Assembly (NCBI GenBank): GCA_029541985.1
Contig: CP095414.1
Location: 1,984,001 to 2,048,000, forward strand
Length of the DNA: 64,000 nucleotides
Direction: 5' to 3'
Source of the DNA: Bacteroidales bacterium F22
GTDB taxonomy: Bacteria; Bacteroidota; Bacteroidia; Bacteroidales; Bacteroidaceae
Below, piece after piece: positions 1 through 64,000 of this stretch (its first letter is position 1; every line of letters starts with the position of its first letter). The position numbers and the translations under genes are program-made. A model generated the notes under the pieces. The model was not told where the DNA came from and ran no database searches. It saw only the letters and a program-made list of their open reading frames with translations.

Positions 1-336
1 CGGTTCATCAGGGACAAAGAAGTTTTTCCCATTGCGCTTGCGATGAAAAACTCCCGTCATCTCTACATGTCTTTCCAGTCTTTGGAATACGTTCTTACTA
101 ACCTCAGTAATATATTCATCAAGACACAACTCGTCCAAAACATCTTTACATAACATTTTCATTGGATGAGAAGTCATTCTCAGATTTCTGAAAATCAGTT
201 TAAGTGCAAGTTGCTCATTTGGATGTTCGTTGAACATCTGAACGACTTTGGTTGACAAATCCTGTTTGTTGATTCGTTTTCCACCTTTCTTTTCTCTTTT
301 TTTAGAGTTGTTGGAGTTAGTACTAGATTTCTTCAT
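1..336 (-). CDS. rnr: Ribonuclease R, N-terminal part (runs off the window)
   Basis: The first 112 residues are visible. The start is the ATG at 334-336 and the frame stays open to base 1. The N-terminus is very basic and Lys/Ser/Asn-rich, then comes a winged-helix-like stretch (LALKLIFRNLRMTSHPMKML) and the start of a domain reading TGVFHRKRNGKNFFVPDEP. This pattern matches the N-terminal helix-turn-helix and first cold-shock segment of Bacteroidales RNase R, a 3'-5' exoribonuclease that degrades structured RNA. The catalytic RNB domain would lie outside the window, so the call rests on the N-terminus alone. It is divergent from the symporter fusion, with a 227-nt shared upstream region. Confidence 0.72.
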   Translation of the reverse strand, partial: MKKSSTNSNNSKKREKKGGKRINKQDLSTKVVQMFNEHPNEQLALKLIFRNLRMTSHPMKMLCKDVLDELCLDEYITEVSKNVFQRLERHVEMTGVFHRKRNGKNFFVPDEP

Positions 337-495
337 ATTTTATATATATATTCTGTTATTGTTATCCTTATTTTATCTCTTCACTACCAACAAATATACA
401 GTTTTTAATAAGAAAAACAACTAATGAAGGGGATTTTCACTCAGAATAGATGTCGTATATTTGGTCAAATATTTGATATATCAGTAAATATTATC

Positions 496-524
496 TTTAT
501 TACTGTCACTTTTCTGTATATTCG
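496..524 (+). promoter_or_regulatory. Candidate Bacteroidota promoter of the symporter-amidase gene
   Basis: TATATTCG at 517-524 is close to the -7 consensus TAnnTTTG, and TTTA at 496-499 could act as the -33 element. The spacing is 17 nt, slightly short. It lies about 40 nt before the start codon. Confidence 0.4.
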
Positions 525-563
525 CACTAGCAAGTATTAATTTGAAAATAGTTTTTGTAACAT

Positions 564-3500
564 ATGAGCCCTACAATTATTCTCTTAACTGTGTGTAGTT
601 ATCTAGCACTTCTTTTCTTATTATCTTATCTCTCAGGTAGAAACACAGGTAATGCTGATTTCTTTGTAGGTGGTCGTAAGTCTCATTGGCTGATGGTAGC
701 ATTTGCCATGATTGGGTCGTCTATCTCTGGCGTGACTTTTGTCTCTGTACCTGGCATGGTTGCTACAAATAGCTTGTCGTATCTACAGATGATCCTCGGA
801 TTTATGGTCGGGCAATTTATCATTGCATTTGTCTTAGTCCCTTTATTTTACCACATGAAACTAGTTTCTATCTATGGATACCTTAGAGAACGGTTTGGTA
901 TCCGTGGATATAAGACAGGAGCTTGGCTATTTTTGATTTCTAAGATGCTCGGCGCAGCTGTTAGACTCTATCTCTTCTCATTAATCATGCAATTTTTGGT
1001 TTTCGAACCCTTTGGACTTCCCTTTTGGCTCAATGTATCCCTCTCGCTACTTCTCATAGTACTTTACACTTTTCGAGGAGGGGTCAAGTCGCTCATTTGG
1101 ACAGACTGTCTCAAGACTCTATGCTTATTGTTAGCCGTAGGATTAAGTATTTATTATTTGATGAAGGGACTCGATTACTCTTTTTCAGATATGATTACTC
1201 ATGTGCAAGAGAATCCGATGAGTCGTTGGCTCTTTCTTGACGATGTCAATAGTAAAAGTTATTTCTGGAAACTCTTTTTTGCAGGTATCTTCATCATGAT
1301 AGCCACTACTGGATTGGACCAAGATATGATGCAGCGCAATATCAGTTGCCGCAATTCTCGTGAGTCCCAGTTGAATATGTTTGTAAGTGCCATCATGCAA
1401 TTCATCATCGTAGCCTTATTTCTATTCCTCGGTATCTTACTATACTCCTATGGTGAAGCCTATCATATAACCCTTCCTGCTGAATCAGACAAACTGTTTC
1501 CTATGCTTGCCACTCGAGGCTTCATGCCTACAATCGTAGGGGTGTGTTTCGTTATAGGACTCACGGCATCGGCTATCTCATCTGGCGGGTCAGCACTCAC
1601 TGCATTGACCACTTCGTTTACGATAGATATCATCGGTACCTCGCATAGCAATGATAGAAACATTACTCGACTACGTCACCGCGTACATCTGCTGATGGCT
1701 ATCGTGATGGGTATTGTGATGGTCAATTTTCATATCCTCAATAGCACAAGTGTTATTGATGCTGTTTACACGTTAGCGAGCTATACCTATGGGCCTATCT
1801 TAGGACTCTTTCTCTTTGGTTTGCTTTCCAAACGTAATGTGCGTGATGTATGGATTCCTTTTGTTGTCATCCTTTCACCAATCCTCTGTTATGTCCTTCA
1901 GTTAAATGCAAGTAGATGGTTAGGTGGTTACCAATTCTCCTACGAATTGCTTCTTGTCAATGCTTTTATCGTCTACGTCGGATTATGGATTTTCTCTTTA
2001 ACCTCTAGACGTATAGGTCGAAATCGTAAGGGATCCCGTCGCTTTGTTCATTCGCTTCTTCTTTTCGCTATTCTAAGTACCATTTCATTTGTGAATCCTT
2101 CACTTGTACAAGCACAAACAAGACTATCCACCACACGCTGTCATAAGATAAACGAGGATATTGCCACGTTGATTCCTAAGAATCAGAAGGTAGATGAGAT
2201 ACTCGTTAAGTCAGTCGCTAATAGACACGGTAAGGTAACAGTCTACCTAAATGATGCTGCACATGGACTTCCCTATGACGAAAAACTCGTGGAGCGTTTT
2301 TACAATCAGATCTCTGCAGCCCTCCCACAACAGTGGCAACGCATCCCGCTTTCTATTCAGACAAAAGGGATTGCAATCGAACAATTGGTTCCGCTGTATC
2401 GTCGTACCCCCACATTCCAATTAGGTTCTAGAAAAGTGCCAGCTATTTATATATCGTCTTCACGAAGAAAACGAGTGGCTCAACCTCTGACCACTCCCTT
2501 AGTGACTTCATTATCCTCCTCATCACATCCGACACAAGGGCTAGCCAATCGGCATATAGCCCTGATGCCTAGTCATGGCTTCTATTATGAGAAGAAGACC
2601 GACCGCTGGGAATGGCAACGTGCACGACTCAATGAAACCGTAGAAGATTTATTGCCCATGAGTTTAGTCATTTCTTATTTAGCTCCTATGCTCGAACATG
2701 CAGGTGCCAATGTTCTAATTCCTAGAGAACGCGATACGCAGACCTCTGAGGTTATCATGCACTCCATCCCTGGGCAATCTCAGTGGACTCCTCAGATACC
2801 CCATGATGGCCACTATGGAGTCTATGTACAATATAAGTACCATCCACACAATACGACCCAAGCACATTATACCGTCTGCCATAAAGGAATCAAGACACAG
2901 TTTGCTGTTAATCAGCAGATGGGGGCTTCTACTTGGATTTTTCTAGGGACTTTTGATTTTTCAGCTAATCACCCAGAGGACAATTATGTACAGCTCGACG
3001 ACAAGATACAGCCCACGGATTCAGCTACTGTTATAGCCTGCCAAGCTGTAAAGTTCGGAGGAGGTATGGGAAGTATCTCTCGAGGAGGAACTATCAGTCA
3101 TTATCCTCGCTTTGCTGAGGCTGCTCGTTATTGGATGCAATACGCAAACATTCCCGATTCGATATATAATTCTTTCCATGATACGGACGATTATAAAGAT
3201 GATTACATGTGTCGGGGTGCATGGGTCAATTATTTAGCTGGAGGATCAAGTGTCTTGCCCAAAGATCAAGGATTGCGAATACCTATCGACTTAGCTCTGG
3301 CCTTGCATACCGATGCCGGTATTTATGAACAAGACTCTATCACAGGCACGTTAGCTATCTTTAATACATACACCTATGATGGACGTTACCCCAATGGGGC
3401 TTCTCGTGTGTGGTGTAGGGACTTAGCTGACCAGATAGTCTCTCAATTGACAACTGATATACGTAAAGTCTACGAACCTGATTGGACGCGTAGACAGTTG

Positions 3501-4919
3501 TTTGACAAAGCTTATTTTGAAGCTCGAATACCTAAGGTACCGACGCTATTACTTGAACTCTTATCGCATCAGAGTTATCAAGATATGCGTTATGGGTTGG
3601 ACCCCTCATTTCGTTTCTTGGTTTCTCGATCTATTTATAAAGGCATCCTCCGTTTCTTAGGGCAACAGTATAATCAAGAGGTAACCGTACAACCTCTTGC
3701 TCCAGATCACTTCTCCATCTTGGCTGACACATTAGATGCACAGAAGATGCATCTGAGTTGGCAAGCTGTAAATGACTCCCTAGAGCCATCAGCGAAACCG
3801 ACCTCGTACATGCTCTATACACGGGTGGATGATGGGGCCTTTGATAATGGAATATTAATCAATGGAAACAGTTATCAAGCGATACAAGAGGTGGGGCATC
3901 TCTATGCTTATCAAGTGACAGCCGTCAATGCAGGTGGAGAAAGCATGCCCAGTCAGACCCTTGCTGCTGGCGTAGTAGCACATAGTAAAGCAACGGTCCT
4001 TGTAGTAAATGCTTTTGATAGAGTAAGTGGTCCATATGCCTTTAGTGATTCTATTGTATCTGGATTTCATGACCAAGTAGAATATCCTCTTCCTGATGGA
4101 AGTGACATATCCTATGTCGGTTCTCAATATCTATTTGAAAAGAAACTTGATTGGCTCAGTGATGATATGCCTGGAGTGGGGGCTAGTCGGTCCACCTATG
4201 AAGGCAAGGTGTTAGCAGGCAACACGCATGACTATGTAGTCAGACATGGCAAATCAATCATGGCTGCTGGTTACAGTTTCTGTGGGATTAGTGATGAGGC
4301 TTTGATACAGCAATCGCTAACCAAGTCGGCGATGCCATTAGCTAGGCAGTATCCTGTCGTAGACTTCATACTAGGTAAGCAACGAACCACTCTTATCGGA
4401 AAGTCAGGTTATAGAAAGCCTCGTTTTGTGACCTATCCACCTGCTGTGCAGCGCTGGTTGAAATCCTATACCTCAGATGGAGGTCATTTATTTGTAAGCG
4501 GTGCTTATGTCCTCAGTGATGCTTGGGGAAATCCACTATTAAAAGAAAAGACCTCTAACCGTGATTTTCTTCAAGATGTACTGCATATCACGTATCAAAC
4601 AGACCGAGCAGCCATCACTGGTAAAGTACAAGTCACGACTCCTAATAATCAAAAACAATCCTTTTCGATGACAACTTATCATTATCAATCGACTCCAAGT
4701 GATAGTCTCTATGTTGTAGAGGCTCCCGATGCAATCCTTCCTGCGGATTCACATGCGGCATCTTTGATGAGGTATCCCGAGAACAATACCACAGCCGCCG
4801 TCGGATATCAGGGTAAATATAGGACATTCATTATGGGATTTCCATTTGAAGTGATTCAGCAGCAGTCCAAACGAGATTCTTTAATGAAAGAGATATTGCA
4901 TTATCTAACAAAAAAATGA
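564..4919 (+). CDS. Sodium/solute symporter fused to a golvesin-inserted N-acetylmuramoyl-L-alanine amidase-like enzyme
   Basis: One uninterrupted 1451-residue frame. Residues 1 to about 485 are a multi-span sodium:solute symporter (SSS family; NADFFVGGRKSHW near the N-terminus). Residues 494-518 (FVHSLLLFAILS...QAQ) look exactly like a secretory signal peptide and would act here as a further membrane span. The rest should be periplasmic. An amidase_3-like fold seems to be split: first half with H671 (PSHG) and E691, then a golvesin/xanthan-lyase-type beta insert at about 735-840 (HYGVYVQYKY, FAVNQQMGASTWIFLG), then a second half with H915 (LHTDAG) and E998 (LLLEL). These four residues fit the zinc ligands and catalytic Glu of the family. 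A fibronectin-III-like domain follows at about 1065-1160, then a C-terminal alpha/beta domain. No ATG, GTG or TTG start is available in frame at the junction, so one polypeptide is predicted. Substrate unknown. Confidence 0.8.
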   Translation: MSPTIILLTVCSYLALLFLLSYLSGRNTGNADFFVGGRKSHWLMVAFAMIGSSISGVTFVSVPGMVATNSLSYLQMILGFMVGQFIIAFVLVPLFYHMKLVSIYGYLRERFGIRGYKTGAWLFLISKMLGAAVRLYLFSLIMQFLVFEPFGLPFWLNVSLSLLLIVLYTFRGGVKSLIWTDCLKTLCLLLAVGLSIYYLMKGLDYSFSDMITHVQENPMSRWLFLDDVNSKSYFWKLFFAGIFIMIATTGLDQDMMQRNISCRNSRESQLNMFVSAIMQFIIVALFLFLGILLYSYGEAYHITLPAESDKLFPMLATRGFMPTIVGVCFVIGLTASAISSGGSALTALTTSFTIDIIGTSHSNDRNITRLRHRVHLLMAIVMGIVMVNFHILNSTSVIDAVYTLASYTYGPILGLFLFGLLSKRNVRDVWIPFVVILSPILCYVLQLNASRWLGGYQFSYELLLVNAFIVYVGLWIFSLTSRRIGRNRKGSRRFVHSLLLFAILSTISFVNPSLVQAQTRLSTTRCHKINEDIATLIPKNQKVDEILVKSVANRHGKVTVYLNDAAHGLPYDEKLVERFYNQISAALPQQWQRIPLSIQTKGIAIEQLVPLYRRTPTFQLGSRKVPAIYISSSRRKRVAQPLTTPLVTSLSSSSHPTQGLANRHIALMPSHGFYYEKKTDRWEWQRARLNETVEDLLPMSLVISYLAPMLEHAGANVLIPRERDTQTSEVIMHSIPGQSQWTPQIPHDGHYGVYVQYKYHPHNTTQAHYTVCHKGIKTQFAVNQQMGASTWIFLGTFDFSANHPEDNYVQLDDKIQPTDSATVIACQAVKFGGGMGSISRGGTISHYPRFAEAARYWMQYANIPDSIYNSFHDTDDYKDDYMCRGAWVNYLAGGSSVLPKDQGLRIPIDLALALHTDAGIYEQDSITGTLAIFNTYTYDGRYPNGASRVWCRDLADQIVSQLTTDIRKVYEPDWTRRQLFDKAYFEARIPKVPTLLLELLSHQSYQDMRYGLDPSFRFLVSRSIYKGILRFLGQQYNQEVTVQPLAPDHFSILADTLDAQKMHLSWQAVNDSLEPSAKPTSYMLYTRVDDGAFDNGILINGNSYQAIQEVGHLYAYQVTAVNAGGESMPSQTLAAGVVAHSKATVLVVNAFDRVSGPYAFSDSIVSGFHDQVEYPLPDGSDISYVGSQYLFEKKLDWLSDDMPGVGASRSTYEGKVLAGNTHDYVVRHGKSIMAAGYSFCGISDEALIQQSLTKSAMPLARQYPVVDFILGKQRTTLIGKSGYRKPRFVTYPPAVQRWLKSYTSDGGHLFVSGAYVLSDAWGNPLLKEKTSNRDFLQDVLHITYQTDRAAITGKVQVTTPNNQKQSFSMTTYHYQSTPSDSLYVVEAPDAILPADSHAASLMRYPENNTTAAVGYQGKYRTFIMGFPFEVIQQQSKRDSLMKEILHYLTKK

Positions 4920-4955
4920 TTCTTTAACCCAAGCATTTGCGTAGGTTAAAGAATC
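4918..4955. terminator. Bidirectional hairpin between convergent genes
   Basis: A perfect 12-bp inverted repeat (GATTCTTTAACC at 4918-4929, GGTTAAAGAATC at 4944-4955) with a 14-nt loop. It overlaps the stop codon of the symporter fusion and ends 10 nt before the stop of the convergent barrel gene, so it can serve both. Confidence 0.75.
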
Positions 4956-4964
4956 AATGAATTC

Positions 4965-7778
4965 TTAGAATGGACGTCTTCCGCCACCACCAGGTCCTCT
5001 TCCACCACCAGGTCTTCCTCTACCAGGCCCTTTATCAGCATTAGGATCTTTTCCTCCGAAGAGATTAAACTGATAGGTCACGTGGAACATGAAGTAACTA
5101 TTCACTGCATTGTATTCCGAATCAGTACGCATATTGTTCGATATCTGGCTCATGATATTTGTCTTCTGCTTGAGTAGATCAAGCCCTTGAAGCATAAATG
5201 TCAGGTTCCCAAATGATTTACTTATTTGAGCATTCCAGACCAATTCTTCTTTATTTAGTCCTTCATCGTATCCACGTCTGATGGCTACACTCATATCAGT
5301 ACTCAAGCTCCAACTATAAGGGAGTGTAATATTTGTCTCACCACCGAATCCGTAATCATAAGTCTCTCTATTGTTACTCACATTTAGTGAGTTATTCAGC
5401 TTCTGATAATTGAATGTTCCAGTAGCTGCTATGTCCCAATAGTCTTCTCTAAAACCAAATCTCAAACGGTCAGACAATGCAAACGTATTTGAACTATTCT
5501 TTTCAGCCTCTACGGATGTTCCTTCAGACTGCATGAAACTTTTTTCTCTAGTATATGAAGGACTGAACATATTACTAATGGTCAATTTTTTGGTAAATAT
5601 CGGTGTATTAAATCCCATCATAGACCGAATGTTCCAGTTGCCATTGATGTTCTCTGGTGTCGTTTCACGAATACCTGTCTCTGTATCATACACTGTCTTG
5701 TAGCTAATGCCATTTTTCACAAATGATCCAAACGCTCCACCAAATATAGTGGCTTGTGTTTTCGGGTTGAAATAATGATAACGTAGTTTCAATGAATTAG
5801 TCATACTAGGTTTCAATGATGGATTACCATATTGTATATATAGTGGATTACTTGTATCAGCGATAGGACTTAGGTTAACCATACTCGGCATACTCGTTTT
5901 TCCTTTATATTGGAATTGTAAACCATGTGTCTTGGAGAAATCCTTCTTGATCTCTAAATAAGGAGTCCAATCAAAGATTTCCTTAGTGATTCGTTCATTT
6001 GTCCCATCACTAACATATTCCGTGGTGGAAGTCTGAGGAAGAAAATCGACTCCTAGGGTGTAATTTAATGATTTGGTGACTTTTCTGATTCCTACTCGCA
6101 ACCGTTGAGAAGTATAGTCATTGTCAAACGAACGACTCTCGTCAGCGATTAATGTACGATTCAGTGGGTCTTCATTATTGTATCGTTGGATATCGTAGTC
6201 GCTATGTTTAAAGTCATAGCGATAATCTCCTTGTAAATACAATCCAGTACCAATTGGCTCACTATAAGATGCTTGCAAACGATAATTATAACTCTTGTTT
6301 AGATTATCGAAGAAGATGTCTTTTGACTCGTCAGCATTGGTTCCGTTGTAATAAGCAATATCAGTCAAACTGGTTCCATCACTGCTATCATGATCTAGTC
6401 CATATTTCATACGAAGATTAATATTACGTCCATTGTCACTCAAACGTCTATTTAATTGTATATCTACATCAGCATTGTAACTTTCCTCATCGGTTTGACC
6501 GCTTGTCATTTGCTGGTTGACTAAATCGTCATATAGAGTTTCATTTTCTAGTTCATCAATAGCTTTGGTAAAAGGATCATTCAATTCACTATTTGATACA
6601 AGAGATTTTGATGCTGAGAGGTTTGATTTCTTATTGTAAGATGCTGAAGGAATGATATATAGACTTGTCTTATCATCTATAGTCCATTCTACTCTAAAAT
6701 CGGCATTTACATTGTCTGTCTTGTTTCTACTGACAGACTGGGTACGACCAAATTGACTCCCTTGTTGGAGATAGGTTTCACTTGTGCTACTACTCTTGTT
6801 ATCCTTATCGTCGTAAGAGTAGTCGACAGAACCTCCGAATTTTACGTTATCCCAATCTTTAGCGATATGCAATCCAGCCGATTTCTTATCTTCAAGTCCT
6901 TTTGCCATTTGGAAACGATGAAATCCGACCCCTCCATATCCAGCATCACCAATATTATTCATATTGATTATAGCGGACAATTGTTTATCATCTTTGAAAC
7001 TATTTAGCATTCCTTTGGCAAGATATCTGTCCTCAGTACCCACTGCGACGTCCGTATTGGCAAAGAGTCCTTTTTTCATCCCTTTCTTGATTGTCAAATC
7101 CAATACCGTTTCTTCATTTCCATCATCGATTCCCGTTAACCTAGTCATATCACTTTGTTTGGAATATGTCTTGAGGTTCTTAATAGCACTAGCTGGTAGA
7201 TTCTTGAGCGCAATGGAAGCATTGTTGCTGAAATATTCTTTTCCATCAACCATGATTTTATTTATCGTCTCTCCATTGACAGTTACTGACCCATCATCAG
7301 AAACTTCTGCACCAGGGATTCGTTTAACTAAATCCTCTAGCATAGCCCCTTTCTGAGTTCTAAATGTTTCTGCATTGTAAACCAATGTATCTTCGTTGGC
7401 TTCTACTTGTGCAGCTTCCGCGGTAACAATAGCTCCTTGTAGCAAAATTGCATCCGTAGATAATTTGATAGTAGGGACGTATTGCGTCTCCTCCTTACCT
7501 GATACAACTAGAGGTACCTTATTTGTTTGCATACCGATATAGCTCACTTTCAATACATAACGACCTTTTGTCGCTTTGGGGATACTCCAATAACCTTTTG
7601 TATTGGTAGCTGCACCTTGTATGTATGCACTATCCGGAAGTTGTAGTAGTTGAACCGTAGCTTGTTCGATTGGTGCTTTGTCTGAATCGATTACTCGACC
7701 TGATAATTTCACTTCTTGTGCCTTTATTCCACTTGCCATAAGAGCAACAAGGCATAAAATCTTAAATTTCTTTTCCAT
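4965..7778 (-). CDS. TonB-receptor-like outer-membrane beta-barrel protein
   Basis: 937 residues with a signal peptide ending at IKAQ (about residue 20). A carboxypeptidase-regulatory-like beta-sandwich follows (VKLSGRVIDSDKAPIEQATV, about 22-110), then a plug-like domain (EDLVKRIPGAEVSDDGSVTVNG, about 145-215) and a long beta-barrel rich in alternating aromatic and polar residues (outer membrane beta-barrel family, PF14905-like). Such proteins sit in the outer membrane; many are of unknown substrate. No SusD partner is adjacent. The C-terminus does not end in the usual barrel strand but carries a Gly/Pro/Arg-rich tail (about residues 913-937). It is convergent to the symporter fusion and divergent from the hybrid regulator gene. 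Confidence 0.85.
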   Translation of the reverse strand: MEKKFKILCLVALMASGIKAQEVKLSGRVIDSDKAPIEQATVQLLQLPDSAYIQGAATNTKGYWSIPKATKGRYVLKVSYIGMQTNKVPLVVSGKEETQYVPTIKLSTDAILLQGAIVTAEAAQVEANEDTLVYNAETFRTQKGAMLEDLVKRIPGAEVSDDGSVTVNGETINKIMVDGKEYFSNNASIALKNLPASAIKNLKTYSKQSDMTRLTGIDDGNEETVLDLTIKKGMKKGLFANTDVAVGTEDRYLAKGMLNSFKDDKQLSAIINMNNIGDAGYGGVGFHRFQMAKGLEDKKSAGLHIAKDWDNVKFGGSVDYSYDDKDNKSSSTSETYLQQGSQFGRTQSVSRNKTDNVNADFRVEWTIDDKTSLYIIPSASYNKKSNLSASKSLVSNSELNDPFTKAIDELENETLYDDLVNQQMTSGQTDEESYNADVDIQLNRRLSDNGRNINLRMKYGLDHDSSDGTSLTDIAYYNGTNADESKDIFFDNLNKSYNYRLQASYSEPIGTGLYLQGDYRYDFKHSDYDIQRYNNEDPLNRTLIADESRSFDNDYTSQRLRVGIRKVTKSLNYTLGVDFLPQTSTTEYVSDGTNERITKEIFDWTPYLEIKKDFSKTHGLQFQYKGKTSMPSMVNLSPIADTSNPLYIQYGNPSLKPSMTNSLKLRYHYFNPKTQATIFGGAFGSFVKNGISYKTVYDTETGIRETTPENINGNWNIRSMMGFNTPIFTKKLTISNMFSPSYTREKSFMQSEGTSVEAEKNSSNTFALSDRLRFGFREDYWDIAATGTFNYQKLNNSLNVSNNRETYDYGFGGETNITLPYSWSLSTDMSVAIRRGYDEGLNKEELVWNAQISKSFGNLTFMLQGLDLLKQKTNIMSQISNNMRTDSEYNAVNSYFMFHVTYQFNLFGGKDPNADKGPGRGRPGGGRGPGGGGRRPF

Positions 7779-7805
7779 TTATTATTACGTTATATAGGAG
7801 ATTTG

Positions 7806-7813
7806 CAAAAGTA
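7806..7813 (-). promoter_or_regulatory. -7 element of the barrel gene
   Basis: Read on the minus strand this is TACTTTTG, a full match to TAnnTTTG, 28 nt upstream of the start codon. I saw no clear -33 TTTG. Confidence 0.5.
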
Positions 7814-8013
7814 CTGGTTCTATGACACGATAGAATGTAAAAGGTTTAATAGGTTAACCTTATTTATTATTTTCCTTCTTAAGGAAGATTTTTATAGTCT
7901 AAAAGACACTATCAGAACGCTAAATCATGTATTTTAGCTTTTATTTTAACTTATATGATGAAAATGTAATTTATTTTCTCTATTTTTAGGAGTAACTATC
8001 TAAGTGAACATCT

Positions 8014-10803
8014 ATGAAACATGCTCTGTTCTTCTTATGTCTGTTGTTCCTCTTTTGTCTACGACCGATGTATGGCAGTGTTGTCACTATGTCTGTAGGT
8101 GAGAACTTATTGGTTGATAAGTTGTTGACAACTATTAATCGTAGGTTAAACGATAGTGAGCTCTTAGATTCCATACATTATCTAAATGATAGAGGGAATC
8201 GGTATCAAGCCCATTTCCAATATCCAGCAGCAGTAGAAGCTCATTTCAAAGCGATGGAATATGCCCAAGCGTCGCAAGATACCTCTCTTTTGATTTGTAC
8301 ACTTAACCATATTGGTACTGACCTTCGTTTGGCTGGTGCACCCATGCAATCAGTACGCTACCATCAGCAAGCTTTAGCCCTATCAAAACAAGTCCCTTTC
8401 GATGTGGAAAGTCGTGTGAACACAATGGAGCAATTGGGTCTAGTTTATCTTGCTCTTCAAAAATACAAATGTGCCTTGAGTCTTTTTCAGAGAGGGTATG
8501 CTCTTGTGGATTCTATGCATCTCGAGACTCATCGTGCTCGCAATCTCTATCATATTGGGACGACTTACTTAGGTCTGAATCAAGTAGATACAGCTCTTTG
8601 TTATTACAGGGAGTCTTTAGCACGTAACCGAAAGAGGAAGTGTCTCAGCGGTATTGGGATGTGTAAATATTCTCTTGGCAACATCTATCTTCAGCAAGCA
8701 AAGCCACAGAAAGGACTTGTGATGATGTATGAAGCTCTCGATACCTTGCGCATGAGCAAAGACGTTTATAATCAGTTGGTCGTCGAGACATCAGTCTTCA
8801 GTACGCTACTTAAGCTGAACAAGACAGACGAAGCAAGTCATTTTCTATCCGCTATGATAGATGTTTCATTGTACAACCAATCTTTCGATTATCATTATCT
8901 TCTCTTTGACCTAAAAGCTCAACTATATAAACAGCAAAAAAAATATCGTCAGGCATTGCTAGTAAAAGAGCAGGGGGTAAACCTTCGAGATCGTGCTATG
9001 ACTGTTCGTGATGATTTGAGTATCCTTGAATTGTTGAATCATTATGAGAAGCAACAACTCGGTGAACAGATCAGCAAGTTGGAAGTGAAGCATGCGATGG
9101 CTCTCCAAAATAAAAGATACACTCGCTATCTCTTTGTGACTGTATGTGCTTTTTTATTACTTCTTTCCATTGGCTCCCTATATAGTTATTATATCAAGCG
9201 TAAACTAACTAGTGAATTGATGCTTCTCTCCAAACTGAGAACGCGATTCTTTAATAATATATCTCATGAATTGCGTACGCCACTGACCCTGATACAAGGG
9301 CCTTTAGAAGAAATGAAAAAGCCGCATACTGAAGAGCAATATAAACAGTTTCTTAATCTTGCTAGGCACAACGTACGACGATTACAGTTTCTTGTCAACC
9401 AGCTCTTATTACTTGGTAAAGTAGATGCTCACCAATTTAAGATACATATAGCACCGATTGATTTAGCTAAACATCTGACAGCTATTACGCGAAACTTCCA
9501 ACTTTATGCCGAGATGGAGAAACACCCTTATGCTGTTCAGTTAGATGAGACAGGTACCATCTATGGTGACAAGGAAATCATAGAAATCATATTGAGTAAT
9601 CTCATTTCGAATGCTTTTAAATATAGTCCATCGGATGATGAAATAGTCATCAAAGGAAAAAAGCAAGATACTTTTTACCGTCTAGAAGTGATTAATAAAG
9701 CGCCTCAGATTACTCAAGAAGATATCGTGCATCTCTTTGATCGCTTTTATTCTCTAGGAGGAGAATTTAGAACGAGTACCGGCATTGGACTTTCTGTAGT
9801 ACACGAACTCTCTATTCTATATGGGAGTCCCATCAGAGCGACTGTAGATGAAGTCCATCGCATTCATTTTCAGATAGATATCCCTTTCTTTGATGAACAG
9901 ATGGCTTGGCGTAAGATTTCTTCTGTAGTAGACCAATCTGTTCCAAAGGCGACATCGACTACAAAGAAAGCTCGTTCAGCTGCGTCACCAGAACACATAG
10001 TGCCCCTTGAAGTGAACCTCTCAGTAGAAAATTCCCACAATCATCTAGATCAGTTAACAGTGCTCGTCGTCGAAGATGATCCCGATATGCGTAGATATAT
10101 CAATATGTGCTTCGATGGGCATTTCAATGTGTTGGAAGCACGTGATGGATTGGAGGGCTTGGCCTCTGCCAAAGCGAACAATCCCGATTTGATTCTTAGC
10201 GATATCATGATGCCACGTATGAGTGGTCTTGAATTGTGTGATGCACTTAAAAAAGATTTATTGACAAGTCATATTCCTATCATATTACTAACAGCATTGA
10301 CCGGTGATGAAAATGAACAACGGGGCTTACATGCCCATGCCAATGATTTTATAAGCAAATCATTCTCTGCAGAGGCTCTTTTAAATAAAGTAACTAACAT
10401 GTTACAGACAATAGCTGAACTGAAAGAACGCTTTGCCAAAGAAATCTGGATTGAACCACTTCAAGTATCTATTCATGGAGGTGATGACCCTTTTGTCGAA
10501 CTACTAGAGAAAGTAATCCATCATGATATCTTTGACCCCGAATTTAGTGTAGAGCGCTTTTGTGAGATAGGGAGACTGAGTAAATCTCAGCTTTATCGAA
10601 AGATTAAATCTTGTATCGGATGTACACCCTTGGAATTTATCAAGCAAGTACGCATCAAGCAAGCTAGTCGTATGCTTAAAAATAGCAAAAAATCCATCAG
10701 TGATATTGCCTTTCAATGTGGATTCTCAGATGCTTCTTATTTTTCACGTGTGTTCAAAGAATGGACAGGGATATCTCCTTCTGAGTATAGAGAGCAGCCT
10801 TAG
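8014..10803 (+). CDS. Hybrid two-component system (TPR sensor, histidine kinase, receiver, AraC-type DNA-binding domain)
   Basis: 929 residues. A signal peptide (residues 1-22) is followed by a periplasmic TPR-type helical sensor (about 40-330), one membrane span (about 370-390, LFVTVCAFLLLLSIGSL), and a HisKA domain with the phospho-acceptor H418 in SHELRTPL. The ATPase has an N box (NLISNAFKYSP) and a G box (STGIGLS). The receiver domain has D730 (LSDIMMPRMSG), and a C-terminal AraC helix-turn-helix ends ISPSEYREQP. All signature residues are intact. This layout lets one inner-membrane protein sense a periplasmic signal and bind DNA. The sensor is TPR-like, not the beta-propeller/Y_Y_Y type usual for glycan-sensing HTCS, so the ligand cannot be guessed. 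The GH92-fusion gene 231 nt downstream is a plausible target. Confidence 0.92.
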   Translation: MKHALFFLCLLFLFCLRPMYGSVVTMSVGENLLVDKLLTTINRRLNDSELLDSIHYLNDRGNRYQAHFQYPAAVEAHFKAMEYAQASQDTSLLICTLNHIGTDLRLAGAPMQSVRYHQQALALSKQVPFDVESRVNTMEQLGLVYLALQKYKCALSLFQRGYALVDSMHLETHRARNLYHIGTTYLGLNQVDTALCYYRESLARNRKRKCLSGIGMCKYSLGNIYLQQAKPQKGLVMMYEALDTLRMSKDVYNQLVVETSVFSTLLKLNKTDEASHFLSAMIDVSLYNQSFDYHYLLFDLKAQLYKQQKKYRQALLVKEQGVNLRDRAMTVRDDLSILELLNHYEKQQLGEQISKLEVKHAMALQNKRYTRYLFVTVCAFLLLLSIGSLYSYYIKRKLTSELMLLSKLRTRFFNNISHELRTPLTLIQGPLEEMKKPHTEEQYKQFLNLARHNVRRLQFLVNQLLLLGKVDAHQFKIHIAPIDLAKHLTAITRNFQLYAEMEKHPYAVQLDETGTIYGDKEIIEIILSNLISNAFKYSPSDDEIVIKGKKQDTFYRLEVINKAPQITQEDIVHLFDRFYSLGGEFRTSTGIGLSVVHELSILYGSPIRATVDEVHRIHFQIDIPFFDEQMAWRKISSVVDQSVPKATSTTKKARSAASPEHIVPLEVNLSVENSHNHLDQLTVLVVEDDPDMRRYINMCFDGHFNVLEARDGLEGLASAKANNPDLILSDIMMPRMSGLELCDALKKDLLTSHIPIILLTALTGDENEQRGLHAHANDFISKSFSAEALLNKVTNMLQTIAELKERFAKEIWIEPLQVSIHGGDDPFVELLEKVIHHDIFDPEFSVERFCEIGRLSKSQLYRKIKSCIGCTPLEFIKQVRIKQASRMLKNSKKSISDIAFQCGFSDASYFSRVFKEWTGISPSEYREQP

Positions 10804-10830
10804 TCGAATGATTTCATACATAGAACCCTT

Positions 10831-10848
10831 GAGCATCATTTTATGCTC
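10831..10848 (+). terminator. Weak hairpin after the hybrid regulator
   Basis: GAGCAT / ATGCTC inverted repeat with a 6-nt loop, 27 nt after the stop codon. It has no strong T tract, so a terminator role is uncertain. Confidence 0.35.
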
Positions 10849-10989
10849 TTAGTATGGGGCCTTTGTAGCAATCAATTTCTGACTTGTATTTATTATATGT
10901 ATGAACATACTTATTGATATAATCGGAATAGAATAAAAAATAGCTTGAAATACGTAATACATGAGGCTGTTTATGCATCTTCTTTCTTT

Positions 10990-10997
10990 TAACTTTG
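10990..10997 (+). promoter_or_regulatory. -7 element of the GH92-fusion gene
   Basis: TAACTTTG, an exact TAnnTTTG match, 37 nt before the start codon. A TTTA at about 10970 may be the -33 element. This supports transcription independent of the upstream regulator gene. Confidence 0.6.
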
Positions 10998-11034
10998 TAC
11001 AGACAAATCTTTAAACTGAGATAAATTTAAAATT

Positions 11035-14000
11035 ATGAACTATTCTAGAGGTCTTATTCCTTCTTTAATGATTTTGTTGTTCATGTCTTGTTCAACAAAA
11101 TCGGCTACTACTAGCTATGAGATATTAGCCGATTCGATTCAATCTAATCAAGGTATTCAATACACCATGCAACGTGCTTTTGAAGTAGTCAAAACTGGTT
11201 TCAATGCAGGGGATGGCTATGGAGAAGTTTGGATTCGTGATTACAATACCTTCATTGAACTTTCAGCAGAAGTGTATCCCAAAGAGACACTAAAAGAGAA
11301 TCTACGTGTCTTTTTCTGTTTACAACAATCTGATGGAGGAATAGTAGATGGTTTCATCCCTCGTTCCAAAGCCAAGCAGACTAAAGATGGTTATCAATAT
11401 GTTTTCTCTGATTTATCACCTCAATATGCAGGTCATAAGAACAACGTAGAGACAGATCAAGAGTCGTCTCTTGTTCAAGCCGTCTATCGCTATGTCACAA
11501 AAACAGGGGATACTGCTTTCTTACAAGAAAAGATAGGCGACCTGACTGTGGCTCAGCGTCTTGAAATGGCTATGAACTATTTGATGACCAAGCGATGGAG
11601 TGAAAAATATCATCTTATATACGGAGCAACTACTGCTGATTGGGGTGATGTACAACATACGCATCCTTGGGGTGTCTTTCTTACTCCTGACACAAAATAC
11701 AGTATTGACATCTATGACAATGCTATGTTTTTGATTGCAATAGATGACATGATCAAACTCGTTCCAAGTACCCAACCTCATTGGGGAAGGATACATGCAG
11801 ACATTGCGCAAAAGACGATGCAGTATCTCTGGGATGCCAAGCGAAATAAGTTTATACCGCACCTATATCTCGATGGGTCTCCGTTTCCAGCTGACTTTGA
11901 TGAAAATGCAATCTATTATCATGGCGGCACAGCCGTTGCGATTGAAGCAAATCTTTTGTCTAGAGCACAAGTGAAACAAGCGCTCTCTTATATGATTGCT
12001 GATGTGAAGGCTTCTGGAGCTGGGAGCATTGGACTTACCTTGTATCCTACTTATCCTAAGGGGTATTTTGAAAATGTAGGGATGGTTCCTTACGGCTATC
12101 AGAATGGGGGAGATTGGACTTGGTTTGGTGCTCGTATGATTCAGCAGCTGGTTCGTTATGGATTTCTTCAAGAAGCTTATGAACAGTTATTACCTATGAC
12201 TGACCGTGTGCTAGCTAATGAAGGGTTCTTCGAGTGGTATACGAAAGAAAATACGCCAAATGGTTCTGGTACTTTCAGAGGTTCTGCAGGTGTACTCTAC
12301 AAAGCAATCGAGATGTTAGAACAAGCTACAGATGCTAAAATCCGGGAATTACAACAACATCCGACGACACCTCAAACTCTTCTTTGGAAGATTGGCGAAG
12401 ATGATCAATCAGGAAATGAATTTAAGTTAGCTCCTGATGGATACCAGAAATTCATAGAAGATGACTTTGGTTGGGAAGACAAATATTTTCTAGTTGGTAC
12501 GTCATCATCTGACAAGGATTGGCCATATATCCTACCCGGAACTTCCGATTCATGGGGAGGTACTTGGGGGACTTCTGGACTCCGTTCCAATGTACTGAAC
12601 ATTCTATTTTCTCTAGACAAGAAACCCGCGAATCAGGATTGGATGTTGACTATTGATTTATTAGACTGCAATCCACAAGACTTACCTCTTCTTAAAGTAA
12701 TCATAAATGATAAGGTGTTGGAGACACGTGTGCCAGTGATTAATAGGTATGGAACAGAGCAGCAGTTGCTTTTTCCGACCAAAAACGCTAAGGCATCAGC
12801 AATTGACTCTATCCCTTCTCGAGACACTGGATACAACATTCAAATCCCATTACGTAGCGACGACCTAAGGTTAGGAGGTAATGAAATAAAACTCACCATT
12901 CTAGACGGTTCATGGGTCAAATTTGACCAGATAAAAATGACTGGACCGCAGAAGGCAAAGCTTAAACAAGATAAAGAAGTCTATCTACGAGATGTTCACG
13001 CCGCACCTTATGAAATCACTGTATCTGATACTGGTCAGCATGACTTCAGAGCACAACCCCTCATCGTAGACGTGGAGCATCTTAGTGGACAGCCTGAGTT
13101 GAAGGTTAAGTTAGATGGGAAAGTCATTTTCTCAGAGACTGTCGAAGCGAGACGATATGCTTTTGAAGCCCCTATGCCTGCAGTAAAATCGAAGACAAAG
13201 AGTAAATACCAAATCTTTATTGATGGTCATCTCAAGGTAAAAGGAGAGGTGGTACGTACTCCTCAGGCTTTGACTACACCAGCTCGATACGTAGATACGA
13301 CTATGGGTAGTGCTCACTCTAGATGGATGATTGCTCCCGGTCCATGGATGCCTTTTAGTATGGTGAAATTAAGTCCTGACAATCAAGACCCAGCTTGGCA
13401 AGGAGGGTACGACCCCATCTTCGAATCTATAGGGTGTTTTTCTCATATCCATGAATGGACGTTAGCGGGCTTAGGGACGATGCCGGCCAATGGACAACTA
13501 ATCACACAAGTAGGAACTCAGTCAGATCCAGATAGTGGTTACCGTTCTCGAATAAATAAAGAGACAGAAGAGGCACCTTTGGGCTATTACAAAGTGGAAC
13601 TGACTGATTATAATATAAAAGCTGAACTGACAGCGACTACTCGTTGTGGATTTCAGCGCTACACGTTCCCTCAAGACCGTGATTCCTCTCATGTGCTTCT
13701 TGACCTTGTCATTCCTGCTGAATATACGTATCAATGTTTGGATGCGAAAATCACTCAAGTGAGCCCTACACGCATCGAAGGATATAGTAAGCAACTCACG
13801 CCCAATACCTGGAGTGGGGGTATCTCACAAGAATATACAGTCTATTTCGTAGCAGAATTTGATAAACCTATTCAATCAATTACGATGTGGACTGATGAAG
13901 GAATCAAACCAAATATCCAATCCCTCCGAGTGAAAAAGCCTAAAGATGTGGGCGCTGCTGTATATTTCGATACCAAATCCAATGGAGTGGTCCAGATGCG

Positions 14001-15507
14001 CACAGGCATCTCCTATGTGAGTATCTCCAATGCAAGCGAGAATCTTCAGGAAGAGATAGCTAAACCTTTTGCCTGGGATTTTGATGCTGTAAGGCAAGCA
14101 AATATAAGAGCTTGGGATGAGTTGATGCAACGTGTCGATATAACGACCACCGATGCTCGTGAGAAACGTCGTTTTTATAATAGTTTCTACCGTGCTATAT
14201 GTAGCAGAAATACGTATAGTGATGTCAATGGTCAATGGCGCGATGCTGACGAGAAAGTACGCCGTATGACTAATCCGGATAATATAGCTCTTGGTTGTGA
14301 TGCTTTCTGGAATACCTTTTGGAATCTGAATCAGTTCTGGAATTTGGTAACCCCTGAGTGGACAAATCGATGGGTTAATTCTGAATTGGCAATGTATGAT
14401 GCAAATGGTTGGCTTGCGAAAGGTCCTGCTGGTATGGAATATATCCCTGTGATGGTGGCAGAGCATGAGATTCCTATGATTGTAGGTGCTTATCAGATGG
14501 GGATACGAGACTTCGATGTAGAGAAAGCTTTTCAAGCTGTTAAGAAAATGCAAACAGTTCCAGGACGTGTCGTTGGTGGAGGTTTTGCTGGTAATCGAGA
14601 CCTCAAAGCTTATCTCAAATACCATTATGTACCTTACGATTTAGGCCGTTTCTCCAATTCCTTAGAATATGCTTATGATGATTGGACCGTCTCTCAGTTT
14701 GCCAAGGCTATCGGTAAGACATCGGATTATGAGACCTTTGCTAAGCGTGGAGAATATTGGCGCAATGTAATAGATCCCGAAATTGGTTATGCCCATCTCA
14801 AGGATTCCAAAGGTCTATGGATGCCTGATTATGACCCATTTAAGTCTGGAGCAAATGAGCATTTTGTCGAAGGAAATGCTTGGCAATTGACTTATTTCGT
14901 ACCTCAGGATATTCCTGGATTAGCTAAGGTTATCGGTAAGAAGAACTTTACTGACCGTCTCGAATGGGGATTCGAGGAGAGTTACAAGACGAGATTCAAT
15001 GGTATCAATGACCAATATTGGAATTATCCAGTGATGCAGGGGAATCAACAATCGATGCATTTTGCTTATCTCTTCAATTGGGTGGACAAACCTTGGCTTA
15101 CTCAGAAGTGGGCTCGTGCTATCATGGACCGATATTATGGATACGGGGTTTCCAATGCTTATTTAGGAGATGAAGACCAAGGCCAAATGAGTGCGTGGTT
15201 CCTTATGAGTGCCTTAGGTCTCTTCCAAACTGATGGAGGGTGTAGTGTCGATCCTATTTATGAACTAGGAAGTCCTCTTTACCAAAAAGTGGTGATTGAT
15301 TTGGGGCAACGTTTTGGTCGTGGGGGTAAACTCGTCATCGAAGCGCATCATGCTTCCCGCCTAAATATGTATATACAATCGGTCAAACTCAATGGTAAAC
15401 CATGGAATGATTTTAAGATTCCAGCTCATGAACTCTTAAAAGGAGGTCATTTAGTATTGGAGATGGGGCCGCAACCGCAACCTAATTTTGGACTTGGTAA
15501 TGATTGA
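11035..15507 (+). CDS. Three-part lipoprotein: six-hairpin glycosidase-like domain, beta-sandwich domain and GH92 alpha-mannosidase
   Basis: 1490 residues. The N-terminus is a lipoprotein signal with Cys19 (LLFMSC). Residues about 45-445 look like an (alpha/alpha)6 glycosidase (GEVWIRDYNTF, NVETDQESSLVQAVYRY, DIYDNAMF); I cannot assign a GH family. Residues about 460-660 form a beta-rich, possibly carbohydrate-binding segment (WKIGEDDQSGNEF, WEDKYFLVG). From about 745 onward the sequence is a full GH92 enzyme: RYVDTTMGSAHSRWMIAPGPW, the long FWNTFWNLNQFWNLVTPEW segment and EDQGQMSAWFLMSALG near 1385. GH92 enzymes are calcium-dependent exo-acting alpha-mannosidases acting on N-glycans or yeast mannan. 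The protein is likely membrane-anchored at the outer membrane or in the periplasm. An N-terminal glycosidase-like module joined to GH92 in one chain is not the standard layout (GH92 proteins are usually about 750 residues). Confidence 0.85.
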   Translation: MNYSRGLIPSLMILLFMSCSTKSATTSYEILADSIQSNQGIQYTMQRAFEVVKTGFNAGDGYGEVWIRDYNTFIELSAEVYPKETLKENLRVFFCLQQSDGGIVDGFIPRSKAKQTKDGYQYVFSDLSPQYAGHKNNVETDQESSLVQAVYRYVTKTGDTAFLQEKIGDLTVAQRLEMAMNYLMTKRWSEKYHLIYGATTADWGDVQHTHPWGVFLTPDTKYSIDIYDNAMFLIAIDDMIKLVPSTQPHWGRIHADIAQKTMQYLWDAKRNKFIPHLYLDGSPFPADFDENAIYYHGGTAVAIEANLLSRAQVKQALSYMIADVKASGAGSIGLTLYPTYPKGYFENVGMVPYGYQNGGDWTWFGARMIQQLVRYGFLQEAYEQLLPMTDRVLANEGFFEWYTKENTPNGSGTFRGSAGVLYKAIEMLEQATDAKIRELQQHPTTPQTLLWKIGEDDQSGNEFKLAPDGYQKFIEDDFGWEDKYFLVGTSSSDKDWPYILPGTSDSWGGTWGTSGLRSNVLNILFSLDKKPANQDWMLTIDLLDCNPQDLPLLKVIINDKVLETRVPVINRYGTEQQLLFPTKNAKASAIDSIPSRDTGYNIQIPLRSDDLRLGGNEIKLTILDGSWVKFDQIKMTGPQKAKLKQDKEVYLRDVHAAPYEITVSDTGQHDFRAQPLIVDVEHLSGQPELKVKLDGKVIFSETVEARRYAFEAPMPAVKSKTKSKYQIFIDGHLKVKGEVVRTPQALTTPARYVDTTMGSAHSRWMIAPGPWMPFSMVKLSPDNQDPAWQGGYDPIFESIGCFSHIHEWTLAGLGTMPANGQLITQVGTQSDPDSGYRSRINKETEEAPLGYYKVELTDYNIKAELTATTRCGFQRYTFPQDRDSSHVLLDLVIPAEYTYQCLDAKITQVSPTRIEGYSKQLTPNTWSGGISQEYTVYFVAEFDKPIQSITMWTDEGIKPNIQSLRVKKPKDVGAAVYFDTKSNGVVQMRTGISYVSISNASENLQEEIAKPFAWDFDAVRQANIRAWDELMQRVDITTTDAREKRRFYNSFYRAICSRNTYSDVNGQWRDADEKVRRMTNPDNIALGCDAFWNTFWNLNQFWNLVTPEWTNRWVNSELAMYDANGWLAKGPAGMEYIPVMVAEHEIPMIVGAYQMGIRDFDVEKAFQAVKKMQTVPGRVVGGGFAGNRDLKAYLKYHYVPYDLGRFSNSLEYAYDDWTVSQFAKAIGKTSDYETFAKRGEYWRNVIDPEIGYAHLKDSKGLWMPDYDPFKSGANEHFVEGNAWQLTYFVPQDIPGLAKVIGKKNFTDRLEWGFEESYKTRFNGINDQYWNYPVMQGNQQSMHFAYLFNWVDKPWLTQKWARAIMDRYYGYGVSNAYLGDEDQGQMSAWFLMSALGLFQTDGGCSVDPIYELGSPLYQKVVIDLGQRFGRGGKLVIEAHHASRLNMYIQSVKLNGKPWNDFKIPAHELLKGGHLVLEMGPQPQPNFGLGND

Positions 15508-15547
15508 TGTCCAGATTTATTGATGATACTATTCTTTACCCCTTCTT

Positions 15548-15580
15548 AGGTTGAAATGTTATCTGTTAACATTTCAACCT
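15548..15580. terminator. Strong hairpin downstream of the GH92 fusion
   Basis: A 14-bp perfect stem (AGGTTGAAATGTTA / TAACATTTCAACCT) with a 5-nt loop, extended by imperfect CCCCTTCTT / AAAAAAGGGG pairing. It lies 40 nt after the stop codon. There is no T tract on the plus strand, so termination may depend on the stem alone. Confidence 0.6.
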
Positions 15581-15636
15581 AAAAAAGGGGTGTTTGATCT
15601 TGTGTCTTTACTCTGGTAATGCTTCGAGTTTAGGAA

Positions 15637-15678
15637 ACTAATACTTAAGTCCTTCTAAAGAAGGACTTAAGTATTAGT
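15637..15678. terminator. Second hairpin: 20-bp perfect inverted repeat
   Basis: ACTAATACTTAAGTCCTTCT at 15637-15656 pairs perfectly with 15659-15678, leaving only 2 nt between the arms. It could act as a second terminator or as a processed RNA structure. The rest of the 463-nt gap up to the HAD gene (15508-15970) holds only this, the preceding hairpin and the promoter at 15926. Confidence 0.5.
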
Positions 15679-15925
15679 AATTCATTTTCTTGAGGGCTCA
15701 CTTTTTGTATTTCCGAAAATGGAATACCCATTTTGAGCCCTTTCTAAGGCTTTTTTATGAGTCAGGGTAGTTATCCTATCGGCAAATGATTGTATAAGCT
15801 CTATCTGAACCCCTATTTTTTCACTATTGTTAATAAGCCTGATTAGAATCAGAATTAAGCATATAGAGCCGATTTCTACTAAGGTAAAAGATTGTATAAT
15901 GTCCATTGTTGTAATGGATATTAAG

Positions 15926-15933
15926 TACCTTTG
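15926..15933 (+). promoter_or_regulatory. -7 element of the HAD hydrolase gene
   Basis: TACCTTTG, an exact consensus match, with TTG at 15906-15908 as a possible -33 (17-nt spacing). It places transcription just before the ATG at 15971 and rules out the longer open frame that begins at 15827. Confidence 0.6.
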
Positions 15934-15970
15934 CCTCAATAAGAGATATAATATTTTACAGAAGGATAAT

Positions 15971-16750
15971 ATGGTTAAAGCAATTTTTTTTGATATTGAT
16001 GGGACGTTAGTTAGTTTCAATACACATAGAATACCAGAGTCGACCATCAAGGCGATGAATTTGGCTAGAGCTCAAGGGATTAAATTATATATAGCCACAG
16101 GTCGTGCTAAGGGAGTGATAAACAACTTACAAGGATTTGTTTTTGATGGCTATGTCACGATGAATGGTTCTGTTTGTTTCAATAGTGATGATGAAGTCAT
16201 CTATAGCCAACCGTTTACTGATGAGGATCAACAATCGATGGCAGAGCTATTTATTGAAGAACCCTCATTATCTAGTTTTGTCTTTACCAAAGAAAAGGTA
16301 TATGTCGTCAATAAGAATCAGGCATTGACTTCTTTTGTTAAGCTATTAAATTTCCCACAAGTTCCCTCGTTGAAAGCGACAGAATTACTTGACCATGAGG
16401 TTTATCAGTACTCTGCCTTCCTCGATACACAAGAAGAGATTAAATATGTATCCCATCTCAAAGATGCACATATCACTCGATGGCATCCTGCATTTATGGA
16501 TATCTCTAGAGCGGGCAATTCTAAAGCTGTGGGTATAGACCAGATTTTAGCTTATGATGGACTTCATTTGGCCGATTGCATGGCTTTTGGTGACGGGGGA
16601 AACGATATAGACATGCTCAGACATGTGCCTCGTGGAGTTGCTATGGGAAATGCAGCAGATGATGTCAAAGCATCAGCCAATTATGTGACGACCACTGTGG
16701 ATGAAGATGGTATAGCTCATGCTTTGCGTCATTATGGAATTATTGATTAA
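15971..16750 (+). CDS. Cof-type HAD phosphatase
   Basis: 259 residues. The start is placed at the ATG at 15971 because the DxD nucleophile motif (FFDIDGTL) then falls at residues 7-13, as in the family, and because a promoter core lies 38 nt upstream. The frame is open further upstream, but that extension is not conserved in kind. Motif II/III regions (YIATGRAKG; a Lys in GNSKAVG) and motif IV (AFGDGGNDIDML) are present, with a cap domain between. Members dephosphorylate sugar phosphates or flavin/pyridoxal phosphates. The exact substrate cannot be told. Monocistronic by its own promoter. Confidence 0.88.
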   Translation: MVKAIFFDIDGTLVSFNTHRIPESTIKAMNLARAQGIKLYIATGRAKGVINNLQGFVFDGYVTMNGSVCFNSDDEVIYSQPFTDEDQQSMAELFIEEPSLSSFVFTKEKVYVVNKNQALTSFVKLLNFPQVPSLKATELLDHEVYQYSAFLDTQEEIKYVSHLKDAHITRWHPAFMDISRAGNSKAVGIDQILAYDGLHLADCMAFGDGGNDIDMLRHVPRGVAMGNAADDVKASANYVTTTVDEDGIAHALRHYGIID

Positions 16751-16811
16751 TAGGGAGTTAATTTTTTTGTTTAATTAATCTAAGGGTGAACTCTTTTAAA
16801 AATAAAAAGAG

Positions 16812-16819
16812 TAATTTTG
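16812..16819 (+). promoter_or_regulatory. -7 element of the cstA gene
   Basis: TAATTTTG matches TAnnTTTG, 37 nt before the cstA start. I saw no convincing -33 TTTG. Confidence 0.55.
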
Positions 16820-16856
16820 CAGAAACTAGATTGATCAATCAAAAACAAGTTGTCTC

Positions 16857-18314
16857 ATGATTTCATTTACTATTGCATTGATAGCCCTTGTCATAGGGTA
16901 TTTTACTTATGGAAGTTTTGTAGAACGCATTTTCAAGCCAGATTCTAATCGTAAAACCCCTGCTATTACTCATGCCGACGGAGTAGATTATATGCCGCTT
17001 CCTACGTGGAAGATTTTCATGATTCAATTTCTAAATATTGCTGGACTAGGTCCTATCTTTGGAGCCATTATGGGAGCCAAGTTTGGTACGGCTTCTTTTC
17101 TCTGGATTGTATTTGGGTGTATCTTTGCAGGTGCTACTCATGATTATTTATCAGGGATGCTTTCTGTTAGGCATGATGGGGAATCGCTTCCTGATACAAT
17201 CGGAAGATATCTCGGACTTCCAACCAAACAAATCATGCGTATCTTTAGCGTGGTTCTTCTAGTTTTACTTGGATGTGTCTTCGTAGCCGGCCCAGCCAAA
17301 TTGCTTGCTGGATTAACTCCAAGTGGTTTCGGTGATTTCTTCTGGATTATCGTTGTATTCATCTATTATATAGTGGCAACCCTTTTACCTGTTGACAAAA
17401 TTATCGGTAAAATATATCCTCTTTTTGCTGCTGCTTTGATTTTTATGGCTATTGGTATTATGGTGATGCTTTATTATTATCACCCTGCATTGCCTGAAGT
17501 TTGGGATACGCTAAAAAATACGCATCCTGATGCCGAACATATGCCTATATTCCCTATGATGTTTGTCAGTATCGCTTGTGGTGCTATCTCTGGTTTTCAT
17601 GGTACTCAGAGTCCATTGATGGCTCGTTGTATGACCAATGAGAAACATGGTCGTCCTATCTTTTATGGAGCGATGATTACTGAAGGTATCGTTGCCCTTA
17701 TCTGGGCAGCTGCTGCCACTTACTTCTTCAAAAATGGCGATGCTCTAGGTACAGCAGGTTATCACGAAGACCAAGCAGCTGTAGTGGTCAAATTTATGAC
17801 TGAACATTGGCTTGGTACTTTTGGTAGTGCCCTTGCAATACTAGGTGTAATTGCTGCCCCTATAACATCAGGAGATACCGCTTTCCGATCTGCTCGTTTG
17901 ATAGTAGCAGATTTCCTAAAGATGCCTCAAAAGAAGATCACGAATCGTTTGATCATTTCTGTTCCTATGTTTGCAATAGGTGTAGCTATCTTGATGTGGA
18001 GCCTTACAGATGCTAATGGATTTAGTATTATCTGGAGATACTTCTCTTGGAGTAATCAGACTCTATCTGTATTTACGCTTTGGGCTTGTACTGTTTTCCT
18101 ACATCAGACAGGAAAACCTTGGATGCTTACAATCATTCCAGCACTCTTTATGACCAGTGTATGTAGTACTTATATATGTGTTGCTCCAGAAGGATTTCAG
18201 ATGTCACAACCCTTATCTTACAGCATAGGAGGAGTCGCTACTCTAATCTCTTTAATTGCATTTATTCTCTACTATCGACGTTTCGAAAAGAATAAGAAAT
18301 CAGTCGTTAGTTAA
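16857..18314 (+). CDS. cstA: CstA-family carbon starvation transporter
   Basis: 485 residues, a multi-span inner-membrane protein. CstA signatures are clear: FLNIAGLGPIFGAIMGAKFG, GATHDYLSGMLSVRHDG, SGFHGTQSPLMARC and ITSGDTAFRSARLI. Family members import pyruvate and/or peptides under carbon limitation. It is shorter than the E. coli protein (about 700 residues), lacking much of the C-terminal part, as is usual for Bacteroidota members. It has its own promoter and is followed by a strong bidirectional terminator. Confidence 0.9.
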   Translation: MISFTIALIALVIGYFTYGSFVERIFKPDSNRKTPAITHADGVDYMPLPTWKIFMIQFLNIAGLGPIFGAIMGAKFGTASFLWIVFGCIFAGATHDYLSGMLSVRHDGESLPDTIGRYLGLPTKQIMRIFSVVLLVLLGCVFVAGPAKLLAGLTPSGFGDFFWIIVVFIYYIVATLLPVDKIIGKIYPLFAAALIFMAIGIMVMLYYYHPALPEVWDTLKNTHPDAEHMPIFPMMFVSIACGAISGFHGTQSPLMARCMTNEKHGRPIFYGAMITEGIVALIWAAAATYFFKNGDALGTAGYHEDQAAVVVKFMTEHWLGTFGSALAILGVIAAPITSGDTAFRSARLIVADFLKMPQKKITNRLIISVPMFAIGVAILMWSLTDANGFSIIWRYFSWSNQTLSVFTLWACTVFLHQTGKPWMLTIIPALFMTSVCSTYICVAPEGFQMSQPLSYSIGGVATLISLIAFILYYRRFEKNKKSVVS

Positions 18315-18340
18315 TCTTATCAGCAATTTCTCATTAACTT

Positions 18341-18381
18341 AAAAAAATCACTGGCGGTCTTTTTCCGTCAGTGATTTTTTT
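18341..18381. terminator. Bidirectional intrinsic terminator between cstA and the barrel gene
   Basis: A 17-bp stem with one G-U pair. A7 on the left and T7 on the right flank the core ATCACTGGCGG / CCGTCAGTGAT, giving a T tract in both directions. It ends 3 nt from the convergent stop codon at 18384. Confidence 0.9.
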
Positions 18382-18383
18382 GT

Positions 18384-20699
18384 TTATTTTATTTTGAAGA
18401 CCCCTTTATCAGAATCGTTATTATACGTTTTTTGTTCCACAGAAGCCTTACGCTTACCGCTATTGAAATACCAAGAAACACTTATACCAAAGGTATGATC
18501 TTTTCGCCGCATATGAAGAAATTTCTGATTCGATACCACTGAACTAGATATAGTCTCATAATTTACTTGATCCTTTGCAAATGGGAAGTAACAAATCAAG
18601 CCAAAATTGACCTTTTTATATTTGTAATCCAAACTGACATATGAGACCTTCTCAATCCCCGTTCTGTAAAGACCAGACAACATAGTACCTCCAAATTTTT
18701 GATAATATTCCAACGACCAATTCTTATAATTGGCAGACAAATAGGCCGACACAGGATACGACCAATAATGATAAGTCGATAGTTCTTGGGTCGGTTGAAA
18801 ACCATATTGTGTGGCCCCCACACTAGCCCCGATACGCAAGAAATCCCAAGGTGTCAAATCCAAATCTAAGTTAGCTCCAAGTTCTTCGTCCTTGGCCGCG
18901 TTAGCCGATTGAAAAAGGACCCCATCAACAGTATTGCTATAAGCACTATACAAAGAATTGCTTTTGTGTTGATAATATAGATAAGTTTTTAAACTAAGCA
19001 ACTTCCCCCTATAATTATGACTCAAGCCCCATAACTGTGTATGTTCATTCTCCAACAATGGATTGCCCGACTGATAAAAATCATTCATAATCAAAAGACG
19101 CGTACTCGACATTTGTTGCACCCCAGGCATCTGCGTACTCGACTGATACGAAAGACGTACACTCTGGCTCGGATTAATCGAATACCCCGCCATAAACATC
19201 GGCGTAAAAGTAAGATGCTTAAATCCCTCATCCCCTAGATTGACATCATACGTACCCGCCAAACTCGTTCTATACATAAAAGCATGGGCACGTCCACTAA
19301 TCTCACCGTAAAAATAATGCTTCTGCGTATTGATATCCTCAGCCATTTTATTCGAGGCTAAAGAATTTCTCACCTCATTAGATAAGAAATTGAAATGCCC
19401 CCTATAGCCCCCTGTGAGATAGGCATGACCGATTTTATGCTCATACACCACCTCACCAATCAGAGATTTTTTGGTGTTATCTAGAAATAAGTCATCTTCA
19501 AAACCATGGCTTCCCGTTTGTAAAGAATACGTCTCTTGATCATTACCGAAATAAGTACCCAACAAATCAAAAGTCAATTCGTCATCCTTATTTAACTTCT
19601 TAGAATAATAAATATCCAAGACACCAGATTTGGTATAGATATCATCAGTCAATATGCCCTTACCCTTTTCAAGCAATTGATGATTCGTCACTGTAATCTC
19701 TTTATTCGCCTCGTCATTTTCCTTATACCATTCATAGCTCCCTTTAACTTGAAAATTATAATCATCTTCTACACTCCTTGAGTAGGTAATATCAGCGATG
19801 TGCTGATAGCCCCAAAATTTATTCTTCTTGCTATAATCATGTTGATAGTGATCACCATCCACCTGATAGTCGTAGTGACCCGTTTCTAAATCCAAGACAC
19901 GTCGTTTCATGTTAAAGTGATTGCTATAACCAACCGTCCATTTATTGTTCCCTTTAATAAAAGACAAAGCACTAGATTGCCCAGAATACATCTGACCAAC
20001 TGAACCATAAAAAGACCCATTCCAACCAGTATCTAAAGGTTTGACATGGACATTAATCACAATCTCGGCATCATTCATATACCGTATAGGTGGCACATCA
20101 TAGTAATCAACTTTTTTGATTTTATTGGCAGGAATCAACTGTAAATCAGCATCCGTCGCTTTCACCCCATTGATAAGGATCATCACTGATTTCCCATTGA
20201 TAGACTTCAAGCCATTAGAAGCCTTATCCACATGCAAATTGGGTAAAGTAGCTACTAAAGCCCTAGACTCTCCAGCTTTAGCCATTTGGTCCATACTAAA
20301 TGTATAAGCTGTCTTATCAATACTTTGGATACTACGTTTGCCTCCAATCACCACTTCATTGAGTGCCACGACATCGGGTAAAAGTACAATCGTCTTAGAA
20401 ATAAGACGTTTCTTAGTCGCTTGTAGATTCAGCGGAGAAACAGTTGTTTTGTATCCTAGGAAAGACACACTCAGAATATAAGCCTTTTTATCAAGGGGCT
20501 TCAGTGTAAAGTCCCCACTAAGATCAGTACTAGTCCCTTGAAGGATTTTTGTGGTGTCCTTAGCTGACATTAAGCATACATTAGCAAAAGGGATGACTTC
20601 TTGATTCTCATCAATAACCTTTCCCGTTAGGGTGATGTTCTGTCCTACTACTTTCGTAAAGAGACATAAAAATATGAAAAAGAGAAGTCGTTTTTTCAT
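18384..20699 (-). CDS. TonB-receptor-like outer-membrane beta-barrel protein, last gene of the met cluster
   Basis: 771 residues with a signal peptide ending VVGQ (about residue 19). A carboxypeptidase-regulatory-like domain follows (ITLTGKVIDENQEVIPFANV, about 21-105), then a plug-like region (VATLPNLHVDKASNGLKSINGKSVMI shape, about 150-215) and a long aromatic-rich barrel. It ends in a basic tail. It is related in layout to the barrel protein at 4965-7778 but clearly divergent. It starts only 18 nt after the alkD-like stop codon on the same strand, and I saw no promoter in that gap, so it is probably co-transcribed with luxS-metF-metH. Substrate unknown. Confidence 0.82.
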   Translation of the reverse strand: MKKRLLFFIFLCLFTKVVGQNITLTGKVIDENQEVIPFANVCLMSAKDTTKILQGTSTDLSGDFTLKPLDKKAYILSVSFLGYKTTVSPLNLQATKKRLISKTIVLLPDVVALNEVVIGGKRSIQSIDKTAYTFSMDQMAKAGESRALVATLPNLHVDKASNGLKSINGKSVMILINGVKATDADLQLIPANKIKKVDYYDVPPIRYMNDAEIVINVHVKPLDTGWNGSFYGSVGQMYSGQSSALSFIKGNNKWTVGYSNHFNMKRRVLDLETGHYDYQVDGDHYQHDYSKKNKFWGYQHIADITYSRSVEDDYNFQVKGSYEWYKENDEANKEITVTNHQLLEKGKGILTDDIYTKSGVLDIYYSKKLNKDDELTFDLLGTYFGNDQETYSLQTGSHGFEDDLFLDNTKKSLIGEVVYEHKIGHAYLTGGYRGHFNFLSNEVRNSLASNKMAEDINTQKHYFYGEISGRAHAFMYRTSLAGTYDVNLGDEGFKHLTFTPMFMAGYSINPSQSVRLSYQSSTQMPGVQQMSSTRLLIMNDFYQSGNPLLENEHTQLWGLSHNYRGKLLSLKTYLYYQHKSNSLYSAYSNTVDGVLFQSANAAKDEELGANLDLDLTPWDFLRIGASVGATQYGFQPTQELSTYHYWSYPVSAYLSANYKNWSLEYYQKFGGTMLSGLYRTGIEKVSYVSLDYKYKKVNFGLICYFPFAKDQVNYETISSSVVSNQKFLHMRRKDHTFGISVSWYFNSGKRKASVEQKTYNNDSDKGVFKIK

Positions 20700-20717
20700 G
20701 ATGAATTTTATTTATGG

Positions 20718-21449
20718 TCACAACTTAAGAAAAGCTTTTCGTTTATCTTCTGGATAACGTTCGATAGCATAGCGTAAGGTAGTCCGTGGCATTTGTCGAA
20801 TATGTTTATAGATAAATTCATCGACTAGTGCTTCATCTCGTTTGCTTACTTCTCGGAGCATCCATCCATTAGCCTTATGTATCAAATCATGTCTATGGTC
20901 TAGGAGCTTCTCTACTACATACATCGTTTCTGCTAATCTATTCTTACGAATAAAAGCAAAGGTGGCAACAATGGCAATCCGTTGTTCCCAAAGTGATTCA
21001 CTTGCAATCAGTTTATCAAAAAAGTTGTGACACTTCTCCTCCTCCCAAGTGAGGAGTTGCTGTCCTACAACTTTCCAAGCACTGAGGTCTACGAAGTCCC
21101 AATTATTGAGATATCTCGTGATACTTATATAGTAATTGAATAACTCTTCTTGTCTATCCTTCTTCTTTTGATATTGGTGAACGATAATCTTTACGGCACA
21201 CATTTTTACTTCATGATATTTTGATTGTATCAATTCGTCTATCACCCCAAGTGGAGTGTCTAGACACATTTTGACAACAGTTCCAATATCTTTACTCTTA
21301 ATTCCAAGAAAGAGGTCTCCCTCTCCATATTCTCCTTTTCCAGTCTTGAAGAAGTAGGGGTAGAAGGCTGCTTTTTCAGGATTGCTATAAACCATGAGTG
21401 CTTCCGCAATATCGTTGGCTTGTTCCTTACAGGTGCTGTGATTTTTCAT
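20718..21449 (-). CDS. AlkD-like DNA alkylation repair protein
   Basis: 243 residues of HEAT-like helical repeats. Family-typical segments are KSKDIGTVVK, NNWDFVDLSAWKVVG, SLWEQRIAIVATFAFI and HKANGWMLREVSKRD. The conserved Trp and Asp of NNWDFVD correspond to the region that contacts DNA in AlkD glycosylases, which remove positively charged alkylated bases. It begins 10 nt after metH and ends 18 nt before the barrel gene, so it sits inside the methyl-cycle transcription unit. A link between methylation metabolism and alkylation repair is possible but is inference. Confidence 0.85.
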   Translation of the reverse strand: MKNHSTCKEQANDIAEALMVYSNPEKAAFYPYFFKTGKGEYGEGDLFLGIKSKDIGTVVKMCLDTPLGVIDELIQSKYHEVKMCAVKIIVHQYQKKKDRQEELFNYYISITRYLNNWDFVDLSAWKVVGQQLLTWEEEKCHNFFDKLIASESLWEQRIAIVATFAFIRKNRLAETMYVVEKLLDHRHDLIHKANGWMLREVSKRDEALVDEFIYKHIRQMPRTTLRYAIERYPEDKRKAFLKL

Positions 21450-21459
21450 ATTGCGTAGT

Positions 21460-24174
21460 TTATCGTTTTCGTTTCACTTGTTCAAAGGGAACTAAATCAT
21501 TGCCCTCTTGTTGTTTGGTATAATCATCCACCACCTCATCATATTTATGTTGAAGGCTGTTCAGATAGATCTCTTTTTGCTTCGGGTCTAGTATCTTCGA
21601 GACGATTTGTACATTTTGACTCGCATCCTTGGAGTAAATAGTCGGTCCACTATAGTAGGGTTTTATCTTGAGTGCTGTATGGAGTAATGAAGTGGTGGCT
21701 CCACCGATGAGAATAGGAATATTTAAGCCCCTCTTTTCGGCTAGGCTGACTACATTGACCATCTCCTGAAGAGAAGGTGTAATGAGGCCTGAAAGTCCTA
21801 TAATAGAGACCTTTTCTCGTATAGCAGTCTCAATAATCTTTTCTGGAGGAACCATCACCCCTAGGTCTACAACTTCATATCCAGCACAAGACATCACTAC
21901 GCCTACGATATTCTTACCGATATCGTGTACATCACCCTTAACTGTGGCTAGAAGTATTTTTTCTTGAGAACTCGTTTCTACCCTTTCTGCCTCTATATTT
22001 GGTTGTAGAATCGCCACTGCCTGTTTCATGGTTCGAGCCGTTTTTACTACTTGTGGTAAAAACATCTGACCAGCTCCGAAGCGTTTGCCTACTTCTTTCA
22101 TCCCCTTCATTAGCGGACCTTCTATGATGTGTACTGCTTTGGGATATAAGGTCAGTGCTTCAGTAAGATCTTCTTCTAAGAATTCCGATTCACCATGCAG
22201 TAGGGCATACCCTAGACGTTCATCCACGTTTCCTTTTCGCCAAATATTTAAGGTCTCTTTCTGAGGGGCTTTTGGATTTGATTTATCCAACATTCCTTTG
22301 GCCATCTCTATGATTCGTTCTTCGTGTTGCTCACTTGGGCGAAGCATCAAATCCTCTAGAGCTGCTAGCAAGTCCTTAGGAATATCATTATATAGTACCT
22401 TTGTACTCGGATTGACGATGGCCATATCCAGTCCAGCCTTGATGGCATGATAGAGAAATACAGCATGCATGGCTTCTCGAAGGTAGTTATTACCTCGGAA
22501 GGAGAAAGATAAGTTACTGATACCTCCACTTATATGAACCTTCGGAAGATGGGTATGTATCCATTCGGTAGCCTCGATGAAATCCAAGGCATAGCGTCTA
22601 TGAGTTTCTATCCCTGTAGCAATTGCTAGTACATTGGGGTCAAAGATAATGTCTTCAGTAGGAAATCCAACCTGTTCTGTCAGGATGGTATAGGCGCGTT
22701 GACAGACTGCAATCTTGCGATCTTTGCTATCTGCTTGCCCTTGTTCGTCAAAAGCCATGACGACAACTGCTGCTCCTAATCTTTTAAGTGTCTGTGCCCG
22801 TTGGATAAACGTCTCTTCTCCTTCTTTCAAGGAAATGGAATTGACTATCGGTTTACCTTGAATCTCATGCAAAGCTGCTTCCAATACTGACCAGTCTGAG
22901 GAATCAATCATCCAGGGTCTGCATGCGATATTGGGATCTGCAACTAAGGTACGAATGAAATGAACCATTTCTTTCTTGGCATCCAAGAGTCCATCATCCA
23001 TATTGATGTCGATGACAAGAGCTCCATCATCTACTTGCTTACGGGCGATGCTTGCAGCCTCATCGTATTTCTTTTCATTTATCAGGCGTAGGAATTTGCG
23101 AGAACCAGCTACATTGCAGCGTTCTCCTATATGTGTCATATTGCGCTCTGGAGTCACGGGGAGTGGTTCCAATCCAGCTAATACCATCTGTTCATCACGT
23201 GGGGGAATCTGATGGGGTGTGGCTTGTTGACAAGCTTTAGTTATCAGTGCAATATGGGCTTCTGTCGTTCCGCAACAGCCTCCGACTATATTGACTAATT
23301 TATCATCAAATAGCGGTTGTAATTGACTGCTCATCATCGTCGCCGACTGACCATATTCTCCCAATTCGTTGGGCAGTCCTGCATTGGGATACACTGATAC
23401 AGCAAATGGAGATTTCTGAGCTAAATCACGTACATAAGGGACCATCTGATCTGCACCAAAACTGCAATTAAATCCCAAAGATAAAAGTGGAATATGACGT
23501 ATCGAGGCAAGCATGGCATCTACTGTCTGTCCAGATAAGGTACGTCCACTCTCTGTAAGGGTGATAGAGAGCATGAGCTCGACCTTCATATTGGTTTCTT
23601 CCATAGCTTGCTGGGCGGCGTAGAGTGCTGCTTTGGCATTGAGGGTATCAAAAGTCGTTTCGAAGAGTAATCCATCTACACCTGCTTCAATGAGTGTGAG
23701 GCATTGTTCATGGTAAGCATCAACCAATTGATTCCAAGTGATGGTACGTGCTGCCACATCCTCCACATTTGGACTTAGCGATGCTGTCTTATTGGTCGGT
23801 CCTACACTACCTACGACATATCTTGGTTTGGTCGGATTGCGTGCTGTGTATTCATCTGCAGCGGCACGTGCCAAGGTGACAGCTGCTCGGTTGATAGTTA
23901 CGATTTCATGTTCGAGGTGATAATCTCCCTGTGAGATACGTTGTGCATTGAAGGTGTTGGTCTCTATAATATCTGCTCCTGCTTCTAGGTAAGCCTTGTG
24001 TATGGAGCTAATCATCTCAGGGTGAGTAATACAAAGATAATCCATATTTCCATCATGATTTATCCCTTTAGGGGTATCGTCACTAGCAAATGCACGCTGG
24101 ATCATCGTTCCCATGGCGCCATCTAGACAAAGCACCCTCTCTTTAATAGCTTCACGAAGTGATTGATTTGTCAT
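21460..24174 (-). CDS. metH: Cobalamin-dependent methionine synthase lacking the activation domain
   Basis: 904 residues against about 1230 for full-length MetH. Domains in order: homocysteine-binding barrel (about 1-320) with zinc Cys in GFNCSFG and GGCCGTT (about 299-300); pterin-binding barrel (about 340-600; GERCNVAGSRKF); B12 cap (about 640-735); and Rossmann B12 domain (about 735-870) with DxHxxG in GDVHDIGKN near residue 745. The chain ends shortly after the B12 domain. The missing S-adenosylmethionine-binding reactivation domain is encoded separately two genes upstream (25147-26040). Transfers methyl from methyltetrahydrofolate to homocysteine in the cytoplasm. It begins 16 nt after metF. 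Confidence 0.95.
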   Translation of the reverse strand: MTNQSLREAIKERVLCLDGAMGTMIQRAFASDDTPKGINHDGNMDYLCITHPEMISSIHKAYLEAGADIIETNTFNAQRISQGDYHLEHEIVTINRAAVTLARAAADEYTARNPTKPRYVVGSVGPTNKTASLSPNVEDVAARTITWNQLVDAYHEQCLTLIEAGVDGLLFETTFDTLNAKAALYAAQQAMEETNMKVELMLSITLTESGRTLSGQTVDAMLASIRHIPLLSLGFNCSFGADQMVPYVRDLAQKSPFAVSVYPNAGLPNELGEYGQSATMMSSQLQPLFDDKLVNIVGGCCGTTEAHIALITKACQQATPHQIPPRDEQMVLAGLEPLPVTPERNMTHIGERCNVAGSRKFLRLINEKKYDEAASIARKQVDDGALVIDINMDDGLLDAKKEMVHFIRTLVADPNIACRPWMIDSSDWSVLEAALHEIQGKPIVNSISLKEGEETFIQRAQTLKRLGAAVVVMAFDEQGQADSKDRKIAVCQRAYTILTEQVGFPTEDIIFDPNVLAIATGIETHRRYALDFIEATEWIHTHLPKVHISGGISNLSFSFRGNNYLREAMHAVFLYHAIKAGLDMAIVNPSTKVLYNDIPKDLLAALEDLMLRPSEQHEERIIEMAKGMLDKSNPKAPQKETLNIWRKGNVDERLGYALLHGESEFLEEDLTEALTLYPKAVHIIEGPLMKGMKEVGKRFGAGQMFLPQVVKTARTMKQAVAILQPNIEAERVETSSQEKILLATVKGDVHDIGKNIVGVVMSCAGYEVVDLGVMVPPEKIIETAIREKVSIIGLSGLITPSLQEMVNVVSLAEKRGLNIPILIGGATTSLLHTALKIKPYYSGPTIYSKDASQNVQIVSKILDPKQKEIYLNSLQHKYDEVVDDYTKQQEGNDLVPFEQVKRKR

Positions 24175-24190
24175 ATGATTTGTCTTTTGA

Positions 24191-25150
24191 TTATTTGTAT
24201 ATTTGTTTAGCTACTTCACACACGTCGTGTGCTTGTCCCATAGAATAGAAGTGTATGCTTGGCACGCCGAATTCAATGAGCTCTTGACACTGTTTGACAC
24301 ACCAGTCAATACCTATTTTCTCAACTTCTTTATCTGTCTTTGCATTAACTAGTTTGCGTACAAATTCGTCTGGGATATCAATTCCAAAGACACGAGGTAG
24401 AGCATATAATTGCTTGATTTTAGTCAATGGCTTGATTCCTGGAATGATAGGTACGTTGATCCCCTCCTCACGGCACAACTTGACAAAATCAAAATATTTC
24501 TGATTGTCATAGAAGAGTTGAGTTACTCCATAACTGGCTCCATTTTTTATTTTTTCTTTGAACCAATAGATATCTTGTGCTAGATTGGGTGCTTCACCGT
24601 GTTTCTCGGGATAACATGCGACTCCATAATAAAAAGGAGCTCCATCATTAGTATCCATCTTATTCCCATCAGCAAAGAACCCTTGGTTATAGGAATTTAC
24701 ATATTTCTGTAAATCAATAGCATGGGCAAAGCCATCTTTTTCGGCCTTGAACGATCGAGCATCAGGTGCTTTATCGCCACGCAAAATCAGAATATTATCT
24801 ATCCCTAGATATTGCAAGTCAAGAAGGATTTGTTCCGTATCAAAGACTGAATAACCACTGCAAAGAACATGGGGTACGGTAGGGAGCCCAAAGCGGTTCT
24901 GCAAGGCAGCTGCTACACCTATTGTACCCGGTCTTCGCTGTATGCGTTCTCGTTTGTAACTGTTATCAGCTTGTTCCTTATAGATGTATTCACTACGATG
25001 TGTGGTGATATTGATATATTTAGGATTGAAGGCACTGAGTCGTTCTACCGTTTCGAATAATGCCTTGGTTCCTTTCCCTTTGATTGGAGGAAGGATTTCG
25101 AAACTAAAGGCTGTCTTATCTTTTTCTCGTATGGATTCGATGATGTTCAT
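24191..25150 (-). CDS. metF: Methylenetetrahydrofolate reductase
   Basis: 319 residues, a TIM-barrel flavoprotein. FSFEILPPIKGKG contains the catalytic Glu of the family. ITTHRSE, ILILRGDKAPD and YGVTQLFYDN are typical FAD- and folate-binding segments. It reduces 5,10-methylene- to 5-methyltetrahydrofolate, the methyl donor for MetH. Its start overlaps the stop of the activation-domain gene by 4 nt (ATGA), which indicates translational coupling. Confidence 0.96.
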   Translation of the reverse strand: MNIIESIREKDKTAFSFEILPPIKGKGTKALFETVERLSAFNPKYINITTHRSEYIYKEQADNSYKRERIQRRPGTIGVAAALQNRFGLPTVPHVLCSGYSVFDTEQILLDLQYLGIDNILILRGDKAPDARSFKAEKDGFAHAIDLQKYVNSYNQGFFADGNKMDTNDGAPFYYGVACYPEKHGEAPNLAQDIYWFKEKIKNGASYGVTQLFYDNQKYFDFVKLCREEGINVPIIPGIKPLTKIKQLYALPRVFGIDIPDEFVRKLVNAKTDKEVEKIGIDWCVKQCQELIEFGVPSIHFYSMGQAHDVCEVAKQIYK

Positions 25151-26040
25151 GACTTCTTCTCGTTATAGGGTAATTGAATATTTTTATACAAATAGGGAGC
25201 TATTTTTTCCAATGGAAGTCCTCTTCTTGATGCATAATTTGTCGCTTGTTCTTTACTGATGGGGCCAATATTGAAATAGGCTGCATCAGGATGAGCTATC
25301 ATGAACCCTGTGACTGAGGCATGAGGTTTCATCGCTCCTGTCTCTGTTAGGTGAATTCCTTGACTCTTGTAATCTAATATTTCGCTGAGGATGAAATTAA
25401 TCCCTTGGTCTGGAATAGAGGGATAACCTATCGCAGGGCGAATCCCTTGGAAATGTTCGACTAATAGGTCAGCTATAGGGAGCTGTTCATCGGGTACATA
25501 TCCCCATTCCTGGGTACGTATCCATAGATGCATCTTCTCCGTCGCTGCCTCGGCAAGTCTGTCGCAAAGGGTTTGTGCAAGCATCTGCTGATAAGGGTCT
25601 CCTTGAAAAGCTTCCTCAGCTTCTGAGTCGATTGTGGTAGAGAATACCCCCATATAATCAGAGTCGTCTGCCAAGACGAAGTCTGAAAGACAGCGAAAGT
25701 GTCCTTCTTTACCGGCCATTTTACGTGATTGTTGTCGTAAAAAAGGAATTCGTTTGTCTAGATGAGTAAAGATGATGTCTTCCCCATCGGCCTTGGCTTG
25801 ACCTATATAGGCATGTATATGTAGCCGATAATGCTTATCCTCTAATCGTTCCAACATCTTATAGGCATCTCGCATTAAGGTGTCTGTTTGCTCTTTCCCT
25901 TTTGGAGTTTGTTGCACACTGTTGGGGAGTCCCCATGCAAAATGGAAGTAAATCCAGTTGATATAAGGGATGACTTCTTGGATGGAGTAACTGATTCTCA
26001 GTAACTCGTCTGGATGTTTTGGAACGGTTGGTATATACAT
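25147..26040 (-). CDS. Free-standing methionine synthase activation domain (SAM-dependent reactivation)
   Basis: 297 residues. The C-terminal two thirds match the activation domain of full-length MetH: DYMGVF (128-133), the stretch around DRLAEAATEKMH (160-171), WGYVPDEQL (179-187), the SAM-binding RPAIGYP (201-207), and HPDAAYF ... YASRRG (250-274). The N-terminal about 100 residues do not look like MetH and may provide the dock to the MetH core. In family terms it would let SAM and a flavodoxin-type reductant remethylate inactive cob(II)alamin on the separate MetH. Such split pairs are known, for example in Thermotoga. It lies 45 nt after luxS and is coupled to metF. Confidence 0.9.
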   Translation of the reverse strand: MYIPTVPKHPDELLRISYSIQEVIPYINWIYFHFAWGLPNSVQQTPKGKEQTDTLMRDAYKMLERLEDKHYRLHIHAYIGQAKADGEDIIFTHLDKRIPFLRQQSRKMAGKEGHFRCLSDFVLADDSDYMGVFSTTIDSEAEEAFQGDPYQQMLAQTLCDRLAEAATEKMHLWIRTQEWGYVPDEQLPIADLLVEHFQGIRPAIGYPSIPDQGINFILSEILDYKSQGIHLTETGAMKPHASVTGFMIAHPDAAYFNIGPISKEQATNYASRRGLPLEKIAPYLYKNIQLPYNEKKS

Positions 26041-26085
26041 GGGCTCATCTGATGAAGGGGTAAATACGAACTGCGAGAGTGAATA

Positions 26086-26571
26086 CTATTTCTTGATAGG
26101 GTAAACCAAGTTTTCTGGTTTGATGACGTCAAGTACTTCTGTGATATACTTCTTAGATTCCCACTTGGCCATTGGTAGGTCATGAAGTAGATAGTTCCCA
26201 CAGTCCATAGGGGTAGCACCTGGGATATCTCCTTGAAAGTCAACAACAAATTGAAATGCTCGTTTGAGTAATTCTACGATATCAGCTGGTTTGATATCTC
26301 CTTTCATGATTAGGTAATTTCCGGTGAGGCATCCCATAGGGCCCCAATATATGATTTGGTCTTTCCAATCTTTATCATTACGCAAGTAAGTAGCTACAAG
26401 ATGCTCAATAGTATGAATCGCTCCGTTCCCTAGCACGGGTTCGTTGTTGGGCTCTTTCATTCGTATATCAAAAGTGGTTATTGTTTCTGTACCGACAGTA
26501 TCTTGTCTCGATACATAGATGCCACGCAATAAATGGCAATGGTCTATTGTAAAACTAGCTATTTTTTCCAT
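26086..26571 (-). CDS. luxS: S-ribosylhomocysteine lyase
   Basis: 161 residues. Zinc ligands H53 and H57 (HTIEH) and C124 (PMDCGNYLLHDL) are present, with the catalytic-type C81 in GPMGCLTG. It converts S-ribosylhomocysteine to homocysteine and 4,5-dihydroxypentanedione, the precursor of autoinducer-2. It is first in the unit that goes on to the MetH activation domain, metF and metH, so its main role here is probably to return homocysteine to the methyl cycle. The methylthioadenosine/SAH nucleosidase that supplies its substrate is not in the window. Confidence 0.95.
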   Translation of the reverse strand: MEKIASFTIDHCHLLRGIYVSRQDTVGTETITTFDIRMKEPNNEPVLGNGAIHTIEHLVATYLRNDKDWKDQIIYWGPMGCLTGNYLIMKGDIKPADIVELLKRAFQFVVDFQGDIPGATPMDCGNYLLHDLPMAKWESKKYITEVLDVIKPENLVYPIKK

Positions 26572-26603
26572 TTTTCTATTCTTATTTATAATACATTAAA
26601 AAA

Positions 26604-26611
26604 CAAAGATA
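26604..26611 (-). promoter_or_regulatory. -7 element of the luxS-met transcription unit
   Basis: On the minus strand this is TATCTTTG, an exact consensus match, 32 nt upstream of luxS. I saw no SAM or cobalamin riboswitch fold between it and the start codon; the leader is too short for one. Confidence 0.65.
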
Positions 26612-26798
26612 AAGCATTCTTCGATTAATAGCATCATTTATATACCTTTTCCATGATTTTTGTGTCATTTTTACAGTATTTATCTATGAATTTTGATTAA
26701 ATATACGATATTTGTCTCTCCTTTTAACTGCTGTGTGATTTTTGATGACTTAGATTGTTCACTTGAACCTACAGCTTAACTCTAAACAGATAAAACCA

Positions 26799-27887
26799 AT
26801 GAAATCTACTCTGCTTACTCTTTTAGCATTTATGTTTACTTTTTCTTCCGTATCAGCCCAAATAGATTGGCATGCTCGTACTGCACAATTGGAGCGTGTT
26901 TTAGTTGATTCCTTCTGGAATAAAGATTGGCATCAATTTGATGAAAGTACCACTTCACGACACTTCCAATATTGGCCTCAGGCCCATGCCATGGATGTCT
27001 TGATTGATGCCTATGACCGGACTGGTGATGATAGCTATTTAAGCTACTTTGACCAATGGTATGATGGAATCAAGATAGGTAATCAGGGATCTTATTTCAA
27101 TCCATATAATGATGATATGGCTTGGATAGGTATCACGATGACTAAGATTTATCAGCGCACTCATAGTAAAAAATTCTTAGATACGTCGCTCTATTTATGG
27201 AAGAATATCATTTGTAATTGGAATACTCAATATGCAGGAGGGGGAGTCGCTTGGAAAGTAGATAGCCCTTGGTCCAAAAATGCTTGTATCAATGGCCCTT
27301 CTGCTGTGCTTGCTATGCAACTGTATAGTATCACTCAAGATAAGGAGTATCTTGAGTGGGCGGATAAAATATATCTCTGGACACGTGCACACCTCTTTAA
27401 TAGGTCTACAGGGGCGGTATATGACCACATTAATGGGCAAACCCTTCAGTTAGGCACGCGAACGTTTACTTACAATCAAGGATTGTTTATGGAAGCAGGC
27501 GTTCGTCTGTATCAAGTTAGAAAGAAGCAATTCTACCTTGATGATGCAATCAAGGCTGCAAACTATACCATCACTAGTACCCATACACTTGCCAAGGGGA
27601 TGGATATTCTTAAGGATGAAGGAGCTGGAGATGCTGCACTTTTCAAAGGGATATTTATGCGGTATCTGGTTGACTTGATCAAAGAAGAAAATCTAGATAG
27701 TACTCATCGAGATCAGTTTCAGGCATTTATGATACATAATGCAGAAATAGCTTGGACAGGGGTTTCAAAATCGGCACCTTATTTTTTTAGTCCTGATTGG
27801 CAAAAACCTGCTGGAGATGCTACGACCTGCAATGCTCAAGTTTCGGGAAGTACACTTCTTGAATCTGTATGCCGCATCTTGTATTAA
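26799..27887 (+). CDS. GH76 alpha-1,6-mannanase-type glycoside hydrolase
   Basis: 362 residues. I place the start at ATG 26799 because a clean signal peptide (MKSTLLTLLAFMF...VSAQ, about 21 residues) follows; the upstream in-frame TTG at 26763 would add 12 unlikely residues. GH76 features are present: the (alpha/alpha)6 pattern and the adjacent catalytic Asp pair D105-D106 in NPYNDDMAWIG, plus NAQVSGSTLLE near the end. Known members are endo-alpha-1,6-mannanases acting on yeast mannan backbones. It is secreted to the periplasm or surface. 23 nt upstream of the GH3 gene, so co-transcribed. Confidence 0.9.
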   Translation: MKSTLLTLLAFMFTFSSVSAQIDWHARTAQLERVLVDSFWNKDWHQFDESTTSRHFQYWPQAHAMDVLIDAYDRTGDDSYLSYFDQWYDGIKIGNQGSYFNPYNDDMAWIGITMTKIYQRTHSKKFLDTSLYLWKNIICNWNTQYAGGGVAWKVDSPWSKNACINGPSAVLAMQLYSITQDKEYLEWADKIYLWTRAHLFNRSTGAVYDHINGQTLQLGTRTFTYNQGLFMEAGVRLYQVRKKQFYLDDAIKAANYTITSTHTLAKGMDILKDEGAGDAALFKGIFMRYLVDLIKEENLDSTHRDQFQAFMIHNAEIAWTGVSKSAPYFFSPDWQKPAGDATTCNAQVSGSTLLESVCRILY

Positions 27888-27910
27888 CAAATGATTAAAA
27901 TCGAGTAATT

Positions 27911-30355
27911 ATGAACACATTTCATTCATTGCGATTAATCCTCTTGTCTGGTTTGATTTGGCTATTAAGTCCTACAATAGGGCTCGCCTCGTCGATATCT
28001 TCTTCCACCCCCAAAATCTATCACAAAGGATGGATTGATTTAAATAAGAATGGACAGAAAGATATATATGAAGATTCTAGTCAACCGATAGATCGACGGA
28101 TTACTGATTTGCTTCGTCAGATGACTGTGGATGAGAAAACGGTGCAGTGTGCTACTCTATATGGTTATGGACGTGTACTCAAAGATGAATTACCTACAGC
28201 TCGATGGGATACGTGTGTATGGCATGATGGAATCGCTAATATAGATGAACAACTCAATGGGCTAGTCGATACGCAATGGGACTACCCGTATAGTAAACAT
28301 ACCCAAGCTATCAACCGTATTCAAAGGTGGTTTATTGAAAATACTCGTCTGGGTATTCCAGTTGATTTCAGCAACGAAGGAATTCATGGACTCAATCATA
28401 CTAGAGCAACTTCGTTGCCTGCCCCTGTGGGATTAGGTGCTACTTGGAATCGTTCTCTGATACTCGAAGCGGGCCATATCGTTGGTCGCGAAGCTAAAGC
28501 ATTGGGCTATACCAATGTGTATGCACCGATATTGGATTGTGCTAGAGACCCTCGTTGGGGACGTACCTTGGAATGCTATGGCGAAGACCCTTTCTTAGTT
28601 TCACAACTAGGTGGAGCGATGGTGGAAGGAATTCAATCTCAAGGGGTAGCTTCTACTTTGAAACATTATGCTGTCTATAGTGTGCCCAACGGAGGACGTG
28701 ATGGGGCTTGCCGAACAGACCCTCACGTAGCTCCTCGTGAATTGCAGCAGATACATTTATATCCTTATCGTCAAATCATCCGGAAGTATCATCCCAAAGG
28801 AGTCATGTCTAGTTACAACGATTGGGATGGTATTCCAGTATCTGCTAGTCATTATTTCTTGACTGAGTTGCTTCGAGATACGTTTGGCTTCAAGGGGTAT
28901 GTAGTCAGTGATAGTGAGGCTATCGAATTTGTATGGAACAAGCATCGAGTAGCTTCTACCTATGCCGAGGGAGTAGGGCAATGTGCTCAGGCTGGTATGA
29001 ATGTACGAACGAATTTCACACAACCGAAAGCATATATTCTTGCTCTGCGTGAACAACTTCATGAAGGGGCACTCTCTATGGAGGTACTCGATAAGAATGT
29101 AGCCGACGTCTTGCGGGTGAAATTTGAGTTAGGATTGTTTGACTCTCCTTATGTCGAACCCGTTGCGGCAGATACTATTGTTGCAAATCGTCAGGCAAAA
29201 GAGTTCGAACACCGTGTCGCTCTCGAATCATTGGTGCTTCTTAAGAATAAGAATAAGACGCTTCCTCTAGATATCAGTAAGTTACACCATATTGCTGTGG
29301 TAGGTCCTATGGCTAAAGACAAATCGGTGTATGTAAGTCGCTATGGGCCTCAACATATAAATCCTACTTCTGTATTGGAGGGATTGAAGATGTATGTGGC
29401 TACGCATGGTACAACGAGTGTACCTACCATTGCTTATAGCAAAGGTTGTGAAATAGTCAATGAGGGCTGGCCAGAGACCGAGCTTTATCCTATTCCTCTT
29501 AGTGCAGAGGAGCAACAACAAATCGATGAGGCTGTACGCATCTCAGAGAATAGTGATGTAATTATTGCTGTAGTAGGAGAGGATGAAGAACGCTGTGGTG
29601 AAAGTCGTAGTCGTAGTTCTCTTGATTTACCAGGTCGTCAACGTGATTTGCTTATGGCACTGTATCAGACGGGAAAACCTATGGTTGTGGTTTTGTTGAA
29701 TGGACAACCCTTGACTATCAATTGGACCAATGACCATGTGGATGCTATATTGGAGGCATGGTTTCCTAACAAACAAGGAGGCCAAGCGATTGCTGAGACC
29801 TTATTTGGAGATTATAATCCGGGGGGAAAACTAGCGAATACCTTTCCTAAGACTACTGGAGAGATAGAATGGAATTTCCCTTATAAACCTTTTGCACATG
29901 GCAAACAACCAAAGTCAGGACCTAATGGTTCCGGTCATACTTCTGTGTGGGGGAGTATTTATCCATTTGGTTACGGTTTGAGTTATACCACTTTTGAATA
30001 TAGTGACTTGAAAATTAGCCCGATGAATGGTTCGGAGTTTACGACTACAGACTCGCTAAAGGTCTCTTGTGTAGTCACTAATACTGGTGAGATGACTGGT
30101 GATGAAGTTGTCCAGTTATACTTCAAGGACTTAGTTAGTTCGGTCATCGTCTATGAATATCAGTTGCGTGGATTTCATCGTGTCACATTGAGACCAAAAG
30201 AGCGTAAGGTTGTCGAATTTACTTTAGCGCCCGAAGATTTTGAATTGCTCGATAAAGCAATGCATTGGAAGACAGAAGCAGGGAAATATGAACTCTTGAT
30301 AGGAGCCTCATCGGAGGATTTTCGTTTGAGGCAAATTATAGAGCTGAAAGAATAA
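27911..30355 (+). CDS. Secreted GH3 family beta-glycosidase
   Basis: 814 residues with an N-terminal signal peptide (cut near LASS, about residue 27). It has the TIM-barrel with KHYAVYS and GRDGACRTD, the nucleophile D334 in VVSDSEAIEF, the alpha/beta sandwich (NSDVIIAVVGEDEERCGESRSR, about 540-570) and a C-terminal fibronectin-III-like domain (TNTGEMTGDEVVQLY, about 725-800). GH3 enzymes are retaining exo-beta-glucosidases or xylosidases; the specificity cannot be read here. Paired with GH76, it may trim beta-linked sugars on mannoproteins, which is inference. Followed by a strong terminator. Confidence 0.92.
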   Translation: MNTFHSLRLILLSGLIWLLSPTIGLASSISSSTPKIYHKGWIDLNKNGQKDIYEDSSQPIDRRITDLLRQMTVDEKTVQCATLYGYGRVLKDELPTARWDTCVWHDGIANIDEQLNGLVDTQWDYPYSKHTQAINRIQRWFIENTRLGIPVDFSNEGIHGLNHTRATSLPAPVGLGATWNRSLILEAGHIVGREAKALGYTNVYAPILDCARDPRWGRTLECYGEDPFLVSQLGGAMVEGIQSQGVASTLKHYAVYSVPNGGRDGACRTDPHVAPRELQQIHLYPYRQIIRKYHPKGVMSSYNDWDGIPVSASHYFLTELLRDTFGFKGYVVSDSEAIEFVWNKHRVASTYAEGVGQCAQAGMNVRTNFTQPKAYILALREQLHEGALSMEVLDKNVADVLRVKFELGLFDSPYVEPVAADTIVANRQAKEFEHRVALESLVLLKNKNKTLPLDISKLHHIAVVGPMAKDKSVYVSRYGPQHINPTSVLEGLKMYVATHGTTSVPTIAYSKGCEIVNEGWPETELYPIPLSAEEQQQIDEAVRISENSDVIIAVVGEDEERCGESRSRSSLDLPGRQRDLLMALYQTGKPMVVVLLNGQPLTINWTNDHVDAILEAWFPNKQGGQAIAETLFGDYNPGGKLANTFPKTTGEIEWNFPYKPFAHGKQPKSGPNGSGHTSVWGSIYPFGYGLSYTTFEYSDLKISPMNGSEFTTTDSLKVSCVVTNTGEMTGDEVVQLYFKDLVSSVIVYEYQLRGFHRVTLRPKERKVVEFTLAPEDFELLDKAMHWKTEAGKYELLIGASSEDFRLRQIIELKE

Positions 30356-30358
30356 ACA

Positions 30359-30399
30359 AAAAGAAGTGGTCGTCAATATCATTGACGACCACTTCTTTT
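30359..30399. terminator. Bidirectional intrinsic terminator after the GH3 gene
   Basis: A perfect 19-bp stem, AAAAGAAGTGGTCGTCAAT at 30359-30377 and its complement at 30381-30399, with a 3-nt loop. It lies between the convergent GH3 and malic enzyme genes. Confidence 0.9.
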
Positions 30400-30414
30400 A
30401 GCTATCCTACTTCT

Positions 30415-32715
30415 TTATCTAATGACTATACATGCGTCATTGTCTTTTTTCTCTTGAGCAGAAGCATCTATCACTGCTACTGCAGTAATATTTACAATAT
30501 CACTGACAGATGATTCAGTATCGGTAAAATGAACCGGTTTGTTCAATCCCATCTGAATAGGGCCTATTATTTCAGCATCTGTAAGTGTTTGCAACAACTG
30601 ATAACCAGCATTTGCTGCGGTTAGCGTTGGAAATACCAAAGTGTTTATTTTCTTTCCTTTGAGTCTTGAGAAAGGGTATTTCTTGTCGCGCAACGTCTGA
30701 TTGAAGGCGAAATTGACTTGCATCTCTCCATCAATAGCCAATTTAGGATAGGCCTCTTGCATGGCTGCTACTGCTTTGTGTACAGATGCGGGAGAACCTA
30801 CGGTATCTGCGCCAAAGTTAGAATATGACAACATGGCTATCACGGGTTCTCTGTTGAAGAAACGTACAGTCTTATTGGCTAGTTTAGCTATATCAATAAG
30901 TACCTCTGTGGTCGGATGTCTGTTGATCAATGTATCTGCTAGGAAGTACATGCCTTTCTTTGAATTGATGATATGCATCGTACCGAAGGTATTGAATCCT
31001 GGTTGAATGCCAATGACTTCTCTAGCTACTTTGATATTGTTTGAATATTTGGTGTATTGTCCGCAAATGACTGCATCAGCTTGCCCCAATTCGACCATCA
31101 TCATACCGAAATAGTTACGTTCATACATCTTATCTGTAGCCTCTTGATAAGTGACTCCTTCACGAGCTCGTTTCTTTGCTAGAAATTCAGCAAATTGATT
31201 CCTACGGCCTTGTTCTTGCTCACAACGTATGTCGATGATTTCTACATCATCAAGAACCAAATCCATGCTGTCTGCTAATTCTCTTATCTCATCTACATTA
31301 CCTAATAATATAGGGTAACAAATACGTTCTTTCTGTGCTTCAATAGCTGCTTTGAGCATATTTGGGTGAGTAGCTTCGGCATACACCACTCGTTTGGGTT
31401 CACGGCTTGCAGTCTCATACAATTGACGGGTGAGTTTAGATTCATAACCCATCATTTGACGGAGTCCTTTTTTATAGGCATCCCAGTCCTCGATAGTATC
31501 ACGAGCGACGCCACTATCAATAGCTGCTTTGGCTACAGCAGCAGACACTTCACTGATTAGACGAGGGTCGACTGGTTTGGGGATGAAATATTTAGGGCCG
31601 AATGTGAGATGATTGGTGTTGTATGTTTCACTCACGACTTCTGGAATCGGCTCTTTAGCTAATTGTGCTATGGCTTTTACAGCAGCTAGCTTCATCTCTT
31701 CATTGATTTTCTTTGCGTGAACATCTAGTGCTCCGCGGAAAATATAAGGGAAACCAATGACATTGTTTATCTGATTAGGGTAATCGCTACGGCCAGTGGA
31801 CATAAGCACATCGTCACGAGAAGCCATTGCATCGTCATAACTAATTTCAGGTACTGGGTTTGCGAGAGCAAATACGATAGGCATCCTGTTCATAGACCGT
31901 ATCATATCTTGTGAAAGGATATTTCCTTTTGATAATCCCAAAAAGACATCAGCTCCTTTGATAGCTTCTTCGAGTGTCGAAACATCTCTACGAGCAGTAG
32001 CAAATGCTTTCTTGCTAGGAGCTAGATTTGGGCGGTCATCACGGATGACTCCTTTACTATCGAGCATGACGATATTTTCTTTTTTGGCTCCAAGGAACAT
32101 ATACATCCTTGTACAAGTGGTTGCAGAAGCTCCTGCACCGCTCACGACAATCTTGACATCTTCAATCTTTTTTCCCGCAACTTCAAGTGCGTTGAGTAGA
32201 CCTGCACCAGAGATGATGGCTGTACCATGTTGGTCATCATGCATCACGGGGATGTCTAGTTCATCTTTAAGACGTTGTTCTATTTCAAAACATTCCGGTG
32301 CTTTGATGTCTTCAAGGTTTATTCCTCCAAAAGTAGGGGCGATTGCTTTTACTGCTTGAATAAATTTCTCAGGGTCTTTTTCGTCTAATTCGATATCAAA
32401 AACATCTATGCCAGCATATATCTTGAACAAAAGTCCTTTCCCTTCCATCACTGGTTTGCCAGCAAGAGCACCGATATCACCTAAACCGAGTACAGCCGTT
32501 CCATTGCTGATTACGGCTACTAAGTTTCCTTTGTCAGTATATCTGTAGGCATCCTCTGGATTCTTTTCAATCTCGAGACATGGTTCTGCTACACCAGGTG
32601 AATAGGCTAAACTTAAATCCTCTTGTGTACGATACGGTTTGGTCGGTATGACCTCAATCTTGCCAGGTCTTCCATTTTCATGATAGGCTAGAGCAGCTTC
32701 TTTTGTTATTTTCAT
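30415..32715 (-). CDS. maeB: NADP-type malic enzyme fused to a phosphotransacetylase domain
   Basis: 766 residues. The malic enzyme half (about 1-420) has [12 protein letters not shown], the NAD(P)-binding [12 protein letters not shown] and the metal-site region [18 protein letters not shown]. The C-terminal half (about 430-766) is phosphate-acetyltransferase-like, ending DIVNITAVA and a short polar tail. It decarboxylates malate to pyruvate with NADPH formation; in this family the PTA-like half is generally regulatory (acetyl-CoA binding) rather than catalytic. Monocistronic on the minus strand. Confidence 0.95.
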
Positions 32716-33101
32716 ATTCGTTTTCCCGTTTGAGTCTCTGTAGCTTATTGCAGTGACTGATTATTGTATGTTTACTTTTCTTTTTGGCTTTTTAGATAGC
32801 GTAATTGTCAATATAGCTAAACACAAATATAACTATATATTTATGTATTTTCCTATGATTATCTATTTATTTAATCTCTAAGCGTGTGGAGAAGAGGGTG
32901 TGGATGGGCATATGTATTGTTCTCAATACGAGTGTGCGTATAAAAAGATGAAAATTAGTTCAGTTCCTGAGATTTTTTTTACCTTTACGAGCATAAGAAA
33001 GTGTTTTTCTTGTCTTTACAATAAAAGGAAAGTGAGCTTGGAAAAGTGTGGTTCCTTTTTTTTGTTTTATTTTTTAGGAATCAGTTAAAACGATACGATA
33101 A
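32716..33101. other. Divergent upstream region between maeB and the glycosyltransferase gene
   Basis: A 386-nt AT-rich gap. It contains a minus-strand -7 match (TATATTTG read at 32831-32824) for maeB with a leader of about 100 nt, and a near match (TACCTTTA at 32980-32987) for the glycosyltransferase operon, again with a long leader of about 110 nt. A 62-codon open frame at 32900-33088 has no recognisable content and I do not call it a gene. Confidence 0.5.
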
Positions 33102-34580
33102 ATGATAAAAGAAAATACCGTTGCTTGCTTTATGCCTTTTGTATCTATTGCACAAGCCGATGTGATGGTTACTAGATGGTTAGCCCAGTCTAGTATATCT
33201 AAGGTGTTTCTAATGGCAGTCGATTCTAGTCTAGTCTACAATCACTCTGCAGTCGAGGTGATATATGTCGATGCGTGGCGCAGTAGTGCGACTATGATTC
33301 AGATGGCGGATTGTTCAGCAGGCTTCTCCTATTTGCTATTCTGTATCTCTTGTAACCCAATCCAAATGGGTTATCTTGCTTCGGAACGTTTGATTCAATT
33401 AGCTCAAATGACATCGGGGGGAATGCTTTATATGGATAGCTATTCTATTGAGGATGGACAGACAATGCCCATGCCTCGAATTGATTACCAACTGGGTAGC
33501 GTACGGGATGATTTTGATTTCGGGTCTTTACTTTTCTTCGAGAGTCGTCGTTTTGTTCATGCTGCTCATGCTATCGACCAGACACTCAATCATGCTGGAT
33601 TGTATGCAGTCAGACTGAACATCGCTCGTTCTACACCGCTGATACATGTCTCAGAATATCTTTATACTGAGGAGGTTCAACCTATGCTGTCTGAAGGTAT
33701 GGAGACACAATTTAATTATGTAGACCCTCACAACCGAGTGCAGCAGCTAGAGATGGAAGCTGTATGTACTGATTATCTGCGGGCTATAGGGGGGTATCTA
33801 GAACCTTATAAATATGAGGATTTAGATTGGGATGACAGTTACGAAGGGCTAGAAGCAAGTGTGATTATCCCTGTGCGTAATCGAGTACGTACCATCGGTG
33901 ATGCTATAGCATCAGCATTGAATCAACAAACAAATTTCAAATTTAATATACTGGTCATAGATAATCATTCTACTGATGGAACGGTGGAACTAGTTGAGAA
34001 CTATGCGGCTCAAGATTCGCGTGTGGTGGTGCTAAAACCTTCTCGTCATGATTTGGGAATAGGAGGTTGTTGGAATAGAGCCGTGCATCATCCTGAGTGT
34101 GGACGGATTGCCGTTCAGCTTGATAGTGATGACTTATATGCTGGAGATGATACGCTTCAACAGCTTGTGGATGTCTTTCATGCTAAGCATTGTGGCATGG
34201 TTATAGGGACTTATCGCATGACTGATTTTTCGCTAAATGAATTGCCTCCAGGTGTGATTGAACATCGAGAATGGACAGTAGAAAATGGGCGTAACAATGC
34301 TTTACGTATCAATGGGCTAGGAGCTCCAAGAGCTTTTTACGTTCCGCTACTACGCAGAATCAATCTGCCTAATACCAATTACGGTGAAGATTACGCTATC
34401 GGATTGAATATCGCTAGAATGTATCCTATAGAACGCATATACAATGTCTTGTATCTTTGTCGTCGTTGGGATGGAAATAGTGATGCTGCATTGTCTCAAG
34501 AGGCGATAAACAAAAATAATCATTACAAAGATGCAATTCGTACTTGGGAGTTAGCTGCCCGAATTGCTAAAAATAAATAG
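33102..34580 (+). CDS. GT2 glycosyltransferase with an extra N-terminal domain
   Basis: 492 residues with no signal peptide or membrane span, so cytosolic. Residues about 250-480 form a GT-A glycosyltransferase: [29 protein letters not shown], and the metal-binding DSDD near 340-343 in [11 protein letters not shown]. Residues 1-240 are not a recognisable GT2 catalytic domain but show a similar alternating pattern ([43 protein letters not shown]) and may be a degenerate second GT-A fold. It is first of four same-strand genes, 22 nt ahead of the HIT-SpoIID fusion. The acceptor is unknown. Confidence 0.8.
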
Positions 34581-34602
34581 CTATCTCTTTATTAATTACT
34601 TT

Positions 34603-36954
34603 ATGAATATGGAAACTCTAAATAGACGTGTCGAAGAATTGTTTAAACGACAACTGATTGATTGGCCATCAACAGGTGAACGGTATGCTGCATTGGCTGA
34701 TGTGAAAACAAGAGAAGTATTGGCTAATGGGTGTGCTTACCGCTTGCAATACAATCCGGGTCGTTTGAAATCGTCGTCTGCAAAAGTTGATAAGGCGAGT
34801 GTGGCCAAACGACCTTGTTTCTTATGTGAACACAACAGGCCTGCTGAGCAAGAGTACTTCTTGGTGGGACATGGTTGTGAAGAGGTATCTATGTGTTCTC
34901 ATCAGTATGAGGTATTGATTAATCCATTTCCGATATTTCCTTGCCATCTGACTATAGTAGATAAATTACATGTCCCTCAACTAATAGGGGACAGAATATA
35001 TGATTTGCTGTATCTTACTAGAGCATTTGATGATTTTACTTTTTTCTACAACGGCCCTCAGGCTGGAGCTTCTGCTCCTGACCATGCGCATTTTCAAGCT
35101 GGTAATAGACGCTTTTTGCCTATCGAAAGCCTGGTCTTTTCTTTGGAACGAAATGTCATCACCGAACAATCTGGTGCATCTTTATATACGTTGAAAAACG
35201 ATTTAATGAATACGATGATTGTCGAGGGCGATGACTTGGATGCCGTAGCTTCTCTTTATAAGCGTTTATTGGATTTGCTACCTCTTCCTGAAGGGGCTAG
35301 TGAACCTCTATTGAATGTGTTGGCTTGGTACGAGGATGGGGTGTGGCGTCTTTGTCTGATTCCACGGAGTAGGCATCGTCCAAAATGTTATTCGGCTACC
35401 GGGGCCGACAAGCATCTGGTGTCTCCTGCATCTGTAGATATGGGTGGGGTTTTCATTTTACCTCGTTTGGAAGACTTCAATACGTTGAACGGAGACGATG
35501 TCAGCCGTATATTGAGCGATGTATGTATGCAAGATGATGAGGTGGCTGAAGTGGGTAGACGATTACGCAATGCGTTGACTGTTCCAGAGAAGACAGTTGA
35601 TGTTGGTATCGTTTGTGCTGATACGATTGTCGTTAATTTTGATGAAGGGGCTTATGATGAGATTTCGGCGCTGTCTGCTGAACGGGTTGATTCGGACGAG
35701 TCTACTAAGGTGTCTGGCCGTCAGCATTTTACGATAAAGGACGGTTTCATTTTCTGGAACGGAAAGAGATATGAAACGTTGTTCTTCAAAGCTTCTAATT
35801 ATAATACTGCTTCTTTTGAAGTACAAGATGTAGCTATTGGTATCTCTTTTCATTGGGAACGAACTGAAAATCAACGTTTTCGAGGGGATGTGAAACTGAT
35901 TGTTGAAGGCGGGATGGTTAGACTTGTCAATCGAGTTCCTATTGAGTTGTATCTCGAGAGTGTCATTTCTTCTGAGATGTCTGCTACAGCATCGCAATCC
36001 TTGCTGAAAGCTCATGCTGTGATATCTCGAAGTTGGTTGTTGGCTCAGATGTACCCAGAAAAGGTCTATCATGGCCTAGCTGTTTCAACTGCTGATGAGG
36101 CTTCTCCTAAGTTGTCTTCAGGGACCTCTGTTCAGCGGGTAATCAAGTGGTACGATAAACAGCAACATATTGGTTTCGATGTGTGTGCCGATGACCACTG
36201 TCAACGCTATCAAGGAATCTCCAAGGTATCGACAGCCGCTGCACACCATGCTGTGGCTTACACGTGTGGCGAAGTACTTACGTACGATGGGGCTTTGTGT
36301 GATACTCGATTCTCTAAATGCTGTGGTGGGATGCTTGAAGAGTTCTCTAGCTGTTGGGGAGAAGAAACTCATCCTTATTTGAAAGGGCAGTTAGATGCTT
36401 CAAAGGAGGAGGGTGGTTCTTCAACTCCTTCGATAGGTGATTTGCGAGATGAAAAAAGAGTTCGTGAATGGATTCTCTCCTCTCCATCAGTGAATTGTAA
36501 TACTCAAGATATGGAGATTCTTAAGCAAGTGCTCAACGGATATGACCAAGAAACCACTGATTTCTTTAGATGGGAAGTTCGTTATTCTCAAGATGTACTC
36601 TCTAGTCTTTTTGTTCGTCAAAGTGGACTCGATATAGGGAAAATCACTGATTTGATTCCTCGTAAGCGTGGCGCTTCTGGACGTCTTGTCGAATTGGATA
36701 TCTATGGCACCAAGGGGAAGGTGACGATCGGTAAGGAACTTGAGATACGCCGGTTACTTTCTGAGTCTCATCTGAAAAGTAGCGCTTTTATAGTGGATCG
36801 TGAGGGAACTGATTTTATCCTCCGTGGTGCCGGTTGGGGACATGGCGTAGGATTGTGTCAGATTGGAGCTGCGGTGATGGGTGCTAAAGGAATCGGTTAC
36901 GAAGCAATATTAAGTCATTACTATCCGAAAACACAACGATCTATCTATGAATAA
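34603..36954 (+). CDS. Fusion of a HIT/GalT-like nucleotidyltransferase domain (DUF4922-like) and a SpoIID/LytB-type lytic transglycosylase domain
   Basis: 783 residues. I use ATG 34603 (MNMETLNRR); the longer frame from 34564 would overlap the upstream gene and adds nothing recognisable. The N-terminal half (about 1-330) has a Cys pair (CFLCEHNRP, about 71-74), the NPFPIFPCHLTIV strand and H161-A-H163-F-Q, a HxHxQ-type motif as in GalT and GDP-sugar phosphorylases. The C-terminal half (about 375-783) has SpoIID features: VPIELYLESVISSEMSA with catalytic-type E458, a Cys-rich central loop, and GWGHGVGLCQIGA near 745. SpoIID enzymes cleave denuded peptidoglycan outside the cytoplasm, yet there is no signal peptide or membrane span here, so the protein should be cytosolic. 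Overlaps the permease gene by 8 nt. Confidence 0.82.
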   Translation: MNMETLNRRVEELFKRQLIDWPSTGERYAALADVKTREVLANGCAYRLQYNPGRLKSSSAKVDKASVAKRPCFLCEHNRPAEQEYFLVGHGCEEVSMCSHQYEVLINPFPIFPCHLTIVDKLHVPQLIGDRIYDLLYLTRAFDDFTFFYNGPQAGASAPDHAHFQAGNRRFLPIESLVFSLERNVITEQSGASLYTLKNDLMNTMIVEGDDLDAVASLYKRLLDLLPLPEGASEPLLNVLAWYEDGVWRLCLIPRSRHRPKCYSATGADKHLVSPASVDMGGVFILPRLEDFNTLNGDDVSRILSDVCMQDDEVAEVGRRLRNALTVPEKTVDVGIVCADTIVVNFDEGAYDEISALSAERVDSDESTKVSGRQHFTIKDGFIFWNGKRYETLFFKASNYNTASFEVQDVAIGISFHWERTENQRFRGDVKLIVEGGMVRLVNRVPIELYLESVISSEMSATASQSLLKAHAVISRSWLLAQMYPEKVYHGLAVSTADEASPKLSSGTSVQRVIKWYDKQQHIGFDVCADDHCQRYQGISKVSTAAAHHAVAYTCGEVLTYDGALCDTRFSKCCGGMLEEFSSCWGEETHPYLKGQLDASKEEGGSSTPSIGDLRDEKRVREWILSSPSVNCNTQDMEILKQVLNGYDQETTDFFRWEVRYSQDVLSSLFVRQSGLDIGKITDLIPRKRGASGRLVELDIYGTKGKVTIGKELEIRRLLSESHLKSSAFIVDREGTDFILRGAGWGHGVGLCQIGAAVMGAKGIGYEAILSHYYPKTQRSIYE

Positions 36955-38263
36955 GACTCAACCCCATGATACCTTAGTGTCTACTTCTTCTACAAAATCG
37001 TATACCCATTCTCCTTGGAGCTGGGTGCCTAGCTTGTATTTTGCTGAGGGATTGCCTTATGCCATCGTCTTACTGCAATCTATTGCGATGTATTCGATGT
37101 TGGAACTTTCGAATGCTGAAATCGCCTTCTATACTGGGTGGTTATATCTTCCTTGGGTAATCAAACCTATTTGGGGTCCTCTTGTGGATGTGTTCTTTCA
37201 GAAGAGGATCTGTATCGTGGCCATGCAATTGTTTATAGGAGGCGCCTGTGCAGGTGTGGCGTTGCTTTTACCTACTACTTGGCAGATACAAGGTACTTTG
37301 GCTTTGTTTTGGCTTATTGCTTTTGCTAGTGCCACCCATGATATTGCTGCAGATGGCATGTATATGCTTGGGTTAGATGAGGGAGACCAAGCTCTTTTCG
37401 TGGGTAGCCGTTCTTTGTTTTATCGCTTGGCCATGTTATTCGGACAGGGCGGGGTTTTCTTGTTCGTCGGTATATTATCTGAGCATCTTGATGTGGCCGT
37501 CTCTTGGAGTATTGCTTTCTTACTTTTATCTGTGTTTATCCTAGCATTAGGTCTTTATCACCTCAAGATGCTTCCTAAATTAGAGTCTCCTAAGAGGGAA
37601 CGCGTCACCGTAGGGGCTGTTCTGAGTGAAACATTTCATGTTTTTTCACTCTATTTTAAGCGTAGAGATATAGGGCTAATCGTGAGTTTCATATTTCTAT
37701 TTCGGTTAGGCGAATCGCAATTGACCAAACTAATCATCCCATTTCTTATTAATAGTCGTGAGGTCGGGGGATTAGGACTTTCGGCTGCTAGTTCTGCTTC
37801 GCTCTATGGGATTGTTGGGGTCTTTTCTCTTCTTGTAGGAGGAATCTTGGGTGGCGTTTTGATTGCTAAGCAAGGGCTACGTAAGTGGATTATTCCGATG
37901 GTGCTTATTCTTAATATTCCTGATTTATTCTATCTTTTTTTAGCATGGATCCAAACAGATAATCTATTTCTTGTAGGGGGTGCTATTTCTTTGGAACAGT
38001 TTGGATATGGGTTCGGTTCTTCTGCTTTTATGATGTATCTTATCATGACGTCTGAGGGTAAGTATCAAACCGCTTTCTATTCGATTGCTACTGGATTGAT
38101 GGCTTTAGGGATGATGCTTCCTGGCATGTTAGCTGGCTATATACAAGAATATCTGGGCTATTCTCTTTTCTTTGTTTGGGTTTTTGTCATGACTATTCCA
38201 GGCTTGGTTCTTGCTTTTCGAATCAGAAATGAAATAGATGTTAATTATGGGAAAAAGTATTGA
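36947..38263 (+). CDS. AmpG-like major facilitator permease
   Basis: 438 residues with about 12 membrane spans. SLYFAEGLPYAIV near residue 30, WLYLPWVIKPIWGPLVD and ATHDIAADGMYM are typical of the AmpG/RhtX/FptX branch, whose best-known member imports anhydromuropeptides into the cytoplasm. A short polar N-terminal extension (about 25 residues) precedes the first span. The ATG overlaps the 3' end of the HIT-SpoIID gene by 8 nt, which implies coupled translation. Its placement next to a SpoIID-domain protein and an amino-sugar kinase supports peptidoglycan fragment uptake, though substrate specificity is inferred. Confidence 0.85.
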   Translation: MNKTQPHDTLVSTSSTKSYTHSPWSWVPSLYFAEGLPYAIVLLQSIAMYSMLELSNAEIAFYTGWLYLPWVIKPIWGPLVDVFFQKRICIVAMQLFIGGACAGVALLLPTTWQIQGTLALFWLIAFASATHDIAADGMYMLGLDEGDQALFVGSRSLFYRLAMLFGQGGVFLFVGILSEHLDVAVSWSIAFLLLSVFILALGLYHLKMLPKLESPKRERVTVGAVLSETFHVFSLYFKRRDIGLIVSFIFLFRLGESQLTKLIIPFLINSREVGGLGLSAASSASLYGIVGVFSLLVGGILGGVLIAKQGLRKWIIPMVLILNIPDLFYLFLAWIQTDNLFLVGGAISLEQFGYGFGSSAFMMYLIMTSEGKYQTAFYSIATGLMALGMMLPGMLAGYIQEYLGYSLFFVWVFVMTIPGLVLAFRIRNEIDVNYGKKY

Positions 38264-38293
38264 CTCTCTCCTCTTTATGTAATTTGTATTTGT

Positions 38294-38301
38294 TACCTTT
38301 G
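38294..38301 (+). promoter_or_regulatory. -7 element upstream of the BadF-type kinase gene
   Basis: TACCTTTG, an exact consensus match, inside the 79-nt gap after the permease gene and 41 nt before the kinase start. The kinase can therefore be transcribed separately as well as by read-through. Confidence 0.6.
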
Positions 38302-38342
38302 TCATAATATGTTTTGGGCATTAACTGGATCTTTTAAATAAT

Positions 38343-39191
38343 ATGAAACTAATTGCTGATAGCGGTTCAACAACCACTTTATGGAGGGTAATAAAAAACA
38401 ACGGAGAAGTTGCTATGGAAGTAGTGACCAAGGGAATTAATCCCTATTTTCAGACCCGCTTAGAAATTGAGGAAGAAATCCAGTTTCAGTTATTGCCTAA
38501 GTTTCCGTATTATTTTCACATTGATTCTGTCTTCTTTTACGGATCGGGCTGTACGCCAGCTAAGATTCCTTTCATTAAGAATATTCTTGAGGGGTGTTTT
38601 ATTAAGCACATAGAGGTCTCTAGTGATCTCTTAGCTGCTGCTAGAGCTGTCTGTGGTCATAATAAAGGGCTTGTTGCTATATTGGGTACAGGTTCTAATT
38701 CTTGCTACTACAATGGGGATATTGTAGAAGATAATGTGTCCCCTCTCGGATTCATTCTTGGTGATGAGGGTAGTGGCGCTGCACTTGGCAAAGCATTGAT
38801 ATCTCTTCTTTTTAAACAAAGACAATATACTTCTTTGAAGAAAGCTTTCCTTGACGAGATGAATTTTTCAGAGCATCACATCATCGAGTATGTATACAAA
38901 GCTCCTTTCCCAAATCGTTTTTTAGCTTCATTGTCTCCTTTTATCTTGAACCATATGGATCATCCTGCAATATATCAAATGGTTCTAGATGTCTTTCAAT
39001 CATTTATTGATCTCAATCTTAAACAGTATGCTCAGATAGATGAATATCCTATTCATTTTGTCGGGTCGATTGCTTATCATTTTAGAGATTATCTTGAGGA
39101 AGCTCTACGAGCGAGTGGGGTGAAAATGGGGACGATTGTAAAAGACCCAATGGAAGGATTGACGGCTTTCCATTCTAATCAATCTCTCTGA
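38343..39191 (+). CDS. BadF/BadG-type ATPase, likely N-acetylglucosamine or N-acetylmuramic acid kinase
   Basis: 282 residues with the ASKHA fold. The phosphate-1 motif is ADSGSTTT (5-12), phosphate-2 is AILGTGSNSC (about 112-121), and the GDEGSGAALGK loop follows at about 141-151. The length and motifs fit the single-domain amino-sugar kinases of Bacteroidales such as MurK of Tannerella, and not the benzoyl-CoA reductase activators. It has no iron-sulfur Cys pair. It would phosphorylate amino sugars released from cell-wall fragments brought in by the adjacent permease. Specificity for GlcNAc against MurNAc cannot be told. Confidence 0.85.
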   Translation: MKLIADSGSTTTLWRVIKNNGEVAMEVVTKGINPYFQTRLEIEEEIQFQLLPKFPYYFHIDSVFFYGSGCTPAKIPFIKNILEGCFIKHIEVSSDLLAAARAVCGHNKGLVAILGTGSNSCYYNGDIVEDNVSPLGFILGDEGSGAALGKALISLLFKQRQYTSLKKAFLDEMNFSEHHIIEYVYKAPFPNRFLASLSPFILNHMDHPAIYQMVLDVFQSFIDLNLKQYAQIDEYPIHFVGSIAYHFRDYLEEALRASGVKMGTIVKDPMEGLTAFHSNQSL

Positions 39192-39243
39192 TTAGTCTGA
39201 ATACATTTCTCTTTCTTCTACTATCATTTCTTACTTTTTTTAG

Positions 39244-39310
39244 ACCAATTCTTGTATTGGTTGATTCACTGTTTTCTCTCTTGAACCATTTTGAAATAAT
39301 CTTTCAAGAG
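39244..39310 (+). terminator. Two small hairpins after the kinase gene
   Basis: ACCAAT / ATTGGT (39244-39261) followed by CTCTTGAA / TTCAAGAG (39278-39310). Neither has a T tract; they are weak candidates for the end of the recycling operon ahead of the ribosomal promoter. Confidence 0.4.
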
Positions 39311-39405
39311 TTAGATTTGTGTCAGACTTCAGTTATTAAAAAACAAATAATGCTAATTATTGTCTTTTGTCTGTAAACAAGTATGGTATCTCCATTTATT
39401 ATATC

Positions 39406-39413
39406 TATCTTTG
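39406..39413 (+). promoter_or_regulatory. -7 element of the ribosomal (str) operon
   Basis: TATCTTTG, an exact consensus match. The -33 position (about 39383) reads ATGG, a poor match. The initiation point would be near 39420. Confidence 0.65.
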
Positions 39414-39581
39414 CACCCCGAAATGTAATGTGAAATAGACCCTAAATACGGGTTTTTGGGTCACAAGCTTATCTCAGATGGATTCATCGGATTGTACCGA
39501 AATGTCCATAGATAGGTCTGTTAAGTGCATTTCTTTTACGATAGAGCAATATATATAATAACAATAATAAAAAAAATTACA
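39414..39581 (+). promoter_or_regulatory. Long 5' leader of rpsL
   Basis: About 160 nt of untranslated leader. It holds GACCC at about 39438 and GGGTC about 13 nt later, able to form a short stem, with an internal CCC/GGG alternative pairing. A ribosomal-protein-binding control site is plausible but not shown. The open frame that begins at 39525 runs through this leader and is only an extension of the rpsL frame. Confidence 0.35.
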
Positions 39582-39956
39582 ATGCCAACAATTCAACAGC
39601 TCGTAAGAAAGGGTCGTCAAGTTTTGACAGAGAAATCAAAATCTCCTGCACTTGATTCTTGCCCACAGCGTCGTGGTGTGTGTGTACGTGTATACACTAC
39701 AACTCCAAAGAAGCCGAACTCTGCTATGCGTAAAGTAGCTCGTGTCCGTCTATCAAATTCAAAAGAGGTTAACTCTTATATTCCTGGAGAGGGACATAAC
39801 TTGCAGGAACACTCTATCGTTCTTGTTCGTGGTGGTCGTGTGAAAGACCTTCCTGGTGTACGTTATCATATCGTTCGTGGTACTTTGGATACTGCAGGTG
39901 TGGCTAACCGTACACAACGTCGTAGTAAATACGGAACAAAACGTCCTAAGAAATAA
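39582..39956 (+). CDS. rpsL: Ribosomal protein S12
   Basis: 124 residues from ATG 39582 ([12 protein letters not shown]), the normal S12 N-terminus; the extra 19 codons upstream are leader. It has the decoding-centre loops [13 protein letters not shown] and [12 protein letters not shown]. The Lys at the classic streptomycin-resistance positions is wild type in both loops. First gene of the str cluster, 125 nt before rpsG. Confidence 0.98.
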
Positions 39957-40081
39957 TAATAATACAATATTGTAACTCGTTTTTTGTTTGATGGGTGCAC
40001 AGTTGGTTGAGTAAATGCCGAAATGAGGCGTTGAAGTTCCTAAATAGCAGCCTGATACAATAAAACACTAAAATCAAACAA

Positions 40082-40558
40082 ATGAGAAAAGCTAAACCAA
40101 AAAAACGTGTGATCCTTCCGGATCCAGTTTTTGGAGACCTTAAGGTTTCTAAATTTGTAAATCATTTAATGTATGATGGTAAAAAGAATAAATCTTACGA
40201 GATCTTTTACGCTGCATTGAATATCGTGTCTGAAAAACTTTCTAACGAAGAGAAATCAGCACTAGAAATTTGGAAACAAGCTTTGGAAAATATTACTCCA
40301 CTTGTCGAGGTTAAATCTCGCCGTGTTGGTGGTGCGACATTCCAAGTTCCAACAGAAATTCGCGCTGACCGTAAAGAATCTGTTTCTATGAAGAACCTTA
40401 TTCTTTTCGCTCGTAAACGTGGTGGAAAGACAATGGCCGATAAATTATCAGCTGAAATTATGGATGCTTACAATGAACAAGGTGGAGCATTTAAACGTAA
40501 AGAAGATATGCACCGTATGGCAGAAGCTAACCGTGCGTTTGCTCACTTCAGATTTTAA
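40082..40558 (+). CDS. rpsG: Ribosomal protein S7
   Basis: 158 residues. [21 protein letters not shown] and [13 protein letters not shown] are standard S7 signatures. It nucleates assembly of the 30S head. The 125-nt gap before it could hold a control site; I saw no strong hairpin there. 13 nt before fusA. Confidence 0.98.
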
Positions 40559-40571
40559 TACATAGTATTCA

Positions 40572-42692
40572 ATGGCAAAACAGGACTTACATTTGACCCG
40601 AAATATCGGTATCATGGCGCATATCGACGCGGGCAAGACTACGACTTCAGAGCGTATTCTTTATTATACGGGCCTTACACATAAAATTGGTGAGGTTCAC
40701 GATGGTGGAGCTACCATGGATTGGATGGCTCAAGAGCAAGAACGTGGTATTACTATTACTTCTGCTGCAACAACTACTCGTTGGAATTACGATGGGAATC
40801 AATATAAGATTAACTTGATTGATACTCCAGGACACGTTGACTTTACTGCTGAGGTAGAGCGTTCATTGCGTGTATTGGATGGTACAATCGCTACATATGA
40901 TGCTGTTGGTGGTGTAGAGCCTCAATCAGAGACTGTATGGCGTCAAGCTGATAAATATGGTGTTCCACGTATCGGTTATGTAAATAAGATGGACCGCTCT
41001 GGTGCTGATTATTACGAAGTTATCCGCCAAATGAAAGCTGTGTTAGGTGCTAACGCAGTGGCAATCGTTATTCCTATTGGTTCTGAAGAGAATTTCAAAG
41101 GTGTTGTTGATTTGTTTAAAATGAAAGCGATACTATGGCATGACGAAAGTCTAGGTGCTGAATATGATGTACAAGATATTCCTGCTGACCTTCAAGATGA
41201 AGCTGAAGAGTGGCGTGGTAAAATGGTTGAAGCTATCGCAGAACATGATGATGCTTTGATGGAGAAATATTTTGATGATCCAGACAGTATCACTGAGGCT
41301 GAATTGCTAGCTACATTGCGTAAAGCAACTATTGCTATGGAACTTGTTCCTATGCTTTGTGGTTCTTCATTTAAGAATAAGGGTGTGCAAACTCTTCTTG
41401 ACTATACTTGTGCTTTCTTGCCTTCTCCATTGGATGCAGGAACTATTCATGGACATAACGTAGATACAGGTGAATTAACAGAGGAACGTGAACCTTCTGA
41501 GGATTCTCCAACTTCTGCACTTGCATTTAAGATTGCAACTGACCCTTATGTTGGTCGTTTGACTTTCTTCCGTGTTTATTCAGGAGCTATCAAGGCGGGT
41601 TCTTATATTTATAATGTTCGCTCTGGTAAAAAAGAACGTGTTTCTCGTTTGTTCCAGATGCATTCAAATAAACAAAATTCTGTCGAAGTTATTTCTGCAG
41701 GTGATATTGGTGCTGGTGTTGGTTTTAAAGATATTCACACAGGTGATACACTTGCTGATGAAGCACATCCATTGATTCTTGAGTCTATGGACTTCCCAGA
41801 GCCAGTAATTGGAGTAGCTGTAGAACCTAAGACTCAAGCTGACCTTGATAAATTATCTGTTGGTCTAGCTAAGCTTGCTGAAGAGGATCCAACCTTTACC
41901 GTTAAGACTGATGAACAATCAGGACAGACTATTATCTCTGGTATGGGTGAGCTTCACTTGGATATCATTGTTGACCGTCTAAAACGTGAGTTTAAGGTTG
42001 AATGTAACCAAGGTAAACCTCAGGTAAACTACAAAGAGGCTATTACTAAGACTGTAAATCTTCGTGAGACTTACAAGAAACAATCTGGTGGTCGTGGTAA
42101 ATTTGCTGACATCATTGTGAATGTTGGTCCTGTTGATGACGACTTTGATAAAGGTGGCTTGCAGTTCGAAGAGAAAGTAAAAGGTGGTAATATTCCTAAG
42201 GAATTTATTCCTTCTATCGAGAAAGGTTTCCAAACTGCAATGAAGAATGGTATCCTCGCTGGATATCCTCTTGATTCTCTTAAGGTGACTGTACTTGATG
42301 GTTCTTTCCACCCTGTCGATTCAGATCAGTTGTCTTTCGAGATTTGTGGTATTCAAGCATACAAAAATGCATGTGCTAAAGCTGGTCCCGTTTTGATGGA
42401 ACCTATTATGAAATTAGAAGTTGTTACTCCTGAGGAAAGTATGGGTGATGTTATTGGTGACCTCAACAAACGTCGTGGACAGATTGAAGGAATGGAAAAT
42501 AGCCGCTCTGGCGCTCGTATTGTGAAAGCAATCGTTCCATTGTCTGAAATGTTTGGTTACGTGACTGCGTTGCGTACAATTACTTCAGGACGTGCCACAT
42601 CGTCTATGACTTATGATCATCATGCTGCCGTTTCTACTAGTATTGCGAAAGCTGTATTGGAAGATGTAGGTGGACGTGCTGACCTATTATAA
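40572..42692 (+). CDS. fusA: Elongation factor G
   Basis: 706 residues, full-length. G1 motif [10 protein letters not shown]2 region [11 protein letters not shown]3 DTPGHVDF, G4 [10 protein letters not shown]. The C-terminal domains end with the expected [10 protein letters not shown] segment. It drives ribosomal translocation. Last gene of the str cluster: no tuf gene follows, and a hairpin terminator separates it from rpsJ. Confidence 0.98.
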
Positions 42693-42701
42693 GAGAGATT
42701 G

Positions 42702-42744
42702 GGAAGTGAGTTAGCGAATGACTCTTAGCTCACTTCCATTTTTT
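42702..42744 (+). terminator. Intrinsic terminator between fusA and rpsJ
   Basis: GGAAGTGAG at 42702-42710 pairs with CTCACTTCC at 42729-42737; extra pairing is possible in the loop, and a run of six T follows at 42739. It would separate, or attenuate between, the str and S10 operons. A weak -7-like TAATTTTC lies downstream near 42750. Confidence 0.75.
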
Positions 42745-42774
42745 ATATATTAATTTTCAATTTAATTTAAAGAC

Positions 42775-43080
42775 ATGAGTCAAAAAATTAGAATCAAGCT
42801 TAAAAGCTACGACCACAACTTGGTAGACAAATCTGCTGACAAGATCGTAAAGACTGTAAAAGCTACTGGTGCTATTGTTAGTGGTCCAATTCCATTGCCA
42901 ACGCACAAACGTATCTTTACTGTAAACCGTTCTACTTTCGTGAACAAGAAATCACGTGAGCAGTTCCAATTATCTTCTTACAAGCGTCTAATCGACATCT
43001 TTAGCTCAACAGCACAAACTGTAGACGCTTTGATGAAGTTAGAGTTGCCTAGTGGAGTAGAAGTAGAAATCAAAGTTTGA
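42775..43080 (+). CDS. rpsJ: Ribosomal protein S10
   Basis: 101 residues. [14 protein letters not shown] and [18 protein letters not shown] are hallmark segments. It heads the S10 cluster, 21 nt before rplC. S10 (NusE) also takes part in transcription antitermination. Confidence 0.98.
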
Positions 43081-43101
43081 TAACATTAAAAAATTACTGA
43101 A

Positions 43102-43719
43102 ATGCCAGGATTATTAGGAAGAAAAATCGGAATGACATCCGTTTTCAGTGCCGATGGTAAAAATGTACCATGCACTGTTATCGAAGCAGGTCCTTGTGTG
43201 GTAACTCAGCTAAAAAATGTTGATTCAGATGGTTATGAAGCAGTGCAATTAGGTTTCCAAGAAAAAAAGGAAAAGCACACTTCTAAACCACTTATGGGTC
43301 ACTTTAAAAGAGCTGGCGTTACTCCAAAGAGACACTTGGCCGAGTTCAAAGGTTTTGAATCAGAATTTAATCTAGGAGATGTAATCTCTGTAGATTTGTT
43401 CGAGGGTACTACATTTGTTGATGTAGTTGGTACCTCAAAGGGTAAAGGATTCCAAGGTGTTGTAAAACGTCATGGTTTCGGTGGTGTAGGTCAAGCTACT
43501 CACGGACAGCATAATCGCCAGCGTAAGCCGGGATCAATTGGTGCTTGTTCTTATCCAGCAAAAGTATTCAAAGGAATGCGCATGGGTGGCCAAATGGGAG
43601 GCGACCGTGTAACAGTTCAAAATTTGAAAGTTTTAAAAGTAATCGCAGAACATAATCTACTTCTCATTAAAGGTAGTGTTCCAGGTTGCAAAGGTTCAAT
43701 CGTATTAATAGAGAAATAA
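43102..43719 (+). CDS. rplC: Ribosomal protein L3
   Basis: 205 residues. [13 protein letters not shown] at the N-terminus and the central [13 protein letters not shown]-like loop ([19 protein letters not shown] region) reach the peptidyl-transferase centre in the family. The stop codon overlaps the rplD start by 1 nt (TAATG). Confidence 0.98.
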
Positions 43720-44339
43720 TGGAGCTTAACGTATATAACAGAAAAGGTGAAGACACTGGTAGAAAGGTTGCGTTAAACGACTCTGTATTCGGAGTTGAAC
43801 CAAACGACCATGCTATCTACTTAGATGTAAAACAGCATTTGGCGAACCGTCGTCAAGGTACTCACAAAACAAAGGAACGTAGCGAAATTTCTGGTTCTAC
43901 TAGAAAATTGGGTCGCCAAAAAGGTGGCGGTGGCGCTCGTCGTGGTGATATTAAATCTCCACTTCTAAAAGGCGGTGCTCGCGTATTCGGTCCTAAGCCA
44001 CGTGATTATCACTTTAAACTAAACAAGAAGGTGAAGCAATTGGCTCGCCGATCTGCTTTAGCTTACAAATTGCAAAACAAAGAGATTATGGTTATTGAAG
44101 ACTTCAATTTTGAGGCTCCAAAAACCAAGGAATTTACCTCAATGGTAAAAGACCTTAAAATAGCTAACAAAAAGCTACTTTTTGTTTTCGCAGAATCAAA
44201 TAAAAACGTATATTTGTCTGCTCGTAATGTGCAAAAAGCACAGGTACAAACAGTAAGTGGTTTGAACACATATCGTGTGCTCAATACCAATTGCCTTGTT
44301 ATTACCGAGAGCGCACTTGCGGAGATTAATAACTTTTAA
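43719..44339 (+). CDS. rplD: Ribosomal protein L4
   Basis: 206 residues from ATG 43719 ([14 protein letters not shown]). The open frame extends back to 43686 inside rplC, but the overlap start is the family-typical one. It has the long basic exit-tunnel loop with [13 protein letters not shown]. In some bacteria L4 represses its own S10 operon; no such site is shown here. Confidence 0.97.
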
Positions 44340-44358
44340 TTAGTAGGAGGCTTTATAA

Positions 44359-44649
44359 ATGGCAATTATTATTAAACCATTGGTCACAGAAAAAATGACT
44401 GATCTTACAGATAAGCTTAACCGCTTCGGTTTTGTTGTACGCTTTGACGCAAACAAAATTGAGATTAAGAGGGAGATCGAAGCATTTTACAAAGTGACCG
44501 TAGTAGATGTAAATACTATGCGGTATGCGGGTAAGTTGAAGTCCCGTAATACAAAAACAGGTGTTACCAAAGGAAGAACAGCTGCTTTCAAGAAAGCAAT
44601 CGTGACTCTTAAAGATGGTGATACTATCGATTTTTATAGCAATATATAA
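44359..44649 (+). CDS. rplW: Ribosomal protein L23
   Basis: 96 residues. IIKPLVTEKMTDL and VTVVDVNTMRYAGK are typical. It sits at the tunnel exit and docks trigger factor and SRP. It has an unusually good ribosome-binding-like AGGAGG at 44345-44350, uncommon in this window. Confidence 0.97.
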   Translation: MAIIIKPLVTEKMTDLTDKLNRFGFVVRFDANKIEIKREIEAFYKVTVVDVNTMRYAGKLKSRNTKTGVTKGRTAAFKKAIVTLKDGDTIDFYSNI

Positions 44650-44657
44650 AATAAAAA

Positions 44658-45482
44658 ATGGCAGTACGTAAATTTAAGCCCACAACACCGGGGCAAAGAC
44701 ACAAAATTATTGGTACTTTTGAAGAGATTACTGCACGAGTACCAGAAAAGTCTCTTGTATATGGTAAAAGGACATCTGGCGGTAGAAATAATACCGGTAA
44801 GATGACCGCACGTTATCTTGGTGGTGGTCATCGTAAGATGATCCGAATCATTGACTTCAAGAGAAATAAAGACGGTGTTCCAGCTATTGTGAAAACTATC
44901 GAGTATGATCCAAATAGATCTGCACGTATAGCTTTGTTGCATTATGCTGACGGAGAAAAAAGATACATCATTGCTCCTAATGGTCTACAAGTAGGCGTTA
45001 CTTTGATGTCAGGTACAGAAGCTACTCCAGAAATTGGTAATGCGCTTCCTTTACAGAATATTCCAGTGGGTACTGTGATTCATAATATTGAATTACGTCC
45101 TGGACAAGGGGCAGCTTTTGTTCGTTCTGCTGGTAATTTCGCACAGCTTACTTCTCGTGAAGGACGCTACTGTGTGATTAAGTTGCCTTCAGGTGAGGTT
45201 CGTCAGATCCTAAGTACTTGTAAGGCTACAATCGGTTCTGTAGGTAACTCAGATCATGGACTAGAGTCTTCAGGTAAAGCAGGACGTGCTCGTTGGCAAG
45301 GTCGTCGCCCACATAACCGTGGTGTCGTAATGAACCCTGTTGATCACCCAATGGGTGGTGGAGAAGGACGTCAGTCTGGAGGACATCCACGTTCTCGTAC
45401 TGGTCTTTATGCTAAGGGTCTTAAGACAAGATCTCCTAAAAAGGCCTCAAGTAAGTACATTATTGAGAGAAGAAAGAAGTAA
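44658..45482 (+). CDS. rplB: Ribosomal protein L2
   Basis: 274 residues. The C-terminal [17 protein letters not shown] segment contains the His region needed for peptidyl-transferase function; the N-terminal [10 protein letters not shown] is standard. 8 nt after rplW and 22 nt before rpsS. Confidence 0.98.
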
Positions 45483-45504
45483 TCTGATAAATTGAAGTAA
45501 AACT

Positions 45505-45771
45505 ATGAGTCGTTCACTAAAAAAAGGTCCATATATAAACGTTAAGCTTGAGAACAAAGTTCTTGCTATGACTGAGTCAGGTAAGAAAAATGTAATCAAG
45601 ACTTGGGCGCGTGCCTCAATGATAAGCCCTGATTTTGTAGGGCATACTATTGCAGTGCATAATGGAAACAAATTTATCCCTGTATATGTCACTGAGAATA
45701 TGGTAGGACACAAGTTAGGTGAATTTTCACCTACTCGTACCTTCCGTGGTCATGGTGGTAATAAGAAATAA
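45505..45771 (+). CDS. rpsS: Ribosomal protein S19
   Basis: 88 residues. [16 protein letters not shown] and the closing [14 protein letters not shown] are diagnostic. Part of the 30S head near the A-site finger bridge. 34 nt before rplV. Confidence 0.98.
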
Positions 45772-45805
45772 TGGGATCTCATTCTAAAAAAATAGAAATT
45801 AAATA

Positions 45806-46216
45806 ATGGGAGCAAGAAAGAAAATATCGGCTGAGAAAAGAAAAGAGGCCCTTAAGACCATGTATTTTGCAAAATTGCAAAATGTTCCTACATCTCCACG
45901 TAAAATGCGCTTAGTTGCGGATTTAATTCGTGGTATGGAGGTGAATAAAGCACTTGCTGTGCTTAAATTCTCTTCAAAAGAGGCCGCTGGTCGTTTGGAG
46001 AAATTACTTCGCTCTGCTATCGCAAACTGGGAAGTTAAAAACGATCGCAAGGCTGAAGATGGTGAATTGTATGTGTCAAAGATCTTCGTTGATAGCGCTG
46101 TAATGCTTAAACGTCTAAGAACTGCGCCACAAGGTAGAGGATATAGAATCCGCAAGCGTTCTAATCATGTAACGCTATTTGTTGATTCTATGAGTAATAA
46201 AGATCAAAATAAATAG
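45806..46216 (+). CDS. rplV: Ribosomal protein L22
   Basis: 136 residues. [14 protein letters not shown] and the tunnel hairpin around [19 protein letters not shown] are typical. Its N-terminus is a little longer and more basic than in E. coli. 3 nt before rpsC. Confidence 0.97.
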
Positions 46217-46219
46217 TAC

Positions 46220-46945
46220 ATGGGACAAAAAGTTAATCCAATAAGCAACCGACTAGGTATAATTAGAGGGTGGGACTCTAACTGGTACGGTGGAAAGAGT
46301 TTCGGTGCATCGCTTCTCGAAGATAGCAAAATACGTAAGTATTTAAAGGCTCGTCTTATCAAGGCAAGTTTATCTAGAATCGTCATTGAACGAACTCTAA
46401 AACTAGTTACCATAACTATTTGTACTGCTCGTCCAGGCCTTATCATAGGTAAAGGTGGACAAGAAGTAGATAAGCTCAAAGAGGAACTTAAGAAAATTAC
46501 TGATAAAGATATTCAAATCAATATCTTTGAAGTAAAACGTCCTGAGCTCGATGCTGTCATCGTTGCAAATAACATTGCTAGACAGGTCGAAGGAAAAGTA
46601 GCTTATCGTCGTGCAATCAAGATGTCTGTTCAGAACACTATGAGAATGGGTGCTGAAGGTATCAAGATTCAAATTTCTGGTCGTCTTAACGGTGCTGAAA
46701 TGGCTCGTTCTGAGATGCATAAAGAAGGACGTACTCCACTTCATACTTTCCGTGCAGATATTGACTACTGCCATGCTGAAGCCCTTACTAAGGTAGGTCT
46801 TCTTGGTATCAAAGTCTGGATTTGTAAAGGGGAAGTTTATGGCAAACGTGATTTAGCACCTAATTTTGCTCAAGAGAAAAATTCAGGTCGCAACAATAAT
46901 CATCGTCAAGGTCGTAACGTGAAGAGACGTAGAAATAATCGTTAA
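46220..46945 (+). CDS. rpsC: Ribosomal protein S3
   Basis: 241 residues. [19 protein letters not shown], then the KH domain with [14 protein letters not shown], then the C-terminal [15 protein letters not shown] basic Asn/Arg-rich tail ([14 protein letters not shown]) closes it. Lines the mRNA entry channel. Confidence 0.98.
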
Positions 46946-46963
46946 TAGTAGAAAAGAAGAACA

Positions 46964-47395
46964 ATGTTACAACCAAAGAAGACTAAGTTCAGAAGAATGC
47001 AAAAAGGCCGCATGAAGGGTAATGCTCAGCGCGGTAATCAACTTGCATTTGGCTCTTTCGGCATAAAATCACTTCAATTTAAGTGGATAACTGGTCGTCA
47101 GATAGAAGCAGCTCGTATTGCTGTTACTAGATATATGCAACGTCAAGGACAGATTTGGATACGTATTTTCCCTGATAAGCCTATTACTAAGAAACCTGCA
47201 GAGGTTCGTATGGGTAAGGGAAAAGGTAATCCAGAAGGATTTGTTGCTCCGGTGACTCCTGGACGAATAATTATAGAAGTAGAGGGTGTGTCTTTTGAAA
47301 TAGCTAAAGAAGCACTCAGACTTGCAGCTCAAAAGTTGCCTGTTACTACTAAATTTGTAGTGAGAAGAGATTTTGATCCAACTCTAAATGCGTAA
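46964..47395 (+). CDS. rplP: Ribosomal protein L16
   Basis: 143 residues. [19 protein letters not shown] and [20 protein letters not shown] are standard. Near the A-site tRNA elbow. 8 nt before rpmC. Confidence 0.98.
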
Positions 47396-47403
47396 GAATA
47401 ATT

Positions 47404-47598
47404 ATGAAGATTGCAGATATTAAACAATTAGCTACAGCGGACCTCAAAGAACGCTTAGCAACAGAGGTGGTGAATTATAATCAAATGGTCATGAATCATG
47501 CGGTTACACCTTTGGAGAATCCTGCAGAGATTAAACACTTGCGCAGGACCATTGCACGCATGGAGACTGAAGTGCGTAGCAGAGAAATTAATAAATAA
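47404..47598 (+). CDS. rpmC: Ribosomal protein L29
   Basis: 64 residues, two long helices. The closing [18 protein letters not shown] matches the family core. Lies at the tunnel exit next to L23. Confidence 0.96.
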
Positions 47599-47609
47599 AA
47601 GACGCCTTG

Positions 47610-47867
47610 ATGAAAGCAAGAAACCTAAGAAAAGAGAGAATGGGTGTTGTAGTAAGCGACAAGATGGATAAAACTATCACCGTTGCTTCTAAGTTTAAGG
47701 AGAAACACCCTATATATGGTAAGTTTGTCAGCAAGACAAAGAAGTTCCATGCTCACGACGAAAAAAATGATTGCGGTATCGGTGATACTGTTAAAATCAT
47801 GGAAACTCGTCCTTTAAGTAAGAGCAAAAGATGGAGACTAGTACAAATCATCGAAAGAGCTAAATAA
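47610..47867 (+). CDS. rpsQ: Ribosomal protein S17
   Basis: 85 residues from ATG 47610; the TTG directly before it is not needed. [19 protein letters not shown] and [21 protein letters not shown] are diagnostic of this 16S-binding OB-fold protein. 2 nt before rplN. Confidence 0.97.
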
Positions 47868-47869
47868 TT

Positions 47870-48235
47870 ATGATACAAACAGAATCAAGACTTTTAGTTT
47901 GTGATAACAGTGGCGCGAAAGAGGCACTTTGTATCCGCGTTTTGGGTGGTACTGGCCGTCGTTATGCTTCTGTTGGTGATACTATTGTAGTGTCAGTAAA
48001 AAGCGTAGTCCCTTCAAGTGACTTGAAGAAAGGCGCTGTTTCAAAAGCATTAATCGTCCGTACTCGTAAAGAGATTAGAAGAGCTGATGGCTCATATATT
48101 CGCTTTGACGATAACGCATGCGTGTTATTGAATAGTGCAGGTGAAATTCGCGGTAGCCGTATTTTCGGCCCTGTTGCTCGTGAATTACGTGCAAAGAATA
48201 TGAAGGTGGTATCTCTAGCACCTGAGGTACTTTAA
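47870..48235 (+). CDS. rplN: Ribosomal protein L14
   Basis: 121 residues. [20 protein letters not shown] at the start and [13 protein letters not shown] near the end. Forms an intersubunit bridge. Confidence 0.98.
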
Positions 48236-48256
48236 ACAAGTAAAAGAATCAACGTA

Positions 48257-48577
48257 ATGAATAAATTACACATTAAGAAAGGCGATACTGTTATCGTAAA
48301 TGCTGGAGAAGATAAAGGCAAGACAGGTCGCGTACTTAAGGTTCTGGTTAAGGAACAGCGAGCTTTGGTTGAAGGTATCAATATGGTATCTAAAAGCCAA
48401 AAGCCAAGTGCTGAGAATCCTCAGGGCGGAATTGTGAAACAAGAGGCACCTCTTCACATATCTAACTTGAATCCAGTAGACCCTAAGACAGGTAAAGCAA
48501 CCCGTATCGGAAGAAAGAAGAATGATGATGGCATTCTAGTACGTTACGCAAAAAAATCACAAGAGGAGATTAAGTAA
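48257..48577 (+). CDS. rplX: Ribosomal protein L24
   Basis: 106 residues with a KOW motif ([20 protein letters not shown]). An early assembly protein of the 50S subunit. Its stop overlaps the rplE start by 1 nt. Confidence 0.98.
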
Positions 48578-49134
48578 TGAGTAATACAGCAAGTCTTAAG
48601 ACAGAATATGCAGAGCGTATTGCTCCTGCACTTAGAGAACAATTTAAGTATTCTTCTTCTATGCAAGTGCCTAAGCTAAAAAAGATCGTGATTTCTCAGG
48701 GTCTTGGCGAGGCAGTTGCTGATAAGAAGATTATCGAAGTTGCATTGAACGAATTGACAACTATCACTGGCCAAAAAGCAGTCCCTACAATATCTAAAAA
48801 AGATATTGCAAACTTCAAACTTCGTAAGAAGATGCCTATTGGATCAATGGTAACTCTTCGTCGTGAACGCATGTATGAGTTTCTAGAACGTTTAGTTCGC
48901 GTAGCTCTTCCTCGTATTCGCGATTTTAAGGGTATCGAATCTAAATTCGATGGTATGGGTAATTATACACTTGGTATCCAAGAGCAAATTATCTTCCCAG
49001 AGATTAACATCGATAGCATCACTAAAATTCTTGGTATGAATATTACCTTTGTGACTTCTGCTTCAACAGATGAAGAAGGGTATGCTCTACTTAAAGAATT
49101 TGGTCTTCCATTTAAACATACAAATAAAGACTAA
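48577..49134 (+). CDS. rplE: Ribosomal protein L5
   Basis: 185 residues. [40 protein letters not shown] and [16 protein letters not shown] are typical. Binds 5S rRNA. Confidence 0.98.
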
Positions 49135-49140
49135 TATAGT

Positions 49141-49443
49141 ATGGCAAAAGAATCAATGAAGGCACGTGAAGTGAAGCGTGCGAAATTAGTTGCTCGTTAT
49201 GCTGAAAAGCGTAAAGCACTTAAAAAGATTATAAATACGGCTGAGGATCCTGCAGATGCTTTCGAAGCAGCGCAAAAACTCCAAAAATTGCCTAAGAACT
49301 CTAACCCTATTCGTTTGCATAACCGTTGTTCTATGACAGGTCGTCCAAAAGGATACATGCGCCAATTTGGTGTATCTCGTATTCAATTCCGCGAGTTGGC
49401 TTCAAACGGTCTTATCCCTGGGGTTAAGAAAGCAAGTTGGTAA
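49141..49443 (+). CDS. rpsN: Ribosomal protein S14, zinc-free type
   Basis: 100 residues, the long form. [20 protein letters not shown] is diagnostic, and only one of the four Cys of the short zinc-binding form is present, so it should not bind zinc. 6 nt after rplE; a 52-nt gap with a small TCCGG / CCGGA hairpin (49460-49474) precedes rpsH. Confidence 0.97.
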
Positions 49444-49495
49444 TTATTTTTTAATATTGTCCGGGAAGTCCGGATTAATTAATTTTTTATATAAT

Positions 49496-49891
49496 ATGAC
49501 TGATCCGATAGCAGATTATCTCACTAGATTGAGAAACGCTATTCGTGCTAAGCACAGAGTAGTAGAGGTTCCTGCCTCTAATTTGAAGAAAGAGATCACT
49601 AAGATCCTTTTCGAAAAAGGCTACATCTTGAACTATAAGTTCATTGAAGATGGACCGCAAGGTTCTATCAAAGTAGCATTGAAGTATGATCCTGTTAACA
49701 AAGTTAACGCGATTAAAAAACTAGAGAGAGTGTCTACTCCTGGTATGCGTAAGTATACAGGTTACAAAGAGATGCCACGTGTAATTAACGGGTTAGGTGT
49801 TGCAATTATATCTACCTCTCAGGGCGTGATGACAAATAAGGAAGCTTCTAATCTTAAGGTTGGTGGTGAAGTATTATGTTACGTTTATTAA
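49496..49891 (+). CDS. rpsH: Ribosomal protein S8
   Basis: 131 residues from ATG 49496 (MTDPIADYLTRLRNA). The open frame reaches back to 49367 inside rpsN, but the extra 43 residues have no S8 character. The C-terminal STSQGVMTNKEA is the standard signature. Central 30S organiser. Confidence 0.97.
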   Translation: MTDPIADYLTRLRNAIRAKHRVVEVPASNLKKEITKILFEKGYILNYKFIEDGPQGSIKVALKYDPVNKVNAIKKLERVSTPGMRKYTGYKEMPRVINGLGVAIISTSQGVMTNKEASNLKVGGEVLCYVY

Positions 49892-49907
49892 AAAAGGAGG
49901 ATAAGCA

Positions 49908-50462
49908 ATGTCAAGAATAGGTAATTTACCCGTAGCAATTCCTGCTGGCGTTACATTTAGCCAAAAGGATAATGTGGTGACCGTTAAAGGTCCTAAAGGT
50001 GAGCTTAATCAAAGTGTTGACCCATCTATTATTGTTGAAGTAGCAGATGATCACATTAAGTTTACTCGTAAAAATGATGAAAAGCAGACTCGTGCATTTC
50101 ATGGTCTGTATCGTTCTTTGATCAATAACATGATTATTGGTGTTTCTGAAGGATATAAGAAAGAACTTGAACTCGTCGGAGTTGGATATCGTGCTTCTAA
50201 CCAAGGTAATCTCGTAGAGTTATCTTTAGGTTATACTCACACTATCTTTATTCAACTACCATTGGAAGTGAAAGTAGAGACAAAATCTGAAAGAAACAAG
50301 AATCCACTAATATTGTTGGAGTCTTGCGATAAACAATTACTTGGTCAGGTTTGCGCTAAGATTAGATCTTTCCGTAAGTCAGAACCTTACAAAGGTAAAG
50401 GTGTCAAATTTGTTGGTGAGGAAATCAGACGTAAGTCTGGTAAGACCGCAGCTGCTAAGTAA
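49908..50462 (+). CDS. rplF: Ribosomal protein L6
   Basis: 184 residues, two similar alpha/beta domains. MSRIGNLPVAIPAGV and EPYKGKGVKFVGEEIRRKSGK are hallmarks. AAGGAGG at 49894-49900 is a rare clear ribosome-binding site. Confidence 0.98.
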   Translation: MSRIGNLPVAIPAGVTFSQKDNVVTVKGPKGELNQSVDPSIIVEVADDHIKFTRKNDEKQTRAFHGLYRSLINNMIIGVSEGYKKELELVGVGYRASNQGNLVELSLGYTHTIFIQLPLEVKVETKSERNKNPLILLESCDKQLLGQVCAKIRSFRKSEPYKGKGVKFVGEEIRRKSGKTAAAK

Positions 50463-50483
50463 ACAAAGTAAATTCGCATTATT

Positions 50484-50825
50484 ATGATTACAAAGTCAGA
50501 AAGAAGAACTAAAATTAAATATAGAGTACGTCATAAAGTCTCTGGTACTGCAGCTCGTCCACGTATGAGCGTTTTCCGCAGTAACAAGCAGGTTTACGTA
50601 CAAGTGATAGACGATCTCACAGGAAAGACTCTTGCTGCTGCATCTTCTCTTGGTATGGAAAAAATGCCAAAGAGAGAACAAGCTGTAAAAGTTGGTGAAA
50701 TCGTTGCTAAAAAAGCTATGGAAGCTGGTATTACTACTGTGTCATTTGACCGTAATGGATATCTTTACCATGGTAGAGTAAAAGAAGTAGCAGATGCTGC
50801 TCGTAACGCAGGTCTTAACTTTTAA
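50484..50825 (+). CDS. rplR: Ribosomal protein L18
   Basis: 113 residues. [21 protein letters not shown] and the closing [20 protein letters not shown] are diagnostic. Binds 5S rRNA with L5. Confidence 0.98.
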
Positions 50826-50839
50826 ACACTATAGCTCAA

Positions 50840-51349
50840 ATGAACAATAGAGTACAGAATTCAAATGACGTAGAATTAAAAGATCGTTTGGTTGCAATAA
50901 ACCGTGTTACTAAGGTAACAAAAGGTGGACGTACGTTCAGTTTCTCAGCAATTGTTGTTGTTGGAGACGAGAACGGTGTAATCGGTTGGGGTTTAGGTAA
51001 AGCTGGTGAAGTCACTGCAGCAATTGCTAAAGGTGTCGAAGCAGCAAAGAAAAACCTTATTCGTGTGCCAATTCTTAAAGGCACTATCCCTCATGAACAA
51101 AGAGCCAAATTTGGTGGTGCTGAAGTGTTTATGAAGCCTGCATCTCATGGTACTGGTGTTGTAGCTGGTGGTGCGATGCGTGCTGTCTTCGATAGTGTAG
51201 GTGTTACTGATGTTTTAGCTAAATCAAAGGGATCTTCAAATCCTCATAATTTAGTCAAAGCTTCAATCGCTGCATTAAGTGAATTGCGCGATGCACGAAT
51301 GGTTGCTCAAAACCGTGGTGTAAGTGTAAGTAAAGTATTTAACGGATAA
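50840..51349 (+). CDS. rpsE: Ribosomal protein S5
   Basis: 169 residues. [20 protein letters not shown], the [20 protein letters not shown] helix and the closing NPHNLVKA segment are standard. Contributes to decoding accuracy. Confidence 0.98.
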
Positions 51350-51363
51350 ATAGAATAATCATT

Positions 51364-51540
51364 ATGGCAACAATCAAAATCAAACAGACAAAGAGTCGTA
51401 TCGGTGCTCCTGCAGTTCAGAAGAGAACCCTTGATGCTCTAGGTCTTCGTAAGATGAACAAGGTAGTAGAGCACAATGATACTCCTGCTATCCGTGGTAT
51501 GGTGCAGAAAGTGAAGCATCTAGTAACCGTTATAGACTAA
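51364..51540 (+). CDS. rpmD: Ribosomal protein L30
   Basis: 58 residues, found by reading the gap between rpsE and rplO: starts MATIKIKQTKSRIG, continues TLDALGLRKMNKVVEH and ends HLVTVID. Length and motifs fit L30. 14 nt after rpsE and 28 nt before rplO. Confidence 0.97.
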   Translation: MATIKIKQTKSRIGAPAVQKRTLDALGLRKMNKVVEHNDTPAIRGMVQKVKHLVTVID

Positions 51541-51568
51541 TCATTAACGAAAAGTAAATCATTAAGAT

Positions 51569-52015
51569 ATGAACTTAAGTAATTTAAAACCCGCAGAGGG
51601 ATCTACTAAAAACCGTAAAAGAATTGGTCGTGGTACTGGTTCTGGTCATGGTGGTACATCTACTCGTGGACATAAGGGTGCCAAGTCTAGATCTGGTTAC
51701 TCTCGAAAGATTGGTTTTGAAGGTGGACAGATGCCTCTTCAACGCCGACTTCCAAAATTTGGATTTAATAACATCAATCGTGTAGAATATACAGCAGTTA
51801 ACCTAGTCTCTCTCCAAACATTAGCTGATGCTAAGAAATTGGATAAGATAACTAAGGCTGATTTAATTGAAGCTGGTTATATTTCTTCAAAAGAATTGGT
51901 GAAAGTGTTAGGTAATGGCGTACTTACCAGTAAACTTGTAGTAGAAGCTGATGCTTTTTCTAAGAGTGCTGTAAGTGCTATTGAATCTTTAGGTGGTACC
52001 GTAGTAAAACTCTAA
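51569..52015 (+). CDS. rplO: Ribosomal protein L15
   Basis: 148 residues. [20 protein letters not shown], the Gly-rich [20 protein letters not shown] and [16 protein letters not shown] are typical. 7 nt before secY. Confidence 0.98.
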
Positions 52016-52022
52016 TTGAACA

Positions 52023-53369
52023 ATGAGAAAGGCTATAGAAACAATCAAGAACATCTGGAATATTGAGGATTTGCGTAAGCGTATCCTTATTACAGTTTTG
52101 TTCGTTGCAATTTATCGTTTTGGATCGTTTGTCGTATTGCCTGGTATTAATCCAGCAATGTTGACGCAGTTACATAAACAAACTAGTGAGGGTCTTCTAG
52201 CGTTGCTAAATATGTTCTCAGGTGGTGCTTTTTCTAATGCATCTATTTTTGCATTGGGAATCATGCCTTATATTACAGCTTCCATCATCATCCAGCTCTT
52301 AGGAATTGCGGTACCGTATTTTCAAAAGTTGCAGAGAGAAGGCGAAAGCGGAACTCAGAAGATCAATCACTACACACGACTCCTGACTCTTGCAATCTTG
52401 GTGTTTCAGGCTCCTTCCTATTTGATCAATTTACGTATGCAAGCTGGAGGCTCGTTAAGTAGTGCGCTTAATTGGAATGTGTTTATGATTACATCAACCA
52501 TTCTTCTTGCTGCCGGTAGTATGTTTGTACTATGGCTAGGAGAGCGAATTACAGACAAAGGAGTGGGTAATGGTATTTCTTTCATTATTTTGATTGGTAT
52601 CATTGCTCGTCTTCCAGGAGCTTTCGGACAAGAAGTTGTTTCTCGTCTATCTGAACAAGCAGGTGGATTAGTCATGTTTTTGTTTGAACTTGTGTTCTTA
52701 TTAATTGTAATCGCAGCTGCAATTATGTTAGTACAAGGTACTCGTAAGATACCTGTACAATATGCAAAAAAGATGGTCGGTAATAAAGAATATGGTGGCG
52801 GTGCTCGGCAGTATATACCTTTGAAGGTAAATGCAGCCAACGTAATGCCTATCATATTTGCTCAGGCAATCATGTTGATTCCGTTGACTTTAATCGGTTT
52901 TTCTAATGTAGCAAACCAGTCGAATCCAATCATTCGTTCTTTGGTTAGCAATACAAGCTTTGGATATAACCTAGTCTACGCAATATTGATTATTTTATTT
53001 ACCTACTTCTATACTGCAATTACAGTTAATGCCAATCAAATGGCAGAAGACATGAAGCGTAATAATGGTTTTATTCCAGGTATTAAGCCGGGTAAAAACA
53101 CTGCAGATTATATTGATGAAATCATGTCACGCATTACATTGCCTGGATCTATATTCCTTGCAATCGTGGCTGTTTTACCAGCTTTTGCTGGGCTATTCGG
53201 TGTGCAAGCACAGTTTGCTCAATTTTTCGGTGGTACTTCTCTTATAATCTTGGTTGGTGTTGTCCTTGACACATTACAACAAGTTGAGAGTCATTTATTG
53301 ATGAGACACTATGATGGTTTGATGTCTGGTAGTCGTTTGAAAGGACGCTCTGGAATGTCAGCTTACTAG
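52023..53369 (+). CDS. secY: Preprotein translocase subunit SecY
   Basis: 448 residues with ten membrane spans. It has the plug-region FSGGAFSNASIFALGIMPYI, GERITDKGVGNGIS and the cytoplasmic NNGFIPGIKPGKNT loop used by SecA and ribosomes. Forms the inner-membrane protein channel with SecE and SecG, which are not in this window. Confidence 0.98.
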   Translation: MRKAIETIKNIWNIEDLRKRILITVLFVAIYRFGSFVVLPGINPAMLTQLHKQTSEGLLALLNMFSGGAFSNASIFALGIMPYITASIIIQLLGIAVPYFQKLQREGESGTQKINHYTRLLTLAILVFQAPSYLINLRMQAGGSLSSALNWNVFMITSTILLAAGSMFVLWLGERITDKGVGNGISFIILIGIIARLPGAFGQEVVSRLSEQAGGLVMFLFELVFLLIVIAAAIMLVQGTRKIPVQYAKKMVGNKEYGGGARQYIPLKVNAANVMPIIFAQAIMLIPLTLIGFSNVANQSNPIIRSLVSNTSFGYNLVYAILIILFTYFYTAITVNANQMAEDMKRNNGFIPGIKPGKNTADYIDEIMSRITLPGSIFLAIVAVLPAFAGLFGVQAQFAQFFGGTSLIILVGVVLDTLQQVESHLLMRHYDGLMSGSRLKGRSGMSAY

Positions 53370-53383
53370 TGATTAGAGAATAA

Positions 53384-54178
53384 ATGATCTTTCTTAAAAC
53401 TGAAGATGAAATAGAATTGCTTCGTGAAAGCAATCAATTAGTGGGAAAAACTCTGGCGGAATTAGCTCGCTATATTTCGCCAGGTGTTACCACAATTCAA
53501 CTCGACCAAATTGCTGAATCCTTTATTCGCGACCACGGTGCTGAACCTACCTTTAAAGGTTTTCCCAATCAAAATGGGAAACCGTTTCCTGCTTCTATCT
53601 GTACTTCAATTAACGAAGTTGTGGTGCATGGTATACCTGATAATCAAACATTGATCGAAGGAGATGTAGTCTCGATTGATTGTGGTGTTAGATTAAATGG
53701 TTTTTGTGGCGATTCGGCTTACACATTTGCTGTAGGTGAAATCAGTCCAGAGAAGCAACAGCTTTTGGATATTACCAAAAAGGCATTATATAATGGAATT
53801 AATGCTGCTAGGGTAGGTAATCGAATAGGCGATATAGGACATGCAGTTCAATCACTATGTGAGGAAAATGGTTATGGTGTGCTAAGAGAGTTTACCGGTC
53901 ATGGCATCGGAAAAGAGATGCATGAAGATCCTTTTGTTCCAAACTTTGGGAAAAAGGGTACACGTGAACAATTGCTTGTGGGACTTTGCATCGCAATAGA
54001 ACCTATGGTGACTCTTGGAAACCGGACTATAAAGTTGCTTGCTGACGATTGGACAGTTGCTACTAAGGATGGCAAACCAGCAGCTCATTTTGAGCATACT
54101 ATTGCTATCACGCATTCGGGTCCAACAATTTTATCTTCATTTGAGGAATTAGAAAAAATAATAAGAGAAAAAGCTTAA
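53384..54178 (+). CDS. map: Methionine aminopeptidase type I
   Basis: 264 residues. Metal ligands occur in the usual order: Asp in SIDCGVRLNGF, Asp in GDSAYTF, His in FTGHGIGKEMHEDP, Glu in IEPMV and Glu in EHTIAI. Removes the initiator Met from nascent proteins. 14 nt after secY. Confidence 0.97.
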   Translation: MIFLKTEDEIELLRESNQLVGKTLAELARYISPGVTTIQLDQIAESFIRDHGAEPTFKGFPNQNGKPFPASICTSINEVVVHGIPDNQTLIEGDVVSIDCGVRLNGFCGDSAYTFAVGEISPEKQQLLDITKKALYNGINAARVGNRIGDIGHAVQSLCEENGYGVLREFTGHGIGKEMHEDPFVPNFGKKGTREQLLVGLCIAIEPMVTLGNRTIKLLADDWTVATKDGKPAAHFEHTIAITHSGPTILSSFEELEKIIREKA

Positions 54179-54193
54179 AAAAGAAATAGACTA

Positions 54194-54412
54194 ATGGCAA
54201 AACAATCTGCAATAGAACAAGATGGTACAATCGTCGAAGCATTATCAAATGCAATGTTTCGCGTAGAACTTGAAAATGGACATCAGATTACTGCACATAT
54301 ATCAGGAAAGATGCGTATGCATTATATTAAAATTTTACCTGGTGACCGTGTAAGAGTGGAAATGTCTCCATATGATTTGACAAAAGGAAGAATTGTATTT
54401 AGATATAAATAA
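54194..54412 (+). CDS. infA: Translation initiation factor IF-1
   Basis: 72 residues, an OB fold. [20 protein letters not shown] and [14 protein letters not shown] are diagnostic. 15 nt after map and 8 nt before rpmJ. Confidence 0.98.
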
Positions 54413-54420
54413 ACAAAGAT

Positions 54421-54537
54421 ATGAAAACAAGAGCATCAGTAAAGAAGCGCACCGCGGACTGCAAGATTGTACGTAGAAAAGGTCGCCTATTTGTTATCAA
54501 CAAGAAAAATCCTAAGTTTAAACAACGTCAGGGTTAA
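54421..54537 (+). CDS. rpmJ: Ribosomal protein L36, zinc-ligand-poor form
   Basis: 38 residues, read in the gap between infA and rps[21 protein letters not shown], ending NPKFKQRQG. Of the usual three Cys and one His that bind zinc, only Cys14 remains; the other positions are Thr, Asn and a Lys/Phe pair. It should fold without zinc. 33 nt before rpsM. Confidence 0.96.
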
Positions 54538-54570
54538 TATTGTTATCAACCAAAAAAAAATAATTAGTAT

Positions 54571-54951
54571 ATGGCTATAAGAATAGTTGGTGTAGATTTA
54601 CCTCAGAATAAGAGAGGTGAGATAGCGTTGACCTACGTATATGGTATCGGACGCAGTAGTGCAGTTAATATCTTAGATAAGGCTGGCATTGACAAAGACA
54701 TTAAAGTTAAAGACTGGACTGATGAACAAGCAGCTAAGATCCGTGAGATCATTGGTGTTGGTTTTAAAGTTGAAGGTGATCTTCGATCAGAAGTACAGCT
54801 TAATATTAAGCGATTGATGGATATCGGTTGCTATCGTGGTGTACGTCACCGTATCGGTTTGCCACTACGTGGACAAAATACGAAGAACAATGCGCGTACT
54901 CGTAAGGGAAGAAAGAAAACAGTTGCAAATAAGAAGAAAGCTACTAAATAA
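54571..54951 (+). CDS. rpsM: Ribosomal protein S13
   Basis: 126 residues. [20 protein letters not shown] and [20 protein letters not shown] are typical; the tail is Lys-rich and contacts P-site tRNA. Starts the alpha cluster. Confidence 0.98.
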
Positions 54952-54959
54952 TAGTTGAT

Positions 54960-55349
54960 ATGGCAAAGAAACAAGCAGCAGCTAAGAAGAGAAGTGTTAA
55001 AGTTGAAGCTACAGGACAACTCCATGTGCATTCATCTTTCAATAACATTATTGTCTCTCTAGCTAACAATGAAGGACAGATTATCTCTTGGTCATCTGCA
55101 GGAAAGATGGGATTTAGAGGATCTAAGAAAAATACTCCTTACGCAGCTCAAATGGCTGCGCAGGATTGTGCTAAAGTAGCATATGACCTAGGCCTTAGAA
55201 AGGTAAAAGCATATGTCAAAGGTCCTGGTAATGGACGTGAATCAGCTATCCGTACCATTCATGGTGCAGGCATAGAAGTTACCGAGATTATTGACGTAAC
55301 TCCACTACCACACAATGGTTGTCGCCCACCAAAGCGTCGTCGTGTGTAA
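54960..55349 (+). CDS. rpsK: Ribosomal protein S11
   Basis: 129 residues. [20 protein letters not shown] and [16 protein letters not shown] at the C-terminus are diagnostic. Platform protein of the 30S subunit. Followed by the structured gap at 55350-55457. Confidence 0.98.
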
Positions 55350-55366
55350 TTGTTTTCTTTAAACCG

Positions 55367-55439
55367 ATCTGCACTGCTACATGCATCATGAATTGCTTCT
55401 TCCCTCAGTAATTGCGGCTGCGCATGAGGAAGTGCAGAT
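55367..55439 (+). promoter_or_regulatory. Structured RNA element upstream of rpsD (candidate autoregulatory site)
   Basis: A closing helix ATCTGCACT (55367-55375) / AGTGCAGAT (55431-55439) encloses an inner helix TCCCTCA (55401-55407) / TGAGGA (55425-55430, one bulge) and a small GCA-TGC hairpin near 55383-55396. This branched shape fills most of a 108-nt gap, whereas other gaps in the S10-to-rplQ run are mostly under 35 nt. There is no T tract, so a terminator is unlikely. S4 is a known translational repressor in other bacteria; binding here is inference. Confidence 0.5.
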
Positions 55440-55457
55440 ATATTAAAAATAAAAAGA

Positions 55458-56063
55458 ATGGCTAGATATACTGGACCAAAATCAAGAATTGCCCGCAAAT
55501 TCGGAGAAGGAATCTTCGGGCCAGATAAGGTGTTGTCAAAGAAGAATTATCCTCCAGGACAACATGGAAACTCTCGTCGTCGTAAGACTTCTGAGTATGG
55601 TGTACAATTGAAAGAAAAGCAAAAAGTGAAATACACTTATGGTGTATTGGAAAAACAGTTTAGCAACCTTTTTAAGAAGGCTTCTACTTCTCACGGTATT
55701 ACCGGTGAGGTGTTGCTTCAATTGCTAGAAGGACGTTTAGATAACGTTGTTTTCCGTTTAGGTATTGCACCTACTCGCTCTGCTGCTCGTCAATTGGTTA
55801 ATCACCGTCACATTACTGTTGAAGGTAAGGTGGTTAATATTCCTTCTTTTGCCGTGAAACCAGGTATGGTAATCGGTGTACGTACTAAGTCAAAATCACT
55901 TGAAGTGATTGATGCTGCTTTGGCAGGATTCAATCATGCAAAGTATCCTTGGCTAGAATGGGACGATAATTCTAAAACTGGTAAGCTTTTACACCTACCA
56001 GAACGTGAAGATATCCCTGAGAATATCAAAGAACAGTTAATCGTAGAGTTGTACTCTAAATAA
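55458..56063 (+). CDS. rpsD: Ribosomal protein S4
   Basis: 201 residues. [20 protein letters not shown] at the N-terminus, without the zinc Cys cluster; the S4 domain [19 protein letters not shown] and [14 protein letters not shown] follow. A primary 16S-binding protein and regulator. 11 nt before rpoA. Confidence 0.98.
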
Positions 56064-56074
56064 TAAGTAATTAT

Positions 56075-57067
56075 ATGGCGATATTGGCATTTCAACAACC
56101 CGACAAAGTAATCATGCTCGATTCAGAGCCTACGTATGGAAAATTTGAATTCCGTCCGCTAGAGCCTGGCTTTGGCATCACAGTGGGTAATGCTTTGCGT
56201 CGTATCCTCCTCTCTTCTTTAGAGGGTTATGCTATCAATACTATCAAAATTGATGGTGTTGAGCATGAATTTGCAACTGTAAAAGGTGCAAAAGAAGATG
56301 TGACTAACATTATCCTTAATTTAAAACAAGTTCGTTTTAAAAAGGTCGTAGAGGAGATCACAGACGAGAAAATCAGTATAACTATTGAGAAAGCTACTGA
56401 GTTCCGCGCTGGTGATATCGGTAAGTATCTCACTGGCTTCGAAGTGTTAAATCCTGAGCTAGTTATTTGTCATTTGGATGAGTCTGCTACTTTGCAGATT
56501 GATATTACAATTAACAAAGGTCGTGGTTATGTGCCTGCAGATGAAAATCGTGAATTCTGTACAGATGTAAATGTACTTCCAATTGATTCGATTTATACTC
56601 CTATCCGTAATGTGAAATTCGCAGTAGAAAACTTTCGTGTAGAACAGAAAACTGACTATGAGAAATTAGTACTCGAAATCACAACTGATGGTTCAATACA
56701 TCCAAAAGATGCGTTGAAAGATGCAGCCAAGATTTTAATTCATCATTTCGCCTTGTTCTCAGATGAGAAAATTTCTCTAGAGACTTCCAGTGATGAAGAG
56801 AATGAAGTCTTTGATGAAGAAGTATTGCGCATGCGTCAACTTCTGAAACAAAAACTTGTTGAAATGGACTTATCTGTTAGAGCCCTAAACTGCTTGAAAG
56901 CAGCGGATGTCGAAACTCTAGGTGATTTAGTTCAGTTCAATAAAAATGACCTGCTCAAGTTCCGTAATTTTGGTAAGAAATCGCTGTCAGAACTCGATGA
57001 GCTTTTGGCAAACTTGGATTTACAGTTCGGTACTGATATTTCAAAATACAAATTAGACAAAGATTAA
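56075..57067 (+). CDS. rpoA: RNA polymerase alpha subunit
   Basis: 330 residues. The N-terminal dimerisation domain has [20 protein letters not shown] and [10 protein letters not shown]; an acidic linker ([12 protein letters not shown], about 240-252) leads to the C-terminal domain with [12 protein letters not shown]-like residues ([20 protein letters not shown]) that contacts activators. 1 nt before rplQ. Confidence 0.98.
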
Positions 57068-57068
57068 G

Positions 57069-57548
57069 ATGAGACATAATAAAAAATTCAACCATCTAGG
57101 TCGTACCGCTTCTCACCGCAAGGCAATGCTATCAAATATGGCATGCTCACTGCTGAAACATAAGCGTATCTCAACGACTGTTGCTAAAGCAAAGGCCCTT
57201 AAAATTTTTGTAGAGCCATTGCTAACAAGAGCAAAAACCGATACTACAGCTTCACGTCGTATTGCATTCCGTAACTTACAAGATAAATTTGTAGTTACTG
57301 AACTTTTTCAAGAAATCTCTCAGAAGATTGCTGACCGTCCAGGCGGTTACACTCGTATTATCAAAACTGGACATCGTCTAGGTGATAATGCTGATATGTG
57401 TTTCATTGAACTAGTTGATTATGATGAAAACATGGCTAAACAAGCAACTGCTAAAAAGCCACGTACTCGTCGTTCTCGCAAGGCAAAATCTACAGAAGCG
57501 TCTGCTGCTGAAACTCCAGCAACAGAAGCAACTGCAGAAGAGGCATAG
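57069..57548 (+). CDS. rplQ: Ribosomal protein L17 with an acidic Ala/Thr/Glu-rich tail
   Basis: 159 residues. The core (1-118) has the standard [20 protein letters not shown]. The last about 40 residues are a basic patch ([12 protein letters not shown]) then a low-complexity [13 protein letters not shown] tail, common in Bacteroidota L17 but absent in E. coli. Last gene of the ribosomal cluster, followed by two hairpins. Confidence 0.97.
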
Positions 57549-57556
57549 GTAAAAGA

Positions 57557-57610
57557 CTTACTTTTTAAGTAAGATAAAGGACATTTCTACTTTTGTAGAG
57601 ATGTCCTTTT
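57557..57610 (+). terminator. Double hairpin terminating the ribosomal cluster
   Basis: A small perfect hairpin (CTTACTT / AAGTAAG, 57557-57573) is followed by a larger one (AAAGGACATTTCTAC / GTAGAGATGTCCTTT, 57576-57609, one mismatch) running into T-rich sequence. Confidence 0.85.
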
Positions 57611-57662
57611 CTTCTTTCGTTTTTCATCAGGACTTGTTATACTAAAAAAGAAATAGTAATGA

Positions 57663-57693
57663 TTGCAATCTATACTATAAATCAGTATCTTTG
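57663..57693 (+). promoter_or_regulatory. Promoter of the sppA-lpxK-PNP unit
   Basis: TATCTTTG at 57686-57693 with TTG at 57663-57665, spaced 20 nt: a good Bacteroidota housekeeping promoter, 42 nt before sppA. Confidence 0.7.
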
Positions 57694-57735
57694 TTTTCTA
57701 TAATTTCGTAATATAAAAATAAATCTTTTTGAAAT

Positions 57736-59508
57736 ATGAAACAGTTTTTCAAAATGGTCTTAGCTGTTGTAGTAGGCTTGTTAGCAACTGGACTTGTACT
57801 AACCATCCTCTCTACAGTTTTTGCTGCTGCGATAATCAGCTCCTCAAGCACACCGTCTGATTCTTTGTCTAAGAATAGTGTGTTGAAAATTAAATTGTCA
57901 GGTACAATTCTAGAACGTAAATTGGATGACCCTATCAGTCAGATTCTAAATCCAAAAGACAACACGCTCTCATTGCAGACATTGATTAAAGCGATCAAGG
58001 TGGCAAAAGAATCTTCTAAAGTAAAAGCTATTTATCTAGATACTGAAGGACTTTCTTCTGGATATTCTACTTTGACCGAGGTTAGAACTGCTCTTGAAGA
58101 CTTTAAAACTTCAGGAAAACCGATTTATAGTTATGCAGATAACTTGACTACTGGTGCCTATTATCTAGCTAGTCTTTCTGACTCCATTTATTTGAATCCT
58201 AGTGGTTTAGTTATGTGGAGTGGCTTAGGTATCGATATCATGTATAAAAAAGGCTTATATGATAAATTAGGTATCAAATATCAAATATTCAAAGTGGGTA
58301 AGTATAAAAGTGCTATCGAGCCTGATAGTCGAACTGATATGTCAGAACCTAATCGCGAACAGCTTAAAACGATGCTTGACGACCTTTGGAACGAAATCGT
58401 GAGTAAAGTATCTGAGTCTCGTGATATATCTATCGATTCTCTAATGCTATTAGCAGATAAGCCGATGACGTTGCAAGCTACCGATGAAGCTGTAAAATCT
58501 CGCATGGTGGACTCTCTTGCTTATCGTATGGATATGAAGGATTTACTGGCTCAAAAACTGGATTTGGAAGCAGCAAGTGATCTTCATTTTGTTTCACCTT
58601 CTGTTGTTGCTCGTCAATCGACTAAGGAAATGGATATGAGTGGTGATGTTATTGCTGTTTACTATGCAACAGGTGTCATTGATGGGGCTACAAGCACATT
58701 TGATGATTCGGGTATAGTGTCCAAAGATGTGGCGAAAGACCTAAAAAAACTTGCTGAAGATGACGATGTCAAAGCGGTGGTTATTCGCGTGAACTCGCCT
58801 GGTGGAAGTGCTTATGGTTCTGAACAAATGTGGTATGCTATCGATCAATTGAAAAAAGTGAAACCCGTTATCGTATCTATGGGGGACTATGCTGCATCTG
58901 GAGGCTACTATATGTCTTGTAATGCTGACTACATCTTTGCAGAACCAACGACAGTAACTGGGTCTATTGGAATCTTTGCTGAGATTCCAAATGCTCAAGA
59001 GCTAACTAATAAACTTGGGCTATCTTTTGATGGTGTCAAGACAAATAAATTCGGTTCTCAGAATTCACTCGCTTTCTTAGCTCGTCCTTTGAGCAATGAT
59101 GAGACGATGCTTCTGCAGAACTATATTGACAGAGGTTACCAACTGTTTTTAAAACGTTGTGCAGACGGTCGTCATAAGACAACGGCTCAAATTCATGAGG
59201 TTGCACAAGGAAGAGTCTGGACAGGAGTACAAGCTATTAATATTGGACTTGTGGATCAATTGGGTGGACTCGATGATGCTATAGCTTATGCAAAACAGAA
59301 AGCTGGTTTAGAGGGATACTCATTGGTTTCCTATCCAGCACAAAAAACAATAATCGAAAAAATATTTGAGGATGGACCTTCATTGTATATGCGTTCTCAA
59401 CTATTGGGTAAAGACATATCTCGTTTCGTACATCTTTTCGTTACTGCCGACCAATTAAAACAACATGACTGTGTTCAGGCACGCATGATATATACTTTAA
59501 ATGATTAA
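57736..59508 (+). CDS. sppA: Signal peptide peptidase SppA, long (67K-like) type
   Basis: 590 residues with one N-terminal membrane span (about 8-36). The two tandem crotonase-like halves each supply one catalytic residue: K191 in VGKYKSA and S388 in YAASGGYY, at the spacing found in E. coli SppA. It cleaves leftover signal peptides at the periplasmic face of the inner membrane. Its last 8 nt overlap the lpxK frame. Confidence 0.95.
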   Translation: MKQFFKMVLAVVVGLLATGLVLTILSTVFAAAIISSSSTPSDSLSKNSVLKIKLSGTILERKLDDPISQILNPKDNTLSLQTLIKAIKVAKESSKVKAIYLDTEGLSSGYSTLTEVRTALEDFKTSGKPIYSYADNLTTGAYYLASLSDSIYLNPSGLVMWSGLGIDIMYKKGLYDKLGIKYQIFKVGKYKSAIEPDSRTDMSEPNREQLKTMLDDLWNEIVSKVSESRDISIDSLMLLADKPMTLQATDEAVKSRMVDSLAYRMDMKDLLAQKLDLEAASDLHFVSPSVVARQSTKEMDMSGDVIAVYYATGVIDGATSTFDDSGIVSKDVAKDLKKLAEDDDVKAVVIRVNSPGGSAYGSEQMWYAIDQLKKVKPVIVSMGDYAASGGYYMSCNADYIFAEPTTVTGSIGIFAEIPNAQELTNKLGLSFDGVKTNKFGSQNSLAFLARPLSNDETMLLQNYIDRGYQLFLKRCADGRHKTTAQIHEVAQGRVWTGVQAINIGLVDQLGGLDDAIAYAKQKAGLEGYSLVSYPAQKTIIEKIFEDGPSLYMRSQLLGKDISRFVHLFVTADQLKQHDCVQARMIYTLND

Positions 59509-60631
59509 TAAAATTATGCACTACTCTTGGATAAAATCCATCGTTTTATGGCCTTTCGCAATACTCTATGGGATTGGTGTATGGATTCGCAATGTTCTTT
59601 ACGATTTTGAAGTTCTCAAGAGTAGGAGCTTTGATATGCCCATCATCAGCGTTGGAAATCTTGCTGTGGGTGGTACTGGGAAAACTCCGCATGTTGAGTA
59701 TCTAATAAGACTGCTCAAAGATCAAACCTCACTTGCTGTGTTGAGTAGAGGTTATAAGCGAAAAACATCTGGTTATGTACTCGCTGGGGAACATAGTAAC
59801 TCAAAAGAGTTAGGCGATGAACCTTACCAGATACATTTGAATTTCCCTGATGTTCCAGTTGCAGTCGATGCAGACCGAGTTCATGGTATAAGTTGTCTTA
59901 CCACTGACGACAATCTAAATATAGAGACCGTGTTGCTTGATGATGCTTATCAGCATCGAAGAGTGAAATCAGGACTTAATATTTTACTGACAGATTATCA
60001 TCACTTATTTGTTTCAGACCATCTCTTGCCTTTTGGAAGGCTACGTGAGCCTGCTGATCGAAAAGATAGGGCTGATATTGTGATTGTGACCAAAACCCCT
60101 GATGGTGTATCTCCTATGGATTTGCGTGTCATATCTAGTCAGTTAGCGTTGCATCCATTTCAAAAGTTATTCTTTTCTGGGTTTACTTATGATGATTTAA
60201 TCCCATTTTCTACAACAGAGGATTCAGATGATAAGAGAATTCCTTTTTTGTCACTCTCTGAAGAAGATGCCGTTCTCTTAGTTACTGGAATAGCAAATCC
60301 TGAAATGTTGATCAGTGATTTGAAACGGCAAAGTGACAAGGTCGTTCATTTATGTTTTGATGACCATCATCAGTTCACAAATGGAGATATCAGTCAGATT
60401 AAAAAGAAATTCCAATTACTTTCCAAAGAGAGAGAGAGAGGACTAATAGTAACTACTCAGAAGGATGCCGCACGATTTAGTGCGATGAATCTCCCTGAAG
60501 AAATAACTAATTCGTTGTATGTACTTCCTATTGAAGTGAAAATCCTCAACGATAATCAAGAATTGTTTAATCAAACTATTATTAATTATGTTAGAACTAA
60601 TAAAAGAAACAGCATCTTTTCTAAAAAGTAA
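59501..60631 (+). CDS. lpxK: Tetraacyldisaccharide 4'-kinase
   Basis: 376 residues. An N-terminal membrane helix (about 8-28), then P-loop GNLAVGGTGKTP near residue 51-62, SRGYKRKTSGY and LLDDAYQHRRV are family signatures. It phosphorylates the lipid A precursor at the 4' position. ATG 59501 overlaps sppA by 8 nt; the Met at 59516 is an alternative. The 3' end overlaps the next gene by 44 nt. Confidence 0.95.
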   Translation: MINKIMHYSWIKSIVLWPFAILYGIGVWIRNVLYDFEVLKSRSFDMPIISVGNLAVGGTGKTPHVEYLIRLLKDQTSLAVLSRGYKRKTSGYVLAGEHSNSKELGDEPYQIHLNFPDVPVAVDADRVHGISCLTTDDNLNIETVLLDDAYQHRRVKSGLNILLTDYHHLFVSDHLLPFGRLREPADRKDRADIVIVTKTPDGVSPMDLRVISSQLALHPFQKLFFSGFTYDDLIPFSTTEDSDDKRIPFLSLSEEDAVLLVTGIANPEMLISDLKRQSDKVVHLCFDDHHQFTNGDISQIKKKFQLLSKERERGLIVTTQKDAARFSAMNLPEEITNSLYVLPIEVKILNDNQELFNQTIINYVRTNKRNSIFSKK

Positions 60632-61394
60632 GATGACTACTCATCCAGAAACAGCCATCATTTTGGGCTCTGGATTAGGTAAACTAGTAGACGAAATAAC
60701 TGATAAGCAAGAGATCTCTTATACAGATATCCCTAACTTTCCAGTATCAACTGTCGAAGGTCACTCTGGTAAGCTTATTTTTGGTAAATTAGGAGATAAA
60801 GATATCATGGCTATGCAGGGTCGCTTTCATTATTATGAAGGATATGATATGAAACAAGTGACTTTTCCTGTAAGAGTGATGCATGAGTTGGGTATAAAGA
60901 ACTTATTTGTATCTAATGCTGCCGGTGGGACTTCACCTGATTTTGAAATTGGTGATTTGATGATTATCACTGACCATATCAACGCTTTTCCTGAACATCC
61001 ACTTCGTGGTAAAAATCTTTATGGTGACCGTTTCCCTGATATGAGCGAAGCCTACGATTCCAAATTGATTGCCATGGCCAAAGAAATAGCTAAGGATAAA
61101 GGTATTAAATTGCAAGAAGGTGTCTACCTAGGAACTTCGGGACCTACTTTCGAGACGCCTGCTGAATATCGTATGTTTGCTCGTTGGGGTGGGGATGCTA
61201 TTGGTATGTCTACAGTACCTGAAGTTATCGTAGCACATCATGCAAAAATGCGTGTCTTTGGTGTTTCTGTCATTACTGACTTAGGTGTTGATGGTAAAAT
61301 CGTTGAGGTCTCACATAAAGAAGTGCAAGAAGCTGCAGACAATGCTCAGCCATATATGACTGAAATTATGAGAGAACTTATTGCTCGTATCTAA
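60588..61394 (+). CDS. Purine nucleoside phosphorylase (PNP class I, trimeric type)
   Basis: 268 residues. AIILGSGLGKLVD, GRFHYYEGYD, NAAGGTSPDFEIGDLMIITDHIN with the phosphate- and base-site residues, and GPTFETPAEYRM are diagnostic. It phosphorolyses inosine and guanosine for purine salvage. The chosen ATG gives the normal N-terminus but puts the first 44 nt within lpxK, an overlap that suggests coupled expression. Ends at a strong terminator. Confidence 0.95.
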   Translation: MLELIKETASFLKSKMTTHPETAIILGSGLGKLVDEITDKQEISYTDIPNFPVSTVEGHSGKLIFGKLGDKDIMAMQGRFHYYEGYDMKQVTFPVRVMHELGIKNLFVSNAAGGTSPDFEIGDLMIITDHINAFPEHPLRGKNLYGDRFPDMSEAYDSKLIAMAKEIAKDKGIKLQEGVYLGTSGPTFETPAEYRMFARWGGDAIGMSTVPEVIVAHHAKMRVFGVSVITDLGVDGKIVEVSHKEVQEAADNAQPYMTEIMRELIARI

Positions 61395-61413
61395 TTGATG
61401 TATATCATCTTAG

Positions 61414-61450
61414 CGTAGCCTCTTACTCTTATAGTAAAGGCTACGTTTTT
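61414..61450 (+). terminator. Intrinsic terminator after the PNP gene
   Basis: CGTAGCC (61414-61420) and GGCTACG (61439-61445) with additional TTACT / AGTAA pairing inside, followed directly by five T. Confidence 0.9.
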
Positions 61451-61480
61451 CTACTACTAACCATTTATTTTTTTCTTCTT

Positions 61481-62560
61481 ATGCGAACAGAAATAGCCAC
61501 TTTAGGTGAATTTGGACTTATTGAGCACCTTACAGATAAACTACCAGTTGTGAACGATTCTACTATTAAAGGTGTAGGGGATGATGCTGCTGTTATCGAT
61601 AATAAAGATGAACAGACCCTTGTTACCACAGATATGTTACTTGAAGGGGTTCACTTTGATTTGACGTACTTCCCGCTAAAACATCTAGGCTATAAAGCTG
61701 CCATGATTAATTTTAGTGATATCTATGCAATGAATGGTTTCCCTAAACAAATTACTGTATCTCTAGGTATCAGTAAACGTTTTTCTGTGGAAGATATCGA
61801 TGAACTGTATAGTGGCATTCGTACGGCATGTGAAGAGCATAAGGTTGACATCGTGGGAGGAGATACCACTTCTTCTATTAATGGGTTAGTAATCAGTATA
61901 ACTTGTATTGGTTCTGTCAAAGCAGATGAAATCGTAAATCGTTCTGGTGCTCAAGAAGGGGAACTAATATGTGTAAGTGGAGATTTCGGAGCAGCATACG
62001 CTGGATTACAGCTCTTGGAAAGAGAAAAAATGGTCTTCCAAAGTCAGGCTAGAGAAGCCGCAGAAAAGAATAATGCTGTTTTAGCTGAAGAGGAAATTCA
62101 ACCAGACTTCACGGGTAAAGAATATCTTCTAGAACGCCAATTAAAACCCATAGCACGTAGAGATGTAATTGAGTTATTACGGAAGGCTAACCTTCGTCCT
62201 ACTTCAATGATAGACGTTAGCGATGGCTTGTCAGGTGATTTGCTCCATCTGTGTGAAGATAGTCAAGTTGGGTGTCGAATCTATGAAGAGCATATTCCTA
62301 TTGATTATCTAACGGCAGTTCAGGCAGAACAATTTAATATGAACTTGACTACGTTTGCTCTGAATGGTGGCGAAGATTATGAACTCTTATTTACATTACC
62401 GATTTCTGCCCATGCACAAATTGCAGAAATAGATGGCATCAAGCCAATTGGTCATATAACAAAAAAAGAATTGGGTTCATTCCTAGTAACAAGAGATGGA
62501 CAGGAATTTCCAATCCAAGCTCAAGGCCATGTAAGTGGTGCAGAAATAGCCAATAATTAG
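61481..62560 (+). CDS. thiL: Thiamine-monophosphate kinase
   Basis: 359 residues. GEFGLIEHLTD, the Mg-binding GVGDDAAVI, TTDMLLEGVHFDL and VGGDTTSS are typical of this PurM-like fold; SMIDVSDGLSGDL is the second metal loop. It makes thiamine diphosphate. There is an insert of about 30 residues (around 190-215: REAAEKNNAVLAEEE) longer than in E. coli ThiL. No TPP riboswitch is visible upstream, and it lies outside a thi operon. Confidence 0.95.
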   Translation: MRTEIATLGEFGLIEHLTDKLPVVNDSTIKGVGDDAAVIDNKDEQTLVTTDMLLEGVHFDLTYFPLKHLGYKAAMINFSDIYAMNGFPKQITVSLGISKRFSVEDIDELYSGIRTACEEHKVDIVGGDTTSSINGLVISITCIGSVKADEIVNRSGAQEGELICVSGDFGAAYAGLQLLEREKMVFQSQAREAAEKNNAVLAEEEIQPDFTGKEYLLERQLKPIARRDVIELLRKANLRPTSMIDVSDGLSGDLLHLCEDSQVGCRIYEEHIPIDYLTAVQAEQFNMNLTTFALNGGEDYELLFTLPISAHAQIAEIDGIKPIGHITKKELGSFLVTRDGQEFPIQAQGHVSGAEIANN

Positions 62561-62598
62561 AGAAAATAGTCTTTTTCATTAAAAAAAGTTCTATAAAA

Positions 62599-62629
62599 TT
62601 TGCAGGTATAGAAATATTCTATACCTTTG
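62599..62629 (+). promoter_or_regulatory. Promoter of tRNA-Phe copy 1
   Basis: TTTG at 62599-62602, 19 nt, then TACCTTTG at 62622-62629: a perfect Bacteroidota promoter, 16 nt before the mature tRNA 5' end. Confidence 0.85.
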
Positions 62630-62719
62630 TACCCGCAATCAACAAGGTGCCATAGCTCAGTTGGTAGAGCATAGGACTGAAAATCCTTGTGTCCCCGGTT
62701 CGAATCCTGGTGGCACCAC
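62612..62719 (+). repeat. 108-bp direct repeat, copy 1 (promoter -7 region plus tRNA-Phe)
   Basis: Matches 63803-63910 with a single difference (C against A just before the tRNA). The identity covers the -7 element, the leader and the whole tRNA, and stops right after it. Confidence 0.95.
62646..62718 (+). tRNA. tRNA-Phe (GAA), copy 1
   Basis: 73 nt. Acceptor stem GGTGCCA / TGGCACC, D arm GCTC/GAGC, anticodon loop CTGAAAA giving GAA, T loop TTCGAAT, discriminator A. The CCA end is not encoded. Pairs 27-43 (U-U) and 51-63 (C-U) are mismatched in both copies. Confidence 0.96.
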
Positions 62720-62727
62720 GTTAGATT

Positions 62728-62762
62728 AAGAGAATTACATTTATGTAGTTCTCTTTTTTTTT
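62728..62762 (+). terminator. Terminator of tRNA-Phe copy 1
   Basis: AAGAGAATTACAT / ATGTAGTTCTCTT (one G-U pair, 2-nt loop) followed by a run of T. Confidence 0.9.
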
Positions 62763-62785
62763 AGGTATAATTTATAAGAATAGAA

Positions 62786-63637
62786 ATGGGAATGATTGAT
62801 TTCAAAATTGATACATCAAAATGTATCCGTTGTAAGAAGTGTGTTACTGATTGTCCAGTACTTATTATCGATGGCAAGACGGACTATCCCGAGATTAAAG
62901 AAGGGAAAGCAGATAATTGCCTTAAATGTCAGCATTGTTTAGCTGTTTGCCCAGAAGGTGCGCTTTCTATTTGGGGTTATAGTCCCGAGGATAGTATATT
63001 GTCATCAGAACCGACCGCTGATCCAGTGCAATTAACCAATTTGATAAAACTTCGCCGTTCTGTTCGTCGATTTAAAAAGACAGAGATCGATCCTTCTTTG
63101 ATTAATCTGATCGCCAACAATGCACTTTATGCGCCTACTGCAAAAAATGAAAATTCAGTAAGATTTTCAATAATAGATAATCGAGAAGATATGAATATCT
63201 TACGCGAATCTGTCTATCAGTGCATAACGAAAGCTGTATCAAATGGTCAAATCAAAGGCTCACTCAGTTTCTTTTCAAATTTCGCTGATGTTTGGAACTC
63301 GAAAAAGATAGATGTGATCTTTAGGAATGCACCACACTTGGTTATCGCATCAGCTCCTAAAGATGCTTCCCTTCCCATTGTTGATAGTAGTATCGCATTA
63401 TCTTATTTCGAACTCTTAGCTAATGCTCACGGTATTGGTACACTTTGGGATGGATTTGCTTTGCAAGCCTTAAGAGAAATTGCACAAGAGCTCAAAGGAT
63501 TGCTAGGGATAGCAGAGAATCATGAGATAACAATGGTTATGGTATTCGGTCTATCGGCTGTTAAATATCCACGTAGTATACAAAGTGGACATCCTGAGGT
63601 TCATCGTATCAGACTAAGTGATTCATCTGTAAACTAG
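62786..63637 (+). CDS. Ferredoxin-nitroreductase fusion (two 4Fe-4S clusters plus FMN domain)
   Basis: 283 residues. Two 4Fe-4S motifs sit at C13-C16-C19-C23 and C45-C48-C51-C55. A nitroreductase-family FMN domain follows (about 75-283: IKLRRSVRRFKK, APTAKNENSVRF, GIGTLWDGFA). The clusters would pass electrons from a low-potential donor to FMN. Such proteins reduce nitroaromatic compounds, including drugs, but the natural substrate is unknown. It lies between the two tRNA-Phe genes and likely reads on partly from the first tRNA promoter; I saw no separate consensus promoter in the 67-nt gap. Confidence 0.92.
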   Translation: MGMIDFKIDTSKCIRCKKCVTDCPVLIIDGKTDYPEIKEGKADNCLKCQHCLAVCPEGALSIWGYSPEDSILSSEPTADPVQLTNLIKLRRSVRRFKKTEIDPSLINLIANNALYAPTAKNENSVRFSIIDNREDMNILRESVYQCITKAVSNGQIKGSLSFFSNFADVWNSKKIDVIFRNAPHLVIASAPKDASLPIVDSSIALSYFELLANAHGIGTLWDGFALQALREIAQELKGLLGIAENHEITMVMVFGLSAVKYPRSIQSGHPEVHRIRLSDSSVN

Positions 63638-63700
63638 TTCATTACTTATATGTAGATTGTTCTATTTAAATGATCTACTAAAAAACAGTGGTCAGCTTAT

Positions 63701-63738
63701 TTTATACTCCGTTATCTACATAGCTAACGGAGTATAAA
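63701..63738 (+). terminator. Terminator of the nitroreductase gene
   Basis: TTTATACTCCGTTA (63701-63714) and its perfect complement (63725-63738), 14 bp with a 10-nt loop, then CTCTTTTTTC. Confidence 0.85.
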
Positions 63739-63789
63739 CTCTTTTTTCTTTCTTATTGTCAATAGATTTTAGTATCTTGCTATAAAAAT

Positions 63790-63820
63790 TTTGCTAATAC
63801 AAAAATATTCTATACCTTTG
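63790..63820 (+). promoter_or_regulatory. Promoter of tRNA-Phe copy 2
   Basis: TTTG at 63790-63793, 19 nt, TACCTTTG at 63813-63820: same spacing as copy 1, although the sequence between TTTG and the repeat start differs. Confidence 0.85.
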
Positions 63821-63910
63821 TACCCGCAATCAAAAAGGTGCCATAGCTCAGTTGGTAGAGCATAGGACTGAAAATCCTTGTGTCCCCGGTTCGAATCCTG
63901 GTGGCACCAC
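63803..63910 (+). repeat. 108-bp direct repeat, copy 2
   Basis: Partner of 62612-62719; 107 of 108 bases agree. Confidence 0.95.
63837..63909 (+). tRNA. tRNA-Phe (GAA), copy 2
   Basis: 73 nt, identical to copy 1 at 62646-62718, including the two mismatched stem pairs and no encoded CCA. Confidence 0.96.
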
Positions 63911-63913
63911 ATA

Positions 63914-63949
63914 AAAAAGAGAGTTACAATTAAGTAACTCTCTTTTTTT
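63914..63949 (+). terminator. Terminator of tRNA-Phe copy 2
   Basis: AAGAGAGTTAC / GTAACTCTCTT with a 6-nt loop and T tract. It resembles the copy 1 terminator in design but has diverged in sequence. Nothing further is recognisable to base 64000. Confidence 0.9.
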
Positions 63950-64000
63950 ATATGGACTAATCATATCAAAACTCAAAGTGTATTTTGTCTTGGCATATTT

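Follow-up and report, generated by a model that had tools for sequence, protein, structure and literature searches.

The window examined here is the whole stretch of 64,000 nucleotides that was analyzed from Bacteroidales bacterium F22 (GenBank assembly GCA_029541985.1, contig CP095414.1, positions 1,984,001 to 2,048,000). A single open reading frame (ORF) of 1,451 codons was identified in which a putative MurT-type SSS transporter is followed by an enzyme that resembles a peptidoglycan amidase and is interrupted by a golvesin domain (Table 1). The ORF starts with an ATG, is preceded by an in-frame TAA, and was found to have zero internal stops; when its bases were shuffled 200 times, no open run exceeded 226 codons, which puts a frame of this length far beyond chance. 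No in-frame ATG, GTG, or TTG was found between codons 462 and 510, making it implausible that the enzyme half has a start of its own, and an internal translation start at the junction was ruled out on this basis. The original prediction was thus borne out in its description of (i) one 1,451-residue chain composed of an SSS transporter and a golvesin-interrupted amidase, as seen from the ORF and its Pfam domains; (ii) a signal-peptide-like segment at the junction, found as a hydrophobic stretch at about codons 497-515; and (iii) the lack of an alternative start at this site.

Table 1. Features of the fused ORF, with positions numbered from the first base of the window.
Feature	Position	Strand	Basis
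Fused ORF, 1,451 aa: putative MurT-type SSS transporter and golvesin-interrupted peptidoglycan amidase-like enzyme	564..4919	+	Single open frame
Predicted MurT-type SSS transporter with 13 predicted membrane spans, codons 1-481	564..2006	+	SSF/TIGR00813 matches, hydropathy, tree
Positively charged linker, codons 482-493 (RRIGRNRKGSRR)	2007..2042	+	Site of the transporter stop and amidase start of relatives
Retained signal peptide with hydrophobic core, NP, and VQA↓Q site, codons 494-518	2043..2117	+	Predicted cut between codons 517 and 518
Predicted mature periplasmic enzyme, codons 518-1451	2115..4916	+	40-47% identity to 32 unfused relatives; AF2
Amidase_3-like part 1, codons 656-730, with H671 and E694	2529..2753	+	Alignment, profile without insert
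Golvesin_C insert of reduced length, codons 738-831	2775..3056	+	Pfam; family matches the 6f2p C-terminal domain
Amidase_3-like part 2, codons 872-1038, with H915 and E998	3177..3677	+	Pfam, alignment, profile without insert

The transporter half matched the SSF family (PF00474) at residues 33-424 with an E-value of 1.7e-21 (77 bits compared with the Pfam cut-off of 22.8), and its AF2 model had a mean pLDDT of 74 with the helical core mostly at 70-90. When a tree was built, the transporter of the window was found with the Tannerella murT gene (L112) and the operon homologues at 100/100 support against the paralogues. The gene order at the Tannerella locus was murT-murK-murQ, as in T. forsythia, whose MurT (Tf_MurT, Tanf_08375) belongs to the sodium symporter superfamily and transports MurNAc (PMC5790795). 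Based on its grouping with a gene of a murT-murK-murQ locus, the transporter half is predicted to be a MurT-type importer of N-acetylmuramic acid (MurNAc), that is, a sodium/MurNAc symporter. A second SSS transporter, a paralogue that is 39% identical and sits on a very long branch in another group of the tree, was detected outside the window (G000:C1:607722-609149, + strand).

The enzyme half was examined by structure modeling, profile matching, and alignment. An AF2 model of codons 519-1451 had a mean pLDDT of 83.8 and a pTM of 0.90, and Foldseek matched this model to CwlD (7rag, TMt 0.55), 4rn7, and AmiA (8c2o) at a probability of 1.00. By Pfam, a Golvesin_C domain was identified at residues 738-831 (E-value 5e-17, 62.7 bits compared with a cut-off of 31.6, profile positions 42-130 of 132), while the Amidase_3 match at residues 909-1029 was weak (14.3 bits, under the cut-off of 27). 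Taking out the golvesin insert raised the Amidase_3 score to 21.6 bits and lengthened the match, which now reached profile position 32 at its upstream end, showing that the amidase domain is interrupted by the golvesin domain. This score was still under the cut-off, as were those of the relatives (26.4 bits in one of them after the same removal), and the enzyme looks amidase-like without being filed as a standard Amidase_3 member. Among the 33 aligned sequences, H671, E694, H915, and E998 were found to be invariant, with D917 and H1002 also kept in the window. The putative zinc ligands H671, E691, and H915 and the catalytic E998 had been placed on both sides of the golvesin insert by the original prediction; three of these residues stood, but E691 did not, as its position was occupied by Q in 21, E in 9, M in 2, and R in 1 of the sequences, and E694 is probably the second zinc ligand. 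Taken together, the profile match without the insert, the alignment, and the structure model make the enzyme half look like a zinc amidase. An hhalign comparison of the de-inserted amidase with the ordinary amidase of the genome was not significant; in this nonsignificant alignment, the VELGF segment with the catalytic Glu of the ordinary amidase lay opposite LLLELL. The family of the golvesin insert matches the C-terminal domain of a Paenibacillus xanthan lyase (6f2p), which probably accounts for the "xanthan lyase" label of the enzyme family. No work linking golvesin with an amidase was found in the literature searched.

Comparison with relatives (80 named Bacteroidales loci and genomes from the family and order of this bacterium) revealed how the two halves are encoded elsewhere. 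At 78 Bacteroidales loci the two parts were found as separate same-strand neighbors, nearly all of them -56 to +38 bases apart, in agreement with the suggestion that relatives might carry them as adjacent genes; in 24 of these loci both genes were in the same reading frame. The Bacteroides genes were separated by no more than a stop, a handful of codons, and an ATG. Counted from SYELL, the Q of the cleavage site lay 60 residues away in the window compared with 57-61 residues in L041 and L038, and given this near-equal spacing between the last span and the cleavage site, point changes of the stop and the start are sufficient for the fusion. The single chain would thus have arisen when the stop codon of the transporter and the start codon of the amidase were both lost. 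A simple missed stop was rejected as unlikely, since the amidase start codon is gone as well. An error of sequencing or assembly, with the two genes separate in the actual genome, would likewise require two independent changes and is considered very unlikely; the source genome is 92.8% complete and the sole member of its genus in the comparison set, which gives some weight to such an error, yet region 500-39200 of the window was 95% coding, its long ORFs matched full-length families, and S7 and EF-G were intact.

We also searched for fused chains in other genomes. No other transporter-amidase fusion was found among 61 relatives, among the matches listed for 399 genomes of the family, or among 393 genomes of the order (about 800 genomes, with the relative, family, and order sets overlapping). 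As the order search was based on a strict E-value with the best two candidates per genome scored, and the family matches were those listed, a divergent fusion may have been missed. Apparent fusions with frames of 1375-1532 (G255, G214, G078, G144, G158, G186, G303, G360, and G281) were rejected after the DNA was found to have a stop between the genes; the open-frame figure of the genome search is unreliable where stops fall within the match. In a separate 1,490-aa ORF of the window (11035-15507, + strand), GH92 was detected in the C-terminal half, and Pfam matched nothing in the first 450 or so residues; this N-terminal part looks like another glycoside hydrolase, and the ORF is possibly another fusion.

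The hydropathy of the fused chain was consistent with 13 spans followed by a loop with 7 K/R and 0 D/E residues and then a 14th segment running from in to out. The first 13 spans would form the transporter and the loop that follows would be cytoplasmic, such that the old signal peptide would insert as a 14th span and carry the amidase to the periplasm. This positive-inside charge pattern around the 14th segment suggests that the enzyme is periplasmic, as had been proposed. The sequence leading from transporter to enzyme, SRRIGRNRKGSRRFVHSLLLFAILSTISFVNPSLVQA↓QTRL, was found to retain all features of the Q-rule, under which signal peptidase I substrates of Bacteroidetes favor Q at +1 (PMC5837995), including: (i) the positive n-region RRIGRNRKGSRR; (ii) the hydrophobic core LLLFAILSTISFV; (iii) small residues at -3 and -1; and (iv) the Q at +1 (VQA↓Q). 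Among the unfused relatives, 53 of 76 had Q at +1 of the cleavage site. When scored by a simple home-made rule, the signal peptide of the fused chain was inside the range of the relatives, with a site of the VxA↓Q type.

These features bear on the fate of the chain after insertion. In our preferred reading, to which we assign a probability of roughly 0.6, the fusion by stop and start loss was followed by the use of signal peptidase I, which probably cuts at VQA↓Q; the product would be a transporter-amidase polyprotein from which the amidase is freed, giving the ancestral pair in a 1:1 ratio. The amidase would then strip stem peptides off peptidoglycan fragments, and the transporter would import the sugar. 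An internal signal peptide placed after 13 spans may, however, be cut poorly. Should the chain be left uncut, in line with the original prediction, the old signal peptide would become a lasting 14th span and keep the amidase attached to the importer, with the sugar freed beside it. This outcome is possible but clearly less probable than cleavage; it is consistent with the hydrophobic segment at 497-515 (mean Kyte-Doolittle 1.83) coming after a strongly positive loop, the in-frame fusion without an internal start, and the presence of both partners in one pathway, yet the core of only about 13 residues ahead of NP is short for an anchor, and retention of the complete signal peptidase I site and its +1 Q, which would be needless for a pure anchor, favors cutting over a permanent tether.

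Divergence was found to be concentrated in the enzyme half. Of the 166 columns that did not vary among the 32 relatives, 30 were changed or missing in the window compared with at most 7 in any relative, while only 5 of 108 invariant columns were changed in the transporter half. About 10 of the 30 columns were lost through the shortened golvesin region (window 2529-3177), which is about 60-85 residues shorter than that of the relatives, and the Golvesin_C match begins at profile position 42 in the window versus 30-37 in the relatives. Due to these alterations, the function of the enzyme half may be changed or weakened. The same alterations would fit a decay of the amidase half, in which read-through into the once separate gene continues while the enzyme is under reduced constraint and perhaps inactive. 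We consider this improbable, as 933 codons are free of stops, the H671, E694, H915, D917, E998, and H1002 residues are all present, the structure model is confident, and the branch of this lineage is long in general, as seen in the transporter tree.

The genomic context of the two proteins was examined for its relationship to peptidoglycan recycling. In Bacteroides, the operon was read as namZ-murT-amidase-phosphatase-GT-DUF4922-SpoIID-ampG-namZ (with the phosphatase label a reading of sequence), and in T. forsythia (Tanf_08345-08385) murT is cotranscribed with genes for a "xanthane lyase," lytB, ampG, ybbC/NamZ, murK, and murQ (PMC5388701). The rest of the recycling cluster was detected 28-34 kb downstream in the window (33102-39191, + strand) and encodes a GT2, a DUF4922-SpoIID protein, an AmpG-like MFS permease, and a MurK-like kinase, with NamZ encoded elsewhere in the genome. 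No MurQ (MurNAc-6-phosphate etherase) was found above the cut-off in the genome, where only a GlmS-like match was detected; this absence counts against the sugar-recycling picture, while the MurK-like kinase and NamZ are present. The proposal of a cell-wall enzyme gains support from the operon context together with the amidase fold and residues, and the MurT grouping makes it likely that the transporter takes up the enzyme product, as had been suggested. Joined genes were also found in other parts of the operon, as (i) DUF4922 and SpoIID/LytB, separate genes in Bacteroides, form one 796-aa ORF in the window (34564-36954, + strand) and are joined in one related genus (G044); and (ii) GT, DUF4922, and SpoIID are in one ORF of 1,234-1,341 codons in three other related genera (G005, G015, and G022). 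Fusion of neighbors is thus a recurring habit of this operon, and the transporter-amidase chain adds a new case to it.

By tying an amidase labeled "xanthan lyase" in databases to a MurT-type importer, the fusion supports an action on peptidoglycan fragments for this uncharacterized Bacteroidales enzyme. It also provides a clear-cut example from nature of a signal peptide located within a chain, behind a transporter of 13 spans, in which processing by signal peptidase can be tested against a physical link. If the chain were truly uncut, a periplasmic peptidoglycan amidase covalently joined to a MurNAc importer would constitute an inner-membrane cut-and-import machine.

Several known systems can be compared with the fused protein. 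The fbcH gene of Bradyrhizobium japonicum encodes a cytochrome b/c1 polyprotein that is cut by signal peptidase, as shown experimentally. In both cases an internal signal peptide links a membrane protein to a periplasmic one; however, the proteins are unrelated, and the cleavage demonstrated for fbcH is predicted here from the motif only. The enzyme half is like the Amidase_3 proteins AmiA and CwlD in its fold match and H...E...H...E residues, but differs from them in being golvesin-interrupted, in carrying an FnIII-like domain plus one more C-terminal domain, and in scoring below the Pfam cut-off. The namZ-murT-amidase set of Bacteroides (e.g., B. fragilis, L040) has the same two proteins in the same order, on the same strand, and often in the same frame, whereas a stop, a short spacer, and an ATG lie between the genes and the amidase signal peptide is N-terminal. 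The MurT operon of T. forsythia similarly places an SSS transporter in a peptidoglycan-recycling operon with a "xanthane lyase" (PMC5388701, PMC5790795), yet the two genes are separate and nonadjacent there, while a single ORF encodes both here.
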